NCBI GenBank assembly: GCA_016185015.1
Contig: JACPOI010000015.1
Location: 62,001 to 126,000 of the forward strand
Length of the DNA: 64,000 nucleotides
From: Burkholderiales bacterium
GTDB taxonomy: Bacteria; Pseudomonadota; Gammaproteobacteria; Burkholderiales; Burkholderiaceae_C
Direction: 5' to 3'
Position 1 is the stretch's first letter, and the number at the start of each line of letters is the position of its first letter. The notes below the pieces were generated by a model. It was given only the letters and a program-made list of their open reading frames with translations, ran no database searches and was not told the DNA's origin. The translations under genes were made by a program, and so were the position numbers. Below are positions 1 to 64,000 of this stretch, piece after piece.

Positions 1-477
1 GGTCTCGACGTGGGTGAGGTACAGGCGCAGATCGAACTCGATCTGGTGGTAGTCCGGCTCCATGTGTGTGCACAGCTGGTAGAAGGCCTTGTCATGGGCC
101 TGGACCTTCAGATGGGCCAGTTCATGCACCGCAATCATCTTCAGAAATTCAACCGGCACCTCCCGGAACAGGGTGGCGATGCGGATCTCTCGTTTGGCCT
201 TCAGCCTGCTGCCTTGCACGCGTGAAATGCTCGTGTGCGTGCCCAGCGCATGCTGGATCACGTGCAGCTTGTTGTCGAAGCAGACCTTGTTCAAGGGCTC
301 GGCGCTGCGCAGGAACTCTGCCTTGAGGTCCTGCACGTAGGAGAACAGGGCCCGGTCGGTCCGGATGCCATGCCGGCGCTGGTATTTTCCCAGCAGCATC
401 TCACCCAGACGACCCTGGGCGAGCAGCTGCTGCACCTGGCTCTGAATTGGCTGCGGATAGCCCGACAGATAGTTCAA
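1..477 (-). CDS. YgjP-type zinc metallopeptidase (DUF45/M48-like), partial at window edge
   Basis: The reading frame runs off the left edge, so only the first 159 codons are present. It shows the metallopeptidase signature HELAHLK followed by HDKAFYQLC and EPDYHQIEFDLRLYL, typical of the YgjP family; the two His and the Glu of HELAH would bind zinc and act in catalysis. No ATG lies near the N-terminus. The best start is TTG at 477, 25 bp after the lysS stop and in the same frame as lysS, giving LNYLSGYPQPIQ, which resembles family N-termini. There is no good ribosome binding site, so translation may depend on lysS. The family is certain in practice; the physiological substrate is unknown. Confidence 0.85.
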   Translation of the reverse strand, partial: MNYLSGYPQPIQSQVQQLLAQGRLGEMLLGKYQRRHGIRTDRALFSYVQDLKAEFLRSAEPLNKVCFDNKLHVIQHALGTHTSISRVQGSRLKAKREIRIATLFREVPVEFLKMIAVHELAHLKVQAHDKAFYQLCTHMEPDYHQIEFDLRLYLTHVET

Positions 478-501
478 GGTGACTGCCGGCGCCGGACCGA
501 C

Positions 502-2034
502 TCAACCCTCGCGGCGTAGCGCCGGGAAGAGGATCACGTCGCGGATGCTGGGGCTGTCGGTCAGCAGCATCATCAGGCGGTCGATGCCGATGCCGCAGCC
601 GCCGGTGGGCGGCATGCCGTATTCGAGCGCGCGCACGAAGTCGTGGTCGAAGAACATAGCTTCATCGTCGCCGCTGTCCTTGGCGGCCACCTGGCTATGG
701 AAGCGTGCGGCCTGCTCCTCGGCGTCGTTCAGCTCGGAGAAGCCGTTGCCGAATTCGCGCCCGGTGATGTAGAGCTCGAAACGTTCGGTCACGTCCGGAC
801 GGGTGTCGCTGGCGCGTGCCAGCGGCGAGATCTCCACCGGGTGCTCGCAGATGAAGATGGGTTGCCAGAGCTTCTCTTCCACGACTTCTTCAAAGTAGAG
901 CACTTGCAGGCTCGACAGCGAACGGGTCGAGAGCTTGTTCTTCTCCTCGTTCAGGCCGAGCTTTTTCAGTGCGTTGACCAGCCAGGCGCTGTCGTCGACA
1001 AAGGCGCTGCCAGCCTCGCTGTGGCGCACGATGGCTTCGCGGATCGTCAGGCGCTCGAACGGCTGGGCCAGGTCCACCGGCTTGCCGCCGTAGCTCAGTT
1101 GCAGCGTGCCAGTGGCCTGCTGGGCGGCATGGCGCACCAGGCCTTCCGTGAAGGTCATGAGGTCCTGGTAGTCCCAGTAGGCCGCATAGAACTCCATCAT
1201 CGTGAACTCGGGGTTGTGGCGCACCGAGATGCCTTCGTTGCGGAAGTTGCGGTTGATCTCGAACACGCGCTCGAAGCCACCCACGATCAGGCGCTTGAGG
1301 TAGAGCTCGGGTGCGATGCGCAGGAACATTTCCTGGTCCAGCGCATTGTGGTGCGTCACGAAGGGCTTGGCATTGGCGCCGCCCGGGATCGGATGCAGCA
1401 TGGGCGTTTCGACTTCCAGGAAGCCGTGCGTGACCATGAACTCGCGGATCGAGCTCACGGCCCTGCTGCGTGCGACGAAACGCTTGCGCGCCTCTTCGTC
1501 GGTCATCAGGTCCACGTAGCGCTGGCGGTACTTGACCTCTTGGTCGGCCACGCCGTGGAACTTGTCGGGCATGGGGCGCAGGCTCTTGGTCAGCAGGCGC
1601 ACGCTGGTGGCCTGGATGGACAACTCGCCGGTCTTGGTCTTGAAGACCAGGCCTTCGGCGGCCACGATGTCACCCAGGTCCCAGTGCTTGAAGGTTTCGT
1701 AGGCTTCCTCGCCGATCTCGTCGCGCTTGACGTAGATCTGGATGCGGCCGCTGCTGTCCTGCAGGGTGGCGAAGCTGGCCTTGCCCATGACGCGCTTGAG
1801 CATCATGCGGCCGGCCACGCTGGCGCGGCTGGCCTGGGCCAGCAGGCCCTCGGGCGTCTGGCCGGCGTGGGCGGCAAAGAGGTCGGCGGCGCGGTCGGCC
1901 GGCTTGAAGTCGTTGGGGAAGGCCGGGCCCTTGCCCTCGGCCTGCCGCTGGCGGATGGCCTTGAGCTTTTCGCGCCGTTCGGCGATCAGCTGGTTTTCGT
2001 CCTGGGCGGGGGCAGCGGTGTGTTGTTCTGACAT
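502..2034 (-). CDS. lysS: lysine--tRNA ligase (class II)
   Basis: Cytoplasmic enzyme that charges tRNA-Lys with lysine using ATP. The 510-residue product matches the usual bacterial LysS length. An N-terminal OB-fold anticodon-binding part (about residues 80-190) precedes the class II catalytic core. Motif 2 is seen as [20 protein letters not shown] and motif 3 as [20 protein letters not shown] near the C-terminus. ATG start at 2034. A 6-bp hairpin (2055-2060 with 2066-2071) lies just upstream in the likely leader. It is divergent from yggT and is followed in the same frame by the YgjP-type gene. Confidence 0.98.
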
Positions 2035-2134
2035 GAGAGGGCCGGGTAGGAGGTGGCCCTGAGAGAGGGCCAGAACCCGCTATTTTAATGACGCTATCAT
2101 CCCTTCAGCTTTTTCCCTTCTGTCCGGGCCTGTC

Positions 2135-2695
2135 ATGCTGTTCCAGATCTTTTCCCTCTTGCTCGAAGTCGTGGCCGGCGTACTCGGTGGCGCCTGTCTC
2201 TTGCGCCTGTACATGCAGTACCAGCGCATCCCCATGTCGTCGCGCTCGGGCAATCCGCTGGGCCGTTTTGTCTTTGCCTTGACCGACTGGCTGGTGCTGC
2301 CGCTGCGCCGTTTTGTGCCCTCTGCCGGCCGCTGGGACCTCTCCAGCCTGCTGGCGGCCTGGCTGATCGAGCTGGCCATGTTTTCGCTCTTGTGGGTTTT
2401 CACCAGCTTCGTCGCCAGCTATGTGTCGGTGCTGATCCTGGCCGCTTTTGGCGTGGTGCGCCTCGTGATTTCCGGCCTGACCGGGCTGGTGATCGTCTAC
2501 GCGGTGCTGTCCTGGGTGCAGTCGCATACGGTGCTGTCCGACATCATCGAGCGCCTGGTGGCACCTTTCCTGGCACCGATCCGCCGTTTCGTACCGTTGG
2601 TGGGCGGGGTGGACCTGTCGCCCCTGGTGCTGCTGGTCTTGCTGCAGGTGGCGGCCATCGTGCTGGGACATCTGCAGGGCCTGGCGCTGCTCTAG
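2135..2695 (+). CDS. YggT family integral membrane protein
   Basis: 186-residue hydrophobic protein with two copies of the YggT unit. Each copy has a membrane segment pair followed by an RPFVP-like motif: LPLRRFVPSAGRWDLSSLL in the first half and APIRRFVPLVGGVDLSPLV in the second. The ATG at 2135 begins MLFQIFSLLLEVVAGVLGG. Homologues are linked to osmotic stress and, in some bacteria, cell division or cofactor assembly, but the molecular role is unsettled. The gene is monocistronic here: divergent from lysS and convergent with accD, with a hairpin between it and accD. Confidence 0.9.
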   Translation: MLFQIFSLLLEVVAGVLGGACLLRLYMQYQRIPMSSRSGNPLGRFVFALTDWLVLPLRRFVPSAGRWDLSSLLAAWLIELAMFSLLWVFTSFVASYVSVLILAAFGVVRLVISGLTGLVIVYAVLSWVQSHTVLSDIIERLVAPFLAPIRRFVPLVGGVDLSPLVLLVLLQVAAIVLGHLQGLALL

Positions 2696-2723
2696 AAAGC
2701 AGAAAGCCGGCGCAAGGCCGGCT
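2694..2723 (-). terminator. intrinsic terminator of the trp-accD transcript
   Basis: AGCCGGC (2705-2711) and GCCGGCT (2717-2723) form a 7-bp stem with a 5-nt loop. Read on the minus strand the stem is followed by TTTCTGCTTTCT, a T-rich tail. It lies 21 bp past the accD stop and also faces the end of yggT. Confidence 0.75.
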
Positions 2724-2744
2724 CTCCGTTGGCGCAGGATCCGC

Positions 2745-3617
2745 TCAGATCACGGCATCGGCCGGCTGGCGCTGCAACATGGCCAGGGTGTTGGCCACGG
2801 TCTTGCGCAGTTCACGGCGGTCGCAGATGAAGTCCACGGCGCCCTTTTCCTGCAGGAACTCGGCGCGCTGGAAGCCTTCGGGCAGCTTCACGCGCACTGT
2901 GGACTCGATCACGCGCGGGCCGGCAAAGCCGATCAGGGCCTTGGGCTCGGCAATCACCACGTCGCCCAGGAAGGCGAAGCCGGCGCTCACGCCGCCCATG
3001 GTCGGGTCGGTCAGCACGCTGATGTAGGGCAGCTTCTTCTTGGCCAGGCGGGTCAGGGCGGCGTTGGTCTTGGCCATCTGCATCAGGGAGAGCAGGCCTT
3101 CCTGCATACGGGCGCCGCCGGTGGCGGTGAAGCACAGGAAAGGCACCTTCTGCTCGATGGCGGTCTCGACGCCGCGCACGAAACGCTCGCCGACCACGGA
3201 ACCCATGGAGCCGCCCATGAAGCCGAACTCGAAGCTGGCTGCCACCAGGCTGATGCCGTGCACGGCACCGCCCATGACCACCAGGGCGTCGGTCTCACCG
3301 GTGGCTTCCAGGGCTTCTTTCAGGCGCTCGGGGTATTTGCGGCTGTCCTTGAACTTCAGGGCGTCGACCGGCAGCACTTCCTGGCCGATCTCGAAGCGGC
3401 CTTCGTTGTCCAGGAACAGGTTGAGGCGCGTGCGCGCGTCGATGCGATGGTGGTGGCTGCAGGTCGGACAGACGTTCTGGTTCTGTTCCAGATCGGTCTT
3501 GTAGAGCACGGATTCACAGCTGGGGCACTTGATCCACAGGCCCTCGGGCACGCTGCGGCGATCGGCCGGGTCGGTGTGCTGGATTTTCGGGGGCAGAAGT
3601 TTTTCGAGCCAACTCAT
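2745..3617 (-). CDS. accD: acetyl-CoA carboxylase carboxyltransferase subunit beta
   Basis: Subunit of the carboxyltransferase that moves carboxyl from biotin to acetyl-CoA, giving malonyl-CoA for fatty acid synthesis. The 290-residue protein starts [10 protein letters not shown] and carries the four-cysteine zinc ribbon at C31, C34, C50 and C53 (CPSC, then CPTC). The crotonase-fold core includes [20 protein letters not shown] and [17 protein letters not shown]. It is the last gene of the minus-strand run after trpA, with a 57-bp gap holding a short GGGGTCAGA repeat, and ends at a hairpin terminator. Confidence 0.98.
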
Positions 3618-3631
3618 GGTGTACTTCCTTT

Positions 3632-3650
3632 AATTGGGGTCAGATTCCAA
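3632..3650. repeat. short REP-like element (AATTGGGGTCAGATTCCAA)
   Basis: A GGGGTCAGA core in the trpA-accD gap, close to the accD start. The same core recurs in the sdhA-sdhB gap at 18248-18257. Sequences of this look are dispersed extragenic elements in many proteobacteria, sometimes mobilised by RAYT transposases; that assignment is inference. Confidence 0.45.
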
Positions 3651-3674
3651 CGACGGTCAGGCGCAAGACCGGCA

Positions 3675-4493
3675 TTATGAATCCAAAGCTTGGCGAATTT
3701 CCCGCAGGAAATCCGAGGCCACGGCAACGACTTGTGCCCGGGGCAGGGGGTCGATCAGCTGGATGATGCGGCTGCCGATGACCACGGCGTCGGCCACCCG
3801 GCTCACGGCTCTGGCGCTGGCCGCGTCACGGATGCCGAAACCCACGCCCACCGGCACCTTCACGTGCTGGCGGATGCGCGGCAGCATGGCCTCCACGGCG
3901 GCGGTGTCCAGGGTGCCGGCGCCGGTCACGCCTTTGAGGGAGACGTAATAGACGTAGCCGCTGGCCACACGAGCCACCTGGGCCATGCGTTCGTCGGTGC
4001 TGGTGGGGGCCAGCAGGAAGATCAGGTCCAGGCCGTGTTTTTTCAGCGCGGCAGCAAAGCCTTCGCATTCCTCGGGCGGGTAGTCCACCACCAACACGCC
4101 ATCCACGCCGGCGGCGGCGGCATCACGCGCGAAGGCGTTGGGGCCGCTGGCCTGGTGCAACTGGTCGTAGCGCTCGATCGGGTTGGCGTAGCCCATCAGA
4201 ACCACGGGGGTGGTGCTGTTTTTCTGGCGAAAGACGCGCACCATCTCCAGCACTTGGCGCAGGCCGATGCCGGCGGCCAGGGCCTTGTCACCGGCCGCCT
4301 GGATGACCGGGCCGTCGGCGCTGGGGTCGGAGAAGGGCACACCCAGCTCGATGACATCGGAGCCCGCAGCCACCATGCCGTGCATGAGCTCGGGCGTGAT
4401 GTCGGGATAGGGGTAGCCGGCCGTGATGAAAGGGATCAGGGCCTTGCGCTGGCTTTTCTGCAGCGCGGCGAACGTGGAAGCGATGCGGCTCAT
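3675..4493 (-). CDS. trpA: tryptophan synthase alpha subunit
   Basis: Splits indole-3-glycerol phosphate into indole and glyceraldehyde 3-phosphate; indole is channelled to TrpB. The 272-residue TIM barrel shows the catalytic Glu in [20 protein letters not shown] near residues 45-64 and the conserved VTGAGTLD and [14 protein letters not shown] phosphate-binding segments. The ATG overlaps the trpB stop by 4 nt (ATGA), so the two subunits are translationally coupled. Confidence 0.98.
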
Positions 4494-5779
4494 TTTTTCA
4501 ACTCGATCTTTTGTTCGGCCATACCACCCTTGACGGCCTGGCCCTTGCAGCTCGGGCGGCAGTAGAAGTCAGCCTGGCTCAGGTCGGCCACGGTGCCGAT
4601 GTCCTTGTCGCCCCGGCCGGAGAGGTTGACCAGGATGGACTGGTCAGTACGCATGGTTTTGGCCAGTTTCATGGCGTAGGCCACGGCATGGCTGGACTCC
4701 AGCGCCGGGATGATGCCTTCGGTGCGGCACAGGTAGTGGAAGGCGGCCAGCGCCTCGGTGTCGGTGATGCCCACGTACTCGGCGCGGCCGATGTCCTTGA
4801 GGAAGGCGTGCTCAGGACCGACACCGGGGTAATCCAGGCCGGCGCTGATGCTGTGTGTTTCCGTGACTTGGCCGTCTTCGTTCTGTAGCACGTAGGTGCG
4901 GTTGCCGTGCAGCACGCCCGGGCTGCCGCGTTGCAGCGAGGCCGAGTGCTTGCCGGAGTCCATGCCCTCGCCAGCGGCTTCCACGCCGATCAGGCGCGTC
5001 TGCTCGTGCTGGATATAGGGGTAGAAGATGCCCATGGCATTGCTGCCGCCGCCCACGCAGGCGACCACGGCGTCGGGCTGCGCGCTTTTGCAGCCGGTGC
5101 GCTGAAGCATCTCGGGCATCTGCACCAAGCATTCCTCTCCGATCACGCTCTGGAAGTCACGCACCATCATGGGATAGGGATGCGGGCCGGCGACGGTGCC
5201 GATGATGTAGAACGTGTTGTCCACATTGGCCACCCAGTCGCGCATGGCCTCGTTCAGCGCGTCCTTGAGCGTCTTGCTGCCGGATTCGACCGGCACCACG
5301 GTGGCACCCAGCAGTTTCATGCGGTAGACGTTGGGGCTTTGGCGCTTGACGTCTTCGGAGCCCATGTAGACCACGCATTCCAGGCCATAGCGTGCGCAGA
5401 TGGTGGCCGTGGCCACACCGTGCTGGCCGGCGCCGGTCTCGGCAATGATGCGCGTCTTACCCATGCGGCGGGCCAGCATGGCCTGGCCGATGGTGTTGTT
5501 GATCTTGTGCGCGCCGGTGTGGTTCAGGTCCTCGCGCTTGAGGAAGATCTGGGCGCCACCTTGCTCGCGGCTCATGCGTGCGGCGTGGTAGACCGGCGAG
5601 GGGCGGCCAACGAAATGGGCCAGCTCGTACTTGAACTCAGCCATGAAGGCCGGGTCGTGCTGGTACTTGGCGTAGGCTGCGCGCAGCTCGTTGATGGCAT
5701 GGGTCAGCGTTTCGCTGACGAAGCTGCCGCCATAGATGCCGAAATGGCCCTTGGGGTCGGGCTGATGGTATTCAAACAT
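4490..5779 (-). CDS. trpB: tryptophan synthase beta subunit
   Basis: PLP enzyme that condenses indole with serine to make tryptophan. The PLP lysine lies in [11 protein letters not shown], and the phosphate-binding GGGSN loop is in [16 protein letters not shown] place the start at ATG 5779 ([18 protein letters not shown]), 4 nt after the trpF stop and with GCAGG upstream; the frame stays open to 5827 but that extension does not look like TrpB. At 429 residues it is longer than the usual ~400. The extra length is a C-terminal tail with two cysteines ([15 protein letters not shown]). Confidence 0.97.
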
Positions 5780-5783
5780 GGGT

Positions 5784-6461
5784 TTAACCTGCAATGGGCT
5801 TGTCCGCGGCACGCACGGCCGCGACAAACTGGTGGATCTTGTCGGCGCTCTTGATGCCCTTGGAGGCTTCGACGCCGGAGCTCACATCGACGGCCAGCGA
5901 CTTACAGCGCGGCCGCAGCTGCGCGATGCCATCGGCTACGTTTGCAGGTGTGAGCCCACCACTCAAGACGAGGTGAGCGTCGACGTTTGGAGGAAGAAGT
6001 GACCAATCGAATGCCTTGCCGCCGCCCCCGAAACCCTCGACATGGGCGTCGAGCAGGATGGCCTGGGCGGCCGAGTAATCCTGGGCGTATTTTACGAGGT
6101 CGAAGCTTCGCCCCGCTTCCCCGACGGGAATGCGGGCGGCGCGCAGGAAAGGGCGGGTGCCGGCAGCCAGTTGGCACTGATCCGGGGTTTCGTCGCCATG
6201 GAACTGCAGGGTGGCGGTCGGCACCAGGTCGCAGGCGGCCCGGATGGCCTGCGGGCTGGCATTGACGACCAGCAGCACCGGCGTCACAAAGGGGGGCAGG
6301 CGGCGCGCCAATTCGGCGGCGCGCTGGGCCGTCACGTGGCGAGGGCTCTTCTCGTACAGCACGAAACCCACGGCATCGGCGCCGGCGGCCACAGCCGCCT
6401 CCACGTCCTGCTCGCGCGTCAGGCCGCAGATCTTGATACGCGTCCTAGGCAGCTTATTCAT
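5784..6461 (-). CDS. trpF: phosphoribosylanthranilate isomerase
   Basis: Tryptophan pathway TIM-barrel isomerase acting on N-(5-phosphoribosyl)anthranilate. The 225-residue product starts at ATG 6461 ([20 protein letters not shown]), which overlaps the truA stop by 4 nt; a TTG three codons upstream is possible but less likely. The KICGLTR motif carries the catalytic Cys, and [10 protein letters not shown] and AVDVSSGVE form the phosphate-binding end. trpF-trpB-trpA are one translational unit here; trpE, trpG, trpD and trpC are not in the window. Confidence 0.97.
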
Positions 6462-7240
6462 GGCAGCCAATCATACGCAGGCGTGCGGTCCGGCAGGCCC
6501 CAGTGGGCGTCGTAGCGCGGCCCCAGGAAGTACAGGCCGTCGGGCGCGAAGGTGGGCGCGGCGGCATCGCGGCTGCGTGCAGCCAGCACCTCGGCCATCC
6601 AGGCTGGGGGCTGTTTGCCCTGGCCGATGACGATGAGGCAGCCCATGAGGTTGCGGATCATGTGATGCAGGAAGGCGCTGGCCTCGAACTCGAAGCGCCA
6701 ATAGGCGCCGCGCCGGCTGATCTCGATGCGCAGCATGTTCTTGACCGGTGACAGGGCCTGGCAGGCCGAGGCGCGGAAGGAGGTGAAGTCGTGCTCCCCC
6801 AGCAGGTGCCGGGCCGCTTCCTGCATGCGCTCCAGGTCCAGGGGCTGGAAGACCCAGCCGACGCGATGCGCGTCGACGCTGGGGCGCACCGGCGACTCCA
6901 GCAACAGGTAGGCGTAACGGCGTGAGGTGGCGCTGGCGCGGCAGTGGAAGGCCTCGGGGACGATCTGCGCCCATTGCACGGCGATGTCGCGCGGCAGGAA
7001 GCTGTTGGTCCCGCGGACCCAGGCGTAGGGTGTGCGCTCGGCTGTGGTGTCAAAGTGCACCACCTGCATGAGGCCGTGCACGCCGGCGTCGGTGCGGCCG
7101 GCGCAGAGGGTGGAGACGCGTTGGTCGGCGAACTGGCCCAGCGCTTTTTCCAGCTGGTCCTGGACCGTGCGACCCGACGGCTGGCTCTGCCAGCCGTCGT
7201 AGGAGTGGCCGTCGTAGCTGACGCCGAGGGCGACCCTCAC
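6458..7240 (-). CDS. truA: tRNA pseudouridine(38-40) synthase
   Basis: Makes pseudouridine at tRNA positions 38-40. The catalytic aspartate sits in the family motif CAGRTDAGVHG near residues 46-56. The 260-residue length is normal. Translation starts at GTG 7240 (MRVALGVSYDGHSYDGW), as no in-frame ATG is near. It lies between fimV and trpF, as in many Burkholderiales, and its stop overlaps the trpF start. Confidence 0.97.
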   Translation of the reverse strand: MRVALGVSYDGHSYDGWQSQPSGRTVQDQLEKALGQFADQRVSTLCAGRTDAGVHGLMQVVHFDTTAERTPYAWVRGTNSFLPRDIAVQWAQIVPEAFHCRASATSRRYAYLLLESPVRPSVDAHRVGWVFQPLDLERMQEAARHLLGEHDFTSFRASACQALSPVKNMLRIEISRRGAYWRFEFEASAFLHHMIRNLMGCLIVIGQGKQPPAWMAEVLAARSRDAAAPTFAPDGLYFLGPRYDAHWGLPDRTPAYDWLP

Positions 7241-7278
7241 GACGCGGCCTGTGCCATGGACGAAGGGACCCGGCCGGA

Positions 7279-9765
7279 TCAGCCGAGCTGGGCCAGGGCC
7301 TTCTGTGCGCGGGCCTTCATGTCACCCGAGGCTTCGGCAATGATTTCCTCGATCAGCGCGCGGGCGCCGTCGGTGTCGCCGATGGCCTTGAACTCGTCGG
7401 CCAGTGCCAGCTTGGTGCCCAGTGGGTCGTCCGAACCCGTGCCGGGTTCCACGGAAGGCGTGCCGAGGTCGAGCGAGAGCCCGCCCATGTCGAAGTTCAT
7501 CATGTTGTCCGCAGCGGGGGCCGGGGCAGCGGCCCTCGGGCTGATCTGCGGCAGGGGCGGAGCTTCGAAGGCCAGGCTGTTGTCGGGTGCCGAGGCAATC
7601 GGTGCGGGCATGGTGGCGGCGGAGGGCGCAGGAGCGCGCGACTCTGCTTCGTCCAGCGAGAAGTCCAGATCCAGATCGAGGTCCATGCTGGCAGCGGCGG
7701 CAACAGGGGCCGGGGCCGCCTGGCGCGCGGGCTGGCTGGCGTAGCTGCTGGGGGTGGCCTGCAAGGGGGCGGGTACCGAAGCCGGGGGTTCGCCGCCGGG
7801 GTGGTAGGCCTCGTTGTTCGGGTCGATGCCGCGACCGAGTTCACAGATCTGCTCCCACTCTGTGCCACTGCCGCCGGTCACCTTGTAGGCTTCCTTGGCG
7901 ATCACTCCGAAATTCTTGACATCGCGCCGCTTGGCGTAGATCTCCAGGAGTTTCTGGTGGATGGCCACGCGGCTCGGATGATTGCGCAGCGCTTCCTTGA
8001 GGATTTCTTCGGCCTGCAGGTCACGGCCATAAGCGAGATAGACATCGGCTTCAGCGACGGGGTCGACATCGTCGCCAGCATCGAGCTGGCTGGGCGAATA
8101 GACCATGGACGAGGAACTGCTGGCACCATTGTCGTTGGTGTCAACTCGTTGTCCGCCGCTTGCGCCGAAAAAAGAGTCAGGCTGGAGACGGCTCTCCAGG
8201 TAGGCGCTGTCGACTTGTCCTGCATTCTTGCGCTGGCGGCTGCGGTAGAAGGCCAGGCCGGCCAGCAGGGCCACCAGACCACCGGCCGCAGCCGGGATCA
8301 GCGGGTTGTCCATCAACTCGTCCAGCAGCGAGGGCTCCTCGGCCACGGGCGCCGGCATGGGGGCCGATGCCGCCGGGCGCGGAGCGGGTGCAGCCGCCTT
8401 GGGCGCGGAGGCGGCCGCAGCCGGCGCAGCGACAGGCGGTGCCACCGGGGCTGCTGCAACTTGCGGTGCGGGGGCGGGAGTCGCCACCGGTGCCGAGGCC
8501 ACTGGCGCCGCTACCGGTGCGGCAGGAGCGGCCGGTTTGGTGGCCGGTGCGGGTGCCGGCGTAGCAGCCTTGCTGAGTTTTTCCAGCTCGGCCACGTTCT
8601 TGGACAGTTCCTCGGTGCGGGCTGCCGCATCCTTGGCGCTGCGTTCCTTGGCCAGTTTGTCTTCCGGGGCTTTGGCCTGGACAGCGCCCTTGGACAGGGT
8701 CAGCTTGTCGGGTGCGGTGGTCGCAGCTTTCTTTTCCTCGACCTGGGTCTGCACGGCGCCGCTGGTCTTGCGGTCGGCCGCTGCCTCAGGACTGGCCGGC
8801 GCGCTGGCCGCCAGGCGGCGGCGGAATTCGTTGAAGTCCTTGCTCTGGGTCTGCAGGATCTGGCGGGCTTCCTCGGCCGGCGTGGCTTGCGCGTCTTCTG
8901 CGCCGGGCATGTCCAGTACGGCACCCTTGCGCAGCCGGTTGACGTTGCCGCCGATAAAGGCGTCCGGGTTGCTGCGCAACATGGCCACCAGCATCTGGTC
9001 GAGGGATACCTCGGCTGGCTTCTGGTTCAGCGCCAGCTTGCCGGCGGTATCGCCAGCCTTGACGGTGATGCGCTCGCGGCCAGCCACGGCAGGCGGTGGC
9101 GGCTCCGCACTCTTGCGGGGCTCGGCGGCGGGCGCGGGGGCTGCCGCACTGGCTGCTTCGCTTGCAGGCTTGGCTGCAGCGTCTGCGGCAGGCGCTGCAG
9201 ACGGTTCCGGCGCTGCGCTGGCCGGTGTTTCCGGTGCCGGCACGGGGGCCGGGACGGCAGCTTCAACAGGCGCGGGGGGCGGTGCGATGCGGATCGGCAC
9301 CGAGCTGACCTGGGGTGCCTGCGGCACGACGGCGGTCTGGGCGCCATTGAGGACCGGTGGATCGAAGAGCATCGTGTAATCACGCACGATGCGACCCGAG
9401 GACCAGTTGGCCTCGAGGATCAGGTCCACATAGGGTTCATTGACGGCACGCGCATTGCTCAGGCGCAGGTACTGCTGCCCATTAGCGCGCTTTTGCAGGG
9501 AGATCTGCAGGCCATTGAGCGCTGAGCTGTACTCCATGCCACTGGCGCGGAAGGTGTCCGGCAAGGCCACACGGGGCCGCAGTGAGGATGCTTCGTCCTC
9601 ACTGATTTCCAGGATCTCGATCTCGGCGCGCAGCGGCTCGCCCAGCGCTGACTGGACCATGATGCGTCCCAGCGATAAAGCCTCAGCTTGTGACCCCCAC
9701 AAACCGAGAACCGAGGCAGAGGCCAGGGCCAAGGCGGTTCTTTGCCAGCGTGTTTTGGAAATCAA
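7279..9765 (-). CDS. fimV: FimV/HubP-family peptidoglycan-binding polar protein
   Basis: Large (828-residue) inner-membrane protein that in relatives organises the cell pole and supports type IV pilus function. A signal peptide (about 1-29) leads into the conserved LGRIMVQSALGEPLRAEIEI domain. A Pro/Ala-rich linker follows, then a LysM-like peptidoglycan-binding segment (about 232-285, ITVKAGDTAGKLA). A second Ala/Pro-rich stretch precedes a single membrane helix at about 488-508 (AAAGGLVALLAGLAFYRSR). A cytoplasmic acidic part ends in the FimV C-terminal TPR-like domain (LALADEFKAIGDTDGARALI). The start is TTG at 9765, supported by GGAGG 8 nt upstream. Confidence 0.93.
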   Translation of the reverse strand: MISKTRWQRTALALASASVLGLWGSQAEALSLGRIMVQSALGEPLRAEIEILEISEDEASSLRPRVALPDTFRASGMEYSSALNGLQISLQKRANGQQYLRLSNARAVNEPYVDLILEANWSSGRIVRDYTMLFDPPVLNGAQTAVVPQAPQVSSVPIRIAPPPAPVEAAVPAPVPAPETPASAAPEPSAAPAADAAAKPASEAASAAAPAPAAEPRKSAEPPPPAVAGRERITVKAGDTAGKLALNQKPAEVSLDQMLVAMLRSNPDAFIGGNVNRLRKGAVLDMPGAEDAQATPAEEARQILQTQSKDFNEFRRRLAASAPASPEAAADRKTSGAVQTQVEEKKAATTAPDKLTLSKGAVQAKAPEDKLAKERSAKDAAARTEELSKNVAELEKLSKAATPAPAPATKPAAPAAPVAAPVASAPVATPAPAPQVAAAPVAPPVAAPAAAASAPKAAAPAPRPAASAPMPAPVAEEPSLLDELMDNPLIPAAAGGLVALLAGLAFYRSRQRKNAGQVDSAYLESRLQPDSFFGASGGQRVDTNDNGASSSSSMVYSPSQLDAGDDVDPVAEADVYLAYGRDLQAEEILKEALRNHPSRVAIHQKLLEIYAKRRDVKNFGVIAKEAYKVTGGSGTEWEQICELGRGIDPNNEAYHPGGEPPASVPAPLQATPSSYASQPARQAAPAPVAAAASMDLDLDLDFSLDEAESRAPAPSAATMPAPIASAPDNSLAFEAPPLPQISPRAAAPAPAADNMMNFDMGGLSLDLGTPSVEPGTGSDDPLGTKLALADEFKAIGDTDGARALIEEIIAEASGDMKARAQKALAQLG

Positions 9766-9929
9766 TTTAGGGGCCTCCGATGATCGGGCGACAAATAGCG
9801 TAAACAGTCATGCTTGATGATCCTCAAACACGAGCCTTGAATCTGGAAAAGTACCTTAACATCAATACTTTAGCCTGACAAGCTGAGAAAGCGCTTAACC
9901 TTCTTGGCCTAAGCCGGCCAGCCTTCCCT

Positions 9930-9969
9930 GGGCCTCATTTGTTGTTCAATGGCAACGAGTGTGAGGCCC
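9930..9969. repeat. inverted repeat downstream of asd
   Basis: GGGCCTCA (9930-9937) and TGAGGCCC (9962-9969) form an 8-bp stem, with GTTG and CAAC able to pair inside. It lies just past the asd stop in the 212-bp asd-fimV gap. On the minus strand no T-run follows, so it may stabilise mRNA rather than terminate. The rest of the gap is AT-richer and probably holds the fimV promoter, but I see no convincing -35/-10 pair. Confidence 0.4.
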
Positions 9970-9977
9970 GAGGGGTA

Positions 9978-11117
9978 TCAGGCCTGCAACAGGATGCGCA
10001 GCATGCGACGCAGCGGTTCCGCAGCGCCCCACAGCAGCTGATCGCCTACGGTGAAGGCGCCCAGGTAGTCATTGCCCATGGCCAGCTTGTGCAGGCGGCC
10101 TACCGGCACAGTCAGCGTACCGGTCACGGCTGCCGGGGTCAGTTCACGCTCGGTGATCTCGCGTTGGTTGGGAACCACTTTCACCCAATCGTTGGCGCTG
10201 GCCAGCAGGCCTTCGATCTCGGCCAGGGGGACGTCCTTCTTGAGCTTGATGGTCAGACCCTGCGAATGGCAGCGCATGGCGCCGATGCGCACGCACAGGC
10301 CGTCGATCGGGATGCTGCCGGCGCTGCGGAAGGCCGGGTTGCCCAGGATCTTGTTGCATTCGGCGCCGCCCTTCCACTCTTCCTTGCTCTGGCCGTGCTC
10401 GACCGGCACGTCGATCCAGGGGATCAGGCTGCCGGCCAGGGCCGTGTTGCGGAAGTTCTTGGTCGGGAAGCTGGCATCGCGCATGGTGGCGGCCACCTTG
10501 CGGTCGATGTCCAGGATGGCCGAAGCCGGGTCGGCGAGTTCGGCCTTGACCGCGTCGTGCAAGGCTCCCATCTGGCTCAGCAGTTCACGCATGTTCTGCG
10601 CGCCAGCGCCCGAGGCGGCCTGGTAGGTCATGGCGCTGACCCACTCGACCAGGCCGGCCTTGAACAGGCCGCCCATGCCCATGAGCATCAGGCTCACGGT
10701 GCAGTTGCCGCCGATCCAGTTGCGGCCACCCTTGGTCAGCGACTGGTCGATCACGTGCCGGTTGACCGGGTCCAGGATGATGACGGCATCGTCGGCCATG
10801 CGCAGCGATGAGGCAGCGTCGATCCAGTGGCCCTTCCAGCCGGCAGCGCGCAGCTTCGGGTACACCTCTTTCGTGTAATCACCGCCCTGGCAGGTCAGGA
10901 CGATGTCGCACTTCTTGAGGTCCTCGATGCTGTTGGCGTCCTTGAGGGTGGTTTCGTTCTTCGCCTGTGCCGGAGCCTTGCCGCCGGCGTTGGAGGTCGA
11001 GAAAAACACGGGCTCGATCAGGCCGAAGTCGCCTTCGGCCTGCATGCGGTCCATCAGGACCGAACCCACCATGCCTCGCCAGCCGACGAGACCTACGACA
11101 TTGCCTACCTTGCTCAT
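9978..11117 (-). CDS. asd: aspartate-semialdehyde dehydrogenase
   Basis: NADPH-dependent reduction of aspartyl phosphate to aspartate semialdehyde, the branch point to lysine, threonine and methionine. The 379-residue product starts at ATG 11117 ([20 protein letters not shown]), with GAAAGGG as ribosome binding site 7 nt upstream; an in-frame TTG five codons earlier overlaps that site. The nucleotide-binding GWRGMVGS and the catalytic Cys in [16 protein letters not shown] are present. It sits between leuB and fimV. Confidence 0.97.
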
Positions 11118-11188
11118 CACATGCCCTTTCAATCAAATCCTGTTTGCCCGGCTCGTCGGCCGGGAGGGCGTGACGAACCGGGAGCTGT

Positions 11189-12271
11189 TCAGCCCTTGGT
11201 TTTCGTAATGGCGGCGACCACCGCGTCGCCCATCTCGCGGGTGCCCACTTTCGTGGTGCCTGCCGACCAGATGTCTGCCGTGCGCAGTCCGGACGCAAGC
11301 ACGCGCTTCACGGCCGACTCGATACGGTCGGCGGCCGTGGCCTGGTTGAGCGAAAAGCGGAGCATCATGGCAGCAGACAGTATTGTAGCCAGCGGGTTGG
11401 CCACGCCCTTGCCGGCGATGTCCGGCGCGCTGCCGTGGCTGGGCTCATACAGACCCTGGTTCTTGCTGTTCAGGCTGGCCGAGGGCAGCATGCCGATGGA
11501 GCCCGTCAGCATGGCGGCTTCGTCCGAGAGGATGTCGCCGAACATATTGCCGGTCACGATCACGTCAAAGCTCTTGGGCGCCTTCACCAGCTGCATGGCG
11601 GCGTTGTCCACGTACATGTGGCTCAGTTCCACGTCCGGATAGTCCTTGTGCACCTCGGTGACCACGTCCTTCCAGAACTGGAAGGTTTCGAGCACATTGG
11701 CCTTGTCCACGCTGGTGACCTTCTTGTTGCGCTTGCGCGCGGCCTGGAAGGCCGTGTGGGCAATGCGCTCGATCTCCGGGCGGCTGTAGCGCATGGTGTC
11801 GAAGGCTTCCTCGGCACCGGGGAAGTGGCCGTCCACGGCTGTGCGGCGTCCGCGCGGCTGGCCGAAGTAGATGTCGCCCGTGAGTTCACGCACGATCAGG
11901 ATGTCCAGGCCAGCAATGAGCTCGGGCTTGAGGCTCGACGCGCCCACCAGCTCTTCGTAGCAGATGGCCGGGCGGAAATTGGCGTACAGGCCCAGGTGCT
12001 TGCGCAGGCCCAGGATGGCCTGCTCGGGGCGCAGGGCGCGCTCGAGCTTGTCGTATTTCCAGTCGCCGACGGCGCCGAAGAGGATGGCGTCGGACGCCTT
12101 GGCCAGGTTCAGCGTGGCATCGGGCAGGGGGTGGCCGGCGGCCTCATAGGCCGCACCGCCCACGGGGGCGGTTTCCATTTCGAACTTGAGGTCCAGGACC
12201 TGGAGGACCTTGACGGCCTCGGCCACGATTTCGGTACCGATGCCGTCACCCGGCAGAACTGCGATTTTCAT
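11189..12271 (-). CDS. leuB: 3-isopropylmalate dehydrogenase
   Basis: NAD-dependent oxidative decarboxylation in leucine synthesis. The 360-residue product is family length. It starts [20 protein letters not shown]; the substrate-binding residues lie in [13 protein letters not shown] and the metal-binding aspartates in [20 protein letters not shown], followed by the NAD-binding [20 protein letters not shown]. It follows leuD by 30 bp and precedes asd in the leuC-leuD-leuB-asd run. Confidence 0.98.
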
Positions 12272-12301
12272 GATGTAAGTTTGCTATTGAATTGAGAGCG
12301 A

Positions 12302-12952
12302 TCAGCCGAGCATGGTATGCGCAAGCCAGGGTTTTTGCGTCAGGCGCTGGGCTTCGAAGGCGGCAATCTTGTCCTTGTGGCGCAGGGTCAGGCCGATGTC
12401 GTCGAAACCGTTGAGCAGGCAGTACTTGCGGAAGGCCTGAACGTCGAAGGGAATCTCCTCACCTTGCGGCTTGACGATCACCTGGCGTTCCAGGTCCACG
12501 GTCAGCTGATAACCGGGGAAGGCCAGGCACTCGTCGAACAACTGGGCCACGGTGGCCTCGGGCAGCACGATGGGCAACAGGCCGTTCTTGAAGCTGTTGT
12601 TGAAGAAGATGTCGGCAAAACTCGGCGCGATGATGGCGCGGAAACCGTACTGGTCCAGCGCCCAGGGCGCGTGCTCACGCGAGGAGCCGCACCCGAAGTT
12701 CTTGCGCGCCAGCAGCACGGAAGCGCCGGCGTAGCGCGGCTGGTTCAGCACGAAGTCCGGGTTGGGTTTGCGGCTGGTCGGGTCCTGGCCCGGGTAGCCG
12801 GCGTCCAGGTAACGCCATTCGTCGAACAGGTTGGGGCCGAAGCCGGTCTTACGGATGGACTTCAGGAACTGCTTGGGGATGATGGCGTCGGTGTCGACGT
12901 TCTCGCGGTCCATGGGGGCCACGAGACCCTTGTGCACGGTGAATTTCTGCAT
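12302..12952 (-). CDS. leuD: 3-isopropylmalate dehydratase small subunit
   Basis: Swivel-domain partner of LeuC that isomerises 2-isopropylmalate to 3-isopropylmalate. The 216-residue product has the N-terminal [18 protein letters not shown] segment and the substrate-recognition loop [15 protein letters not shown]. It starts 10 bp after the leuC stop, so expression is coupled with the large subunit. Confidence 0.98.
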
Positions 12953-12962
12953 GGGGGACCTC

Positions 12963-14384
12963 TCAGGAGAACTTGCGGATGTCGACGAAGTGGCCGTGCA
13001 CCGCGGCTGCCGCGGCCATGGCGGGGCTCACCAGATGGGTGCGGCCGCCGGCGCCCTGGCGCCCTTCGAAGTTGCGGTTGCTGGTGGAGGCGCAGCGTTC
13101 ACCGGGCTCCAGGCGGTCGGCGTTCATGGCCAGGCACATGGAGCAGCCGGGCTCGCGCCATTCGAAGCCCGCGGCCTTGAAGATCTCATGCAGGCCTTCG
13201 CGTTCGGCCTGTTCCTTGACCTGGCCCGAACCGGGCACGACCAGGGCCAGGCGGACGTTCTTGGCAACCTTCTGCCCGAGCTTCTTGACCACGGCGGCGG
13301 CTTCGCGCATGTCCTCGATACGGCTGTTGGTGCAGGAGCCGATGAAGACCTTGTCGATGGTGATATCGGCCAGGGCTTTGCCGGGTTCCAGGCCCATATA
13401 GGTCAGGGCGCGTTCGATGGCGCCACGTTTGTTGGCGTCCTTTTCCTTGTCCGGATCGGGCACACGGCCGTCGATGCCCAGCACCATCTCGGGCGAGGTG
13501 CCCCAGGTGACCTGCGGCAGGATCTGCGTGGCATCGAGTTCGACCACGGTGTCGAACTTCGCGTCGGCATCCGACTTGAGCGTCTTCCAGTAGGCGACGG
13601 CCTGCTCCCACTCCACACCCGTGGGCGAAAGCGGACGGCCCTTGACGTACTCGATGGTCTTCTCGTCCACCGCCACCAGGCCGGCGCGGGCGCCGCCTTC
13701 GATGGCCATGTTGCAGACAGTCATGCGGCCTTCCATGGACAGGGCGCGGATGGCCGAGCCGGCGAATTCGATGGTGTAACCCGTGCCGCCGGCCGTGCCG
13801 ATACGGCCGATGATGGCCAGCACGATGTCCTTGGCGGTCACTCCCGGGGCCACCTTGCCCTCCACCTTGATGAGCATGTTCTTGGCCTTCTTGGCCAGCA
13901 GGGTCTGCGTGGCCATCACGTGCTCGACCTCGCTGGTGCCAATGCCGTGGGCCAGTGCGCCGAAGGCGCCGTGGGTCGAGGTGTGCGAATCACCGCAGAC
14001 CACCGTCATGCCGGGCAGGGTGGCGCCGTTCTCCGGGCCGATCACGTGCACGATGCCCTGGCGCTTGGACAGGAAGGGGAAGAAGGCGGCGGCGCCGGAT
14101 TCCTTGATGTTGGCGTCCAGCGTGGTGATCTGTTCCTTGCTGATCGGGTCGGCAATGCCGTCGTAGCCGAGCTCCCAGCCCGTGGTCGGCGTGTTGTGGT
14201 CGGCGGTGGCCACGATGGAGCTCACGCGCCAGACCTTGCGGCCGGCCTGGCGCAGGCCTTCGAAGGCCTGCGGGCTGGTCACTTCATGGACCAGGTGGCG
14301 GTCGATGTAGAGGACGGCGGTGCCGTCTTCCTCGGTGTGGACGACGTGCTCGTCCCAGATCTTGTCGTAAAGGGTGCGTCCCAT
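12963..14384 (-). CDS. leuC: 3-isopropylmalate dehydratase large subunit
   Basis: Iron-sulfur aconitase-family subunit with 473 residues. The 4Fe-4S cysteines lie in [17 protein letters not shown] and [11 protein letters not shown], and the [20 protein letters not shown] substrate segment is intact. I use ATG 14384 ([15 protein letters not shown]) with GAGGA 4 nt upstream; the frame stays open to 14555 but that part overlaps the LysR gene and is Pro/Ser-rich junk. It leads the leuCDB-asd run. Confidence 0.98.
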
Positions 14385-14409
14385 GGTGTCCTCTGCAGAG
14401 TTTTCGATT

Positions 14410-15342
14410 TTAGGGGCTTGCCGGTGCGGCGGTGAGGTGGTCCACCAGCAGCCGCGCGGTGACGGGCAGGGTGGAAAAGTCGCGGGCGACGAGCTCGATG
14501 CGGCGGTGGGCCCAGTCGTCCTGAAGGGGCACACAGGCCAGCTTGCCCACGCCATGCATGAGTTCGAAGGCGCGGCGCGGCATCACGCCCACGCCCAGGC
14601 CGTTGTGGATCATGCGGCACATGGCGTCCAGGCCCGTGACGTGGATGCGCAGGCGAATGCTGCGGCCGGCAGCCGCGGCGGCTTCGCGCATGGCCAGGTA
14701 GATGGAGCTGGTGGCGTGCAGGCCTACATGGTCCCAGTCCAGGGTCTGCACAAAGTCGATGGCGCCGGCCGAGGCCAGCGGATGGCCCTGGGGCACGATG
14801 AGCACGAGTTGATCCTGCCGGTAGGGCAGGGTCTGCAGCTCACCCGTGCCGACCGCCACATTGCAGACGCCGAGGTCGGCGGCACCTTCCTGCACGGCGC
14901 GCACGACCTCGGTGCTCAGGTGCTCTTCGAGATCGATCTTGACCTGCTCGTGCTGGCGGATGAAGGCGCCCAGATCTTCGGGCAGGAACTGCACGATGGC
15001 CGAAATGCTGGCATGCACGCGCACATGGCCGCGCACGCCGTCCACGTATTCGCTGAGCTCGCCCTGCATCTTCTCCAGGCTGTAGAGCACGGAGCGCGCG
15101 TGGTGCAGCAGGCTCTCGCCGGCTGGCGTGAGGTCCACGCCGCGCGTGTGGCGGTAGAGCAGCGGTGTACCCAGCGTGGCTTCGAGGTCGGCCAGGCGCT
15201 TGCTGATGGCCGAGGCGGCAATGAATTCGCGTTCGGCCGCTTTGCCGATGCTGCCGAGTTCGCAGACGGCCACGAACAGCTGCAGGGACGTGAGGTCCAT
15301 GCGGCGGGCGAAGCTGCGGTCGGCGGTTTTCATCGGGTGCAT
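14410..15342 (-). CDS. LysR family transcriptional regulator
   Basis: DNA-binding regulator with an N-terminal winged helix-turn-helix ([20 protein letters not shown] through [20 protein letters not shown]) and a C-terminal effector domain, 310 residues. Start sites at 15342, 15333 and 15300 are all in frame ATGs; homologues that I recall carry residues before the DLTSLQLF segment, so the longest form is kept. It ends 26 bp before leuC on the same strand and could be co-transcribed or regulate neighbouring genes. The effector is unknown. Confidence 0.88.
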
Positions 15343-15461
15343 CGCGATTTGTCATCGCATTTGGCGATGAGTTTTCCGATTTTCCCTTATGAGGCGCCTG
15401 TTTGCCATCGTGATTCACGATGGCTGTGCTGCCTGACGGGGGATGCCGGCCGCTGGGAGGC

Positions 15462-15842
15462 TCAGTCGACGATCAGGCTCGTGTTTAGCACGCGCACGCG
15501 GTGGTCCACGTAATAACCACCGAATTCGGTGTAACGCAGCACCAGGCGCTGGCAGGCCTGGCAGCGCCAGACGTCGCAGCGGTTGTAGGGAAACCAGGCC
15601 AGGGCCACCGGGGCGTCGGGGTCGTCATAACGCGTGCCAGCGGGGTGGTATTCCTCGAAGGTCGGCTCGTAGATCTCGGGGTCGCGCAGGGTGGCGAGCT
15701 GGGTCATGAGCGCGGCGGGCCAGCGCTCCTCGGTCAGGCTGGTCCAGCCGGTGTAGACACCCAGGCCGCAGGCACAAGGGTCCGTGCCCGGAGCTTCAGT
15801 CTGCAGGGCGCGCAGTTCGGCGGCGAGCCGGATCAGTTTCAT
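15462..15842 (-). CDS. conserved hypothetical protein, possible zinc ribbon
   Basis: 126-residue protein that I do not recognise by name. It is rich in Trp, Tyr and acidic residues with no signal peptide or membrane span. Four cysteines stand in two groups, CACG near residue 23 and CDVWRCQACQ near residue 88, which may bind a metal. The start ATG 15842 is supported by frame and codon use. It lies between the gltA terminator and the LysR gene, so it is probably transcribed by itself. Confidence 0.65.
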   Translation of the reverse strand: MKLIRLAAELRALQTEAPGTDPCACGLGVYTGWTSLTEERWPAALMTQLATLRDPEIYEPTFEEYHPAGTRYDDPDAPVALAWFPYNRCDVWRCQACQRLVLRYTEFGGYYVDHRVRVLNTSLIVD

Positions 15843-15853
15843 GCGTATGTCCC

Positions 15854-15890
15854 AAAGAAAAAGCCCGCCGACGTTGCCGTGCGGCGGGCT
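15854..15890 (-). terminator. intrinsic terminator of the sdh-gltA operon
   Basis: AGCCCGCCG (15862-15870) pairs with CGGCGGGCT (15882-15890). On the minus strand the 9-bp GC-rich stem is followed by TTTTTCTTT, a good rho-independent tail, 13 bp past the gltA stop. Confidence 0.88.
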
Positions 15891-15902
15891 GTGTGGCGCG
15901 GC

Positions 15903-17213
15903 TTAGCGCTTGGCCAGCGGCGGCACGTCGCGGCGCGGCGAACCGGTGAAGAGCTGGCGCGGACGGCCGATCTTGTATTCGGGGTCGCTGATCATCTCGT
16001 TGAGCTGGGCGATCCAGCCCACGGTGCGGGCCAGCGAGAAGATGCCGGTGAACAGGTTGACCGGGATGCCGATGGCGCGCTGCACGATGCCCGAATAGAA
16101 GTCGACGTTCGGGTAGAGCTTGCGCTGCACGAAGTAGTCGTCTTCCAGGGCGATCTTCTCCAGGGCCATGGCCAGCTTGAACAGCGGGTCGTTCTCCAGG
16201 CCCATCTCCTGCAGCACTTCCTTGCAGGTTTCCTGCATGAGCTTGGCGCGCGGGTCGTAGTTCTTGTAGACACGGTGACCGAAGCCCATGAGCTTGACGC
16301 CCGAGTTCTTGTCTTTGGCCTGCTTGATGAACTCGCCGATTTTCTCGACGCCGCCGTTCTTCTGGATGTCACCCAGCATGTTGAGTGCCGCCTCGTTGGC
16401 GCCACCGTGGGCCGGGCCCCAGAGGCAGGCCACGCCGGCGGCGATGGCTGCAAACGGGTTGGTGCCGGAGGAGCCGCACAGACGCACGGTCGAGGTGGAG
16501 GCGTTCTGCTCGTGGTCGGCGTGCAGGATGAAGATGCGGTCCAGCGCGCGTTCGAGCACCGGGTTGACCTGGTAATCCTCGCAGGGCGTGCCGAACATCA
16601 TGCGCAGGAAGTTGCCGGCATAGCTCAGGTCGTTGCGCGGGTACATATAGGGCTGGCCCACGCCGTACTTGTAGGCCATGGCCACCAGGGTGGGCATCTT
16701 GGCGATCAGGCGGATGGCGGCAATCTCGCGGTGCTCGGGGTTGTTGATGTCCGTGCTGTCGTGGTAGAAGGCCGACAGGGCGCCGACCAGGCCGGTCAGC
16801 ACCGCCATGGGGTGGGCGTCGCGGCGGAAGCCACGCAGGAAGAACTGCATCTGCTCGTTGACCATGGTGTGCATGGTCACGCGCTTGGTGAAGTCGGTCT
16901 TCTTCTGGGCGTCCGGCAGGTCACCGTAGAGCAGCAGGTGGCAGGTTTCCAGGAAGTCGCACTGGGTGGCCAGCTGCTCGATCGGGTAACCGCGGTACAG
17001 CAGCTCGCCCTTGTCGCCATCGATGTAGGTGATGGCCGACTGGCAGGACGCCGTGGACAGGAAGCCCGGGTCATAGGTGAACATGCCGGTCTGGCCATAG
17101 AGCTTGCGGATGTCGATCACGTCCGGGCCGATATTGCCCTGGTAGACCGGCAGCTCCATGCTGGGGGTGCCGTTACTGAACGACAGGGTGGCTTTGTTGT
17201 CAGCGAGTTTCAT
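15903..17213 (-). CDS. gltA: citrate synthase (type II)
   Basis: Condenses acetyl-CoA and oxaloacetate at the entry to the TCA cycle. The 436-residue length and the N-terminal beta-rich extension ([20 protein letters not shown]) fit the hexameric type of proteobacteria. The active-site segments are [20 protein letters not shown] and [15 protein letters not shown]. It is the last gene of the sdhCDAB-sdhE-gltA operon, 9 bp after sdhE, with a strong terminator behind it. Confidence 0.98.
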
Positions 17214-17222
17214 GGGGGCCTT

Positions 17223-17501
17223 TCAGCAGGTTTCTCTCAACATTTTCAAAACTTCTTGCACATCCGCGCGGTCCAGCCCGGGGCTGACTTCGGCCAGCGG
17301 CTTGCGATCCAGGTGCAGGTCCAGCAGGTCGTTGTCGCTCAGATCCATCAGATCGGTCAGGCCCTGCGACTGGCGAACCGTCAGCGAGGACTCGAACTTG
17401 CGGAAAAAACGTTCGATGAACAGGTCGTTTTCGAGCAGGCCGCGGCGGCAACGCCACTTCAGCTTGCTCAGGCCCCTCTCGTCGATCAGTTCATTGTCCA
17501 C
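17223..17501 (-). CDS. sdhE: FAD assembly factor SdhE (succinate dehydrogenase assembly)
   Basis: Small 92-residue protein that promotes covalent flavin attachment to SdhA. It has the diagnostic RGxxE motif as RRGLLENDL near residues 19-27 and the family spacing through LLDLHLDRKP. The start is GTG at 17501 (MDNELIDERGLSKLKWRCRRG), 19 bp after the sdhB stop. Placement directly after sdhAB and before gltA supports the role. Confidence 0.95.
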   Translation of the reverse strand: MDNELIDERGLSKLKWRCRRGLLENDLFIERFFRKFESSLTVRQSQGLTDLMDLSDNDLLDLHLDRKPLAEVSPGLDRADVQEVLKMLRETC

Positions 17502-17520
17502 GGCGAATCTGCTGGTTTGC

Positions 17521-18225
17521 TTACACCGCGCGGGCGACCATCATTTCCTTGATCTTGCCGATCGCCTTGGTCGGGTTCAGGCCCTTGGGGCAGACGTCGA
17601 CGCAGTTCATGATGGAGTGGCAACGGAACAGACGGTAGGGGTCTTCCAGGTTGTCCAGGCGTTCGCCGGTGGCCTGGTCGCGGCTGTCGGCGAGGAAGCG
17701 GTAGGCCTGCAGCAGGCCGGCCGGGCCGACGAACTTGTCCGGGTTCCACCAGAAGCTCGGGCAGCTGGTGGAGCAGCTGGCGCACAGGATGCACTCGTAC
17801 AGGCCGTTGAGCTCTTCACGCTCTTCGGGGCTCTGCAGGCGCTCCTTCTCGGGCGGCACGTCTTCGTTGACCAGGTAAGGCTTGATCGAGTGGTATTGCT
17901 TGAAGAACTGCGTCATGTCGACGATCAGGTCGCGCACCACCGGCAGGCCGGGCAGGGGCTTGAGCACCACGGTGCCCTTGAGCGTGTTCATGTTGGTCAG
18001 GCAGGCCAGACCGTTCTTGCCGTTGATGTTCATGGCGTCCGAGCCGCACACGCCTTCACGGCAGGAACGGCGGAAGGACAGGGTGGGGTCGACCGCCTTG
18101 AGCTTGATCAGGGCGTCGAGCAGCATGCGCTCGTTGCCGTCGAGTTCGACCTCGAGGGTCTGCATGTAGGGCTTGGCGTCCTTGTCCGGGTCGTAGCGAT
18201 AGATCTGGAACGTGCGTAGGGTCAT
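17521..18225 (-). CDS. sdhB: succinate dehydrogenase iron-sulfur subunit
   Basis: Electron-transfer subunit of complex II, 234 residues. The N-terminal 2Fe-2S cysteines are in [20 protein letters not shown]. The C-terminal ferredoxin part has [17 protein letters not shown] and [17 protein letters not shown], giving the ligands for the 4Fe-4S and 3Fe-4S clusters. It follows sdhA after a 68-bp gap that contains a strong hairpin. Confidence 0.98.
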
Positions 18226-18249
18226 GATGTCACCTGTTCTATTCGGTTG

Positions 18250-18285
18250 GGGTCAGAGCACATCGCTGCGCGAAGGGTCTGACCC
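18250..18285. repeat. REP-like hairpin between sdhA and sdhB
   Basis: GGGTCAGA (18250-18257) and TCTGACCC (18278-18285) are perfect 8-bp inverted arms; inside them TCGC and GCGA can pair around TGC. The GGGGTCAGA core matches the element at 3632-3650. It lies inside an operon, so it may be a REP insertion or an mRNA-stability element; no T-run follows on the minus strand. Confidence 0.6.
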
Positions 18286-18293
18286 GCAAGGTT

Positions 18294-20090
18294 TCAGAAT
18301 GTACGGACCTTGGGCGGGACGGATTCGACCGTCAGCGGCTTGAGGTTGACCGGCTTGTAGCTCAGGCTGTTGCTCGCGCTGTGCCACAGGGTGTGTTTCA
18401 TCCAGTTGGCATCGTCGCGGCCCAGCGGTGCCACTGCGTCATCCACCGGACGCTCGTAGTCGCTCACCGTGTGGGCGCCGCGGCATTCCTTGCGGGCAGC
18501 GGCGGAGACCATGGTGGCCTGGGCGCATTCGATCAGGTTATCGACTTCCAGCGCCTCGATACGCGCGGTGTTGAAGACCTTGGACGTGTCCTTCAGACCG
18601 ATGTGCTTGCTGCGCTCGCGCAGGGCGGCGATCTTCTTGACGCCTTCGTCCATGCTGGCCTGGGTGCGGAACACACCGGCGTGCTGCTGCATGGCAGCGC
18701 GCATGTCATTGGCAACGTTCTGGGCGTATTCGCCGTTGCTGGCGGAATCCAGCCGCGCCAGGCGCGCCAGCGTGCGGTCGGCGGCGTCGGCCGGCAGCGA
18801 CTTGTGCGACTTGGTGCGCGAGGCGAAGTCGACGATGTGGTTGCCGGCGGCACGGCCGAACACCAGCAGGTCGAGCAGGGAGTTGGTGCCCAGGCGGTTG
18901 GCGCCGTGCACGCTGACGCAGGAGCATTCGCCCACGGCGTACAGGCCGTTGACGACCTTGTTGCTGTTGCCGTCATGCACCACCACCTGGCCGTTGATGT
19001 TGGTCGGGATGCCGCCCATCTGGTAGTGGATGGTGGGCACCACGGGGATCGGCTCCTTGGTGATGTCCACGTTGGCGAAGTTCACGCCGATTTCGTAGAC
19101 CGAGGGCAGGCGCTTGTGGATGGTCTCGGCGCCCAGGTGGTCGAGCTTGAGCATCACGTAGTCCTTGTTCGGACCGCAACCGCGACCTTCCTTGATCTCC
19201 TGGTCCATGCAGCGCGAGACGAAGTCGCGCGGTGCCAGGTCCTTCAGGGTCGGGGCATAGCGCTCCATGAAGCGCTCGCCATTGCTGTTGAGCAGGATGG
19301 CGCCTTCGCCGCGGCAGCCTTCCGTCAGCAGCACGCCCGCGCCGGCCACGCCGGTCGGGTGGAACTGCCAGAACTCCATGTCCTGCAGCGGGATGCCGGC
19401 GCGCGCCGCCATGCCCAGGCCGTCGCCGGTGTTGATGAAGGCGTTGGTGGAAGCCGCGAAGATGCGGCCGGCGCCACCTGTGGCCAGCAGCACGGTCTTG
19501 GCGTGCAGCACGTGCAGGTCGCCGGTTTCCATCTCAAGAGCGGTCACGCCCACCACGTCGCCTTCGGCGTCACGGACCAGGTCCAGGGCCATCCATTCGA
19601 CGAAGAACTGAGTGCGCGCTGCCACGTTCGGCTGGTACAGGGTGTGCAGCATGGCGTGGCCGGTGCGGTCGGCTGCAGCGCAGGCGCGCTGCACGGGCTT
19701 CTCGCCGTAGTTGGCCGTGTGGCCGCCGAAGGGACGCTGGTAGATGGTGCCGTCCGGGTTGCGGTCGAAGGGCATGCCCATGTGCTCCAGGTCGTACACG
19801 ACCTTGGGCGCTTCGCGGCACATGAATTCGATGGCGTCCTGGTCGCCGAGCCAGTCGGAGCCCTTGACGGTGTCGTAGAAATGGTAGTGCCAGTTGTCCT
19901 CGGACATATTGCCCAGCGAGGCGCCGATGCCGCCCTGGGCCGCCACGGTGTGCGAGCGGGTCGGGAACACCTTGGACAGCACGGCCACGTTCAGGCCGGC
20001 GCGGGCCAGTTGCAGCGAGGCGCGCATGCCGGAGCCGCCGGCCCCGACGATGACGACGTCAAATTTGCGCTTGGATACGGAATAGGACAT
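18294..20090 (-). CDS. sdhA: succinate dehydrogenase flavoprotein subunit
   Basis: Catalytic subunit that oxidises succinate to fumarate, 598 residues. The FAD Rossmann motif VIVGAGGSGMRASLQLARAG is at residues 13-32. The covalent-flavin histidine lies in TRSHTVAAQGGIGASLGNMS, and the active-site segments HPTGVAGAGVLLTEGCRGEG and VHGANRLGTNSLLDLLVFGR are present. It begins 3 bp after the sdhD stop. Confidence 0.98.
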   Translation of the reverse strand: MSYSVSKRKFDVVIVGAGGSGMRASLQLARAGLNVAVLSKVFPTRSHTVAAQGGIGASLGNMSEDNWHYHFYDTVKGSDWLGDQDAIEFMCREAPKVVYDLEHMGMPFDRNPDGTIYQRPFGGHTANYGEKPVQRACAAADRTGHAMLHTLYQPNVAARTQFFVEWMALDLVRDAEGDVVGVTALEMETGDLHVLHAKTVLLATGGAGRIFAASTNAFINTGDGLGMAARAGIPLQDMEFWQFHPTGVAGAGVLLTEGCRGEGAILLNSNGERFMERYAPTLKDLAPRDFVSRCMDQEIKEGRGCGPNKDYVMLKLDHLGAETIHKRLPSVYEIGVNFANVDITKEPIPVVPTIHYQMGGIPTNINGQVVVHDGNSNKVVNGLYAVGECSCVSVHGANRLGTNSLLDLLVFGRAAGNHIVDFASRTKSHKSLPADAADRTLARLARLDSASNGEYAQNVANDMRAAMQQHAGVFRTQASMDEGVKKIAALRERSKHIGLKDTSKVFNTARIEALEVDNLIECAQATMVSAAARKECRGAHTVSDYERPVDDAVAPLGRDDANWMKHTLWHSASNSLSYKPVNLKPLTVESVPPKVRTF

Positions 20091-20093
20091 GGG

Positions 20094-20459
20094 TCAGAGT
20101 CTCCACAGGACTTGGATGGCCCAGCCGGCACAGCCGGCCAGCCAGACGATGGTGAATACCTGCAGGGACAGGCGCAGCCAGACCGGCTTGACGTAATCCA
20201 TCCAGATTTCGCGCATGCCGACCCAGACGTGCCAGATCAGTGCGACGATGATGGCGAAGGTCAGGGCCTTCATCCACTGCGGCGCGAAGATGCCGGCCCA
20301 GCCCTCGTAGCCCAGGGGGCCGCGCGTAGCGAGCACCTTGACCAGCACGATGAGGGTGAACAGGACCATGAGGGCGGCGGTGACGCGCTGGGCCAGCCAG
20401 TCGCGCAGGCCATAGTGCGCACCGACGACGAGGCGCTTGGAGCCGTAGTTGACGGACAT
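20094..20459 (-). CDS. sdhD: succinate dehydrogenase membrane anchor subunit
   Basis: 121-residue protein with three predicted membrane helices that helps bind haem b and ubiquinone. It begins MSVNYGSKRLVVGAHYGLRDWLAQRV, a typical beta-proteobacterial SdhD N-terminus, and the conserved HVWVGMREIWMDYVKP segment carries the likely haem-ligand histidine. It lies between sdhC and sdhA. Confidence 0.95.
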   Translation of the reverse strand: MSVNYGSKRLVVGAHYGLRDWLAQRVTAALMVLFTLIVLVKVLATRGPLGYEGWAGIFAPQWMKALTFAIIVALIWHVWVGMREIWMDYVKPVWLRLSLQVFTIVWLAGCAGWAIQVLWRL

Positions 20460-20507
20460 AGTAGGTTTCCTAGTCAGAGAGGGCAGAGCCGGGGATCGGG
20501 CTCGCCA

Positions 20508-20951
20508 TTAATACAGATTGAACAGCTTGGCACCCAGCACGGCGGTCAGGCCCAGGCTGAGCACCAGTGTCACGATGGCCGAGCGGCGGCCGAATTCCTT
20601 GCTCACGGCGTGCGCGACGTCCATCCACAGGTGACGCAGGCCGGCCACGATGTGGTGCAGAAAGGCCCAGATCAGGCCCAGGGCGACCAGCTTGATGAAC
20701 CAGCCCGGCAGGAAGCCCAGGCCGGTGCTGAATGCAGCGCTGAAACGGGCGTACGAGAACTCGGAGGACACCGAGGTGTCGAACAGCCAGATGATGAAGG
20801 GCAGCAGCAGGAACATGATCAGGCCGCTGATGCGGTGCATGCCGGACACGAGAGCGGCCAGTGGCCAGCGATACGTCGGCAGGTCCTTGAATGCGTTGAT
20901 GTTGCGGAACTCGGGGCGCTGTGGCCGGGAGGGGGTGGCAAGCTCAGTCAT
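20508..20951 (-). CDS. sdhC: succinate dehydrogenase cytochrome b556 subunit
   Basis: 147-residue membrane anchor of complex II. It has RPEFRNINAF and SGMHRISGLIMFLLLP, followed by the haem-ligand motif FLHHIVAGLRHLWMD, and three hydrophobic helices. I use ATG 20951 (MTELATPSRPQRPEF); an in-frame TTG at 21008 would add 19 poorly conserved residues. It is the first gene of the sdh operon. A TAGAAT hexamer (minus strand, 21009-21014) is a possible -10 but has no good -35. Confidence 0.95.
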   Translation of the reverse strand: MTELATPSRPQRPEFRNINAFKDLPTYRWPLAALVSGMHRISGLIMFLLLPFIIWLFDTSVSSEFSYARFSAAFSTGLGFLPGWFIKLVALGLIWAFLHHIVAGLRHLWMDVAHAVSKEFGRRSAIVTLVLSLGLTAVLGAKLFNLY

Positions 20952-21084
20952 GGGTGGGCTTTCTGTGGATGTAACCGCTTTGTAATTTTCGGGCTTTCGC
21001 AGCGGCAAATTCTATTGCAATGCAGCATTCATTGCTCTGTGGCGGCGGATTCATTCTGCGATCCACAGCTCGTAACCAAGTTTC

Positions 21085-21873
21085 TCAGCTCAGGACATTG
21101 CGGTAATGGTGCGTGTCGGTCAGGTACAGGCCACGACGCAGTTCCATGGGCGCGTCGTTATAGGTATAGGCAATACGCTCCACGCTCAGCAGCGGCGTGT
21201 TCCTGCCCACCTTGAGCAGGGCGCACTGGGCGGCATCGGGCAAGACAGCGCGGATCTTCTCTTCGGCGCGCACCATGCGCACGCCGAATTCGGTTTCGAA
21301 CAGTTCGTACATGTGGCCGTGATGCTGGCTCAGGCGTTCGGCGGTCAGCCCCTTGAATGGCAGGCCCGGTAGCCACAGGTCCTCCAGGATGGTGGGGCGA
21401 CCGGCAAAGGACAGTACGCGCCGCGCCTGCAGCACGCTGTCGCCGCTACGCAGCGCCAGCGCGCGCGCGATTTCGGCGCTGGCACGCAGGCGCTTGCAGT
21501 CGATGATGTTGCGTTCGGCCGGGCCTTCGCTCTGGCGGTCGCCCTGGTCGGGCATCAGGCGCAGGAAGCGGTATTGCACATGCTGCTCGGCATGGGTGGC
21601 CACGAAGGTGCCCTTGCCCTGGCGGCGCACCAGCAGGTGTTCGGCTGCCAGTTCGTCGATGGCCTTGCGCACCGTGCCCTGGCTGACGCGGTAGCGCGCG
21701 GCCAGATCCATCTCACTGGGGATGGCCTCGCCCGGTTTCCATTCACCCGACTGCAGGCTTTGCAGGATCAGGCCCTTGATCTGCTGGTACAGAGGGCTGA
21801 AGGCCGGCGCAGCCGCTCCCGGCCCGCCGCTTTCTGCGGAGGGGTCGGCCAGGGAAGGCGAGTTGGGGGTCAT
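21085..21873 (-). CDS. GntR family regulator, HutC subfamily (UTRA domain)
   Basis: The 262-residue product has an N-terminal winged helix (SPLYQQIKGLILQSLQSGEW to RYRVSQGTVRKAIDELAAE) and a C-terminal UTRA ligand domain ending YLTDTHHYRNVLS. The start may be ATG 21873 or ATG 21921; the Ala/Ser/Pro-rich N-terminus does not decide it. It is divergent from mdh-lyase-acnB and beside the sdh operon. A palindromic operator lies between it and mdh, so it probably controls TCA-cycle genes in response to a small acid; that is inference. Confidence 0.88.
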   Translation of the reverse strand: MTPNSPSLADPSAESGGPGAAAPAFSPLYQQIKGLILQSLQSGEWKPGEAIPSEMDLAARYRVSQGTVRKAIDELAAEHLLVRRQGKGTFVATHAEQHVQYRFLRLMPDQGDRQSEGPAERNIIDCKRLRASAEIARALALRSGDSVLQARRVLSFAGRPTILEDLWLPGLPFKGLTAERLSQHHGHMYELFETEFGVRMVRAEEKIRAVLPDAAQCALLKVGRNTPLLSVERIAYTYNDAPMELRRGLYLTDTHHYRNVLS

Positions 21874-21922
21874 AAGGACGGCCGGACGATGAGGTGAGGG
21901 CGGATTATCAGTCCGAATCATA

Positions 21923-21942
21923 TCTTATATAAGACATAAGAC
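21923..21942. promoter_or_regulatory. candidate GntR operator upstream of mdh
   Basis: TCTTATATAAGA (21923-21934) is a perfect 12-bp palindrome. It continues into a second ATAAGAC, so 21929-21942 is an exact tandem repeat of that 7-mer. Three half-sites lie between the gntR start and the mdh -35 box, where a HutC-type repressor or activator would be expected to bind. Confidence 0.7.
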
Positions 21943-21945
21943 AAA

Positions 21946-21974
21946 TTGATAAATTGGTGTTTTCGCGCTACACT
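21946..21974 (+). promoter_or_regulatory. sigma-70 promoter of mdh operon
   Basis: TTGATA (21946-21951), a 17-nt spacer and TACACT (21969-21974) make a good housekeeping promoter for mdh, with a leader of about 80 nt. The palindromic operator ends 3 bp before the -35 box. Confidence 0.75.
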
Positions 21975-22060
21975 TTCGGGTACATCCGGGGTACCACCGG
22001 CACGCTGTCCGGCACGGTTCCATGGTCACCCATCCCACATCACCATCTGGAGTTTCCAAC

Positions 22061-23047
22061 ATGAGCAAAAAGCCCGTTCGCGTCGCCGTCACCGGAGCCG
22101 CCGGTCAAATCGGTTACGCCCTGCTGTTCCGCATCGCTTCCGGCGAAATGCTGGGCAAGGACCAGCCCGTCATCCTGCAACTGCTGGAAATTCCCGACGA
22201 GAAGGCCCAGAAGGCACTCAAGGGCGTCATGATGGAACTCGAAGATTGCGCTTTCCCGCTGCTGGCCGGCATGGAAGCCCACAGCGATCCGATGACCGCC
22301 TTCAAGGACACCGATTACGCCCTGCTGGTGGGTTCGCGTCCGCGCGGCCCGGGCATGGAACGTGCCGAACTGCTGGCCGTCAACGGCGCCATCTTCACGG
22401 CCCAGGGCAAGGCCCTCAATGCCGTGGCGTCGCGCAAGGTCAAGGTGTTGGTGGTCGGCAACCCGGCCAACACCAACGCCTACATTGCCATGAAGAGCGC
22501 GCCGGACCTGCCGCGCAAGAATTTCACCGCCATGCTGCGTCTGGACCACAACCGCGCTGCCAGCCAGATCGCTGCCAAGACCGGCAAGGCCGTGGCCGAC
22601 ATCGAGAAGCTCACCGTCTGGGGCAACCATTCGCCCACCATGTACGCTGACTATCGCTTCGCCACCATCAAGGGCGAGAGCGTGGCCAAGATGATCAACG
22701 ACCAGGAATGGAACGCCAATGTGTTCCTGCCCACCGTCGGCAAGCGCGGCGCCGCCATCATCGAGGCGCGTGGCCTGTCCTCCGCCGCTTCGGCTGCGAA
22801 TGCTGCCATCGACCACATGCGTGACTGGGCCCTGGGCACCAACGGCAAGTGGGTCACCATGGGCATTCCGTCGGACGGCCAGTACGGCATCCCCAAGGAC
22901 GTCATGTTCGGTTTCCCCGTCACCTGCGAAGGTGGCGAGTACAAGCTGGTCGAGGGCCTGGCCATCGACGAATTCAGCCAGAAGTGCATCGACAAGACCC
23001 TGGCCGAGCTGGTGGGTGAGCAGGACGGCGTCAAGCACCTGCTGTAA
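22061..23047 (+). CDS. mdh: malate dehydrogenase (NAD)
   Basis: Oxidises malate to oxaloacetate in the TCA cycle. The 328-residue product belongs to the type with N-terminal [20 protein letters not shown] and the active-site segment [14 protein letters not shown] containing the catalytic His. The start ATG 22061 ([10 protein letters not shown]) has GGAG 8 nt upstream; the frame opens earlier at 22022 but without a ribosome binding site. It leads a plus-strand group with the lyase gene 5 bp behind and acnB. Confidence 0.98.
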
Positions 23048-23052
23048 TTTCC

Positions 23053-24132
23053 ATGGCTCATCCGCGCGACATCCTCCTCGGCGCCCAGGCCGCAGCCGGC
23101 TTCCTGCCGGTCTGCGATCATTACAGCGGCGTCGAGCTGCGCATGCGCAAGAGCCTGCAGCTGCAGGCCGAGATGACGGCCGAGTTCGGCGCCTGCGTGT
23201 TCGACGTCTCGCTCGATTGCGAAGATGGCGCGCCCGTGGGCGGTGAGCGTGACCATGCCCAGATGGTGGTGGCGCTGGCGAACGAGGCCCAGGCCAGTGC
23301 ACGCAAGGCGGCCTTGCCCGCAGCGCCACGCATCGCGGTGCGCGTCCATCCGGTGGACCACGCGGCCTTCGACGCCGATGTGGCCGCCATCGTCGGTGGT
23401 GCCGGTAAAGCCTTGTGCCATCTCATGATCCCCAAGGTCGAGACCGTCGCCGATGTCGAGCGCGCCGTGGCGGCGATCGATGCGGCGGCCCGCAGCGCCG
23501 GTCGGGCCGATCCGCTGCCCTTGCAGGTGCTGCTGGAATCGCCGGCGGCCGTGCACCGCGCCTTTGACATCGCCGCGCATCCGCGCGTGCAGTCGATCAG
23601 CTTCGGTCTCATGGATTTTGTGTCGGCCCATGGGGGTGCCATTCCCGACAGCGCCATGAGTTCGCGGCCCGACCAGGTGACGGGCGAACTGGGCCAGTTC
23701 ACGCATCCCCTGGTCTTGCGCGCCAAGCTGGAGATTGCCGCGGCCTGCCACGCCCACGGGAAAGTGCCTTCTCATTGTGTGGTGACCGAATTCAGCGACA
23801 CTGAAGCCATGAAGGCTGCCGCCCGCAAGGCCTCGCGCGAGTTCGGTTACACCCGCATGTGGAGCATCCACCCGAGCCAGATCCGGCCCATCCTGGAGGC
23901 GCTCGCTCCCAGCGGGGCCGATATCGAGCGCGCCTCCGCCATCATCCAGGCGGCCGAACAGGCGCAGTGGGCCCCCGTGAGTTTTGAGGGGCAACTGCAC
24001 GACCGTGCCAGCTACCGTTATTTCTGGCAGGTGCTGGAGCGCGCCCACCAGACCGGGCGTGCCCTGCCCCCTGCCATGCAAGCCTATTTCGCGACCCCGG
24101 TCGCACTGGAAACCCCCGCTGTTCCCGCCTGA
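23053..24132 (+). CDS. HpcH/HpaI aldolase/citrate lyase family protein (CoA ester lyase-like)
   Basis: The 359-residue TIM-barrel protein resembles citrate lyase beta/malyl-CoA lyase enzymes. It has an [12 protein letters not shown] metal-binding segment, [29 protein letters not shown] and [18 protein letters not shown] with the conserved Glu, and near the end [20 protein letters not shown]. It lies 5 bp after mdh and 39 bp before acnB, so it probably acts on a C4-C6 acid or its CoA ester. The exact substrate cannot be read from sequence. Confidence 0.85.
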
Positions 24133-24171
24133 GGCGAGAGCGCTTTTTTGAATTGCTAAGAAGGAGTCACC

Positions 24172-26757
24172 ATGTTGCAAGCCTACCGCGCCCATGTCGC
24201 TGAACGAGCCGCACTCGGCATCCCCCCGCTGCCGCTGACGGCCAAGCAGACCGGCGAGCTGATCGAGTTGCTCAAGAACCCGCCCAAGGGTGAAGAGACC
24301 ACCCTGGTCGAGCTGATCACCCACCGCGTGCCGGCCGGCGTGGACGACGCGGCCAAGGTCAAGGCCAGCTATCTGGCGGCCGTGGCCCACGGCACCGAAA
24401 AATGCAGCCTGATCTCGCGCGAGAAGGCCACCGAGCTGCTGGGCACGATGCTGGGCGGCTACAACCTGACCCCGCTGATCGACCTGCTGGACGACGCCCA
24501 GGTGGGCAAGGTCGCCGCCGAGGGCCTGAAGAAGACCTTGCTGATGTTCGACCAGTTCCACGACGTGCAGGAAAAGGCCGCCAAGGGCAATGCCAACGCC
24601 AAGGCCGTGGTCCAGAGCTGGGCCGATGCCGAGTGGTTCACCAGCCGTCCCGAAGTGCCCAAGAGCATCAAGCTCACCGTGCTCAAGGTGACCGGCGAGA
24701 CCAACACCGACGACCTGTCGCCCGCCCCCGACGCCTGGAGCCGCCCGGACATTCCGCTGCACGCCCTGGCCATGCTCAAGAACAAGCGTGACGGCATCAC
24801 GCCCGAGGAAGACGGCAAGCGCGGCCCGATCAAGTTCATCGAAGACCTGCGCGCCCGCGGCAACCTGGTGGCCTACGTCGGCGACGTGGTGGGTACCGGT
24901 TCCTCGCGCAAGTCGGCGACCAACAGCGTGCTGTGGTTCACCGGCGAAGACATCCCCTTCGTGCCGAACAAGCGCTACGGTGGTGTCTGCCTGGGCTCCA
25001 AGATCGCCCCGATCTTCTACAACACCATGGAAGACGCCGGTGCCCTGCCGATCGAGCTGGACGTGAGCCAGATGAACATGGGCGACACCATCGAACTGCG
25101 TCCCTATGAAGGCAAGGCCCTCAAGGACGGCAAGGTCATCGCCGAGTTCACGGTTCGCAGCGAGGTGCTGTTCGACGAGGTGCGCGCTGGTGGCCGCATC
25201 CCGCTGATCATCGGCCGCGGCCTGACCGGCAAGGCGCGCGAGGCCCTGGGCCTGCCCCCGAGTACCCTGTTCCGCCTGCCGCAAGTGCCCAAGGCCACCG
25301 GCAAGGGCTTCACGCTGGCGCAGAAGATGGTCGGCCGCGCCTGCGGTCTGCCCGAAGGCAAGGGCGTGGTGCCTGGCACCTATTGCGAACCCAAGATGAC
25401 CTCGGTCGGTTCGCAGGACACCACCGGCACCATGACCCGCGACGAGCTCAAGGACCTGGCCTGCCTGGGCTTCAGTTCTGATCTGGTCATGCAGTCCTTC
25501 TGCCACACCGCCGCCTATCCGAAGCCGGTGGATGTGAAGATGCACCATGAGCTGCCCGAGTTCATGAGCAACCGCGGCGGCATCTCGCTCAAGCCCGGTG
25601 ACGGCATCATCCACAGCTGGCTCAACCGCATGCTGCTGCCCGATACCGTGGGCACCGGCGGCGACAGCCACACCCGTTTCCCCATCGGCATCTCCTTCCC
25701 CGCCGGCTCCGGCTTGGTGGCCTTCGCCGCCGCCACCGGCGTGATGCCGCTGGACATGCCTGAGTCGGTGCTGGTGCGCTTCAAGGGCAAGATGCAACCC
25801 GGCGTCACCCTGCGTGACCTGGTGCATGCCATCCCGCTGTACGCCATCAAGCAGGGCCTGCTGACGGTCGAGAAGAAGGGCAAGAAGAACGCCTTCTCCG
25901 GCCGCATCCTTGAGATCGAGGGCTTGCCGGACCTCAAGGTCGAACAGGCCTTCGAGCTGGCCGACGCTTCGGCCGAGCGCTCGGCCGCCGGTTGCACGGT
26001 GGCGCTGAACAAGGAACCGATCATCGAGTACATCAACAGCAACATCGTGCTGCTGAAGAACCTGATCGCCAATGGCTACCACGATGAGCGCACCATCAGC
26101 CGCCGCATCAAGGCCATGGAAGCCTGGCTGGCCAAGCCCGAGTTGCTCAAGGCCGACAAGGACGCCGAGTACGCTCATGTGGTCGAGATCGACCTCAACG
26201 AGATCACCGAACCGATCGTCTGCTGCCCGAACGACCCGGACGACGCCAAGACCCTGTCCGACGTGGCCGGTGCCAAGATCGACGAAGTGTTCATCGGCTC
26301 GTGCATGACCAACATCGGCCACTTCCGTGCCGCCTCCAAGCTGCTCGAAGGCAAGAAGGACATCCCGGTCAAGCTGTGGATGGCCCCGCCGACCAAGATG
26401 GATGCGCAGCAGCTGAGCGAAGAAGGCCACTACGGCGTCTTCGGCGCGGCCGGCGCCCGCATGGAAATGCCCGGTTGCAGCCTGTGCATGGGCAACCAGG
26501 CGCAGGTGAAGGAGGGTGCCACCGTGATGTCCACCAGCACGCGCAATTTCCCCAACCGCCTGGGCAAGAACACCAATGTGTACCTGGGCTCGGCCGAACT
26601 GGCCGCCATCTGCTCCAAGCTCGGCCGCATCCCGACCAAGGCCGAGTACCAGGCCGATATGGGCGTGCTCTCGGCCAATGGCGACAAGGTCTACAAGTAC
26701 CTGAACTTCGACCAGATCAGCGAGTACAAGTACGTGGCCGACAAGGTCACCGCCTGA
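24172..26757 (+). CDS. acnB: bifunctional aconitate hydratase 2/2-methylisocitrate dehydratase
   Basis: Iron-sulfur enzyme interconverting citrate and isocitrate, and also 2-methylisocitrate in the propionate pathway. The 861 residues and domain order are AcnB-like: an N-terminal HEAT-like domain, the swivel domain (about 165-380, [20 protein letters not shown]), then the cluster domains. Cluster cysteines are in [18 protein letters not shown] and [18 protein letters not shown] precedes the ATG. It ends at a strong terminator and is the last gene of the mdh group. Confidence 0.98.
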
Positions 26758-26779
26758 TCCACGCGAGCGGTTGATCCGA

Positions 26780-26810
26780 AGCCCTGCGGCGCAAGCCGCG
26801 GGGCTTTTTT
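26780..26810 (+). terminator. intrinsic terminator after acnB
   Basis: AGCCCTGCGGC (26780-26790), loop GCAA and GCCGCGGGGCT (26795-26805), with one wobble pair, are followed by six T. Confidence 0.92.
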
Positions 26811-26835
26811 CATGGGCCCGTCGATAATTCGGGGC

Positions 26836-27204
26836 ATGAACTCCCTCCAGTCCCTTCCTTTCTCGCTGCAGACCGTGCTGCTGCTGATCGGCAGCAATGT
26901 CTTCATGACCTTTGCCTGGTACGGCCACCTGAAGAACCTGGCGACGGCGCCCTGGTACTGGGCGGCGCTGGCCAGCTGGGGCATCGCCCTGTTCGAGTAC
27001 CTGCTGCAGGTGCCGGCCAACCGTATCGGCTTCCAGCAGGCCGGCTTCACGGTGGCCCAGCTCAAGATCATGCAGGAGGTCATCACGCTCAGCCTCTTTG
27101 TGCCCTTTGCCGTGCTGTACCTGAAGGAGCCGTTCAAGCTTGACTACCTCTGGGCGGCGCTGTGCATGGTGGGGGCGGTGTACTTCATCTTCCGGTCTGC
27201 CTGA
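26836..27204 (+). CDS. DMT-type small membrane protein (DUF486)
   Basis: The 122-residue protein has four membrane helices and belongs to the DUF486 family, related to drug/metabolite transporters. Characteristic segments are [31 protein letters not shown] and [20 protein letters not shown]. The start is ATG 26836 ([14 protein letters not shown]); the in-frame codon at 26812 falls in the acnB terminator. It is monocistronic or weakly linked to the DUF47 gene 82 bp on. The transported substrate, if any, is unknown. Confidence 0.85.
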
Positions 27205-27286
27205 AACGTCAGCAAGCCGCGGGGATGCCGCGGTTAAACTTCACGCCATCCCAGTCCAACGACCGAACCAGAATCAGGAGCACCCC

Positions 27287-27934
27287 ATGCTGTTTGGAAA
27301 ACTGATGCCGCGCGACGGCAATTTCTTCGAGATGTTCAACCAGCATGCGGACCGCATCGTGGAAGCGGCGCGGGCCTTTTCCCAGCTGGTGGCGCATTAC
27401 AGCGACGTCAACCTGCGCGAGCAGTACAACCGGGATGTCGACAATGCCGAAAAAGCAGCCGACCGCATCACGCACGAGGTCAACAAGGCGCTGCACAAGA
27501 CCTTCATCACCCCGATCGACCGCGAGCAGATCCATTCGCTGATCAACACCATGGACGACGTGGCCGACCTGATCCAGGATGCCGCCGAGACCATGGCCCT
27601 GTACGACGTTCGTCACATGACCGAGGAGATCGTGCGCCTGACTGAACTCAGCGTGAAGTGCTGCGAGCGCGTCAAGGATGCGGTCTACCTGCTCAACAAC
27701 ATTGGCGATGCCAAGACGGCCGAAGCCGCCCTCAAGACTTGCGAGGAAATCGACCGGCTGGAGTCCGACGCCGACCGCGTCATGCGCACCGCCATGAGCA
27801 AGCTGTTCCGCGAAGAGCCGGACGTGCGCGAGGTCATCAAGCTCAAGGCCATCTACGAACTGTTGGAGACCGTGACGGACAAGTGCGAGGACGTGGCCAA
27901 CCTGATCGAGGGCGTCGTCCTCGAGAACGCCTGA
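27287..27934 (+). CDS. DUF47 PhoU-like protein, partner of PiT transporter
   Basis: The 215-residue, almost all helical cytoplasmic protein is of the PhoU-like DUF47 family. It begins MLFGKLMPRDGNFFEMFNQH and has the paired helix segments ADRITHEVNKALHKTFITPI and the EEIDRLESDADRVMRTAMSK repeat. CAGGAG lies 6 nt before the ATG. The PiT gene follows after 16 bp; in relatives this pair co-occurs and the PhoU-like protein is thought to regulate phosphate uptake. Confidence 0.93.
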   Translation: MLFGKLMPRDGNFFEMFNQHADRIVEAARAFSQLVAHYSDVNLREQYNRDVDNAEKAADRITHEVNKALHKTFITPIDREQIHSLINTMDDVADLIQDAAETMALYDVRHMTEEIVRLTELSVKCCERVKDAVYLLNNIGDAKTAEAALKTCEEIDRLESDADRVMRTAMSKLFREEPDVREVIKLKAIYELLETVTDKCEDVANLIEGVVLENA

Positions 27935-27950
27935 TCGAGCGGCATCCGTC

Positions 27951-28964
27951 ATGGAAAATATTCCGCAAGCCGCCCTCTGGGTGATCATCCTCCTGGTGTT
28001 CCTGGCACTGGCCTTCGACTTCATGAACGGCTTTCATGACGCGGCCAATTCGATTGCCACGGTGGTCTCCACCGGCGTGCTCAAACCCGGTCAGGCGGTG
28101 CTGTTCGCTGCGTTCTTCAACGTCATTGCGATCTTCATCTTCCACCTCAGCGTGGCAGCGACGGTGGGCAAGGGCATCGTGCAGCCCGGGGTGGTCGACA
28201 CCCACGTGGTGTTCGGTGCTCTGATCGGCGCCATCACCTGGAACCTGATCACCTGGTACTACGGCATCCCCAGCAGCTCCTCGCATGCCCTCATAGGCGG
28301 CATCGTCGGCGCCGTGATCGGCAAGGCGGGGACGGAGGCGCTGCTTTCTGCGGGCATTCTCAAGACAGTGGTGTTCATCTTTGTCTCGCCGTTCCTGGGT
28401 TTCCTGCTGGGCTCGCTGATGATGCTGCTGGTGGCCTGGGTCTTTCGCCGCAGTTCGCCTTCGCGCGTGGACGGCTGGTTTCGCCGCCTGCAACTGGTCT
28501 CGGCCGGCGCCTACAGCCTGGGCCACGGCGGCAATGATGCGCAGAAGACCATCGGCATCATCTGGATGCTGCTGGTCGCCACGGGGTACATGACGTCCAC
28601 CGACAAGTCGCCGCCGTCCTGGGTGGTGGTGAGCTGCTACATGGCCATCGGACTGGGCACCATGTTCGGCGGCTGGCGCATCGTCAAGACCATGGGACAG
28701 AAGATCACCAAGCTCAAGCCGGTCGGCGGTTTTTGTGCCGAGACGGGCGGGGCCATCACCCTGTTCCTGGCTACCAGCCTGGGCATACCAGTCTCCACCA
28801 CGCACACCATCACCGGCGCCATCGTGGGGGTGGGGTCGGCCCGGCGTGCCAGCGCGGTGCGCTGGGGTGTGGCCGGCAATATCGTCTGGGCCTGGATCTT
28901 CACCATCCCGGCCAGTGCTTTCGTGGCCATCGTGGCCTACTGGATCAGCCTGGGGCTCTTCTGA
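27951..28964 (+). CDS. pit: low-affinity inorganic phosphate transporter (PiT family)
   Basis: 337-residue inner-membrane carrier for phosphate coupled to protons or cations. The duplicated PiT signature is present in both halves: FDFMNGFHDAANSIATVVST near the start and SLGHGGNDAQKTIGIIWML in the middle, with GIPVSTTHTITGAIVGVGS near the end. About ten hydrophobic segments fit the family. It forms a pair with the DUF47 gene and ends at a hairpin terminator. Confidence 0.95.
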   Translation: MENIPQAALWVIILLVFLALAFDFMNGFHDAANSIATVVSTGVLKPGQAVLFAAFFNVIAIFIFHLSVAATVGKGIVQPGVVDTHVVFGALIGAITWNLITWYYGIPSSSSHALIGGIVGAVIGKAGTEALLSAGILKTVVFIFVSPFLGFLLGSLMMLLVAWVFRRSSPSRVDGWFRRLQLVSAGAYSLGHGGNDAQKTIGIIWMLLVATGYMTSTDKSPPSWVVVSCYMAIGLGTMFGGWRIVKTMGQKITKLKPVGGFCAETGGAITLFLATSLGIPVSTTHTITGAIVGVGSARRASAVRWGVAGNIVWAWIFTIPASAFVAIVAYWISLGLF

Positions 28965-28980
28965 GCTGCCACGGCATCAA

Positions 28981-29010
28981 GAGAAAAGGGCCTGAGGGCC
29001 CTTTTCTCTT
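28981..29010. terminator. bidirectional intrinsic terminator after pit
   Basis: GAGAAAAGGGCC (28981-28992) pairs perfectly with GGCCCTTTTCTC (28997-29008), 12 bp, loop TGAG. The T-rich 3' side serves pit, and on the minus strand the same structure gives TTTTCTCTT for the TM2 gene. Confidence 0.88.
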
Positions 29011-29024
29011 GGGGTGTCAGCGGC

Positions 29025-29474
29025 TCACTGGCTGATTTTTCGTGCTTCCTCGACCTGGTATTCGAAGTAGCGCTGAAAGCTGAAGGCGATGCTGGACATC
29101 AGCACCGTGGTGCCCACGAGCAAAGCGCAGACCACGGCGCCGATCGTCAGCCAGCCGGTCTGGCCGGCGGGGGCGTCGGATGGAGCCTGGGGGTTGTAGC
29201 GGGCGTTCCATTTTTCGGTGGTCATCAACCCGTAGACGATGGCGTTGAGCGAGCAGGCGGCGATGGTGAAGCCCAGCAGCGGGATCAGCACCCAGCTCCA
29301 GGGGTCGTCCAGCCCGTATTGCTGTACGCGCTCGATGCCATAGATGCCCAGTGCGCTCGGGATGGGCAGCGCCCAGCCGATCAGGTCGTGAAAGCCGCGC
29401 AGATAGAAGCGGTGCAGGCCCAAGGGGCCAGCCAGAAAGGTCAGCCAAGCGGCCAGGGTCTTGTTTTTCAGCAT
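29025..29474 (-). CDS. TM2 domain membrane protein
   Basis: 149 residues starting at ATG 29474 (MLKNKTLAAWLTFLAG). The TM2 signature is AGPLGLHRFYLRGFHDLIGW in the first membrane hairpin, followed by two further hydrophobic segments (WSWVLIPLLGFTIAACSLNA and the segment from about residue 110). The frame stays open upstream to 29642, overlapping the rpsP promoter, and that part has no TM2 similarity. It is convergent with pit and divergent from rpsP. Function unknown. Confidence 0.85.
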   Translation of the reverse strand: MLKNKTLAAWLTFLAGPLGLHRFYLRGFHDLIGWALPIPSALGIYGIERVQQYGLDDPWSWVLIPLLGFTIAACSLNAIVYGLMTTEKWNARYNPQAPSDAPAGQTGWLTIGAVVCALLVGTTVLMSSIAFSFQRYFEYQVEEARKISQ

Positions 29475-29549
29475 GGGCTGATTGTGCCGGGAACGGGGGC
29501 CGTTGGCGTGCCGATCCAAGGGAGGCACCCTGGGCCAGGCAGTACAGGC

Positions 29550-29592
29550 TATAATCGCAGGCTCTTCGGTGTGTCGCTGGCCGGGTGGCCAG
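29550..29592 (+). promoter_or_regulatory. rpsP promoter -10 and leader hairpin
   Basis: A consensus TATAAT at 29550-29555 lies 113 bp before the rpsP ATG; I see no good -35. The roughly 105-nt leader holds a perfect hairpin CTGGCC (29577-29582), GGGT, GGCCAG (29587-29592), which could be a regulatory or stability element. Confidence 0.6.
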
Positions 29593-29667
29593 TCGCGTGT
29601 CTCAAACATCGGAAGAATCGCGGCGTGCAGCTCATGCGGCATGCTTCACCCACCCAAAGGACAAATC

Positions 29668-29922
29668 ATGGTCGTGATTCGACTTTCCCGTGGCGGCGCC
29701 AAGGCCCGTCCGTTTTTCAACATCGTCGTAGCCGACAAGCGTACCCGTCGTGACGGCCGCTTCATCGAGCGCATCGGTTTCTACAACCCGATCGCCACCG
29801 CCAGCGAGGAAAGCATCCGTATTGCCCAGGACCGCCTGACCTACTGGCTGGGCGTCGGTGCCCAGGCTTCTCCCACCGTGGAACGCCTGATCAAGCAGTC
29901 TGCTGCCAAGAAGGCCGCCTGA
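29668..29922 (+). CDS. rpsP: 30S ribosomal protein S16
   Basis: 84-residue small-subunit protein. It starts [20 protein letters not shown] with AAAGGA upstream, and has the conserved [15 protein letters not shown] segment. First gene of the rpsP-rimM-trmD-rplS group, a conserved bacterial order joining a ribosomal protein, its assembly factor and a tRNA methylase. Confidence 0.98.
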
Positions 29923-29933
29923 CCTGATCTCCC

Positions 29934-30497
29934 ATGACGCTCGAGCTCGAAGCCGCTGAATTGCCAGCGGACGCCATCGAAGTCGGGCGCATCCTTGATG
30001 CCTGGGGCATCAAGGGCTGGTTCAAGGTTCAGCCCTACAGCGCCTCTGCGGAGGCGCTGTTTTCTTCCAAGCACTGGTTCCTGCTGCCGTCCGAACGAGG
30101 TGCCAAGACCTTTACCGGTCCGGTGCAGCTGTCCATCAAGGAAGCGAAAGAACACTCGGATTCGGTGGTGGCCATGGCGCACGACGTGCCCGATCGCGAC
30201 ACGGCCGAGGCCCTGCGCGGTGCGCGCATCTTCGTGGCCCGCTCCAGCTTTCCCACGCCTGATTCGGGGGAGTACTACTGGGTCGATCTGATCGGCCTGG
30301 AGGTGGTCAACCGCGAAGGCTTGCCTCTGGGAACGGTGCAGGAACTGCTGTCCACCGGCCCGCAGACGGTGCTGGTCATCGCCTATGAGCAGGATGGCAA
30401 GCCGGCCGAGCGGATGATCCCTTTTGTCGCGACCTATGTCGACGACGTGGATCTCAAGGCCCGCTGTATCCGCGTGGACTGGCAGCCCGATTATTGA
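29934..30497 (+). CDS. rimM: 16S rRNA processing protein (ribosome maturation factor)
   Basis: 187-residue 30S maturation factor that binds S19. The N-terminal RimM domain has VGRILDAWGIKGWFKVQPYS. The C-terminal PRC-barrel begins YYWVDLIGLEVVNREGLPLG and ends with MIPFVATYVDDVDLKARCIR. It starts 11 bp after rpsP. Confidence 0.97.
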   Translation: MTLELEAAELPADAIEVGRILDAWGIKGWFKVQPYSASAEALFSSKHWFLLPSERGAKTFTGPVQLSIKEAKEHSDSVVAMAHDVPDRDTAEALRGARIFVARSSFPTPDSGEYYWVDLIGLEVVNREGLPLGTVQELLSTGPQTVLVIAYEQDGKPAERMIPFVATYVDDVDLKARCIRVDWQPDY

Positions 30498-30514
30498 AGC
30501 CGGACGTCCGTCCC

Positions 30515-31273
30515 ATGCGCTTCGACGTCCTGACCCTGTTTCCCGAGCTGTTTGCCCCACTGCTGAGCAGTGGCATCACCCGCCGCGCCTATGAGTCCGG
30601 CCAGGTCGAGGTGCAACTGCACAACCCGCGCGACCATGCCGAGGGCAACTATCGTCGTGTCGATGACCGGCCCTTCGGCGGCGGTCCCGGCATGCTCATG
30701 ATGGCCGAGCCGCTGGCGCGTTGCCTGCAGCAGGCCCAGGCGCAGCGCCAGGCCCCCGGGCCGGTCGTGCTGTTTTCCCCCCTGGGGCAGCCCCTGAACC
30801 ACGCCATGGTGGAGCGCTGGGCCGTCAGCGACGGCGCCGTGCTGGTCTGTGGTCGTTACGAGGGGATCGACCAGCGTTTCATCGACACCCATGTGACCGA
30901 GCAGATCAGCCTGGGGGATTTCGTGCTGTCGGGCGGCGAGATCGCCGCCATGGCCCTGCTGGACGCCGTGGCCCGCCTGCAGCCTGGCGTGCTGGGCGAC
31001 GCTGACAGCCACGCCCTGGACAGTTTCAATCCGGCCCTGGACGGCCTGCTGGACAACCCGCATTACACGCGGCCCGAGTCCTGGGCGGGGCAGGGCGTGC
31101 CTGAGGTGCTGCTGTCGGGCCACCACGGCCAGATCGAACGCTGGCGCCGCGAGCAGCGGCTGGCGCTGACCGCCCGGCTGCGGCCGGAGCTGATTGCCCG
31201 GGCCCGCGAGGCCGGCCGCCTGAGCCGCCAGGACGAGGCCTACCTGGCCAGCCTGCCCAGGCCCCTGGCCTGA
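30515..31273 (+). CDS. trmD: tRNA (guanine(37)-N1)-methyltransferase
   Basis: SPOUT-fold enzyme making m1G37 in tRNA, which prevents frameshifts. The 252-residue product starts at ATG 30515 ([13 protein letters not shown]); a TTG at 30494 overlapping the rimM stop is possible but would add only seven residues. The knotted cofactor site is seen in [17 protein letters not shown] and [31 protein letters not shown] is also conserved. Confidence 0.97.
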
Positions 31274-31286
31274 AGCGTGCGCTTCC

Positions 31287-31366
31287 TGCTATAATTTCAG
31301 GCTTTCCAGATCCTCTGGCCGGCCGCTGGCCCTTTGTGGCTCAGCACTGCGTGTCATCCCGACACG
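31287..31366 (+). promoter_or_regulatory. rplS extended -10 promoter and leader hairpin
   Basis: TGCTATAAT (31287-31295) is a textbook extended -10, which explains the lack of a -35. It gives rplS its own promoter inside the group. The ~95-nt leader contains CGTGTC (31350-31355), loop ATCCC, GACACG (31361-31366). Confidence 0.7.
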
Positions 31367-31394
31367 GGCGCGGACAAGATCATTAGAGGTAAAC

Positions 31395-31763
<369 letters not shown>

Positions 31764-31785
31764 TCGCCGGTCCGCTGTCCGAACT

Positions 31786-31817
31786 AGCCGCCCTCGCTTC
31801 TGCCCGGGCGGCTTTTT
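31786..31817 (+). terminator. intrinsic terminator after rplS
   Basis: AGCCGCCC (31786-31793) and GGGCGGCT (31806-31813), 8-bp stem, followed by TTTTT. Confidence 0.85.
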
Positions 31818-31835
31818 ACTTTCTGCTTCGCACCG

Positions 31836-32537
31836 ATGTCTTCCGCTGATCACATCACCCCCCTGTCCAAGCTGCCCAACTTCGATCCGCGCAGCGTGCC
31901 GGTGGTCGGTGTCGACGCGCATCTGCCCCCGGTACCGGCCGAACGCCTGCTGGCTGAGTCCCTGTGCCGGCGTTTTGCCATGCCGCCGGCCTGGGAGCCC
32001 GAGGTCCGGGCCGAGCCCCGTTTCACGCAGCGCAAGCCGGCGCAGGCCGCCGTGCTGCTGCCGCTGGTGGTCCGATCCGAGCCCACGCTGCTGCTGACCT
32101 TGCGCACCAGCCACCTGGCCCATCACTCAGGCCAGATCGCCTTTCCCGGCGGCAAGGTCGATCCGACCGACATCGACGTGGTGGACGCCGCCTTGCGCGA
32201 GGCCGAGGAAGAGGTGGGGCTGACGCGTGATTTCGTCCAGGTACTCGGCACGCTGCCGATCTACACCACGGGAACGGCGTTTGTCATCACACCGGTCGTG
32301 GCGCTGGTGCGTCCCGGCTTCACGCTCACGCCCAACACGGGCGAGGTGGCCGATGTGTTCGAGGTGCCGCTGTCCTTCCTGCTCGATCCGGCCAACCACC
32401 GGCGCCACGCCTTCGAGTTCGAGGGTTTGCGCCGCGAATGGTTTTCCATGCCCTGGCAGGACGCCGGGACCGAGCGCTACATCTGGGGGGCCACGGCTGG
32501 CATGTTGCGCAATTTTTATCGCTTCATGGCGGCCTGA
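31836..32537 (+). CDS. CoA pyrophosphatase, Nudix hydrolase
   Basis: 233-residue protein of the Nudix class that cleaves CoA and related diphosphates. The Nudix box is GGKVDPTDIDVVDAALREAE followed by EEVGL, with the CoA-type upstream segment LTLRTSHLAHHSGQIAFP. ATG 31836 follows the rplS terminator by about 20 bp, so it must have its own promoter. Subfamily assignment is from the box and flanking motif; the exact substrate is inferred. Confidence 0.9.
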   Translation: MSSADHITPLSKLPNFDPRSVPVVGVDAHLPPVPAERLLAESLCRRFAMPPAWEPEVRAEPRFTQRKPAQAAVLLPLVVRSEPTLLLTLRTSHLAHHSGQIAFPGGKVDPTDIDVVDAALREAEEEVGLTRDFVQVLGTLPIYTTGTAFVITPVVALVRPGFTLTPNTGEVADVFEVPLSFLLDPANHRRHAFEFEGLRREWFSMPWQDAGTERYIWGATAGMLRNFYRFMAA

Positions 32538-32585
32538 GCGGCGGCCCAGACCTCGGCAGGCGCCATGCGTCGTTATGATCTTGGC

Positions 32586-33557
32586 ATGAGTTTCTTCTCC
32601 CTTTTGCTGGCCTTGCTGATAGAGCAGGTGCGTCCGCTGGCCCGCGGCAACGCGGTGCATGCCGGCATGCGCAGCTGGATGCGCTGGGTGGTCCGCAAGC
32701 TGGACGCGGGTGAACGCTCGCATGGCTGGCTGGCCTGGGGGTTTGCCGTCCTGCTGCCCAGCGGGATCGCCCTGCTGATCTACTGGCTGCTGTGCCAGTT
32801 CGTAGGCTGGCCACTGGCCATGCTCTGGAACGTCGCCGTGCTCTACGTCACCCTGGGCTTTCGCCAGTTCAGCCACCATTTCACCGCCATCCGCGACGCA
32901 CTCCAGACCGGCAACGAGGAGGAGGCGCGCCGCCTGCTGGCCGAGTGGCGGCAGATCGACGCCAGCGAACTGCCGCAGCGGGAAATCGTGCGTCACGTCA
33001 TCGAATTCTCCGTGCTCGCGGCCCATCGCCACGTCTTCGGCGTGCTGAGCTGGTTCATCGTGCTGGCCGTCCTGGGGCTGGGGCCGGCAGGTGCCGTGCT
33101 GTACCGCCTGGCCGAGTTCGTCACCCGCTACTGGCCCTACGTCTCGCGGCGTCAGGCGCCTTCGGTCAGTGACGCGGCCTGCGGCGCCGCGGCACGCGCC
33201 TGGCAGTGGCTGGACTGGTTGCCCGCACGCATCACTGCGCTGGGTTTTGCCGTGGTCGGCAGCTTCGAGGATGCTGTCGACAACTGGCGTCGTTATGAAT
33301 CCCTGCCCGAGAGCGAGGGTGTGGGCGGCAACGATGGCCTGATCGTGGCCGCCACGGCCGGCGCCATCAACGTGCGCCTGGGCACCACGGCCATGGCCCA
33401 GTCGGCAACCCAGGCCCAGTCCGACATGCCGGCCGCCTCGGCCCGGCACGAGCCGCAACTGGCCCATCTGCGCAGCATCGTGGGCCTGGTCTGGCGGTCG
33501 GTCGTGCTCTGGATGCTGCTGCTGGCCTTGCTGACACTAGCGCGCCTGATCGGCTGA
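32586..33557 (+). CDS. CobD/CbiB-like integral membrane protein
   Basis: 323-residue membrane protein in the CobD/CbiB group, starting at ATG 32586 (MSFFSLLLALLIEQVRPLAR). Conserved features include GFRQFSHHFTAIRDALQTGN and a long soluble part ending in a C-terminal hydrophobic helix. True CbiB attaches aminopropanol to cobyric acid, but there are no cobalamin genes nearby. Many beta-proteobacteria carry such a stand-alone relative, so the role here is open. Confidence 0.75.
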   Translation: MSFFSLLLALLIEQVRPLARGNAVHAGMRSWMRWVVRKLDAGERSHGWLAWGFAVLLPSGIALLIYWLLCQFVGWPLAMLWNVAVLYVTLGFRQFSHHFTAIRDALQTGNEEEARRLLAEWRQIDASELPQREIVRHVIEFSVLAAHRHVFGVLSWFIVLAVLGLGPAGAVLYRLAEFVTRYWPYVSRRQAPSVSDAACGAAARAWQWLDWLPARITALGFAVVGSFEDAVDNWRRYESLPESEGVGGNDGLIVAATAGAINVRLGTTAMAQSATQAQSDMPAASARHEPQLAHLRSIVGLVWRSVVLWMLLLALLTLARLIG

Positions 33558-33610
33558 GAACTCGCGAATAAATCTACTGCGCGGCCCGATCGCCGCGTTG
33601 GGCGGTGCGC

Positions 33611-33645
33611 GCCATCCTCACGTACCTGAAGTACGTTCCGGTGGC
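33611..33645. repeat. REP-like hairpin downstream of the CbiB-like gene
   Basis: Outer arms GCCATC (33611-33616) and GGTGGC (33640-33645, one wobble) and inner arms ACGTAC (33620-33625) and GTACGT (33631-33636) form a stem with a symmetric 3x3 internal loop and a 5-nt hairpin loop. The surrounding block (about 33575-33700) reads like the dispersed extragenic repeats of this family. Confidence 0.6.
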
Positions 33646-33706
33646 TGTGCTCCGTCCGTCTTGCGCTCGGGTCGCTCGCTACGATTTCTTCGCAAGTTCG
33701 GGAGCC

Positions 33707-34639
33707 TCAATAGCGCGGTGCCTGCGACAGCTCGGCGTGCAGTTCGCTATAAATTCTGTAGCGAGATGGGCTGATGCCCGCACCGCCCGTCTTGTCGTCC
33801 ACCGCAGCGATCACGCCGCAGCCGGGTTCGTGCAGGTGGCTGCAGTTGTAGAAGCGGCAGTTGCCAGCGTGCTCGCGCAGGTCCGGCATCAGGCTCGCCA
33901 GCTGCGCGGCCTCGATGTGTTGCAGGCCGAACTCCTGGAAACCCGGTGAATCGAGCAGGGCCGTGTGATGGGCCGCATCCACCCAGTACCAGCGGGTGCT
34001 GGTGGTGGTGTGTTTGCCCGAGTTGAGCGCGGTGGAAATCTCACCCGTCGGGGCCTGCGCGCCCGGCACCAGCCGGTTGATCAGCGTGCTCTTGCCCGCA
34101 CCCGAAGGGCCCAGTACCAGTGTTGCGCGCGCGTCGAGTTCCTGCTCCAGGGCAACCAGCGTGCCGTCGCTGCCGGCGCCCTGCGCCTTCAGGCTGAGCG
34201 GCAGCACGGTATAGCCCATGCGCCGGTACGGTTCCAGCCGGGTCCAGGCTCGCGCAAACAGGTCGGGCAGGTCGCTCTTGTTGAGCACGATCAGCGGCCG
34301 GATGCGTTCTGCTTCGGCGGCGATCAGCGCGCGCGCCAGCTGGCTTTCGGAGAATTCGGGTTCCGCGGCAATCAGGATCAGCACCTGGTCCAGGTTGGCG
34401 GCGAAGCTCTTGGTACGGATCTCGTCCTGGCGGTAGAAGAGGTTGCGCCGCGGCTCCACCTTTTCGATGCTGCCTTCGTCGGTGCTCGCCAGCCAGAGCA
34501 CGCGGTCGCCGACCACGGCCTGACTTTTCTTGCCGCGCGGATGGCAGATCAACTGGCGGCCTTCCGGCGTCTCCACCACCACGTGGCGGCCGTGGCTGGC
34601 CACCACTAGGCCGCGTTCGAGTCCGGGTGTCTTGCTCAA
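33707..34639 (-). CDS. rsgA: ribosome small-subunit-dependent GTPase A
   Basis: Circularly permuted GTPase for 30S maturation. An N-terminal OB domain precedes the G motifs in permuted order: G4 LIVLNKSD, G1 LVLGPSGAGKSTLINRLV, then G3 LLDSPGFQEFGL. A C-terminal zinc-binding region follows (NCRFYNCSHLHEPGCGV). The start is uncertain: TTG 34639 overlaps the phhB stop in a TTGA, while GTG 34675 would add 12 residues. The product is about 310 residues from the TTG, the usual size. Confidence 0.93.
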   Translation of the reverse strand: MSKTPGLERGLVVASHGRHVVVETPEGRQLICHPRGKKSQAVVGDRVLWLASTDEGSIEKVEPRRNLFYRQDEIRTKSFAANLDQVLILIAAEPEFSESQLARALIAAEAERIRPLIVLNKSDLPDLFARAWTRLEPYRRMGYTVLPLSLKAQGAGSDGTLVALEQELDARATLVLGPSGAGKSTLINRLVPGAQAPTGEISTALNSGKHTTTSTRWYWVDAAHHTALLDSPGFQEFGLQHIEAAQLASLMPDLREHAGNCRFYNCSHLHEPGCGVIAAVDDKTGGAGISPSRYRIYSELHAELSQAPRY

Positions 34640-34962
34640 GGTGAGCCCCGCAGCGCATCGACCTGGGCCGCACACTCGAAGTCGATGCGCGTGATGCCGC
34701 CGGCATCGTGCGTGCGCCAGGCCACCGTGCAGTACCTGTAGCCCAGCTGCATGTCGGGATGGTGGTCACGCCCCTGGGCGATCCAGGCCACGGCATTGGC
34801 GAAGGCCATGACCTCGGGGTAGCTGGCGAATTCGTAGCGGCGGGCGATGGCCAGCTCCGCACCGTCACCCTGCAGCATCCAGCCGGGGTGCTGGGCCAGC
34901 TGGGTCACGAGCTCAGTCGGGCCCAGGGCGCGGCGTGCGTTGCCGGACGGCGCGCTGCTCAT
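34636..34962 (-). CDS. phhB: 4a-hydroxytetrahydrobiopterin dehydratase
   Basis: 108-residue pterin-4a-carbinolamine dehydratase. The active-site histidines are in GRDHHPDMQLGYRYCTVAWR, and the C-terminal GGITRIDFECAAQVDAL fits the family. It recycles the pterin cofactor of aromatic amino acid hydroxylases; no such hydroxylase lies in the window. The ATG overlaps the M48 stop (ATGA), and its stop overlaps the likely rsgA start, so three genes are coupled. Confidence 0.93.
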   Translation of the reverse strand: MSSAPSGNARRALGPTELVTQLAQHPGWMLQGDGAELAIARRYEFASYPEVMAFANAVAWIAQGRDHHPDMQLGYRYCTVAWRTHDAGGITRIDFECAAQVDALRGSP

Positions 34963-36275
34963 GCGAGGCTCAGTCGTGCCAGGCGCTGGCTGGCCGGGGG
35001 GTGCGAGTAGTAGAAGGCCACGTAGAGCGGGTCCGGTGTCAGCGTCGACGCATTGTCCTCGTACAGCTTGAGCAGGGCGCTGGCCAGATCCCGGCCCTGG
35101 GTCTGGGTGGCGGCGTAGGCATCGGCCTCGAACTCGTGCTTGCGAGAGGACAGCGCCATGAGGGGTGCGATGAAAAAGCTGAACACCGGTGAGACCAGCA
35201 CGAAGAGCAACAGGGCCAGAGCATCGTTGGGGACGGCATCGGCCGCGCCCAGGGCGGGCACCAGCAGCTGCAGGCTGGGCGTGGTGCCCAGGCCTGTGTA
35301 GAACCAGGCCTGCGTGGCCAGCCAGCCCAGCAGCGCGAAGCCGGCCAGGCTGATGGTGAACAGGACCACGATGCGCTTGAGGATGTGCTTGTGCTTGAAG
35401 TGGCCGAGTTCGTGCGCCAGCACGGCGTCGACTTCGCCCGGGCTGAGCTTGGCCAACAGGGTGTCGAAGAAAACCACGCGCTTGGCGGCGCCGAAGCCCG
35501 TGAAGTAGGCATTGGCGTGCGCGCTGCGCCGGCTGCCGTCCATCACGTACAGGCCCTTGGCGGAGAAGCCGCAGCGCTGCATGAGCGCGGTGACGCGCGC
35601 TTTCAGTGTTTCGTCCTCCAGCGGCTGGAACTTGTTGAACAGCGGCGCGATGAAGGTCGGGTAGATCAGCAGCAGGAGCAGGTTGAAGCCCATCCAGATG
35701 CCCCAGGCCCAGAGCCACCACAGGGTGCCGGTGGCGCCCATGACCCAGAGGATGAGGGCGGCAATCGGCAGGCCGATCAGGGTGCCCAGCACGGTGGATT
35801 TCACGAGGTCGACCAGCCAGAGCTTCAGCGTCATCTTGTTGAAACCGAAACGCTGCTCGATCACAAAGGTCTGGTAAAGGGTGAGCGGCAACTCGATCAG
35901 GCTGCCGATCAGCACGAAGCCGGCGATCAGCGCCAGCTGCTGCTGCATGCCGCCGCCCAGCCAGGCCAGCAAAGCCTGGTTCAACACGTCCAGGCCGCCC
36001 AGCAGGGTCCAGCCCAGCAGCAGGGCGGCACCCACGGCCGTTTCCAGCAGGCCGAAGCGCACTTTGACCACGGTGTAGTCGGCGGCCTTCTGGTGTGCGG
36101 CCAGCGGCATGGTGTCGGCAAAGGCGGCCGGCACCGCAGCACGGTGGCTCGCCACATGGCGCACCTGGCGCGTGGCCAGCCAGAACTTGACGGCCAGGCC
36201 CAGCAGCAGGGTTGCGGCAAAGACCAGGGTCAGGGCTAGGCTGGGATTGAAGGCGGGAGCAGAGACAGCGTTCAT
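34959..36275 (-). CDS. M48 family metallopeptidase (Ste24/CAAX prenyl protease 1-like)
   Basis: 438-residue membrane zinc protease starting at ATG 36275 ([18 protein letters not shown]). Several hydrophobic helices surround the zinc site [20 protein letters not shown], and the second zinc ligand motif is [14 protein letters not shown]. Upstream [20 protein letters not shown] and [18 protein letters not shown] match Ste24-like proteins. Divergent from orn with a 37-bp gap; first of the coupled group with phhB and rsgA. The bacterial substrate is not known. Confidence 0.93.
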
Positions 36276-36312
36276 GGGCGAGGAGTTTAGGTCATCGGCG
36301 ACAATCGGGCCC

Positions 36313-36882
36313 ATGAGCGACAACGCACCCCCACTCGGCAAATCCGATCTCAACCTGGTCTGGCTCGATTGCGAGATGACCGGCCTGGACCCCGAAAAAG
36401 AACGCCTCATCGAAATCGCCGTCATCGTCACCGGCCCGAATCTGGAGCCGCGTATCGAAGGCCCGGTGCTGGTGATCCACCAGAGTGACGAGATCCTGGG
36501 CAAGATGGACGCCTGGAACAAGGGCACCCACGGCCGCAGCGGCCTGATCGACAAGGTCAAGGCCTCGACCCTGACCGAAGCCGAGGCCGAGGCGCAGCTG
36601 ATCGCCTTCCTGGCCAAGTACGTGCCCAAGGGCGTCGCGCCCATGTGCGGCAACAGCATCGGCCAGGACCGGCGCTTCCTGGCCAGGTACATGCCCAAGC
36701 TGGAGGCCTTCTTCCACTACCGCAACGTCGACGTCAGCACCTTCAAGGAACTGGCGCGGCGCTGGCGGCCCGATGTCTACAGCGGTTTCAAGAAGGCGCA
36801 GAAGCACACGGCGCTGGCCGACGTGAACGAGTCCATCGACGAGCTGCTGCATTACCGCGAGCACTTCCTCAAGCTGGCCTGA
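36313..36882 (+). CDS. orn: oligoribonuclease
   Basis: DEDDh 3'-5' exonuclease that degrades RNA dinucleotides and pGpG. The 189-residue protein starts [20 protein letters not shown]. Metal-binding residues are in [40 protein letters not shown] and the [14 protein letters not shown] segment with the catalytic His. ATG 36313 is chosen because the upstream open frame overlaps the divergent M48 gene. Confidence 0.97.
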
Positions 36883-36926
36883 AATCGGGTGGTGGTTAGT
36901 GATTAGGTGAAAACCCTGATCTGTGT

Positions 36927-37135
36927 CATAATTCGCCTTGCGCTGCAAAACGCGGCGCTTTTCGTGCATCTCCCCTCACACACCGGACTCCGGTTTCGAT
37001 CTTCACGATCGTCAATCTGAATGAGTCCCCGGTGCCGGTCCCAACCGGTGCAGGTTTTGTTTGATGGTTGATGTCTTTTAACCATCAGCGAAACACCCGC
37101 AGTCCCTGCGGCGTTCGCGTGTGAGAAAAATCTAA
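36927..37135 (+). promoter_or_regulatory. long structured leader of the DEAD-box helicase gene
   Basis: The 253-bp orn-helicase gap holds a CATAAT -10 candidate (36927-36932) about 200 bp before the ATG. The leader shows ACCGG/CCGGT and CCGGT/ACCGG hairpins and a perfect 8-bp inverted repeat TGATGGTT (37062-37069) with AACCATCA (37080-37087). Long leaders are common for cold-induced helicase mRNAs; that link is inference. Confidence 0.55.
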
Positions 37136-39025
37136 ATGACCGACGCTTTTGAAGTGACGGGCGAATTTGCGCCTGCCGAATCCATTCTTTCCACCGACAC
37201 CGCCGTGGCGGCCGAGGTCGAAGTGACCGAAACCCTGCCCAACGGCTTTGTGCAGTTGGGCCTGGCGCCCGAGCTGGTGCAGGCTGTGGCCGATCTCGGC
37301 TACACCCAGCCCACCACCGTGCAGGAACGTGCCATCCCCCTCGCCATGCCCTCCGGTGCTGCCGGCGAAGCCCAGCGTTATATCGACCTGATGGTCTCCA
37401 GCCAGACCGGCAGCGGCAAGACCGCGGCCTTCCTGCTGCCCGTGCTGCACACCATCCTCCAGCAGCAGGCCCAGGCCGCTGAAGATGAGCGCGCCGCTTA
37501 CGAACGCGCAGCTGCCGAAGCCGCTGCCAAGGGCGAGCCGGCCCCGAAGCGCCCCAAGCGCCAGGACCCGACCAACCCGCGCCATTTCAAGGCCGCCGCA
37601 CCCGGCGCCCTGATCCTGTGCCCGACGCGCGAACTCGCCCAGCAAGTGGCGCATGACGCCATCGAACTGGTCAAGCATTGCCGCGGCCTGCGCATCGCCA
37701 ATGTGGTGGGCGGCATGCCCTACCAGCTCCAGATCGCCAAGCTGCAGAACGCCAACCTCGTAGTGGCCACCCCCGGCCGACTGCTGGACCTGCAGCGTTC
37801 CATGCAGATCAAGCTTGACCAGGTGCAGTTCCTGGTGGTGGACGAGGCCGACCGCATGCTCGACCTCGGCTTCTCCGACGACCTGGCCGAAGTCAACCAG
37901 CTGACCGCCCAGCGTCGCCAGACCATGATGTTCAGCGCCACCTTCGCGCCGCGCATCCAGCAGCTCGCCATGCGCGTGATGCACGACAACGGTTCGGGCG
38001 TGAAGAAGGTGCAGATCGACTCGCCCCAGGAAAAACATGCCAACATCAAGCAGACGCTGTTCTGGGCCGACAACGCCCAGCACAAGCGCCAGCTGCTGGA
38101 CCACTGGCTGCGTGACGCCTCGATCGACCAGGCCATCGTGTTCGCCAGCACCCAGGTGGAGTGCGACGGCCTGGCCAACGACCTGCAACAAGACGGCTTC
38201 TCTGCCGTCGCGCTGCACGGCGCCCTGAGCCAGGGCCTGCGCAACCGCCGCCTGATGGCGCTGCGCCAGGGCCAGGTGCAGATCCTGGTGGCGACCGACG
38301 TCGCCGCGCGCGGCATCGACGTGCCCACCATCACCCACGTCTTCAACTTCGGCCTGCCGATGAAGGCCGAGGACTACACGCACCGCATCGGCCGTACCGG
38401 CCGCGCCGGTCGCGATGGCCTGGCCATCACCTTTGCCGAGTTCCGCGACCGTCGCAAGATCTTCGACATCGAGGCCTACAGCAAGCAGCCGATCAAGGCC
38501 GAGGTCATTCCCGGCATGGAGCCCAAGCAGCGCATGCCCGAGTCGCGTCCCGGCTCCAACTTCGGTGGCCGCAACAGCCGCGGCGGCAATGACAACTTCT
38601 CGCGCGACCGCAAGTTCGGCGGCGGGGGTGCTCCGCGTGGCGGCTTCGGCGGTGGCAACCGTGGTGGTGATTTTGGCGGTGCGACCCGCGGTGGTGACTT
38701 CGCTGCGCCGCGTGGTGATTTCGGCGCCCCCCGTGCTGGTTTCGGCGACCGCGATGCCCGCGGCTCCTACCAAGCCCGTGACGGCGGTTATCAGAACCGT
38801 GGCCATGAGGGCGCGCCCGAAGGTCGCAGCTATGAGCGCAAAGGCGGTTTCAACGACCGCTTCGCCGGCGATGGCCGCCGTGAAGGTGGTGCCGCACCGC
38901 GTGGCGATTTCGCTGCGCGCAAGCCGGCCTTTGGCAAGCCTTCGTTCGCCAAGCCCGGTGCTGGCACCGGCAAGGTCTTCGTGCCGCGTGATGCAGCCAA
39001 GCGCTCGCCGCGCCCGGCCCGCTGA
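37136..39025 (+). CDS. DEAD-box ATP-dependent RNA helicase (RhlE-like)
   Basis: 629-residue RNA helicase. The Q motif is at about 40-75 and motif I is SSQTGSGKTAAFLLP. A charged Lys/Glu/Ala-rich insert (about residues 112-160) precedes motif Ia LCPTRELAQQV. Motif II is VVDEADRMLDLGF, motif III MFSATFA, and motif VI HRIGRTGRAGRDG. The last ~160 residues are low-complexity Gly/Arg/Asp with RGG-like repeats, likely RNA-binding. Such enzymes unwind structured mRNA or rRNA, often in the cold. The start ATG 37136 has a weak ribosome binding site after a long leader. Confidence 0.93.
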   Translation: MTDAFEVTGEFAPAESILSTDTAVAAEVEVTETLPNGFVQLGLAPELVQAVADLGYTQPTTVQERAIPLAMPSGAAGEAQRYIDLMVSSQTGSGKTAAFLLPVLHTILQQQAQAAEDERAAYERAAAEAAAKGEPAPKRPKRQDPTNPRHFKAAAPGALILCPTRELAQQVAHDAIELVKHCRGLRIANVVGGMPYQLQIAKLQNANLVVATPGRLLDLQRSMQIKLDQVQFLVVDEADRMLDLGFSDDLAEVNQLTAQRRQTMMFSATFAPRIQQLAMRVMHDNGSGVKKVQIDSPQEKHANIKQTLFWADNAQHKRQLLDHWLRDASIDQAIVFASTQVECDGLANDLQQDGFSAVALHGALSQGLRNRRLMALRQGQVQILVATDVAARGIDVPTITHVFNFGLPMKAEDYTHRIGRTGRAGRDGLAITFAEFRDRRKIFDIEAYSKQPIKAEVIPGMEPKQRMPESRPGSNFGGRNSRGGNDNFSRDRKFGGGGAPRGGFGGGNRGGDFGGATRGGDFAAPRGDFGAPRAGFGDRDARGSYQARDGGYQNRGHEGAPEGRSYERKGGFNDRFAGDGRREGGAAPRGDFAARKPAFGKPSFAKPGAGTGKVFVPRDAAKRSPRPAR

Positions 39026-39045
39026 TCAGCCAGCGACCTGAATGC

Positions 39046-39077
39046 AAACCCGCCCGCAGTGATGCCGGCGGGTTTTT
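39046..39077 (+). terminator. intrinsic terminator after the helicase gene
   Basis: AACCCGCC (39046-39053) and GGCGGGTT (39066-39073) form the stem, followed by a T-run to 39077. Confidence 0.88.
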
Positions 39078-39083
39078 TCTCGC

Positions 39084-39542
39084 CTACTCGAGACGCAGGC
39101 TGTCGCCGTTGACGACCAGGCGCTTGCCGAGCGGCGGCGTGAGCCAGGCGCGAGCCGGCTCGGGCGCCAGGCCGTAAGTGAAGCTGATGGGTCCGCTGAC
39201 CGTTCCGCTGTAGCCGCTGGTTTCGCCCAGGGCGTTGAAGGGCAATTGGGCCTGCCTGCCGTCGCTGCAGCTCAGGTTCACAGTGCCGCTGGATGTGGCG
39301 GTGTAGCGCAGTGCGCCCATGCAGCTGAGCGCGGGCTCGCCTTCGCTGCGCAGCTGCAGCTTGCCGCTGCGGTCGGTGTAGAGCAGCACTTCACCGGTGA
39401 GTACGCGTTCGCCGACCACGGCCAGCACAGGTGCGGACGTGGCCAGTGCGCGCATGGTGACGTCGTTCACTGCGGCGCAGCCGCCCAGCAGCAAAGCCCC
39501 TGCGAGCAGCAGGACTGAACGGGTATGTGCATCGTGTTTCAT
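39084..39542 (-). CDS. putative lipoprotein of unknown function
   Basis: 152 residues with a lipoprotein signal: basic start, hydrophobic stretch and LGGC lipobox with the acylated Cys at about residue 22 (VLLLAGALLLGGCAAVND). The mature part is beta-rich with two further cysteines (LSCMGALRY and LSCSDGRQ) that could form a disulfide. I do not recognise the family. It is convergent with the helicase gene. Confidence 0.75.
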   Translation of the reverse strand: MKHDAHTRSVLLLAGALLLGGCAAVNDVTMRALATSAPVLAVVGERVLTGEVLLYTDRSGKLQLRSEGEPALSCMGALRYTATSSGTVNLSCSDGRQAQLPFNALGETSGYSGTVSGPISFTYGLAPEPARAWLTPPLGKRLVVNGDSLRLE

Positions 39543-39613
39543 GATGTGGCCATCATAGAATACCGGCCAGCGGGCACAAGACCCGGCTGTTTTCCCGAAA
39601 GAATAGACGTCGT

Positions 39614-39763
39614 ATGGACAACGAAACCACCATGCCTGGGCTGCTGACGATGCCGGGCAGACTGCACGAGGATGCCAGGCGTAATCCGCACCGCCTTTTC
39701 CTCTATAGGCTCATCTTTGCCGCGGCCGTGCTGGCGTTGGCGCTGATCCTCTGGCTGCTTTGA
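39614..39763 (+). CDS. small single-pass membrane protein (49 aa)
   Basis: A short frame encodes 49 residues: a polar N-terminus with several Met and a DARRNPHRLF segment, then one hydrophobic helix (LIFAAAVLALALILWLL) running to the stop. It starts at ATG 39614, with GAAAGAA about 10 nt upstream as a weak ribosome binding site, and is divergent from the lipoprotein gene. Composition suits a real small membrane protein, but no family is recognised and the call rests only on sequence character. Confidence 0.45.
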   Translation: MDNETTMPGLLTMPGRLHEDARRNPHRLFLYRLIFAAAVLALALILWLL

Positions 39764-39817
39764 GCGGCTGAACCCTGATACCGCCGTTTTCTTTCACGCC
39801 TTGGCAGGGCGCTCCAT

Positions 39818-39842
39818 AAAAAAGGGCCCCGAGGGGGGCCTT
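39818..39842 (-). terminator. intrinsic terminator of the NCS2 permease gene
   Basis: AAGGGCCCC (39822-39830) and GGGGGCCTT (39834-39842) pair with one mismatch; on the minus strand six T follow (39818-39823, overlapping the stem base). Confidence 0.75.
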
Positions 39843-39865
39843 GGAGGGGATGGAGTGCGACGCGC

Positions 39866-41380
39866 TCAGTGTGCGTCTGCTGCTTTTGCAGCTTCTACAG
39901 CTCCACGCGAGTCGCCACTGGCGCCGTTGAAGAACAGATTCAGCAACACGGCGCTGATAGACGCCAGCAGAATGCCTGACTCGATCAGCGGGTGGATGTC
40001 ATGGGGCATCCACTGCAGGTAGCGTGGCGCGATCAGCGGAATCATGCCGATGGCGATGGACACGGCGACGATGAAGAGGTTGTTGCGGTTACCCTTGTAG
40101 TCCACCGACGCCAGGATCCGGATGCCTGTGGCAGCGACCATGCCGAACATGACCAGGCCTGCACCGCCCAGGACGAAGGTGGGGAGTGACTCGACGAGGG
40201 CCGCCATCTTTGGCAGCATGCCAAGCATAACCAGGATGACCCCGGCGGCGACGCAGACGTAGCGGCTTTTCACACCTGTGACGCCCACCAGGCCCACATT
40301 CTGCGAGAAGCTGGTGTACGGGAAGGTGTTGAAGATGCCACCGATCAGGGTGCCGAGGCCATCGACCCGAAGGCCGGCGGAAAGCTGCTTCTGGTCCAAC
40401 TTCTTGCCCGTGATGTCGGACAGTGCCAGGAACATGCCGGTGGACTCGATCATGACGACGATCATCACCAAGGTCATCGTCACGATCAGGATCGGGTCGA
40501 ACACCGGTGCTGCGATTTCGAAAGGCAGCACCAGATCGAACCAGTTGGCCTTGGCCACCTTGTCGAAGTTCATCAGACCCATGACCGTTGCGATGACGGC
40601 GGCGATGACGATGCCGAGCAACACGGAGATGTTGGCGATGAAGCCGCGGGCAAACTTGGCGATCACAAGGATGGAGGCCAGCGAGACGGCGGCGATGGCG
40701 ATGTGGGGGAGTTGCGCGTACTTCGGGTTCGCAACGGTAGCGACCAGCGCCAGGCCCTGCGGAACTGCCGGCACCGTTGCCGGTGCGCTGGCAGCAGCGC
40801 CGGGTGCGATCGCAGCGCCGGCCATGCTCTTGACGGTGGCCAGCCACTGGGCGTGCTCGGGGTTGACGATCTGCGGGGCCGTCGGGCCGGCCGGGACACC
40901 GAAGATCCAGTTGATGCCCACGCGCATCAGGCTGATGCCGATCACGGCAATGATCGTCCCCGTGACCACGGGCGGGAAGAAGCGCAGCATGCGACTGACC
41001 ACGGGGGCGAGCAGGATGGATATCACCCCGGCGCCGATGATGGCCCCGAAGATCAGGCCCGCCCCTTCGACCCCGGGCTTGGCGTTCGCCATCGCCACCA
41101 TGGGCGCCACGGCGGCGAAGGTCACGCCCATCATGACGGGCAGGCGTATGCCGAACCACTGGGTCGCGCCAAACGCCTGAACCAGGGTCACAAGGCCACA
41201 GCAGAACAGGTCCGCCTGGATCAGCATCGTGACCTGCTCGGGGCTGAGCTTGAGCGCACGGCCGACGATCAGTGGCACGGCCACGGCGCCGGCGTACATC
41301 ACCAGCACATGTTGAAGGCCCAGTGCAGTGAGCCTGCCGATGGGTAGGCGCTCGTCGACGGGATGGACGGTAGCGGTCAT
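39866..41380 (-). CDS. NCS2 family purine (urate/xanthine-type) permease
   Basis: 504-residue membrane transporter of the nucleobase:cation symporter-2 family. It has the TM1 motif ALGLQHVLVMYAGAVAVPLI and the NCS2 signature SFSQNVGLVGVTGVKSRYVC, with about twelve hydrophobic segments. GGAGA precedes ATG 41380. It lies at the end of a urate-degradation cluster under its own promoter with a TGTATACA site, so urate or xanthine is the likely cargo; uracil transport is less likely. Confidence 0.9.
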   Translation of the reverse strand: MTATVHPVDERLPIGRLTALGLQHVLVMYAGAVAVPLIVGRALKLSPEQVTMLIQADLFCCGLVTLVQAFGATQWFGIRLPVMMGVTFAAVAPMVAMANAKPGVEGAGLIFGAIIGAGVISILLAPVVSRMLRFFPPVVTGTIIAVIGISLMRVGINWIFGVPAGPTAPQIVNPEHAQWLATVKSMAGAAIAPGAAASAPATVPAVPQGLALVATVANPKYAQLPHIAIAAVSLASILVIAKFARGFIANISVLLGIVIAAVIATVMGLMNFDKVAKANWFDLVLPFEIAAPVFDPILIVTMTLVMIVVMIESTGMFLALSDITGKKLDQKQLSAGLRVDGLGTLIGGIFNTFPYTSFSQNVGLVGVTGVKSRYVCVAAGVILVMLGMLPKMAALVESLPTFVLGGAGLVMFGMVAATGIRILASVDYKGNRNNLFIVAVSIAIGMIPLIAPRYLQWMPHDIHPLIESGILLASISAVLLNLFFNGASGDSRGAVEAAKAADAH

Positions 41381-41424
41381 GGCTGTCTCCTTGGTGGTGC
41401 GACGCCGCGCATTGGATACATAAC

Positions 41425-41445
41425 TGTATACAAATTATGTGTACA
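41425..41445. promoter_or_regulatory. TGTATACA operator pair upstream of the purine permease
   Basis: TGTATACA (41425-41432) is a perfect palindrome; a near-copy TGTGTACA (41438-41445) follows at 13-bp spacing. Both are 45-65 bp before the permease ATG in an AT-rich promoter region. The same 8-mer is at 46391 and 51601. The rest of the 304-bp gap (to 41684) shows no gene that I can support, only a CTGCCCGGGCAG palindrome near 41577. Confidence 0.65.
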
Positions 41446-41684
41446 GAAGAAATCTTCATCCATGGGGTTTACCCGTGGTGAGACCGGGCTTCAGGCCGCC
41501 TAACCCTGGGCGCCGGTGCCCGCGGCCGCAGTCTCACGCACCCCACGTAGCCTGGTCCAGGAGGCCGACAGCGTTCTGCCCGGGCAGACCCGTCTGGTCC
41601 CCGTCTCCAAGAGTCGTCACCGCCTCACCATCGGCACGCTGTGCCAATGGTCCGGGGGTAAGGGCACGCCTGCGCAGCGCTGGC

Positions 41685-42938
41685 TCAGGCGGGACTGAGC
41701 AAATCCAGGAGCGTGCGTGCGACCACCTTGGTGGCGCGGCGCAGGTCGTCGAGCACCAGATGCTCGTCGGCGCGTTTGGCGTTGGATTCGCGCACGGTGC
41801 GCGGGCCGGCGCCGTAGATGACGCCGGGAATGCCGCGCTCGACATACAGGCGTACATCCGTGTACAGCGGGGTACCCAAGGCCGGGATGGCTTGGCCGAA
41901 CACTTCCTGGCCGTGCTTCTGGATGGCCTGTACGAGCGGGGCATTGCCGGCCAGCGGCTTCATGGCCCGGCACAGCAGCATGCGCTTGACCTCGACGCGG
42001 ATCTGCTTGCCGCCGCGCGGCGGGTTGAAGCTGGACGCCGCCTGCTCGATGGTGCGGCGCAGGCTGGCCTCGACCTCGGCCGGATCTTCCTCCGGGATCA
42101 TGCGGCGGTCGAGTTTGAGCACCACCTTGCCCGGGATCACATTGGTGTTGGTGCCACCCTGGATCAGGCCCACGTTGAGGTAGGGGTGCGTGATGCCCTC
42201 GACCTTGGAGCGGACCTTGAGGTAGTCGGCGTTGAGCTGGTAGAGCGCATTGAGGATGTGCGTGGCGCCTTGCAGCGCGTCGGTACCGCTGTCGGGGATG
42301 GCCGCGTGCGACATGTCGCCGTGCACCGTCACCTCCAGCTGCAGGCAGCCGTTGTGCGCGATCACCACCTGGTAGCTGAAACCGGCCGCGATCATCAGGT
42401 CCGGCTTGGTCAGACCCTTGTCCAGCAGCCAGCCGGGACCGACCTCGCCGCCGAATTCCTCGTCGTAGGTCACGTGCAGCTCCACACCGCCCTTGAGCGG
42501 GGCGCCCAGCGATTCGAGGGCGCGGATCGCGTAGCTGAAGCTGGCGATGTCGCACTTGCTCACCGCGGACGCGCGGCCGTAGATCTTGCCGCCGTCGATC
42601 TCGCCGCCGTAGGGGTCGTGTGTCCACCCCTCGCCGGGCGGCACCACGTCGCCATGGGCATTGAGCGCGATGGTCTTGCCACCATCGCCATAGCGCCGGC
42701 GCACGATCAGGTTGGTGATGGTTTCCAGGCCGGCGGCCTTCACCTCGGCGTCGGGCACGGCGTGCTTTTCGGCCTTCAGGCCCATGCTGGCCAGCAGCTC
42801 GGCCGTGCGCTCGGCGTGGGGCGCGTTGTTACCTGGTGGCGTGTCGGTGGGAACGCGGATGAGTTCCTGCAGGAACTTCACTTCCTCATCGAAGTGGGCG
42901 TCGATCCAGGCATCGAGTTGCTGTTGCGGTGTGGTCAT
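41685..42938 (-). CDS. M20 family metallohydrolase (ArgE/DapE/ACY1 type) in the urate cluster
   Basis: 417 residues from ATG 42938 (MTTPQQQLDAWIDAHFDEEV). The di-metal M20 features are present: IALNAHGDVVPPGEGWTHDP, VTYDEEFGGEVGPGWLLDKG and the dimerisation segment HGDMSHAAIPDSGTDALQGA. It is 11 bp after uraD-allC. Because the cluster lacks a recognisable ureidoglycolate lyase or other late enzyme, this hydrolase may act on a ureido compound after allantoate; that is inference. Confidence 0.85.
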   Translation of the reverse strand: MTTPQQQLDAWIDAHFDEEVKFLQELIRVPTDTPPGNNAPHAERTAELLASMGLKAEKHAVPDAEVKAAGLETITNLIVRRRYGDGGKTIALNAHGDVVPPGEGWTHDPYGGEIDGGKIYGRASAVSKCDIASFSYAIRALESLGAPLKGGVELHVTYDEEFGGEVGPGWLLDKGLTKPDLMIAAGFSYQVVIAHNGCLQLEVTVHGDMSHAAIPDSGTDALQGATHILNALYQLNADYLKVRSKVEGITHPYLNVGLIQGGTNTNVIPGKVVLKLDRRMIPEEDPAEVEASLRRTIEQAASSFNPPRGGKQIRVEVKRMLLCRAMKPLAGNAPLVQAIQKHGQEVFGQAIPALGTPLYTDVRLYVERGIPGVIYGAGPRTVRESNAKRADEHLVLDDLRRATKVVARTLLDLLSPA

Positions 42939-42949
42939 GGCGGGTCTCT

Positions 42950-44722
42950 TCAGGATTCGGTGGTCAGTTGTTGCAGCACGTGGTCGAAGGCCTTGACAGC
43001 CAGATCCATGTCGTCGGCGGTGCTCGACTCCAGCGGGTTGTGGCTGATGCCGCTGTTCTCGCCGCGCACGAACAGCATGGCCTGCGGCAGGATCTCGTGC
43101 AGCTTCATCGCGTCGTGGCCCGCGCCACTGGGCATGCGGTGCAGTGGCACGCCCAGCGCTGCGCACGCGCGCTCCCAACGTGTTTGCCAGGCTGGCGCGC
43201 TGGGGGCAGCGGCGGCGCGCATGGTCTCTTCCAGCGTGTGGTGCACGCCGCGGCGCGCGCAGATTTCCTGGAGTTTGGCCAGCACGTCCCGGGCCATTGC
43301 GTCGCGTTGTGTGTTGGTGGGCGCACGCATGTCCAGGGTGAACCGGCAGGTGCCGGGCACGACGTTGATGGAGCCGTTGGGGACCTGCAGCATGCCCACG
43401 GTGGCGACCGAGTCGCCGTCCTGCGCCGCCCTTTGCTCGGCATACAGGATGAGCTCGGCGACCGCGGCGGCGGCATCGCGCCGGCGATCCATGGGCGTGG
43501 TGCCGGCATGGCTGGCCATGCCGATGACCTCGCCGACATAGCGCACACTGCCGTTGATGCTGGTGACGATGCCCAGTGGCAGGTTCAGTTCATTGAGCAC
43601 CGGGCCCTGCTCGATGTGCACCTCGATGAAACCCAGGTACCGGGCGGGGTCGCGTTGCAGCTTCGGGATGTCGGCGATGCACAGGCCGGCGTGCTCCATG
43701 GCCTCGCGCATCGTGATGCCGTCGGCGTCCTTCTGGTCCAGCCAGGCCGGGTCGAAGTGGCCGGTGAGTGCCCCCGAGCCGAGGAAGGTCGCCTTGTAGC
43801 GCTGGCCTTCCTCTTCGGCAAAGCCCACGACCTCGATGCCGAAAGGCAGGCGCCTGCCGGCGGCATGCAGCTTCTGCACGCAGGCCAGGGGCACGAAGAT
43901 GCCCAGCCGGCCATCGTACTTGCCGCCGTTGCGCACGGTGTCGTAGTGCGATCCGGTCATCAGGTATCTGGCGCCTGCGACGGCCGGGTGGTAGCGCCCG
44001 ACCACATTGCCCACCGCGTCGATCCCGACCTCGTCGAAACCGCAGTCCGTCATCCAGTCGCTGATACGCTGGGCGCAGGCGCGGTGCGCATCGGTGAGAT
44101 AGGTCACCGTGAGCTGTCCCTTCTCGCCGTAGCCCGGGTCGCTGTGCCGGGCCAGCGTCTCCTGCCAGTCCCAGACCCGCTGGCCGTCCACCGGCTCGAA
44201 ACCGAACTTGTCGTTCAGCCGGATCTCGGCGATGCGGTGGATGTTGCGTAGGCATTCCTGCAGCTCGAAGTCCGGGTGGCCGTGCAGGCGGCGCTCGAAA
44301 GCCTCGATGATCTGCGCCTTGTCCAGGCCGCTGCCGCGCGGGCCGCGCACCGCGAGGATGAAGGGCCAGCCGAACTTCGTGTTGTAGTCGGCGTTGAGCT
44401 GCTGGATATGGGCGAATTCCTCGGATGTGCAGTGGGTGAGGCCAGCCTTGGTCTGCTCGTTGGTCGATTCGGCCGTCAGGGTCTTGCTCACCATGGCCTT
44501 GCCGGCCAGCTCCGGGTGGGCGCGTATCAAGGCGATCTGCGCCTCGCGGCCGGCCTCGGCGAGCACGCGTGTCATGGTGTGCTTGAGTTGCGCCAGCGAG
44601 GCAAAAGGCCGCTCGCCGAGCGCGCGTTCGGCGATCCAGGGCGTATGTTCGTAGAGGCCGTCGAGCATCTGCAGCGCCTCGGGCAAGGGCGCGGCGTTGA
44701 GTTGGTCCAGGGTGAGGGGCAT
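42950..44722 (-). CDS. fused OHCU decarboxylase (UraD) and allantoate amidohydrolase (AllC)
   Basis: 590-residue bifunctional protein. Residues 1 to about 178 are UraD, with the catalytic His69 in IRAHPELAG and Glu89 in STNEQTKAGL. From about 180 on is an M20 allantoate amidohydrolase with GSHYDTVRNGGKYDGRLG, GFAEEEGQRY, FIEVHIEQGPVLNEL, GHDAMKLHEI and SGISHNPLESS. One chain thus decarboxylates OHCU to S-allantoin and later opens allantoate, with PuuE acting between. Stop and start are clean and there is no frameshift, so the fusion is real. Confidence 0.93.
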   Translation of the reverse strand: MPLTLDQLNAAPLPEALQMLDGLYEHTPWIAERALGERPFASLAQLKHTMTRVLAEAGREAQIALIRAHPELAGKAMVSKTLTAESTNEQTKAGLTHCTSEEFAHIQQLNADYNTKFGWPFILAVRGPRGSGLDKAQIIEAFERRLHGHPDFELQECLRNIHRIAEIRLNDKFGFEPVDGQRVWDWQETLARHSDPGYGEKGQLTVTYLTDAHRACAQRISDWMTDCGFDEVGIDAVGNVVGRYHPAVAGARYLMTGSHYDTVRNGGKYDGRLGIFVPLACVQKLHAAGRRLPFGIEVVGFAEEEGQRYKATFLGSGALTGHFDPAWLDQKDADGITMREAMEHAGLCIADIPKLQRDPARYLGFIEVHIEQGPVLNELNLPLGIVTSINGSVRYVGEVIGMASHAGTTPMDRRRDAAAAVAELILYAEQRAAQDGDSVATVGMLQVPNGSINVVPGTCRFTLDMRAPTNTQRDAMARDVLAKLQEICARRGVHHTLEETMRAAAAPSAPAWQTRWERACAALGVPLHRMPSGAGHDAMKLHEILPQAMLFVRGENSGISHNPLESSTADDMDLAVKAFDHVLQQLTTES

Positions 44723-44733
44723 GGCGAGTGGCC

Positions 44734-45681
44734 TCAGGCGATGACGGGGTGCGTGGTTTTCCAGTGCCGTGCGATGTCGATGCGCCGCGCGACCCAGACC
44801 TTGTCGTGCGACTGGACGTGGTCCAGGAAACGCTGCAGCGCCGTGATGCGGCCCGGGCGGCCCAGCAGACGGCAGTGCATGCCGATGCTCATCATCTTGG
44901 GCTGGTCCAGGCCTTGCGGATCGCCCTCGGCGTAGAGCGCGTCGAAGCTGTCTCTCAGGTAGGCGAAAAACGGGTCGGCGTGGGAGAAACCCTGCGGCAG
45001 CGAGAAACGCATGTCGTTGCAGTCGAGGGTGTAGGGCACGATGAGCTGCCGAGCATCGCTGCCGTCGCTCTTGCGCACCCTCATCCAGAAGGGCAAGTCG
45101 TCGCCGTAGTAGTCGCTGTCGTATTCAAAGCCGCCGTAGTCGGCCACCAGGCGGCGCGTGTTGGGGCTGTCGCGGCCGGTGTACCAGCCCAGTGCGCGTT
45201 CGCCCGTCAGCTGGCGCAGGATCTCCATGGCCTCGGCCATGTGGGCGCGCTCGATCTGCTCATCCAGGTTCTGGTAATGGATCCACTTGAGGCCGTGGCA
45301 GGCGATCTCGTGGCCCAGCTCTGTGAAGGCGGCGCAGACCTCGGGGTGGCGTTGCAGTGCCGTGGCCACGCCGAAGACGGTGAGCGGCAGTCCGCGTTGT
45401 TCAAACTCGCGCAGGATGCGCCAGACGCCCTGGCGCGAACCGTATTCGTAGATGCCTTCCATGCTGATGTGCCGGGCCGGGAAGGCGGCCGGGTTGAACA
45501 TCTCGGAGAGGAAGGTCTCGGCGGCGGCGTCGCCGTGCAGTACGGAGTTCTCGCCGCCTTCCTCATAGTTGAGCACGAACTGCACGGCGATGCGCGCGCC
45601 GCCCGGCCAGCGGGCGTGCGGCGGATTGCGGCCATAGCCGACGAGGTCGCGCGGGTAGGGGGCGGTGCTGTCGTAGATCAT
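44734..45681 (-). CDS. puuE: allantoinase PuuE (polysaccharide deacetylase fold)
   Basis: 315-residue NodB-like enzyme that hydrolyses allantoin to allantoate without being related to classical allantoinase. Characteristic segments are YPRDLVGYGRNPPHARWPGG, VLNYEEGGENSVLHGD, GHEIACHGLKWIHYQNLDEQ and GWYTGRDSPNTRRLV. It lies between gntR and uraD-allC on the minus strand with gaps of 13 and 11 bp. Confidence 0.95.
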   Translation of the reverse strand: MIYDSTAPYPRDLVGYGRNPPHARWPGGARIAVQFVLNYEEGGENSVLHGDAAAETFLSEMFNPAAFPARHISMEGIYEYGSRQGVWRILREFEQRGLPLTVFGVATALQRHPEVCAAFTELGHEIACHGLKWIHYQNLDEQIERAHMAEAMEILRQLTGERALGWYTGRDSPNTRRLVADYGGFEYDSDYYGDDLPFWMRVRKSDGSDARQLIVPYTLDCNDMRFSLPQGFSHADPFFAYLRDSFDALYAEGDPQGLDQPKMMSIGMHCRLLGRPGRITALQRFLDHVQSHDKVWVARRIDIARHWKTTHPVIA

Positions 45682-45694
45682 GACAACCCGCCAC

Positions 45695-46360
45695 TCAGGC
45701 CAGCGCTAGCGCGATGTCGCTGGTGGGCGGCTGGCGGTCGAACGTGAGGTTGGCCATGACGTGCTGTAGGTGCTCGTCCATCAGGCGTACGGCCAGGGCT
45801 TCGTCCTTGGCGGCCACGGCCTTGACGAGTTCGACGTGTTCCTCGTTGGAATGCTCGGCCGCGCTCTTGGACTGGTAGACCAAGGTGATGAGGGCGCAGC
45901 GCGAGATCAGCTCCTCCAGCAACTCGGCCAGCACCTGGTTGCCCGTGAGCTCGGCCATGCGCACGTGGAAGTCACCCAGCAGTTCGTTGCGACCGGGGAC
46001 ATCGTTGCTGGCCACGGCTTTCTTCTCCTCGGCCACATGGGCGCGCAGGGCCTTGATCTTGGCCGGTGTGGCCTGGCGCACAAAGGTGCGCACCATCTCC
46101 AGTTCCAGCATACGGCGGACCTCGAAGACCTGCCGGGCCTCGTCTACCGAGGGCGTGGCCACGAAGGCGCCGCGCGCGGGCTCCAGGCGGATGAGGCGGT
46201 TCTGTGCCAGCTGAAACAGGGCCTGGCGCACCAGGGTGCGCGAGACACCAAAGTGGTCGGCAAGTTTCTGCTCGGCCAGCTTGGTGCCGGGGTGCAGGCG
46301 GTGCTCGACGATGGCGCGTGTGAGCGATTCGACGATCTGGCGGGTGCTGGACGATTCCAT
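45695..46360 (-). CDS. GntR family regulator, FadR subfamily (FCD domain), probable urate-cluster regulator
   Basis: 221 residues with a winged helix (VESLTRAIVEHRLHPGTKLA to VSRTLVRQALFQLAQNRLIR) and an all-helical FCD domain; the His of LLGDFHVRMAELTGN and of MDEHLQHVMANL could bind a metal. ATG 46360 (MESSSTRQIVES) is preferred; in-frame starts at 46372 and GTG 46399 exist, the latter overlapping the TGTATACA site. It heads the puuE-uraD/allC-M20 unit and is divergent from uraH-puuD, so it most likely regulates both sides. Confidence 0.9.
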   Translation of the reverse strand: MESSSTRQIVESLTRAIVEHRLHPGTKLAEQKLADHFGVSRTLVRQALFQLAQNRLIRLEPARGAFVATPSVDEARQVFEVRRMLELEMVRTFVRQATPAKIKALRAHVAEEKKAVASNDVPGRNELLGDFHVRMAELTGNQVLAELLEELISRCALITLVYQSKSAAEHSNEEHVELVKAVAAKDEALAVRLMDEHLQHVMANLTFDRQPPTSDIALALA

Positions 46361-46390
46361 GCAATTAATCATAGCTGGATTCGAAAAAAT

Positions 46391-46398
46391 TGTATACA
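46391..46398. promoter_or_regulatory. TGTATACA operator between gntR and uraH
   Basis: Perfect 8-bp palindrome 31 bp from the preferred gntR start and about 100 bp from the uraH start, in an A-rich stretch. A FadR-type GntR dimer commonly binds such short palindromes. Confidence 0.65.
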
Positions 46399-46500
46399 CT
46401 TTTGGTGGACTGTGGCGGTTGCCGCGATGAAGCCGATGCAGACATCCCGCGCGCAGGCATGAAGCGTGCGCTTAACGCGTTACTTTGGAGAAGGCAGATC

Positions 46501-46854
46501 ATGGGACTCAGCACCCACGTACTCGACACCATGCATGGCTGCCCCGCTGCGGGTATGCAGGCGGCGCTTTACACCACACAGGGTGGTCGCGCGGAGCTGG
46601 TGCGCCGCTTCACGCTGGACGCCAACGGGCGCAACCCAGACGGCCTGCTTTACGACCATGCCAGCCTCAAGGCCGGTACCTACCGTCTGAGCTTCGATGT
46701 GAAGGGCTACTTCCTGTCGCGCGGCGTGGCGCTGCCCGAACCGGCTTTCCTGGACCAGGTGGCGCTTGATTTCGGCGTGGCCGATGCGACGCAGCACTAC
46801 CATGTGCCCCTGCTGGTCAGCCCCTGGAGTTATTCGACCTACCGCGGGAGCTGA
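46501..46854 (+). CDS. uraH: 5-hydroxyisourate hydrolase (transthyretin-like)
   Basis: 117-residue enzyme converting 5-hydroxyisourate to OHCU. It has the HIUase N-terminal motif LSTHVLDTMHGCPAAGMQ, a middle Arg-containing segment and the diagnostic C-terminal YRGS. GGAG lies about 10 nt before ATG 46501. First gene of the plus-strand uraH-puuD pair. Confidence 0.95.
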   Translation: MGLSTHVLDTMHGCPAAGMQAALYTTQGGRAELVRRFTLDANGRNPDGLLYDHASLKAGTYRLSFDVKGYFLSRGVALPEPAFLDQVALDFGVADATQHYHVPLLVSPWSYSTYRGS

Positions 46855-47015
46855 AACAGCCCTCAACCGATTTGATTCCATCCCGGTCGCAGCGGCGCAG
46901 ACGGTGCACAGGTACCGCGAGGGCGCGACCCCAGGGGCTCACAGCGCCCGCAGTGGTGAGCCTGGTTCTTGCATAGTTGGCGTGTTGCACGCCTTGTCCT
47001 ACCTATCGAGTCACC

Positions 47016-48206
47016 ATGGAAACCTATCTGCTTGACTGGGCCAATCTCTTGGTGCGCTGGCTGCACGTGATCGTGGCCATCGCCTGGATCGGCTCCTCCT
47101 TTTATTTCGTCTTCCTCGACAGCAGCCTCACGCCCCCCGAAGATGCCAAGCTCCGCAGCGAAGGCGCCACCGGTGAGCTCTGGGCCGTGCACGGCGGTGG
47201 TTTTTATCACCCGGTCAAGTACGCGGTGTCGCCGCCCGCGCTGCCGCCGCACCTGCACTGGTTCTACTGGGAAAGTTACAGCACCTGGCTCAGCGGCTTC
47301 GCGCTTTTCCTTGTCTCCTATCTCTGGAGCCCGAGCGTCTACCTGATCGATCCGCGGGTGATGGACTGGGCGCCCTGGGCGGCGGTGACGGCGGCGCTGG
47401 CCTTTCTGGTGGTGTTCTGGGTGTTCTACGACCTGGCCTGCCGTTTCCTGGGCAAGGGGGAGCACGGGGATGCCAGGGTGGGGCTGGCGGTGGCCCTGCT
47501 GGTGGTCCTGGCTGCCTGGCTGGCCTGCCATCTTTTCGCCGGCCGCGCGGCCTTCCTGCTGGTGGGCGCCATGCTGGCCACCACCATGAGCGCGAACGTG
47601 GCCATGTGCATCATCCCGGGCCAGCGCAAGGTGGTGGCCGCGCTCAAGGCCGGCCAGCCCGTGGACCCGATCCACGGCCAGCGCGGCAAACAACGCAGCG
47701 TGCACAACACCTATTTCACGCTGCCGGTGCTGTTTGCCATGCTCAGCAACCACTACAGCTTCACCTATGCGTCGGCGTACAACTGGGTGTTTCTCATCCT
47801 CATCATGGCCGCGGGCGCGGCGATCCGCCAGTTCTTCGTGCTGCGTCATGGCTACAAGCTGGGGCGCAACGCGCACCCCTGGCCTTATGCGGCTGCTGGC
47901 GTCATCGTGCTGCTGGGGCTGATCGTCTGGCTGCGTCCTGCACCGGCGCCTGCTGCCGCTGCGCCGCAGGCCGTGAACCTGGCCCAGGTGCAGGCCATCA
48001 CCGCCCAGCGTTGTGTCTTGTGCCACGGGCCGGCCTTGCAGTCCAAGGGGGTGCGGCTGGATACGCCGGAAGACTTGCAGAAGCATGCACTGCAGATTTA
48101 CCAGCAGGTGGTGGTGAGTCGGGTGATGCCCATGAACAATGCGACGGGGATGACGGAAGCCGAACGCGCGGTTTTTGCGCAATGGTTCAAGCCCGGAGTG
48201 AAGTGA
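47016..48206 (+). CDS. puuD: membrane-bound urate hydroxylase PuuD with C-terminal cytochrome c domain
   Basis: 396 residues from ATG 47016 (METYLLDWANLLVRWLHVIV). About eight hydrophobic helices with conserved LHWFYWESYSTWLSGFAL and HNTYFTLPVLFAMLSNHYSF lead to a single haem-c motif CVLCH at residues 333-337, with a Met ligand in VMPMNN. PuuD-type enzymes oxidise urate to 5-hydroxyisourate and pass electrons to the respiratory chain rather than to oxygen, so no catalase is needed. The frame is open upstream to 46977 but ATG 47016 fits the family. Confidence 0.93.
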   Translation: METYLLDWANLLVRWLHVIVAIAWIGSSFYFVFLDSSLTPPEDAKLRSEGATGELWAVHGGGFYHPVKYAVSPPALPPHLHWFYWESYSTWLSGFALFLVSYLWSPSVYLIDPRVMDWAPWAAVTAALAFLVVFWVFYDLACRFLGKGEHGDARVGLAVALLVVLAAWLACHLFAGRAAFLLVGAMLATTMSANVAMCIIPGQRKVVAALKAGQPVDPIHGQRGKQRSVHNTYFTLPVLFAMLSNHYSFTYASAYNWVFLILIMAAGAAIRQFFVLRHGYKLGRNAHPWPYAAAGVIVLLGLIVWLRPAPAPAAAAPQAVNLAQVQAITAQRCVLCHGPALQSKGVRLDTPEDLQKHALQIYQQVVVSRVMPMNNATGMTEAERAVFAQWFKPGVK

Positions 48207-48271
48207 CGTCTTTTCCCTTGTTGCGTGTTTTCTGGCGTGGCATTGCCGGGATGTGCCCCCGGCAGGGCAGT

Positions 48272-48727
48272 AACTTTCTTTTGCTTCGCCAAAAGAAAGT
48301 CACCAAAGAAAAGGCGAGCCGGATTCGTCGACCCTCCGCTTGCGCTACGGGCACGCTGCGTTGCTCGGGACCGGCGGGAAGCGCAGAAACTCGGCTAGCG
48401 CCTCAAACATCTGCGCTTCTTTTTCCGCCGCTCCCTGCGCTACTCGCCTCCTCATGACGGCGGGGGAACCAAATACCAAAACCCAAAACAACAAGGACGC
48501 GCCATGGCGCGTCCTTGTGGGGTTCGGCTGTCGGCTGTTCGGTTCCCTATGCCGTATGGCAGGGCTGAGCAGCGCAGCAGCGGGCGGATCAGGGCGGGCG
48601 TTGTTTGAGCGCAGCGAGTTTAGCCCGACCCCGCCCGATGCGAGCAGCGCAAGGAACCGCGCAGCGGCCCTGACTTCGGCTCGCCTTCTCTTTGCTTACT
48701 TTCTCTTGGCGAAGCAAGAGAAAGTGA
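48272..48727. repeat. noncoding element with inverted hairpin arms
   Basis: This fills most of the 560-bp gap between puuD and the ABC genes. The left arm holds the hairpin ACTTTCTTTTG (48273-48283), loop CTTCGC, CAAAAGAAAGT (48290-48300). The right arm holds ACTTTCTCTTG (48698-48708), loop GCGAAG, CAAGAGAAAGT (48715-48725). The two arms are inverted copies that extend for about 50 bp, through a GGCGAGCC block. The interior has a 28-bp perfect palindrome at 48491-48518. Open frames across it look spurious. Confidence 0.75.
48491..48518 (-). terminator. 28-bp perfect palindrome, possible terminator of the ABC operon
   Basis: Both halves (ACAAGGACGCGCCA and its complement, centred at 48504/48505) pair without mismatch. 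On the minus strand the stem is followed by TGTTTTGGGTTTTGG, a loose T-rich tail. It lies about 250 bp past the permease stop, so it may end that transcript or be part of the repeat element. Confidence 0.5.
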
Positions 48728-48766
48728 GTCAAACAGAAACGGCAGAGCAAAGAAGATCAAGACAGA

Positions 48767-49537
48767 TCAAGCGCTCTGCGACCCCCGATGCGCCCACCCC
48801 GTCGTGTGCTTCTCGATAAAGCTGAACAGCTCGTACATGGCCATGGCCATCGCCCCCACCACCAGCAGGCCGCTGAAGGCCAGGCCCATCTGCATGGCCG
48901 AGCCGGCCGAGATCAGCAGGTAGCCGATGCCCTCGTTGGCAGCCGTCATCTCGGACACCGTGGTGCCCACGAAGGCCAGCGTGATCGCCACCTTGAGCGA
49001 GCCGAAGAAGTAGGGCATGGAGCGGGGCAGGCCGACCTTGATGAGCACGTCCCAGCGCTTGGCACCCAGTACGCGCAGTACGTCCTCCAGTTCAGGCTCC
49101 AGCGTGGCCAGGCCGGTGGCGATGTTGACCGTGATGGGGAAGAAGCTGATCAGGAAGGCCGTGAGGATGGCCGGGCCGATGCCGATGCCGAACCAGACCA
49201 CCAGGATGGGCACGAAGGCCGCCTTGGGCAGGGCGTTGAAGGCCGTCATCAGCGGGTAGACCGCCGCGTAGGCCAGGCGCGAACTGCCGATCAGGAAGCC
49301 CAGCAGCACGCCGACCACGATGGCGATGCCGAAGCCCGCCATGGTGACCCAGAAGGTGCGCCAGGCATGGCCGGCGATGACGGCCTTGTACTCCAGCGTC
49401 TGTTCCCAGATGCGCAGGGGGCTGGGGAAGATGAATTCCGAGACGCTGAAGGCCGAGGTGATGATCTGCCAGAGGATGACGATGACCACCAGCAGCAGCA
49501 GGGGGGACCAGCGTTCGAGTTCTTTGCGGGGTTTCAT
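48767..49537 (-). CDS. ABC transporter permease (SsuC/TauC type)
   Basis: 256-residue inner-membrane protein with about six helices and the conserved permease loop EDVLRVLGAKRWDVLIKVGL before PRSMPYFFGSLKVAI. It belongs to the family that imports taurine, nitrate, sulfonates and thiamine precursors. It follows the ATPase gene by 10 bp and is last in the importer operon. Confidence 0.93.
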   Translation of the reverse strand: MKPRKELERWSPLLLLVVIVILWQIITSAFSVSEFIFPSPLRIWEQTLEYKAVIAGHAWRTFWVTMAGFGIAIVVGVLLGFLIGSSRLAYAAVYPLMTAFNALPKAAFVPILVVWFGIGIGPAILTAFLISFFPITVNIATGLATLEPELEDVLRVLGAKRWDVLIKVGLPRSMPYFFGSLKVAITLAFVGTTVSEMTAANEGIGYLLISAGSAMQMGLAFSGLLVVGAMAMAMYELFSFIEKHTTGWAHRGSQSA

Positions 49538-49547
49538 GGGAGAGGCC

Positions 49548-50378
49548 TCACTGGTTGATCACGGCGCCGGCCTTGCGCATGGCACCGATGTGGCCGCGCA
49601 GTTCGTGCACGATGCCGGTGAACTCGGGGGTGTAGGTGATCTCCAGGTCGCGCGGACGCGGCAGGTCGATCTCGCGCTGCACCACGAAACGGCCCGGGCC
49701 CTTGCTCATGACGTAGACCGTGTCGGCCAGGAAGACCGATTCGCGCAGGTCGTGCGTGACCAGGATGACGTTGAACTTCTGCGCCTGCCACAGGTCGCGC
49801 AGGGTGCACCAGAGTTCCTCGCGCGTGAAGGCGTCGAGCGCGCCGAAGGGTTCGTCCAGCAGCAGCATCTTGGGCTCGTGGATCAGGGCGCGGCAGATGC
49901 TGGCGCGCTGCTGCATGCCGCCCGAGAGTTCCCAGGGGAATTTCTTGGCATAACCACCCAGGCCCACGGTCTCCAACAGCTTGAGCGCGCGTTCCTCGAA
50001 CTCCTTGCGGCGGTCCTTGAATTGCGAGCGGTAGGGCTCGACGATTTCCAGCGGCAGCAGCACGTTGTCCAGCGTGGTGCGCCAGGGCAGCAGCGAAGGC
50101 GCCTGGAAGGCCATGCCCGAGACCTTGAGCGGGCCGGTCACGGGCTGGCCGTCCACACGGATGCGGCCCATGCTGGGCATCTTCAGGCCGGTGGTGAGTT
50201 TCATGAAGGTGGACTTGCCGCAGCCCGAGGGTCCGACGATGGCGATGAACTCGCCCTGGCGCACGTTCAGGTTGATGGCCTCGACCGCGAAGTTGTTCTG
50301 GGCCAGCAACTCGTCGTTGTAGGCCAGCCAGACGTCGTCGAACTGGACGAAGGGGGGAGAGGTGGATTCAGTAGCCAT
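49548..50378 (-). CDS. ABC transporter ATP-binding protein (SsuB/TauB type)
   Basis: 276 residues from ATG 50378 (MATESTSPPFVQFDDVWLAY); a GTG three codons earlier is possible. It has Walker A VGPSGCGKSTFM, the signature LSGGMQQRASICRALIHEP, Walker B MLLLDEPFGALD and the switch His in ILVTHDLRESVF. It follows the binding-protein gene after a 59-bp gap that contains an intrinsic terminator. Confidence 0.95.
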   Translation of the reverse strand: MATESTSPPFVQFDDVWLAYNDELLAQNNFAVEAINLNVRQGEFIAIVGPSGCGKSTFMKLTTGLKMPSMGRIRVDGQPVTGPLKVSGMAFQAPSLLPWRTTLDNVLLPLEIVEPYRSQFKDRRKEFEERALKLLETVGLGGYAKKFPWELSGGMQQRASICRALIHEPKMLLLDEPFGALDAFTREELWCTLRDLWQAQKFNVILVTHDLRESVFLADTVYVMSKGPGRFVVQREIDLPRPRDLEITYTPEFTGIVHELRGHIGAMRKAGAVINQ

Positions 50379-50387
50379 GGTCTGCAC

Positions 50388-50413
50388 AAAAAAATGGCCA
50401 GACGAGCTGGCCA
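50388..50413 (-). terminator. intercistronic terminator between binding protein and ATPase genes
   Basis: CTGGCCA and TGGCCAG arms (50395-50401 and 50407-50413) form a perfect 7-bp stem with a 5-nt loop. On the minus strand seven T follow (50394-50388). It sits between the two genes of one operon, so it probably lowers ATPase and permease expression relative to the binding protein. Confidence 0.85.
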
Positions 50414-50437
50414 GGGGAGGTTAGGAACGCATGTGAA

Positions 50438-51472
50438 TCACTTCTTTGCCGGGGGCAGGATGTTCAGTTCTGCTGCGGTCGGCAGGAAGGAGCCGTTCCA
50501 GATCGCGCCGGCGTCCACACGGGTCTTGGTGCCGAAGGCGTCGGACACCTGCGAGGCCATCAGGGCCAGGCGGCCCGGGTTGATCTGGCCGAAACCCTCC
50601 TTGCGTGCGTCGGGGCTGGCGACCACCGAGTCGATGGCCATCTGCAGGCGGCGGGTTTCCAGTGCCACATTGATGATGCCGTCGCGCGCCTTGACGGTCT
50701 CGATGCCGGCGGCGGGGTTGGCCATCACTTCCTTGGCGCCCTTGGTGAAGGCCTTGAGGAAGGCCTTGATCAGCTCCGGGTTCTCCTTGATCAGCTTGGG
50801 GCTGGCGATGATGGCATTGCCATAGAGCTTCACGCCGAAATCGGCGTAGGGCATGACCACCACGTCCTCGGCCTTCACGCCGCGTGCTTCCAGGTTGAGC
50901 AGGGAGGTGAAGGAGAAGCCGGTGATCGCATCGACGTCGCCGCGCACCAGCATGGTTTCGCGCAGCGGCGGGTCCATGGCGGTCCATGCCACGTTCTTCA
51001 CGTTATTGGCCTTCTCGAAAATCGGGAAGGCCTTGCGGCCGGCGTCGAAGACCGGCGCGCCGAGCTTCTTGCCGTTCAGATTCGCCGGGGTCTTGATGCC
51101 GGATTTCTTGAGCGCCATCACGGCGGCCGGCGTGTTGTTGTAGACCATCATGACGGCCACTGGCTTGTTGGGGGCGTCCGGGTTGTTGGCGTGGAACTCC
51201 ATCAGGGCGGCCATGTCGGCGAAACCGATGTCGTAGGTGCCCGAGGCCACGCGCGTGACGGTGCCGCCGGAGCCGTTGCCGCTGTCCACGGTCACGTCCA
51301 GTCCGGCGTCCTTGAAATGGCCCTTGGCAGCAGGCAGGGTGAAGAAGGCGGCGGGGCCTTCGAATCGCCAGTCCAGCTGGAACTTGAGGGACTTGGTCTG
51401 GGCCTGTGCGGTGGCGAAGCTGGCCGTCAAGGCGAGAGCGACGACGGTTTGGAGGAGGTGGCGCTTGGACAT
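50438..51472 (-). CDS. ABC transporter substrate-binding protein (NMT1/SsuA-like)
   Basis: 344-residue periplasmic protein with a signal peptide (HLLQTVVALALTASFATAQA). The mature part resembles the NMT1/THI5-SsuA class: KFQLDWRFEGPAAFFTLPAA, DSGNGSGGTVTRVASGTYDI and DPPLRETMLVRGDVDAITGF. AAGGAG precedes ATG 51472. The substrate is not evident; an upstream TGTATACA site shared with the urate genes suggests a purine-degradation compound. Confidence 0.9.
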   Translation of the reverse strand: MSKRHLLQTVVALALTASFATAQAQTKSLKFQLDWRFEGPAAFFTLPAAKGHFKDAGLDVTVDSGNGSGGTVTRVASGTYDIGFADMAALMEFHANNPDAPNKPVAVMMVYNNTPAAVMALKKSGIKTPANLNGKKLGAPVFDAGRKAFPIFEKANNVKNVAWTAMDPPLRETMLVRGDVDAITGFSFTSLLNLEARGVKAEDVVVMPYADFGVKLYGNAIIASPKLIKENPELIKAFLKAFTKGAKEVMANPAAGIETVKARDGIINVALETRRLQMAIDSVVASPDARKEGFGQINPGRLALMASQVSDAFGTKTRVDAGAIWNGSFLPTAAELNILPPAKK

Positions 51473-51599
51473 GGGGAGCTCCTTGGGGTTAGCTTGTCTG
51501 CAGGCAATGGGAAAAGGCGATGGCCGTCATCACGGTACTAGGTCTTGAGCAAAAAGGGTGCCAGTTCCAGTCCCGGGGGTCTTGAGATTGAAAACATGG

Positions 51600-51609
51600 C
51601 TGTATACAG
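51600..51609. promoter_or_regulatory. TGTATACA operator upstream of the ABC importer operon
   Basis: CTGTATACAG is a perfect 10-bp palindrome, about 130 bp before the binding-protein ATG, in the 241-bp gap to the DCC gene. Same core as the sites at 41425 and 46391. No other feature is clear in this gap. Confidence 0.65.
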
Positions 51610-51713
51610 ATTGTCTGGTCGATTCGCGCCCCAGATATTCAGACAAACCCTAAACGGTGCGCACCCGGGTGGTGCAATGCACGCTGCTTGTGCGCTTGGC
51701 AGGCGCCCGATGG

Positions 51714-52112
51714 TCAGCGCGGGCGCGAAGGCCGGTCCAGCCAGCGCTGCAGGGCGCGTTGCAGGCGGGGACGCAGGGGCAGGAACAGACGGTAGGCGCC
51801 CTCGGCCAGCCAGGACAGCGGCGGCACGGCGCACAGGCGGCCCAGCCAGCGCCACCCCGGCAGCTCGCGCCAGAGCCGCGCGAAACCCGCCGCGCCGTGG
51901 TGCAGCCGGCCTTGCGCATCGCGCACGTGAAAGCGCCGCAGGGCAGCCTTGCAATCGAGCCCGGGCCCGAGTTCGGTTGACTGGCTCACGTCGACCCAGT
52001 CCAGCCCGGCCGCGGCGGGTGAGCGCCGGTAGAAGGCGATCTCGCGTGAGCACAAAGGGCAGCTGCCGTCGTAGTAGACGGTCAGGGCGGCGGATGTCGT
52101 CGTTTCAGGCAT
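51714..52112 (-). CDS. DCC-family thiol oxidoreductase-like protein (DUF393)
   Basis: 132 residues from ATG 52112 (MPETTTSAALTVYYDGSCPL). The N-terminal DxxCxxC pattern DGSCPLCSREIAFYRR gives the family its name and could form a redox or metal site. The C-terminal part is basic and hydrophobic (PPLSWLAEGAYRLFLPLRPR). It lies alone between the importer promoter and a LysR gene on the same strand. Function unknown. Confidence 0.85.
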   Translation of the reverse strand: MPETTTSAALTVYYDGSCPLCSREIAFYRRSPAAAGLDWVDVSQSTELGPGLDCKAALRRFHVRDAQGRLHHGAAGFARLWRELPGWRWLGRLCAVPPLSWLAEGAYRLFLPLRPRLQRALQRWLDRPSRPR

Positions 52113-52240
52113 GGGTGCATCATGCCGCGCCCGGCGCGCGCGGGTGGGGCGCCCGGGGATGGCCCCTGAGGCCACAGGTTTGTTGCGCGGTGCGGTGCCT
52201 CAGGGCAGGAGTGTGGCGACCCGGTGGGACATCCGGGCCT

Positions 52241-53152
52241 TCATGCGGGGGCCGTGAAGGTGAAAACGCCCTCGCGCATGAGTCGCGAGAATTCGGCCTC
52301 GATCATTTCCTGCACGACCGGAATGGCCAGTTTGCCCTCGGGCTCCAGCCGGGTCGCCAGCACCAGCAGGCGGTTGAGCTGGATGCCCGTGATCTGGGAC
52401 ATGACGACCTCGGATGCGGTGCCGGCCTCCTTGTAGACAGAGACCGGCATGATGGTGGCCCACGGCCCCTTCTGGACCAGCGCACGAATGGTGTCCACCG
52501 AGTCCAGCACCGCCTGCACGTTCAGCGTCTTGCCCAGCGGCAGCAACTGCCGCTCGACCAGGTCGCGATGCAGGCTGGTCATGAGCAGGGGGATGCGGGC
52601 CAGCTGGGCCACCGACACCAGCGGGCCCATGCCCATGGAGGCGTGGGTGACGAGCGCGAACGGTTCGCCGATCAGGGGCTGCAGCGAAACCGAGCGTCCC
52701 ACCCCCGGGTTGGTGACCACGGCCATGTCGATGATGCCGCGCTCCAGCCAGTCCAGCAGCTCCGGCGTGAAGGCCTCGCGCGAGCGCAATTCCACCTCCG
52801 GCAGGGTGCGCAGGCAGTGCTCGAACAGGCCCGGCAGCAGCACCCGCGCCAGCGTGGGGGAGACGCCCAGGACCACGGTGGTCTTCGTGTCGCCGGTCTT
52901 GCCGGCCAGGCGCTGGCGCACGCGCTGTGCTTCGCCGAGGATGCGCTGCGCCGACTCGTAGAAGGTGACACCCGCCTGGGTCAGCCGCACGCCGCGCGGC
53001 ATGCGGTGAAACAGCGCCACGCCCAGGTCGGCCTCCAGTTCCCGCAGCTGTCGTGTCAGGGCGGGCTGGGCGATCGAGATGGCGGCAGCGGCGGCGGTCA
53101 GGCTGCCGGCATCCGCAATGGCCACGAAGTAGCGCAGGGTTTTCAGGTTCAT
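52241..53152 (-). CDS. LysR family regulator divergent from the Ldh-ALDH cluster
   Basis: 303-residue LysR protein with the N-terminal helix-turn-helix LRYFVAIADAGSLTAAAAAI to QLRELEADLGVALFHRMPRG and a PBP-like effector domain. ATG 53152. The divergent arrangement with the dehydrogenase operon 254 bp away, and a LysR-type box in between, indicate that it controls that operon. The effector is unknown, perhaps the cluster's substrate. Confidence 0.9.
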   Translation of the reverse strand: MNLKTLRYFVAIADAGSLTAAAAAISIAQPALTRQLRELEADLGVALFHRMPRGVRLTQAGVTFYESAQRILGEAQRVRQRLAGKTGDTKTTVVLGVSPTLARVLLPGLFEHCLRTLPEVELRSREAFTPELLDWLERGIIDMAVVTNPGVGRSVSLQPLIGEPFALVTHASMGMGPLVSVAQLARIPLLMTSLHRDLVERQLLPLGKTLNVQAVLDSVDTIRALVQKGPWATIMPVSVYKEAGTASEVVMSQITGIQLNRLLVLATRLEPEGKLAIPVVQEMIEAEFSRLMREGVFTFTAPA

Positions 53153-53169
53153 GTGGCAAAAATGAGGCG

Positions 53170-53186
53170 ATCAATAGCAAGATGAT
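53170..53186. promoter_or_regulatory. LysR-type binding box (ATC-N11-GAT)
   Basis: ATC (53170-53172), 11 nt, GAT (53184-53186). It is centred about 67 bp before the predicted start of the ldh transcript, the position where LysR proteins usually bind, and 18 bp from the lysR start. Confidence 0.5.
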
Positions 53187-53208
53187 ATGGGCTTGCGAGA
53201 AATCAGTA

Positions 53209-53238
53209 TTGGACGGGTCGCCCCGGCCTTCCTACACT
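53209..53238 (+). promoter_or_regulatory. promoter of the Ldh-ALDH-cupin-Bug-LVIVD cluster
   Basis: TTGGAC (53209-53214), an 18-nt spacer and TACACT (53233-53238) make a sigma-70-type promoter with a leader of about 160 nt. Confidence 0.65.
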
Positions 53239-53406
53239 GCGGGACTTCAGCACACCCGAGAGCCGCCCTGGGTCGACCTATAACAGGCACCCGGGCGCAG
53301 CCCTCGCAGCGATAACCGATTGAGATTCCATGGCCAGAGCCGGCGCCCACCCGGGCCCACCGGGCCGCCGTTACATGCCATCCAAGATCCAAAGAAAGAA
53401 CGCCAC

Positions 53407-54489
53407 TTGAACGCGCCCAGCCACAACTTCACGCCGGTCCTGCCCGAGACCCTGCGCAACTTCATCCAGGCGGCGTTTGTCAGCCAGGGGTTCCCGCAGG
53501 CGGACGCCCTGACCATCGCCTCGCTCATGGCCGAAGCCGACCTGCAAGGCTCGGACGGCCACGGCGTCATCCGCCTGCCGATGTACATGAAGCGCATCCG
53601 CGCCGGTGGCATCAACAAGCACCCTGACATCAAGGTGGTGCGCGAGCGCGCTGGCATGGCGGTGCTCGACGGCGATAACGGCATGGGACACCTGGTGATG
53701 TCGCGTGCGGTCGATCTGGCCATCGAGAAGGCACGCACCTGCGGCGTGGCCTGGGTCAGCGCGCGCCACAGCAACCATGCCGGCCCGGCCTCCTTGTATG
53801 CACGAAAGCCCCTGCAGCACGACATGCTGGGCCTGTACTTTGCCGTGGGCAATGCCAACCACCTGCCGCCATGGGGCGGCACCGACATGCTGCTGTCGAC
53901 CAACCCCATCGCAGCCGGCATCCCTGCCGGTGCGGAGCCGCCCGTGGTGCTGGACATGGCCACGACGGTGGCGGCCTATGGCAAGGTCAAGGCCAAGGCC
54001 AAGCGCGGCGAGATGATGCCCGAGGGCTGGATGATCGACCGCCAGGGCAAGCCCCTGACCGATCCGAACCGCGCCAGCGAAGGCTTCCTGCTGCCCATCG
54101 GCGACTACAAGGGCTATGGCCTGGCGCTGGTGGTCGGGCTGCTGGCCGGCACGCTGGGCGGCGCGGCCATGGGCAAGGATGTGGTCGACTTCAATGCCGA
54201 CCATGTCAGCGTCACCAATACCGGCCAGGCCATCCTGGTGATCGACCTCAGCGCCTTCGGTGACGTCGCGGTCTTCAAGGGCGCGGTCGATACGCTGGTC
54301 CGGGACATCCGCAACAGCGAGCGCCTGCCCGGGGTGGAGCGCATCTGGCTGCCGGGCGAGCAAAGCCATGAGCGTCGGCAAAGTTACCAGGCCGGCATCC
54401 CGATCGCCAACACCCTGGTCCAGGAACTGGCCGTGCTGGCCAAGGATCTGGGCATTGCGCCGCTGGTGCAGGGGAGCGCTGCACGATGA
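53407..54489 (+). CDS. Ldh2 family malate/lactate/ureidoglycolate-type dehydrogenase
   Basis: 360 residues of the Ldh2 NAD(P)-dependent family, distinct from Rossmann dehydrogenases. Family segments are MAEADLQGSDGHGVIRLPMY, SARHSNHAGPASLYARKPL with the catalytic His, STNPIAAGIPAG and LDMATTVAAYGKVKAKAKRG. The best start is TTG 53407 (MNAPSHNFTPVLPETL); there is no in-frame ATG nearby and an earlier TTG at 53320 gives an unlike extension. It leads the cluster. The substrate is a 2-hydroxy or 2-oxo acid that I cannot name. Confidence 0.85.
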   Translation: MNAPSHNFTPVLPETLRNFIQAAFVSQGFPQADALTIASLMAEADLQGSDGHGVIRLPMYMKRIRAGGINKHPDIKVVRERAGMAVLDGDNGMGHLVMSRAVDLAIEKARTCGVAWVSARHSNHAGPASLYARKPLQHDMLGLYFAVGNANHLPPWGGTDMLLSTNPIAAGIPAGAEPPVVLDMATTVAAYGKVKAKAKRGEMMPEGWMIDRQGKPLTDPNRASEGFLLPIGDYKGYGLALVVGLLAGTLGGAAMGKDVVDFNADHVSVTNTGQAILVIDLSAFGDVAVFKGAVDTLVRDIRNSERLPGVERIWLPGEQSHERRQSYQAGIPIANTLVQELAVLAKDLGIAPLVQGSAAR

Positions 54490-55859
54490 TGAACTCCTTC
54501 AACCCGGCCACCGACACCCTGCTGGGGAAAATCTCCATCCATGACGAGCGGGCCATCGAATACCGGCTGCGCGTTGCCGCGGAATCCCAGAAAGCCTGGG
54601 CCCGCCTGGACGTCCGCCAGCGCCTGCCTTACCTGTTGCAGGTCGCGACCGTGCTGCGCCGCAAGAAGCAGGAACTGGCGCTGCTCATCACGCAGGAGAT
54701 GGGCAAGCCCCTGAGCGAATCGCTGGGCGAGATCGAGAAGTGCGCCTGGAATTTCGAGTACTACGCCCAGCAGGGCGAGACCTTCCTGGCGGACCAGGTG
54801 GTCGCAAGCTCGGCCGCCGACAGCCGCATCGTGTTCGATCCGCTGGGGCTGGTGCTGGCGGTGATGCCGTGGAACTATCCCTTCTGGCAGGTCATGCGCG
54901 CAGCGGCCCCGGTGCTGGTGGGCGGCAACGGCATGGTGCTCAAGCACGCCAGCAATGTGCCGCAATGCGCACTGGCGCTCGAGCAGGTGTTCAAGGATGC
55001 GGGCCTGCCCGACGGCCTGTTCACCACGCTGCTGGTCGAGTCCTCCGCCGTGCGCGGGCTGATCGAGGATGCGCGCATTGCCGCGGTGACCTTCACCGGT
55101 TCCACCCCCGTGGGGCGCAGCATCGCCTCGCAGGCCGGTCAGGCGCTCAAGAAGCAGGTGCTCGAACTCGGTGGCTCGGACCCCTTCATCGTGCTGGCCG
55201 ATGCCGACATCGAGGCGGCCGCCGCGGTCGCCGTCAAGGCGCGTTTTTCCAACACGGGGCAAAGCTGCATCTCGGCCAAGCGTTTCATCGTCGAGCAGGC
55301 CGTGGCAGACCGTTTTGCGGACGCTTTTGTGGCCGGTGCGCGCAAGCTCGTGGTCGGCGATCCCCTGCTGCCTGGCACCACCATCGGTTCCATGGCGCGC
55401 GGCAAGCTGCGCGAGGAACTGCATGCCCAGGTCATGGCCTCCATCCAGGAAGGCGCCAAGGTGCTGATCGGCGGCCAGCCGCTGCCCGGCCCCGGCGCCT
55501 ACTACCAGCCGACGATCCTGGACCACGTCACGCCGGCCATGACCGCCGCGCGCGAAGAGACCTTCGGCCCGGCCGCCGCCATTCTTCGTGTGGTCTCGGC
55601 GGATGCCGCCGTCGCCGTGGCCAACGACTCGCCCTTCGGCCTGGGGGCTTCGCTCTGGACCGGTGACCTGGACCGTGCACGCCAGCTGACGCGGCGCATC
55701 GAGGCCGGCGCCGTCTTCGTGAACGGCCTGGTGGCTTCCGATCCCCGCCTGCCTTTTGGCGGCACCAAACAATCCGGCTACGGCCGCGAGCTCGGCCATC
55801 TGGGCCTGCATGAATTCATGAACATCAAGACGGTCTGGACCGGACCTGCTACAAACTGA
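54486..55859 (+). CDS. NAD(P)-dependent aldehyde dehydrogenase (succinate-semialdehyde type)
   Basis: 457-residue ALDH resembling the GabD/Sad group. It has the VLAVMPWNYPFWQVMRAAAP cofactor segment, the catalytic Glu in LELGGSDPFIV and the catalytic Cys in NTGQSCISAKRFIV. Its ATG overlaps the Ldh2 stop (ATGA), so the two enzymes are coupled and may act in sequence on one carbon chain. Confidence 0.92.
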   Translation: MMNSFNPATDTLLGKISIHDERAIEYRLRVAAESQKAWARLDVRQRLPYLLQVATVLRRKKQELALLITQEMGKPLSESLGEIEKCAWNFEYYAQQGETFLADQVVASSAADSRIVFDPLGLVLAVMPWNYPFWQVMRAAAPVLVGGNGMVLKHASNVPQCALALEQVFKDAGLPDGLFTTLLVESSAVRGLIEDARIAAVTFTGSTPVGRSIASQAGQALKKQVLELGGSDPFIVLADADIEAAAAVAVKARFSNTGQSCISAKRFIVEQAVADRFADAFVAGARKLVVGDPLLPGTTIGSMARGKLREELHAQVMASIQEGAKVLIGGQPLPGPGAYYQPTILDHVTPAMTAAREETFGPAAAILRVVSADAAVAVANDSPFGLGASLWTGDLDRARQLTRRIEAGAVFVNGLVASDPRLPFGGTKQSGYGRELGHLGLHEFMNIKTVWTGPATN

Positions 55860-55889
55860 AATTGACAGCCACGCTCAATGGAGAACACC

Positions 55890-56312
55890 ATGACCACTGC
55901 CACACCCGCACGCACGCCCACCGTGCTCAAGCCCGACCAGATCAAGAGCCACGACCGCGGCGGCGGCGCCCGCACCACTCCCCTGGTGACGCCGGCGCTC
56001 GGCGCGCAGAGTTTCATCAACGGCATCACCGAGTTCTCGCCCGGCACGGCCATCCCCTTCCACAGCCACAACTGCGAAGAGAGCGTGATGCTGCTCTCGG
56101 GCAACGCCGTCATGGACGTCGCAGGGCAGGAGTCCCATGTGCTCAAACCCCTGGACACGACCTGGATCCCGCCGAACGTGTCGCACCGCTTCCGCAACAT
56201 GTCGAGCACCGAGCCCATGAAGATCCTCTGGATCTATGCCTCCCCGAACGCGACGCGTACCCTGACCGAAACCGGCGAAACCCGGATGGTGTCGGTAGAA
56301 CACAGCAAGTGA
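55890..56312 (+). CDS. cupin domain protein
   Basis: 140-residue single-cupin protein. Cupin motif 1 is PFHSHNCEESVMLLSGNAVM with metal-ligand His and Glu, and motif 2 is TWIPPNVSHRFRNMS. ATG 55890 (MTTATPARTP) has GGAG 6 nt upstream; an ATG 12 nt earlier overlaps that site. It follows the ALDH gene by 30 bp. It may be a small metal enzyme (dioxygenase, isomerase) or a sugar-acid binding protein; the substrate is unknown. Confidence 0.85.
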   Translation: MTTATPARTPTVLKPDQIKSHDRGGGARTTPLVTPALGAQSFINGITEFSPGTAIPFHSHNCEESVMLLSGNAVMDVAGQESHVLKPLDTTWIPPNVSHRFRNMSSTEPMKILWIYASPNATRTLTETGETRMVSVEHSK

Positions 56313-56386
56313 TTTCCCGAGGGTCTGGGGCGTGCGTTTTGGGCGCCGCCACCAGGCCTGAATGCATAGACCTACAAGGAGACAAG

Positions 56387-57370
56387 ATGATGTTGCGTAG
56401 AAACAGCCTGCGTCTGCTGAGCGGCGCCGTCCTGCTGGGTGCCATGGGCGTGGCCCTGGCCCAGGCGGACAACTACCCCAGCAAGCCGATCCGCCTGATC
56501 GTTCCGGCCTCGCCCGGCGGCGCTGCGGACTTCTTTGCCCGCATCGTCGGTCCGAAACTCGGCGAGGCGCTGGGCCAGAGCATCGTGATCGAGAACCGTT
56601 CTGGCGCTTCGGGCACGATTGCAGCCGACATCACGGCCAAATCTGCAGGGGACGGCTACACGATGCTGATCGGTCAGTCGACCAGCATGGCCGTCGCCCC
56701 GCACATGTACAACAAGCTGACCTACGACACCTTGCGGGATCTCAAGCCGGTGACGATGGTGGCCGAGGTCCCCAACATCCTGGTGGTCCACCAGAGCGTG
56801 CCGGCCAAGAATGTGCAGGAGCTGATCGCCCTGGCCAAGGCCAAGCCCGGTGCTCTCAATTACGGATCTTCGGGCAAGGGCGCGCCCACCCACCTGGCGG
56901 GCGAGCTGTTCGAGATCGCCACGGGAACCGAGATCACCCACATCCCCTACCGTGGCGCAGGCCCCTCCGTCAATGCCCTGCTGGCCGGCGAGATCCAGCT
57001 GATGTTCGCCCCCATGGTGGCCGTGTTGCCGCATGTGCAATCCGGTCGGGTGCGGGCCCTGGCCCTCACCTCGGCCAGCCGCTCGTCGGCCGTGCCCGAC
57101 GTGCCCACCCTGGCCGAGTCGGGACTCAAGGATTTCGACGTCTCCTCGTGGTTCGGCTTCTTCGTGCCCTCCAGCACGCCGGCCGCCATCGTGGACCGGC
57201 TGCAGCGTGAAACCGCCAAGGTCCTCAAGGACCCCGGTGTGCTCGAACGCCTGGCCAAGGAAGGCGCAACCCCTGGGGGGAACACCTCCGCTGTTTTCAC
57301 CCGATACGTCCACGCGGAATACGCCAAATACGGAAAACTGGTGAAGGAAAAGAACATCCAGGCGGACTGA
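56387..57370 (+). CDS. Bug-family (TctC) tripartite tricarboxylate transporter binding protein
   Basis: 327-residue periplasmic protein with a signal peptide (LRLLSGAVLLGAMGVALAQA). Mature features are YPSKPIRLIVPASPGGAADF, NRSGASGTIAADITAKSAGD and the IPYRGAGPSVNALLAGEIQL ligand segment. AAGGAG precedes ATG 56387. No TctA or TctB membrane genes are nearby, as is usual for Bug proteins, so uptake or sensing of the cluster's acid is inferred. Confidence 0.93.
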   Translation: MMLRRNSLRLLSGAVLLGAMGVALAQADNYPSKPIRLIVPASPGGAADFFARIVGPKLGEALGQSIVIENRSGASGTIAADITAKSAGDGYTMLIGQSTSMAVAPHMYNKLTYDTLRDLKPVTMVAEVPNILVVHQSVPAKNVQELIALAKAKPGALNYGSSGKGAPTHLAGELFEIATGTEITHIPYRGAGPSVNALLAGEIQLMFAPMVAVLPHVQSGRVRALALTSASRSSAVPDVPTLAESGLKDFDVSSWFGFFVPSSTPAAIVDRLQRETAKVLKDPGVLERLAKEGATPGGNTSAVFTRYVHAEYAKYGKLVKEKNIQAD

Positions 57371-57412
57371 CGCTGCAGCGCCTGGACACACCCTGTATTT
57401 TTTGAGTGCAAC

Positions 57413-58666
57413 ATGAACAAACCTGATTTGACGACCCTGCGTCCCCGCGCCGACCAGCCCATGGCGCACAACATGAAGCTGATCTCGCACAACGAGCTGC
57501 AGGGCTTTGGCGGCATGGGCGAGGGCATTGCCATGCAGCTGGCCGACGACGGCCGGCGCATCCTGTGGATGGCGCATGAGTCGGCGCCCAAGAACTTCAC
57601 TGGCGTCGACGTCACCGACCCCAAGAACCCGCGCGTGATCGTGCAGACCGAACTGCCGCACATGAAGGTGCGTTCCAACTCGCTGGACGTGGTGGGCAAC
57701 ATCATGGTGGTGGCCAGCCAGGTCAAGGAGCTCGGCGCCAAGCCGGCCGGCATCAACATCTACGACATCAGCAAGCCGGAAGAGCCGCGCCTGCTCTCGC
57801 ACTTCGACTGCTCTGGTCCGTACTCGCGCGGCGTGCACGCGGTCTGGTTCGTGGACGGCAAGACCGTGCACATCTCCTCGGGCGCAGCGGACTTCCAGCC
57901 GCGCAACCCCAAGGACGACCAGATCTACCGCATCATCGACATCTCCGATCCGACCAAGCCCTTCGAGAAGGGCCGCTGGTGGTATTCCGGCACGCGCGAG
58001 GGCGATGAGGCGCCCCCGCCGCCGCGCCTGCCCGCGCAATTCGACACGGGCTTCCGCGCGCACAACACCAATGTCTTCCCCCAGCGCCCGGATCGCGCCT
58101 ATGTGGGTTACATCGACGGCGGTGCCATCGTGCTCGACATCGGCAACCCCGCGGACATCAAGGTGGTGTCGCACTGGAACCATTCGCCGCCTTTCAACGG
58201 CTTCACCCACACGGTGCTGCCGCTGTTCGAACGCAATCTGTGGATCGTGTCCGACGAGTGCGTGCAGGACGACGGCGCCGACTGGCCCAAGCTGGTCTGG
58301 GTGGTGGATTCGCGCACCGACGCCAACCCCCTGCCCATCGGCACCTTCCCGGCGCCGCCCTATGACACCTTCGCCAAGCGCGGCGGGCGTTTCGGCGCGC
58401 ACAACCTGCACGAGAACCTGCCGGTACCCTGTTCCTTCCGCTCGGAGACGCTGTTCATCGGCACCTTCTTCAACGCCGGCGTGCGCGTCTACGACACCAG
58501 CAATCCCTACCAGGTGCAGGAAGTGGCCTACTACGTGCCGCCGACACCGGCCCTGTCGCCGCGTGGCGCGGTGCAGCTCAACGACGTCTACGTCGACGAG
58601 CGCAAGCTGGTCTACACGGTGGATCGTTTCAGCGGTGGTCTTTACATCCTCGAAATGAATGTCTGA
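57413..58666 (+). CDS. LVIVD-repeat beta-propeller protein, possible metal-dependent enzyme
   Basis: 417 residues without a signal peptide, so cytoplasmic. I count seven repeats of the form G-x-x-V/I-x-D-I/V-(S/T)-x-P, at about 64, 113, 171, 237, 294, 356 and 408, which suggests a seven-bladed propeller. Conserved histidines at 142, 217, 266, 330 and 333 lie in HAVWF, HNTNVF, HTVLPLF and HNLHENL. They fall in successive blades and could meet at a central metal. The CobW-type gene overlaps its 3' end by 8 nt. The enzymatic role is unknown. Confidence 0.8.
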   Translation: MNKPDLTTLRPRADQPMAHNMKLISHNELQGFGGMGEGIAMQLADDGRRILWMAHESAPKNFTGVDVTDPKNPRVIVQTELPHMKVRSNSLDVVGNIMVVASQVKELGAKPAGINIYDISKPEEPRLLSHFDCSGPYSRGVHAVWFVDGKTVHISSGAADFQPRNPKDDQIYRIIDISDPTKPFEKGRWWYSGTREGDEAPPPPRLPAQFDTGFRAHNTNVFPQRPDRAYVGYIDGGAIVLDIGNPADIKVVSHWNHSPPFNGFTHTVLPLFERNLWIVSDECVQDDGADWPKLVWVVDSRTDANPLPIGTFPAPPYDTFAKRGGRFGAHNLHENLPVPCSFRSETLFIGTFFNAGVRVYDTSNPYQVQEVAYYVPPTPALSPRGAVQLNDVYVDERKLVYTVDRFSGGLYILEMNV

Positions 58667-59735
58667 GTGGTCTGCAACTTCCGGCGGGCGTGACGCGCTC
58701 GCCGGCAAGATACCGGTCACGCTGGTCACCGGCTTCCTCGGCGCGGGCAAGACCACGCTGATCAGCAAGTTGGTGCGCCACCCGGAGATGGACCGGGTGG
58801 CGGTGGTCATCAACGAGATCGGCGAGATCGGGATCGACAACGACCTGGTCAAGATGTCGACCGAGAGCGTCAGCCTGCTGGCCAACGGCTGCCTGTGCTG
58901 CTCGGTGCGCACCGACCTCCAGGACACCCTGCGTGAGCTCTTCGGCGACCGCCGCGCCGGGGTCATCCCCGACTTCGACCGCGTCATCATCGAGACCACC
59001 GGCCTGGCCGACCCGGGCCCGGTGATCCAGACGCTCTCTAGCGACACCATGCTGGGCGCGCACTACCGCCTGGACGGCGTGGTGACGCTGGTGGACGCGG
59101 TCAACGCGCGTGACCAGCTGGCGCAGCAACCGGAGGCCCAGCAGCAGATCGCCCTGGCGGACCGCATCTTCATCACCAAGGGTGACCTGGTGTCTGCCCA
59201 TGCGGTGGAGCAGCTCATGGCCGAGATCGCTGCGGTCAATACGCGCGCCGATATCCGCCACTGCATCCAGGGCGAACTGCATCCCCGGGACCTGATCGGT
59301 CTGGGCCTGCAAAGCGAGCGCGCCGGCCCCGACACTCTGCGCTTCCTGGGTGAGATGGCTGCGCGCGAGGACCAGGCGAGCGGGGAACAGGGCGCTTATC
59401 TGGCGGGGCGCCTGCCCGGCCGGCACCACCCTTCCGTGCGCAACCTGTCCTTGCGCTTCGAGGCGCCGTTCACCTGGCCCGCATTTTCGGCGGCCATGGA
59501 ACTGCTGATCTCCCTGCGCGGCCAGGACATGCTGCGCGTCAAGGGCATCGTGAATGTCGAAGGCCGTCCCGTCGTCGTGCAGGGCGTGGGCCATGTGTTC
59601 CACCCGCCGGTCACGCTGGACCGCTGGCCCAGTGAAGACATGGGCACGCGCCTCGTCTTCATCACGCGCAACATCGATGCCGACAAGATCAAGGCCCTGT
59701 TCCAGGTGGTCGGCGGGCTGGGGTCTGCCGCCTAG
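58659..59735 (+). CDS. CobW/COG0523-family GTPase (metallochaperone-like)
   Basis: 358-residue G3E-type GTPase. It shows Walker A TGFLGAGKTTLISKLV, the CxCC metal-binding motif in LLANGCLCCSVRTDLQD, a switch segment VIIETTGLADPGPVIQTL, and the CobW C-terminal domain from about residue 235. Members deliver zinc, cobalt or other metals to client proteins. It overlaps the LVIVD gene by 8 nt, so that protein is a likely client. It is separated from the next gene by 32 bp. Confidence 0.92.
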   Translation: MSEWSATSGGRDALAGKIPVTLVTGFLGAGKTTLISKLVRHPEMDRVAVVINEIGEIGIDNDLVKMSTESVSLLANGCLCCSVRTDLQDTLRELFGDRRAGVIPDFDRVIIETTGLADPGPVIQTLSSDTMLGAHYRLDGVVTLVDAVNARDQLAQQPEAQQQIALADRIFITKGDLVSAHAVEQLMAEIAAVNTRADIRHCIQGELHPRDLIGLGLQSERAGPDTLRFLGEMAAREDQASGEQGAYLAGRLPGRHHPSVRNLSLRFEAPFTWPAFSAAMELLISLRGQDMLRVKGIVNVEGRPVVVQGVGHVFHPPVTLDRWPSEDMGTRLVFITRNIDADKIKALFQVVGGLGSAA

Positions 59736-59767
59736 CTGGGTCATCCCTCGCTACATACACTGACCGC

Positions 59768-60289
59768 ATGATGTCCTTGCGCCTGCCTGAACGCCCTGTG
59801 CGCCACCTGCTGGCGGGTATGGGCTTGTGGCTCGGCCTGTTCATGCTGCCGGCGCTGGCGCAAACCGGTGGTCCCGCTGCGGCGGCCCCCACGCACGATC
59901 CCAGCACCTCCATGCTGCCCGATGCCCCCGGCGCCGTGCCCTGGTCCGTGCTCAGTGCGGCCACCATCAGGATGAGCCAGGGCAAGCTGGGCCCGGCTTT
60001 TCCCGAGGCCTTGCGGCCGCTGCAGGGCAAGACCGTCAAGCTGCAGGGTTACATCCTGCCCATCGAGGCCGGGCAGACCCACAGCTACTTCCTGCTCTCG
60101 GCCTGGTCACCCACCTGTCCCTTCTGCCTGTCGGCCGGGCCGGAAGCCATGGTGGAGGTGCGTGCGCGCAAGGCGGTGAAATATTCGAACGACCCGGTCG
60201 TGGTCGAAGGGCGCCTGCTGCTGCTGGACAATGATCCCGGCGGCGTGTTTTATCGGCTGGTCGAAGCGGTGCCCGCCAGCCTTCCCTGA
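59768..60289 (+). CDS. DUF3299 periplasmic protein
   Basis: 173 residues with a signal peptide (LLAGMGLWLGLFMLPALAQT). The DUF3299 part includes VKLQGYILPIEAGQTHSYFL and the cysteine pair TCPFCLSAGPEAMVEV. Homologues in other bacteria occur near zinc-responsive transport genes, so a metal-related role fits its position after the CobW gene; that is inference. An ATG three nt downstream is an alternative start. Confidence 0.8.
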   Translation: MMSLRLPERPVRHLLAGMGLWLGLFMLPALAQTGGPAAAAPTHDPSTSMLPDAPGAVPWSVLSAATIRMSQGKLGPAFPEALRPLQGKTVKLQGYILPIEAGQTHSYFLLSAWSPTCPFCLSAGPEAMVEVRARKAVKYSNDPVVVEGRLLLLDNDPGGVFYRLVEAVPASLP

Positions 60290-60306
60290 ACAACAACGGA
60301 GATCCC

Positions 60307-61623
60307 ATGCTACGACGTCTATTTACGGCCGCCACGCTCACGCTGGCGGTGAGCGCTGCCTGGTCCCAGGCGGCTTTGCCGCCGCTGCATCCGCAGACCG
60401 AGGCTGCATTCGTCAAACTGACGGCGCATGCCGGCGTCAAGCAGGCGGTGGATTTTCTGCGGGCGGACGATGAACGCACGCTCAAGGATCAGATCGAGCT
60501 GACCGAAATCCCCGCGCCGCCGTTCAAGGAAATGGTGCGCGCCCAGGAATACCAGAAGCGGCTCAAAGCCCTGGGCCTGACCGACGCGCGCATCGACGCC
60601 GAAGGCAACGTGATTGCCGTGCGCAAGGGCAGCGGCAAGGGCCCGGTGCTGGTGTTGTCGGCGCATCTGGACACGGTGTTTCCCGAAGGCACGGATGTGA
60701 AAGTCAAGGTCAAGGGCAACCGTTATGAAGCCCCGGGCATCTACGACGACGGGCGTGGCCTGGCCTCGCTGCTCAGCGTGCTGCGCGCGCTGAACCAGAC
60801 CGGCCTGAAAACGGTGGGCGACATCGTCTTCGTCGGCACGGTGGGCGAAGAAGAGCTGGGTGATCTGCGCGGGGTCAAGGCGCTGTTTCGCGACAACAAG
60901 GCCATCGACGGCTTCATCTCGCTTGATGGCCTGGACATCGGTCGCATCGTGAACCAGGCCACCGGCAGCCGGCGCTTCCGCATCATCTACACCGGCCCGG
61001 GCGGGCACAGCTTCTCGGCCTTCGGCCTGCCTTCGGCCACCCACGCGCTGGGCCGTGCGATTGCCAAGATCAGCGAAGTGCGTACCGTCGATCAGCCGAA
61101 GACCACCTTCACCGTGGGCACGCTCAAGGGCGGCACCTCGGTCAACGCGATTGCAGCCGAGGCCGAACTCGGGCTGGACATGCGTTCGAACAGCGCGGTC
61201 GAGCTCAAGAAGCTGGAAGACCAGATCATGGCGCTGGCCCGCGAGGCCGCCGATGACGAGAACAAGCGTTGGGACAAGAAAGACGTGATCAAGGTCGAAT
61301 TCAAACTCGTGGGCGACCGCCCGGCCGGTGCCGGTCAGCTGGACTCCCCCATGGTCCAGGCCGCACGCCGTGCCGTGGCCACGGTGGGCGGCGAGGTCAA
61401 GGCCGTGACGGCGTCCAGCACCGACTCCAACCTGCCGATCAGCCTGGGCATTCCGGCCGTCACGCTGGGCAGCGGTGGTGTGGGCGGTGGTTCGCACGGC
61501 CCGGGTGAGTGGTTCTCGCCCATCAATGCCTGGCTCGGCCCGCAGAGCACCTTGCTCACGGTCTTGTCGCTGGTGGGGGTGGAAGGCGTTACCGAGCCTC
61601 TGCTGCCGGTGCGGGCGCGCTGA
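60307..61623 (+). CDS. exported M20 family metallopeptidase (PepT/CPG2-like)
   Basis: 438 residues with a signal peptide (LLFTAAT-like start, LTLAVSAAWSQAALPPLH cleavage region). Di-metal residues are in LVLSAHLDTVFPEGTD, APGIYDDGRGLASLLSVL and FVGTVGEEELGDLRGVKALF, with the dimer-domain YTGPGGHSFSAFGLPSATHA. It would cut peptides or acylated amino acids in the periplasm. ATG 60307 has CGGAG upstream. It ends at a strong terminator. Confidence 0.88.
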   Translation: MLRRLFTAATLTLAVSAAWSQAALPPLHPQTEAAFVKLTAHAGVKQAVDFLRADDERTLKDQIELTEIPAPPFKEMVRAQEYQKRLKALGLTDARIDAEGNVIAVRKGSGKGPVLVLSAHLDTVFPEGTDVKVKVKGNRYEAPGIYDDGRGLASLLSVLRALNQTGLKTVGDIVFVGTVGEEELGDLRGVKALFRDNKAIDGFISLDGLDIGRIVNQATGSRRFRIIYTGPGGHSFSAFGLPSATHALGRAIAKISEVRTVDQPKTTFTVGTLKGGTSVNAIAAEAELGLDMRSNSAVELKKLEDQIMALAREAADDENKRWDKKDVIKVEFKLVGDRPAGAGQLDSPMVQAARRAVATVGGEVKAVTASSTDSNLPISLGIPAVTLGSGGVGGGSHGPGEWFSPINAWLGPQSTLLTVLSLVGVEGVTEPLLPVRAR

Positions 61624-61641
61624 GCTGCTGCCGGCTCAAGC

Positions 61642-61679
61642 AAAAGCCCCAGGTAGCTCAGGCCGCCTGGGGCTTTTTT
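61642..61679 (+). terminator. intrinsic terminator after the M20 peptidase
   Basis: AAAAGCCCCAGG (61642-61653) and CCTGGGGCTTTT (61666-61677) form a perfect 12-bp stem with T to 61679. Confidence 0.92.
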
Positions 61680-61725
61680 CTTGGTGCGGATGCCGCAGCC
61701 GGGCCTGGGCATGCGCTGGATGGTG

Positions 61726-61801
<76 letters not shown>

Positions 61802-61851
61802 ACACGTGAAGAAATTCTAGCCATCCTTGGCCGGTCCGGCCAGTGGTGCCT

Positions 61852-62556
61852 TCAAGCCCAGGCCGCCAGTTCCCAGCGGTGCCAGTCTTCGCGCTGCCAG
61901 CTCAGACCCCGGCCGGTGGACACGCGGTAGTCGCCGGTCGTTTCGCGCGCCACCCAGCGGCCGATCTCCGGCGCCAGCCAGAGCGTGTCACGCCGTATGG
62001 TTTCCGCGCGGTTGATGTCGCGATGCTGCAGGCGTGTGAGTTTCTCGATGCGCAGGGCGAGCTGGGGGCCGTTGGCCAGCGTCACACGTTCCCAGCCGGG
62101 CACCGTGGTGTGCTGGGTGATCCAGTAGCGGAAGGAATCGTTGTCGAGGCGGTAGTGCGTGCTGTGCGCGCTGCGGTGGCCCGGGCTCAGGTTGGCCGGC
62201 CACAGGGGCATGGCCTGTTCGTAGTTCAGCACATCGTCCCGGGCGAATTCGCGCAGCACCTGCCCCCAGGGCTGGTGCAGTTCTTCCTGCTCGGTGGCGC
62301 CGGCATCGCTGCGGATGCGCACGCGCACCCGGGGCTCCAGGTCTGTTAGCTCATGGGTTTCCGTGGCGAGCAGGGCGCTGTTGTAGCCGTTGTACTTGCG
62401 GTAGGTCCAGCGCTGGCCCGTGGTCGGCGGGCGCAGGCCGATCGGCTGGGCCGGTGCCGCCGCGGCTTCGGTGCGCAGCCCGGCCAGGGGCTGGTAGGCA
62501 CAGCCGGCGGGCAAGGCCAGCAGGGCCAGGCTCAGTTTTCGGCGGGTGGGGTTCAT
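61852..62556 (-). CDS. putative lipoprotein of unknown function
   Basis: 234 residues starting MNPTRRKLSLALLALPAGCA, with the lipobox LPAGC giving an acylated Cys at about 19. The mature part is beta-rich with Trp and Arg (LRPPTTGQRWTYRKYNGYNS and EIGRWVARETTGDYRV). I do not recognise the family. Divergent from the binding-protein gene by 75 bp and 50 bp from the tRNA. Confidence 0.75.
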   Translation of the reverse strand: MNPTRRKLSLALLALPAGCAYQPLAGLRTEAAAAPAQPIGLRPPTTGQRWTYRKYNGYNSALLATETHELTDLEPRVRVRIRSDAGATEQEELHQPWGQVLREFARDDVLNYEQAMPLWPANLSPGHRSAHSTHYRLDNDSFRYWITQHTTVPGWERVTLANGPQLALRIEKLTRLQHRDINRAETIRRDTLWLAPEIGRWVARETTGDYRVSTGRGLSWQREDWHRWELAAWA

Positions 62557-62631
62557 GGACTAAGCTCCAAGTTCTGGACGCTATCATTCTGGCAGCCCAT
62601 TTCCGCAGCCTCACCCCGAACAGGAAAGACC

Positions 62632-63834
62632 ATGAAATCCAACGTGCCCTTTGCCCTGCTGCGCCGCAGCTTTTTCGCGGCCACCGTGTCTGCCGTGCTG
62701 GCCCTGCCGGCCCTGGCGGCCGACAACGTCAAGATCGGCCTGCTGTCCACGCTCTCGGGCCCCGGTGCCGGGCTGGGCATTGATATCCGCGACGGCTTCC
62801 AGCTCGCGGTCAAGCTGAACGGCGGCAAGCTCGGCGGCCTGCCGGCCGAGGTGATCGTCGCCGACGACCAGGCCAGCCCCGATGTGGGCCGCCAGACGGC
62901 GGACCGCCTGGTCAAGCGCGACAAGGTCGACTTCATGACCGGCATCGTCTTCTCCAACGTCATGTTGGCCGTGGGCGCGCCCACCTTTGCCGCCAAGACC
63001 TTCTACATCAGCGCCAACGCCGGCCCCTCGCAGCTGGCGGGCGAGCAGTGCAACCCCTATTTCTTCAGCGCTTCGTACCAGAACGACAACCAGCACGAGG
63101 CCGTGGGCAAGACCGTGGCCGACAAGGGCTTCAAGCGCGTGGCGCTGATCGCCCCCAACTACCCGGCGGGCAAGGATGCGCTGGCCGGCTTCAAGCGCTA
63201 CTACAAGGGCGGCGAGATCGTCTCTGAAAGCTACACCCCGCTGAACCTGCTGGACTACGGCGCCGAGCTGTCCAAGCTGCGCGCGGCCAAACCCGATGCG
63301 GTCTACATTTTCCTGCCTGGCGGCCTGGGCATCAATTTCATCAAGCAGTTCGTCGGTGCCGGCCTGTCCAAGGACATGACGCTCTTCGGCCCCGGCTTCT
63401 CGGGTGACGAGGACGTGATCCGCGCCGTGGGCAATCCCATGCTGGGCATGTTCAACACCTCGCAGTGGGCGCATGACCTGGACAACGCGGCCAACAAGAA
63501 GTTCGTGGCCGCCTTCGAGAAGGAATACGGCCGCCTGCCCACGCTCTACGCTTCCCAGGGTTATGACGCGGCGCAGCTGATCGGTGCCGCCGTGCGCGAC
63601 AGCAAGGGCCAGCTGGACGACAAGGCCGCCGTGCACAAGGCGCTCAAGGCCGCCAAGTTCGATTCCGTGCGCGGCAACTTCAAGTTCAACAGCAACCAGT
63701 TCCCCATCCAGGACTACCACCTGCGTGTCATCACCCAGGACAGCAAGGGCCGCGTGACCAACCGCACCCTCGGCACCATCTTCAAGAACCACGCCGACGC
63801 CTACGCCGCCAACTGCAAGATGCCGGGGCTCTGA
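62632..63834 (+). CDS. branched-chain amino acid-type ABC transporter substrate-binding protein
   Basis: 400 residues with a signal peptide (FFAATVSAVLALPALAADNV). The periplasmic-binding fold shows VKIGLLSTLSGPGAGLGIDI, VIVADDQASPDVGRQTADRL and SNVMLAVGAPTFAAKTFYIS. AGGAAAG precedes ATG 62632. The Leu/Ile/Val-binding class also covers amides and aromatic acids, so the substrate is open. A permease gene starts 25 bp after it. Confidence 0.92.
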   Translation: MKSNVPFALLRRSFFAATVSAVLALPALAADNVKIGLLSTLSGPGAGLGIDIRDGFQLAVKLNGGKLGGLPAEVIVADDQASPDVGRQTADRLVKRDKVDFMTGIVFSNVMLAVGAPTFAAKTFYISANAGPSQLAGEQCNPYFFSASYQNDNQHEAVGKTVADKGFKRVALIAPNYPAGKDALAGFKRYYKGGEIVSESYTPLNLLDYGAELSKLRAAKPDAVYIFLPGGLGINFIKQFVGAGLSKDMTLFGPGFSGDEDVIRAVGNPMLGMFNTSQWAHDLDNAANKKFVAAFEKEYGRLPTLYASQGYDAAQLIGAAVRDSKGQLDDKAAVHKALKAAKFDSVRGNFKFNSNQFPIQDYHLRVITQDSKGRVTNRTLGTIFKNHADAYAANCKMPGL

Positions 63835-63859
63835 TCTGCGACACGTGTTCCTGTAGGCG

Positions 63860-64000
63860 ATGACCGGCATTCTCATCCTGGAGCAGGCCCTCAACGGCCT
63901 GCAGTTCGGGCTCATGCTCTTTTTGCTGGCGGCCGGGCTCACCCTGGTCTTCGGCATCATGGACATGATCAACCTGGCGCACGGCTCGCTCTACATGGTG
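63860..64000 (+). CDS. branched-chain amino acid ABC transporter permease (LivH type), partial
   Basis: The first 47 codons before the window ends: MTGILILEQALNGLQFGLML followed by a helix and LVFGIMDMINLAHGSLYM. The conserved MDMINLAHG segment is the LivH signature at the first membrane loop. It follows the binding-protein gene by 25 bp, giving the usual livK-livH start; the rest is outside. Confidence 0.93.
   Translation, partial: MTGILILEQALNGLQFGLMLFLLAAGLTLVFGIMDMINLAHGSLYMV

Follow-up and report, generated by a model that had tools for sequence, protein, structure and literature searches.

An LVIVD β-propeller protein gene paired with a COG0523 GTPase gene: a putative metalloenzyme related to Sb-PTE

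The LVIVD and CobW genes and their surroundings

The window, by which we mean the whole 64-kb stretch of DNA analysed here, comes from a genome of 4.02 Mb assembled in 66 contigs. A divergent LysR-type regulator gene on the minus strand is followed by plus-strand genes in the order Ldh_2 dehydrogenase, aldehyde dehydrogenase, cupin, TctC, LVIVD and CobW (Table 1). The Ldh_2 dehydrogenase and aldehyde dehydrogenase genes overlap by 4 nt, and the TctC-type gene ends 42 nt ahead of the LVIVD start on the same strand. The reading frames bear out the coordinates originally predicted for the LVIVD and CobW genes, including the overlap between them. Homologues of the LysR-type regulator were picked up by tblastn. 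Between positions 53000 and 60400, no promoter-like sites were found (0.8 expected by chance) and there were 4 terminator-like sites, against 3.7 expected.

Table 1. Genes and overlap at the LVIVD–CobW locus, in window positions
Feature	Position	Strand	Basis
LysR-type regulator gene, divergent from operon	52241..53152	-	named by eye from sequence
Ldh_2-type malate/lactate dehydrogenase family gene; start of listed ORF, true start perhaps further in	53320..54489	+	
Aldehyde dehydrogenase gene, 457 aa	54486..55859	+	ORF list, family search
Small cupin protein gene, 144 aa	55878..56312	+	ORF list, family search
TctC-type periplasmic solute-binding protein gene, likely same operon, start approximate	56375..57370	+	PF03401, 266 bits
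LVIVD β-propeller protein gene, 417 aa, ATG start	57413..58666	+	ORF list, PF08309, alignments
Overlap of LVIVD and CobW reading frames, 8 nt	58659..58666	+	
COG0523/CobW-type G3E GTPase gene, 358 aa, ATG start	58659..59735	+	PF02492 and PF07683, motifs

Over its whole length, the LVIVD protein scored 29.3 bits against the LVIVD family (PF08309; gathering cut-off 20.2); no single repeat stretch passed this cut-off alone. The protein is the sole match in its genome to its own family profile at a threshold of E 0.001, and its closest homologue in a named record is a protein of Curvibacter sp. PAE-UM (98% identical). Its N-terminus, MNKPDLTTLRPRADQPMAHNMKL, was judged by eye to contain neither a hydrophobic leader nor an evident signal peptide, and the protein is therefore probably cytoplasmic. 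Seven repeats had been claimed; six motif repeats are present, together with a C-terminal strand that would complete a seventh blade. The motif aspartates D66, D118, D176, D242, D299 and D361 superposed in all 15 pairs of blades 2–7 when blades were aligned globally against each other, using segments cut at the motif itself, which favours superposition.

The CobW protein contains both the cobW domain (PF02492, 170.4 bits) and the CobW_C domain (PF07683, 79.8 bits). A P-loop, GFLGAGKT, is located at residue 25, and the CxCC motif is present as CLCC at residue 78.

Conserved residues and the relation to Sb-PTE

Homologues were collected by a scan of one genome per species, which gave 77 loci, and from 100 relatives, among which 15 genomes had a match and 13 (the source genome included) a close match. 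Of 98 loci, 82 entered the alignment; 11 had been set aside because the LVIVD gene was short or broken, 4 as duplicates and 1 for want of a match; the broken genes of loci L067, L068, L071 and L074 were kept as assembled. Subtraction of the protein's own copy and 7 remote rows left 74 close relatives, all at least 380 aa long and 57–98% identical. A second set of 34 sequences (31 distinct, none identical to rows of the first set) came from an order-wide sample, second copies and extra loci.

H55, H83, H142, H217, H266 and H330, 6 of the protein's 13 histidines, were invariant in all 74 close relatives, and H153 and H333 were present in 73 and 72 of them, respectively. Invariance alone is not rare in this set, since 99 of the 417 positions are invariant. 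In the second set, H55, H142, H217, H266, E282 and H330 were again kept in 34 of 34 sequences; H83 was found in 31 and H333 in 26, with Trp replacing the latter in 7. E282 was likewise invariant in alignments A1, A2 and A3. The residues H55, H83 and E282 had not been on the original list of conserved positions. From that list, H142, H217, H266 and H330 do not vary in these two sets, and H333 does.

The core residues are also widespread beyond the close relatives. Among 26 remote relatives (26–37% identity for the ones included in A1 and A3), H55 and H142 were kept in 22 each, and H217, H266, E282 and H330 in 23 each. The three remotest, L116, L117 and L118, have lost all six core residues and R358 too; apart from these, H55 is missing only in L093 and H142 only in L095. 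Residues that form one site would be expected to disappear together, and the pattern in L116–L118 fits this expectation.

The inner strands of a β-propeller line its central channel. To compare the positions of the histidines within the blades, the alignments of the individual blades were matched pairwise in all combinations; the site-less L116–L118 were excluded here and from the alignments with Sb-PTE described below. Global alignments of motif-cut segments superposed H142–H266, H142–H330, H217–H266, H217–H330 and H266–H330 (probabilities 11–84%), whereas H142–H217 was not superposed. With random cuts and local alignment, H142–H266 was superposed in six of six runs (probability 96–97%), as was H217–H330 (2–84%). 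H217–H266 was superposed in one of six, and none of the six local alignments extended to the other three pairs. In no random-cut run was any of the four histidines matched to a wrong partner. H142–H266 and H217–H330 are thus firmly in register, and the remaining pairs are compatible with it. The proposal that the histidines recur at similar blade positions holds for these two pairs and fails for H333, which sits three residues past H330 and out of blade register.

A search of the PDB with the single sequence gave a marginal match to a haloalkylphosphorus hydrolase (5hrm/5ioj; E 0.0042). This enzyme, Sb-PTE of Sphingobium sp. TCM1, was found by two profile searches with E values of 3.9e-16 and 1.7e-20. 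Nothing else in the PDB was significant in these searches, the next best match in the second having an E value of 0.81. By its title, a paper on Sb-PTE describes a binuclear metal centre in a seven-bladed propeller (reference list of PMC11656708).

Alignment by hhalign of the LVIVD family profile with residues 118–570 of the Sb-PTE chain covered 358 columns with 99% probability (E 5.3e-18). It paired H142 with H258, H217 with H317, H266 with H389, E282 with E407, R358 with R498 and D361 with D501. We take the six metal ligands of Sb-PTE to be E201, H258, H317, H389, E407 and H475. The counterpart of H475 was H333 when the full lengths were aligned and H330 when blade 6 was aligned separately; we favour H330 because it is invariant. 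When the blade-5 segment was aligned alone, the pairs H266–H389 and E282–E407 were not reproduced. Five of the six presumed ligands hence have an invariant counterpart here. The sixth, E201, faces V86; H83 faces D198, and the nearby N89 and S90 offer neither an acidic residue nor a histidine. The blade-2 region contains a histidine in 13 of the 26 remote LVIVD relatives (L095–L098 and L100–L108) and in none of the other 13.

H142, H217, H266, E282 and H330 are thus the putative metal ligands of the LVIVD protein. A metal site at the propeller centre, as originally proposed, gains support from four sides at the level of sequence: the invariant histidines, their partial register, the joint loss in remote relatives and the alignment to metal-binding residues of Sb-PTE. 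The original prediction also held enzymatic LVIVD proteins to be not well described, which overlooks this homologous enzyme.

Linkage of the two genes among relatives

Neighbouring genes were called with a custom script. Of the 77 loci from the species scan, 63 have a CobW gene downstream of the LVIVD gene and 5 have one upstream, in both cases on the strand of the LVIVD gene; in 2 it is upstream and oppositely oriented, and 7 have none. The five same-strand upstream cases are SAR116 loci, with the CobW gene ≈ 3.1 kb from the LVIVD gene. The gap between the genes, measured from start to stop and extrapolated from alignments, ranges from −22 to +11 nt in 62 of the 63 downstream cases and is +210 nt in one. 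In 5 of the 7 loci that lack CobW, the contig ends within 1.2 kb. The two uncut loci (L058 and L074), and one of those cut by a contig end (L054), come from genomes in which a second LVIVD copy, about 64% identical to that of the window, has a CobW gene adjoining.

Thirteen of the 100 relatives have a close LVIVD gene, and in 12 of these a CobW gene at least 49% identical adjoins it; the remaining one, G014, has its LVIVD gene (L089) truncated by a contig end. The other 87 relatives contain only one sequence of the LVIVD-linked CobW type, a fragment in G023 with 70% identity and three stops. Some of the 87, most of all G088, gave partial matches of 47–55% to the GTPase domain, and there was no other full-length match above 45%.

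The order-wide sample comprised 399 genomes, 36 of them with a close LVIVD gene (5 shared with the first sample). CobW adjoins LVIVD in 35 of these 36, so that the two genes do occur together in other genomes, as the idea of a client relation called for. The 35 consist of the 5 from the first sample, 25 of 26 fetched loci, 4 assigned by position, and G737, which was counted on a partial CobW match at a contig end. The exception, G510, has an intact LVIVD gene with other neighbours, and a search of its genome for CobW gave nothing at an E value of 1e-60 or lower.

The linkage does not extend to the remoter LVIVD genes or to the other COG0523 genes sampled. No CobW gene was found at 20 remoter LVIVD loci, searched over about 6 kb on each side (less in L125, L134 and L138). 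Nor was an LVIVD gene found at 16 loci around other COG0523 genes (L146–L161), three of which had flanks of ≈ 1.5 kb. Furthermore, no CobW gene of the linked type adjoins any of nine second LVIVD copies in eight genomes; one CobW protein could serve both copies. The LVIVD–CobW linkage is thus strong and clade-specific.

The adjacency might have another reason, the GTPase serving a different enzyme of the operon or the general supply of zinc. We consider this unlikely. The cupin and further products of the operon may be metal-dependent as well, G510 has a close LVIVD gene and no CobW, and the remoter LVIVD proteins keep the same core residues with no linked CobW; a linked chaperone is therefore not needed for the site as such. 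However, the other neighbours change between lineages while CobW stays (downstream in 63 and upstream in 7 of the 77 loci), and in genomes with two LVIVD copies the linked-type CobW adjoins one of them. Moreover, simple arithmetic puts the chance of adjacency within a few kb at only about 1%, since the source genome has just 4 COG0523 matches in 4.02 Mb. A GTPase dedicated to the LVIVD protein is the reading that we pursue below.

The history of the linkage was followed in trees of chosen rows (53 for CobW and 51 for LVIVD). On the LVIVD tree, the linked rows lie within a clade of 32 rows (support 100/97) and need three state changes, consistent with a single gain plus two losses (L058 and L188). 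Just outside this clade, on long branches, are L189 and L191 (47 and 42% identical), which have Gly or Ala at position 83 and no CobW within the 13–14 kb fetched around them. H83 and the CobW link thus mark the same clade, as L189 and L191 have neither. The correlation concerns a single branch and may be coincidental.

The CobW tree contains 35 linked rows, of which 28 group in one clade (90/95) and come almost entirely from Burkholderiales-type records; L042, within that clade, is titled Alphaproteobacteria. The other 7 linked rows, all from alphaproteobacterial records, are placed elsewhere with weak support. This hints that alpha- and betaproteobacterial members recruited CobW independently, which we do not claim because the starred branches force only one change; a single origin of the linked rows is possible.

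A more far-reaching idea, tentative and in our estimate rather doubtful, is that this clade of the LVIVD/Sb-PTE superfamily has rebuilt its metal site. It would have done without the blade-2 ligand (Glu in Sb-PTE, His in 13 of 26 remote relatives) and gained H83, three alignment residues away, at the same part of the tree where the tie to COG0523 appears. The result might be a class of propeller enzymes that needs a different, chaperone-supplied metal, e.g. Co(II), Fe(II), or Zn(II) under competition, for a new reaction in organic-acid catabolism. If true, this would give COG0523 proteins a new kind of client.

A putative metalloenzyme and known systems

The surroundings of the gene pair vary. 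In SAR116 loci, CobW heads the run and the LVIVD gene follows a complete TctC–TctB–TctA set. Elsewhere the neighbours include TctC, MFS or ABC transport genes, HAD genes and various dehydrogenases, and further a luciferase-like monooxygenase, a flavin reductase and an Amidohydro_2 enzyme. A TctC-type gene is present in 68 of 97 neighbourhoods. TctC-type genes are very common in these bacteria, and we therefore gave TctC little weight as a partner, counting only the full TctCBA set of the SAR116 loci. A match was found in 71 plasmid records, all below 60% identity, and the three examined for context gave no clue to a substrate. Together, the neighbours fit an enzyme of cytoplasmic small-molecule catabolism, as judged from sequence; because they vary by lineage, no substrate can be named. 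Homology to Sb-PTE makes hydrolysis the first guess.

Our preferred interpretation, which we hold to be reasonably probable, is that the catabolic operon encodes, in the LVIVD protein, a metal-dependent enzyme that is probably a hydrolase, and in the COG0523 protein its dedicated metal chaperone. It would be a seven-bladed β-propeller metalloenzyme related to Sb-PTE, probably in the cytoplasm, acting on a small molecule imported via the TctC-type or another transporter, most likely by hydrolysis. One or two divalent metal ions would be bound where the central channel opens, by H142 (blade 3), H217 (blade 4), H266 and E282 (blade 5) and H330 (blade 6). H55 and, in the CobW-linked clade, H83 are perhaps near the metal. 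The GTPase encoded by the overlapping gene would supply or insert the metal in a GTP-dependent step. We infer the details of the fold, metal binding, the number and kind of the metal ions, catalysis, the contact between chaperone and client, and the substrate. Members of COG0523 are regarded as chaperones or insertases for metals that differ among them (PMC2770081, PMC7895991), so the partner does not reveal which metal is used.

Four histidines might instead hold a single redox metal (Fe or Cu) in an oxidative mononuclear enzyme. The carotenoid cleavage oxygenases are seven-bladed propellers with four histidines from different blades, and the four invariant histidines on four consecutive blades of the LVIVD protein resemble their site. 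Residues 336–371 also gave a weak match to the NCBIfam methanethiol oxidase family. SELENBP1 has a copper site of histidines in the propeller cavity, and a gene for a copper chaperone is found in linkage with mtoX (PMC10362175, PMC5739008). However, the match to methanethiol oxidase (18.9 bits) is far below the cut-off of 650 for NF052453, no carotenoid oxygenase (PF03055) or SBP56 match was found in Pfam at E 0.001, and the PDB profile searches were significant for Sb-PTE only. We rejected membership in both families on these grounds, and the carotenoid oxygenase comparison made in the original prediction is not supported. The invariant E282, aligned to E407 of Sb-PTE, likewise speaks against a site of four histidines, and we regard an oxidative enzyme as distinctly unlikely.

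A metal carrier or store like AztD, and not an enzyme, is improbable. AztD is a β-propeller that binds zinc through three histidines of its central pore, passes it to another protein and is genomically linked to CobW-family genes (PMC6689063), and a 2009 survey of COG0523 lists β-propeller (WD40) neighbours for one subfamily (PMC2770081); but AztD has eight blades, partners a zinc ABC transporter and is located in the periplasm or on the cell surface (PMC6689063), whereas the LVIVD protein is without an evident signal peptide and encoded among catabolic genes, no AztD chain appeared in the PDB profile search up to E 10, and one version of the Zur consensus, allowing up to three mismatches, had no match in the window (0 expected by chance).

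A metal-dependent, probably hydrolytic enzyme with its own chaperone would have several implications. For most COG0523 GTPases it is not obvious which protein they serve, as stated in the 2009 survey (PMC2770081), and the LVIVD–CobW pairing, seen in dozens of genomes, offers a directly testable client for one of them. LVIVD proteins owe their name to their repeats alone, and the gene pair may also help to find their function. In addition, the metal-site pattern of Sb-PTE, a single enzyme that degrades a pollutant, would extend to a broad family whose members are likely enzymes of common bacteria from freshwater, soil and the sea. Full-text literature searches, with most subscription journals outside their coverage, found no description of an LVIVD and COG0523/CobW pair, which is thus apparently undescribed.

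With the COG0523 group (CobW, the nitrile hydratase activator and YjiA), the CobW protein shares the cobW and CobW_C domains, the P-loop and the CxCC motif. The COG0523 chaperone YjiA is a PDB match (E 2e-48). The protein is below the NCBIfam equivalog cut-offs NF008578 (GTPase), TIGR02475 (CobW) and NF038288 (ZigA).

Among the propellers, AztD and the LVIVD protein have in common a central histidine metal site (putative here) and the link to a CobW-family gene. An extracytoplasmic location beside a zinc ABC transporter is not seen here; the neighbours are TctC, cupin and dehydrogenases. SELENBP1 and MtoX (SBP56) are comparable in their seven-bladed propeller model, a cavity histidine metal site and, in bacteria, an adjoining SCO1/SenC chaperone gene (PMC10362175, PMC5739008). 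Bacterial methanethiol oxidase, in contrast, is periplasmic and copper-dependent, and its chaperone is of a type different from COG0523 (PMC5739008). The carotenoid cleavage oxygenases (PF03055) differ in that the residue set of the LVIVD protein includes an invariant glutamate, E282. The closest likeness is to Sb-PTE, to which the LVIVD protein is homologous over most of its length, although the blade-2 ligand E201 is not kept. The LVIVD gene also differs from that of Sb-PTE in its link to COG0523 and in its place in operons that encode dehydrogenases and TctC. Organophosphate activity is not expected from the gene context.

Apparent loss and second copies of the LVIVD gene

In G023, a relative from the same genus, the LVIVD gene was absent and a decayed CobW copy (L145) was present, with the start of the contig lying immediately upstream of it. 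This looks as if the LVIVD/CobW pair were being lost jointly. Three genomes contained two LVIVD copies, one with CobW beside it (L142, L143 and L144) and one without (L054, L058 and L074). The CobW-linked copy in these genomes has Trp at position 333. The unlinked copy adjoins a tyrosyl-tRNA synthetase gene in L054 and L058.

Neighboring genes in the window and in SAR116

The gap between the CobW gene and the downstream DUF3299 gene is 32 nt. In the tblastn search, L001, L078 and L079 were the only loci with this gene adjoining the pair; they represent the window itself and one near-identical genome. Since DUF3299 genes occur in zinc-related operons elsewhere, this neighbor may point to zinc. 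In five SAR116 loci (L059, L061–L064), the LVIVD gene follows TctC–TctB–TctA genes and is itself followed by a conserved ≈ 252-aa gene, for which there was no Pfam match.

Elsewhere in the window, a further group of genes looks like purine/ureide catabolism; it includes peptidase/amidase types, a decarboxylase–amidase fusion, a polysaccharide deacetylase/PuuE-like protein and a GntR-type regulator, all named by eye.

Coordinates of the CobW remnant and of other window genes
Feature	Position	Strand	Remark
L145, decayed CobW copy of the pair's type	G023:C13:349-1050		70% identity, three stops
DUF3299 protein	59768-60289	+	Pfam 21.9 bits, slightly below cut-off of 22
Purine/ureide-catabolism-like genes	window about 41685-48206		named by eye only

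LVIVD-type proteins lacking the putative ligands

In the remote LVIVD-type proteins L116–L118 (582–598 aa), all putative metal ligands are gone together. L116–L118 would provide a natural metal-free group for comparison.
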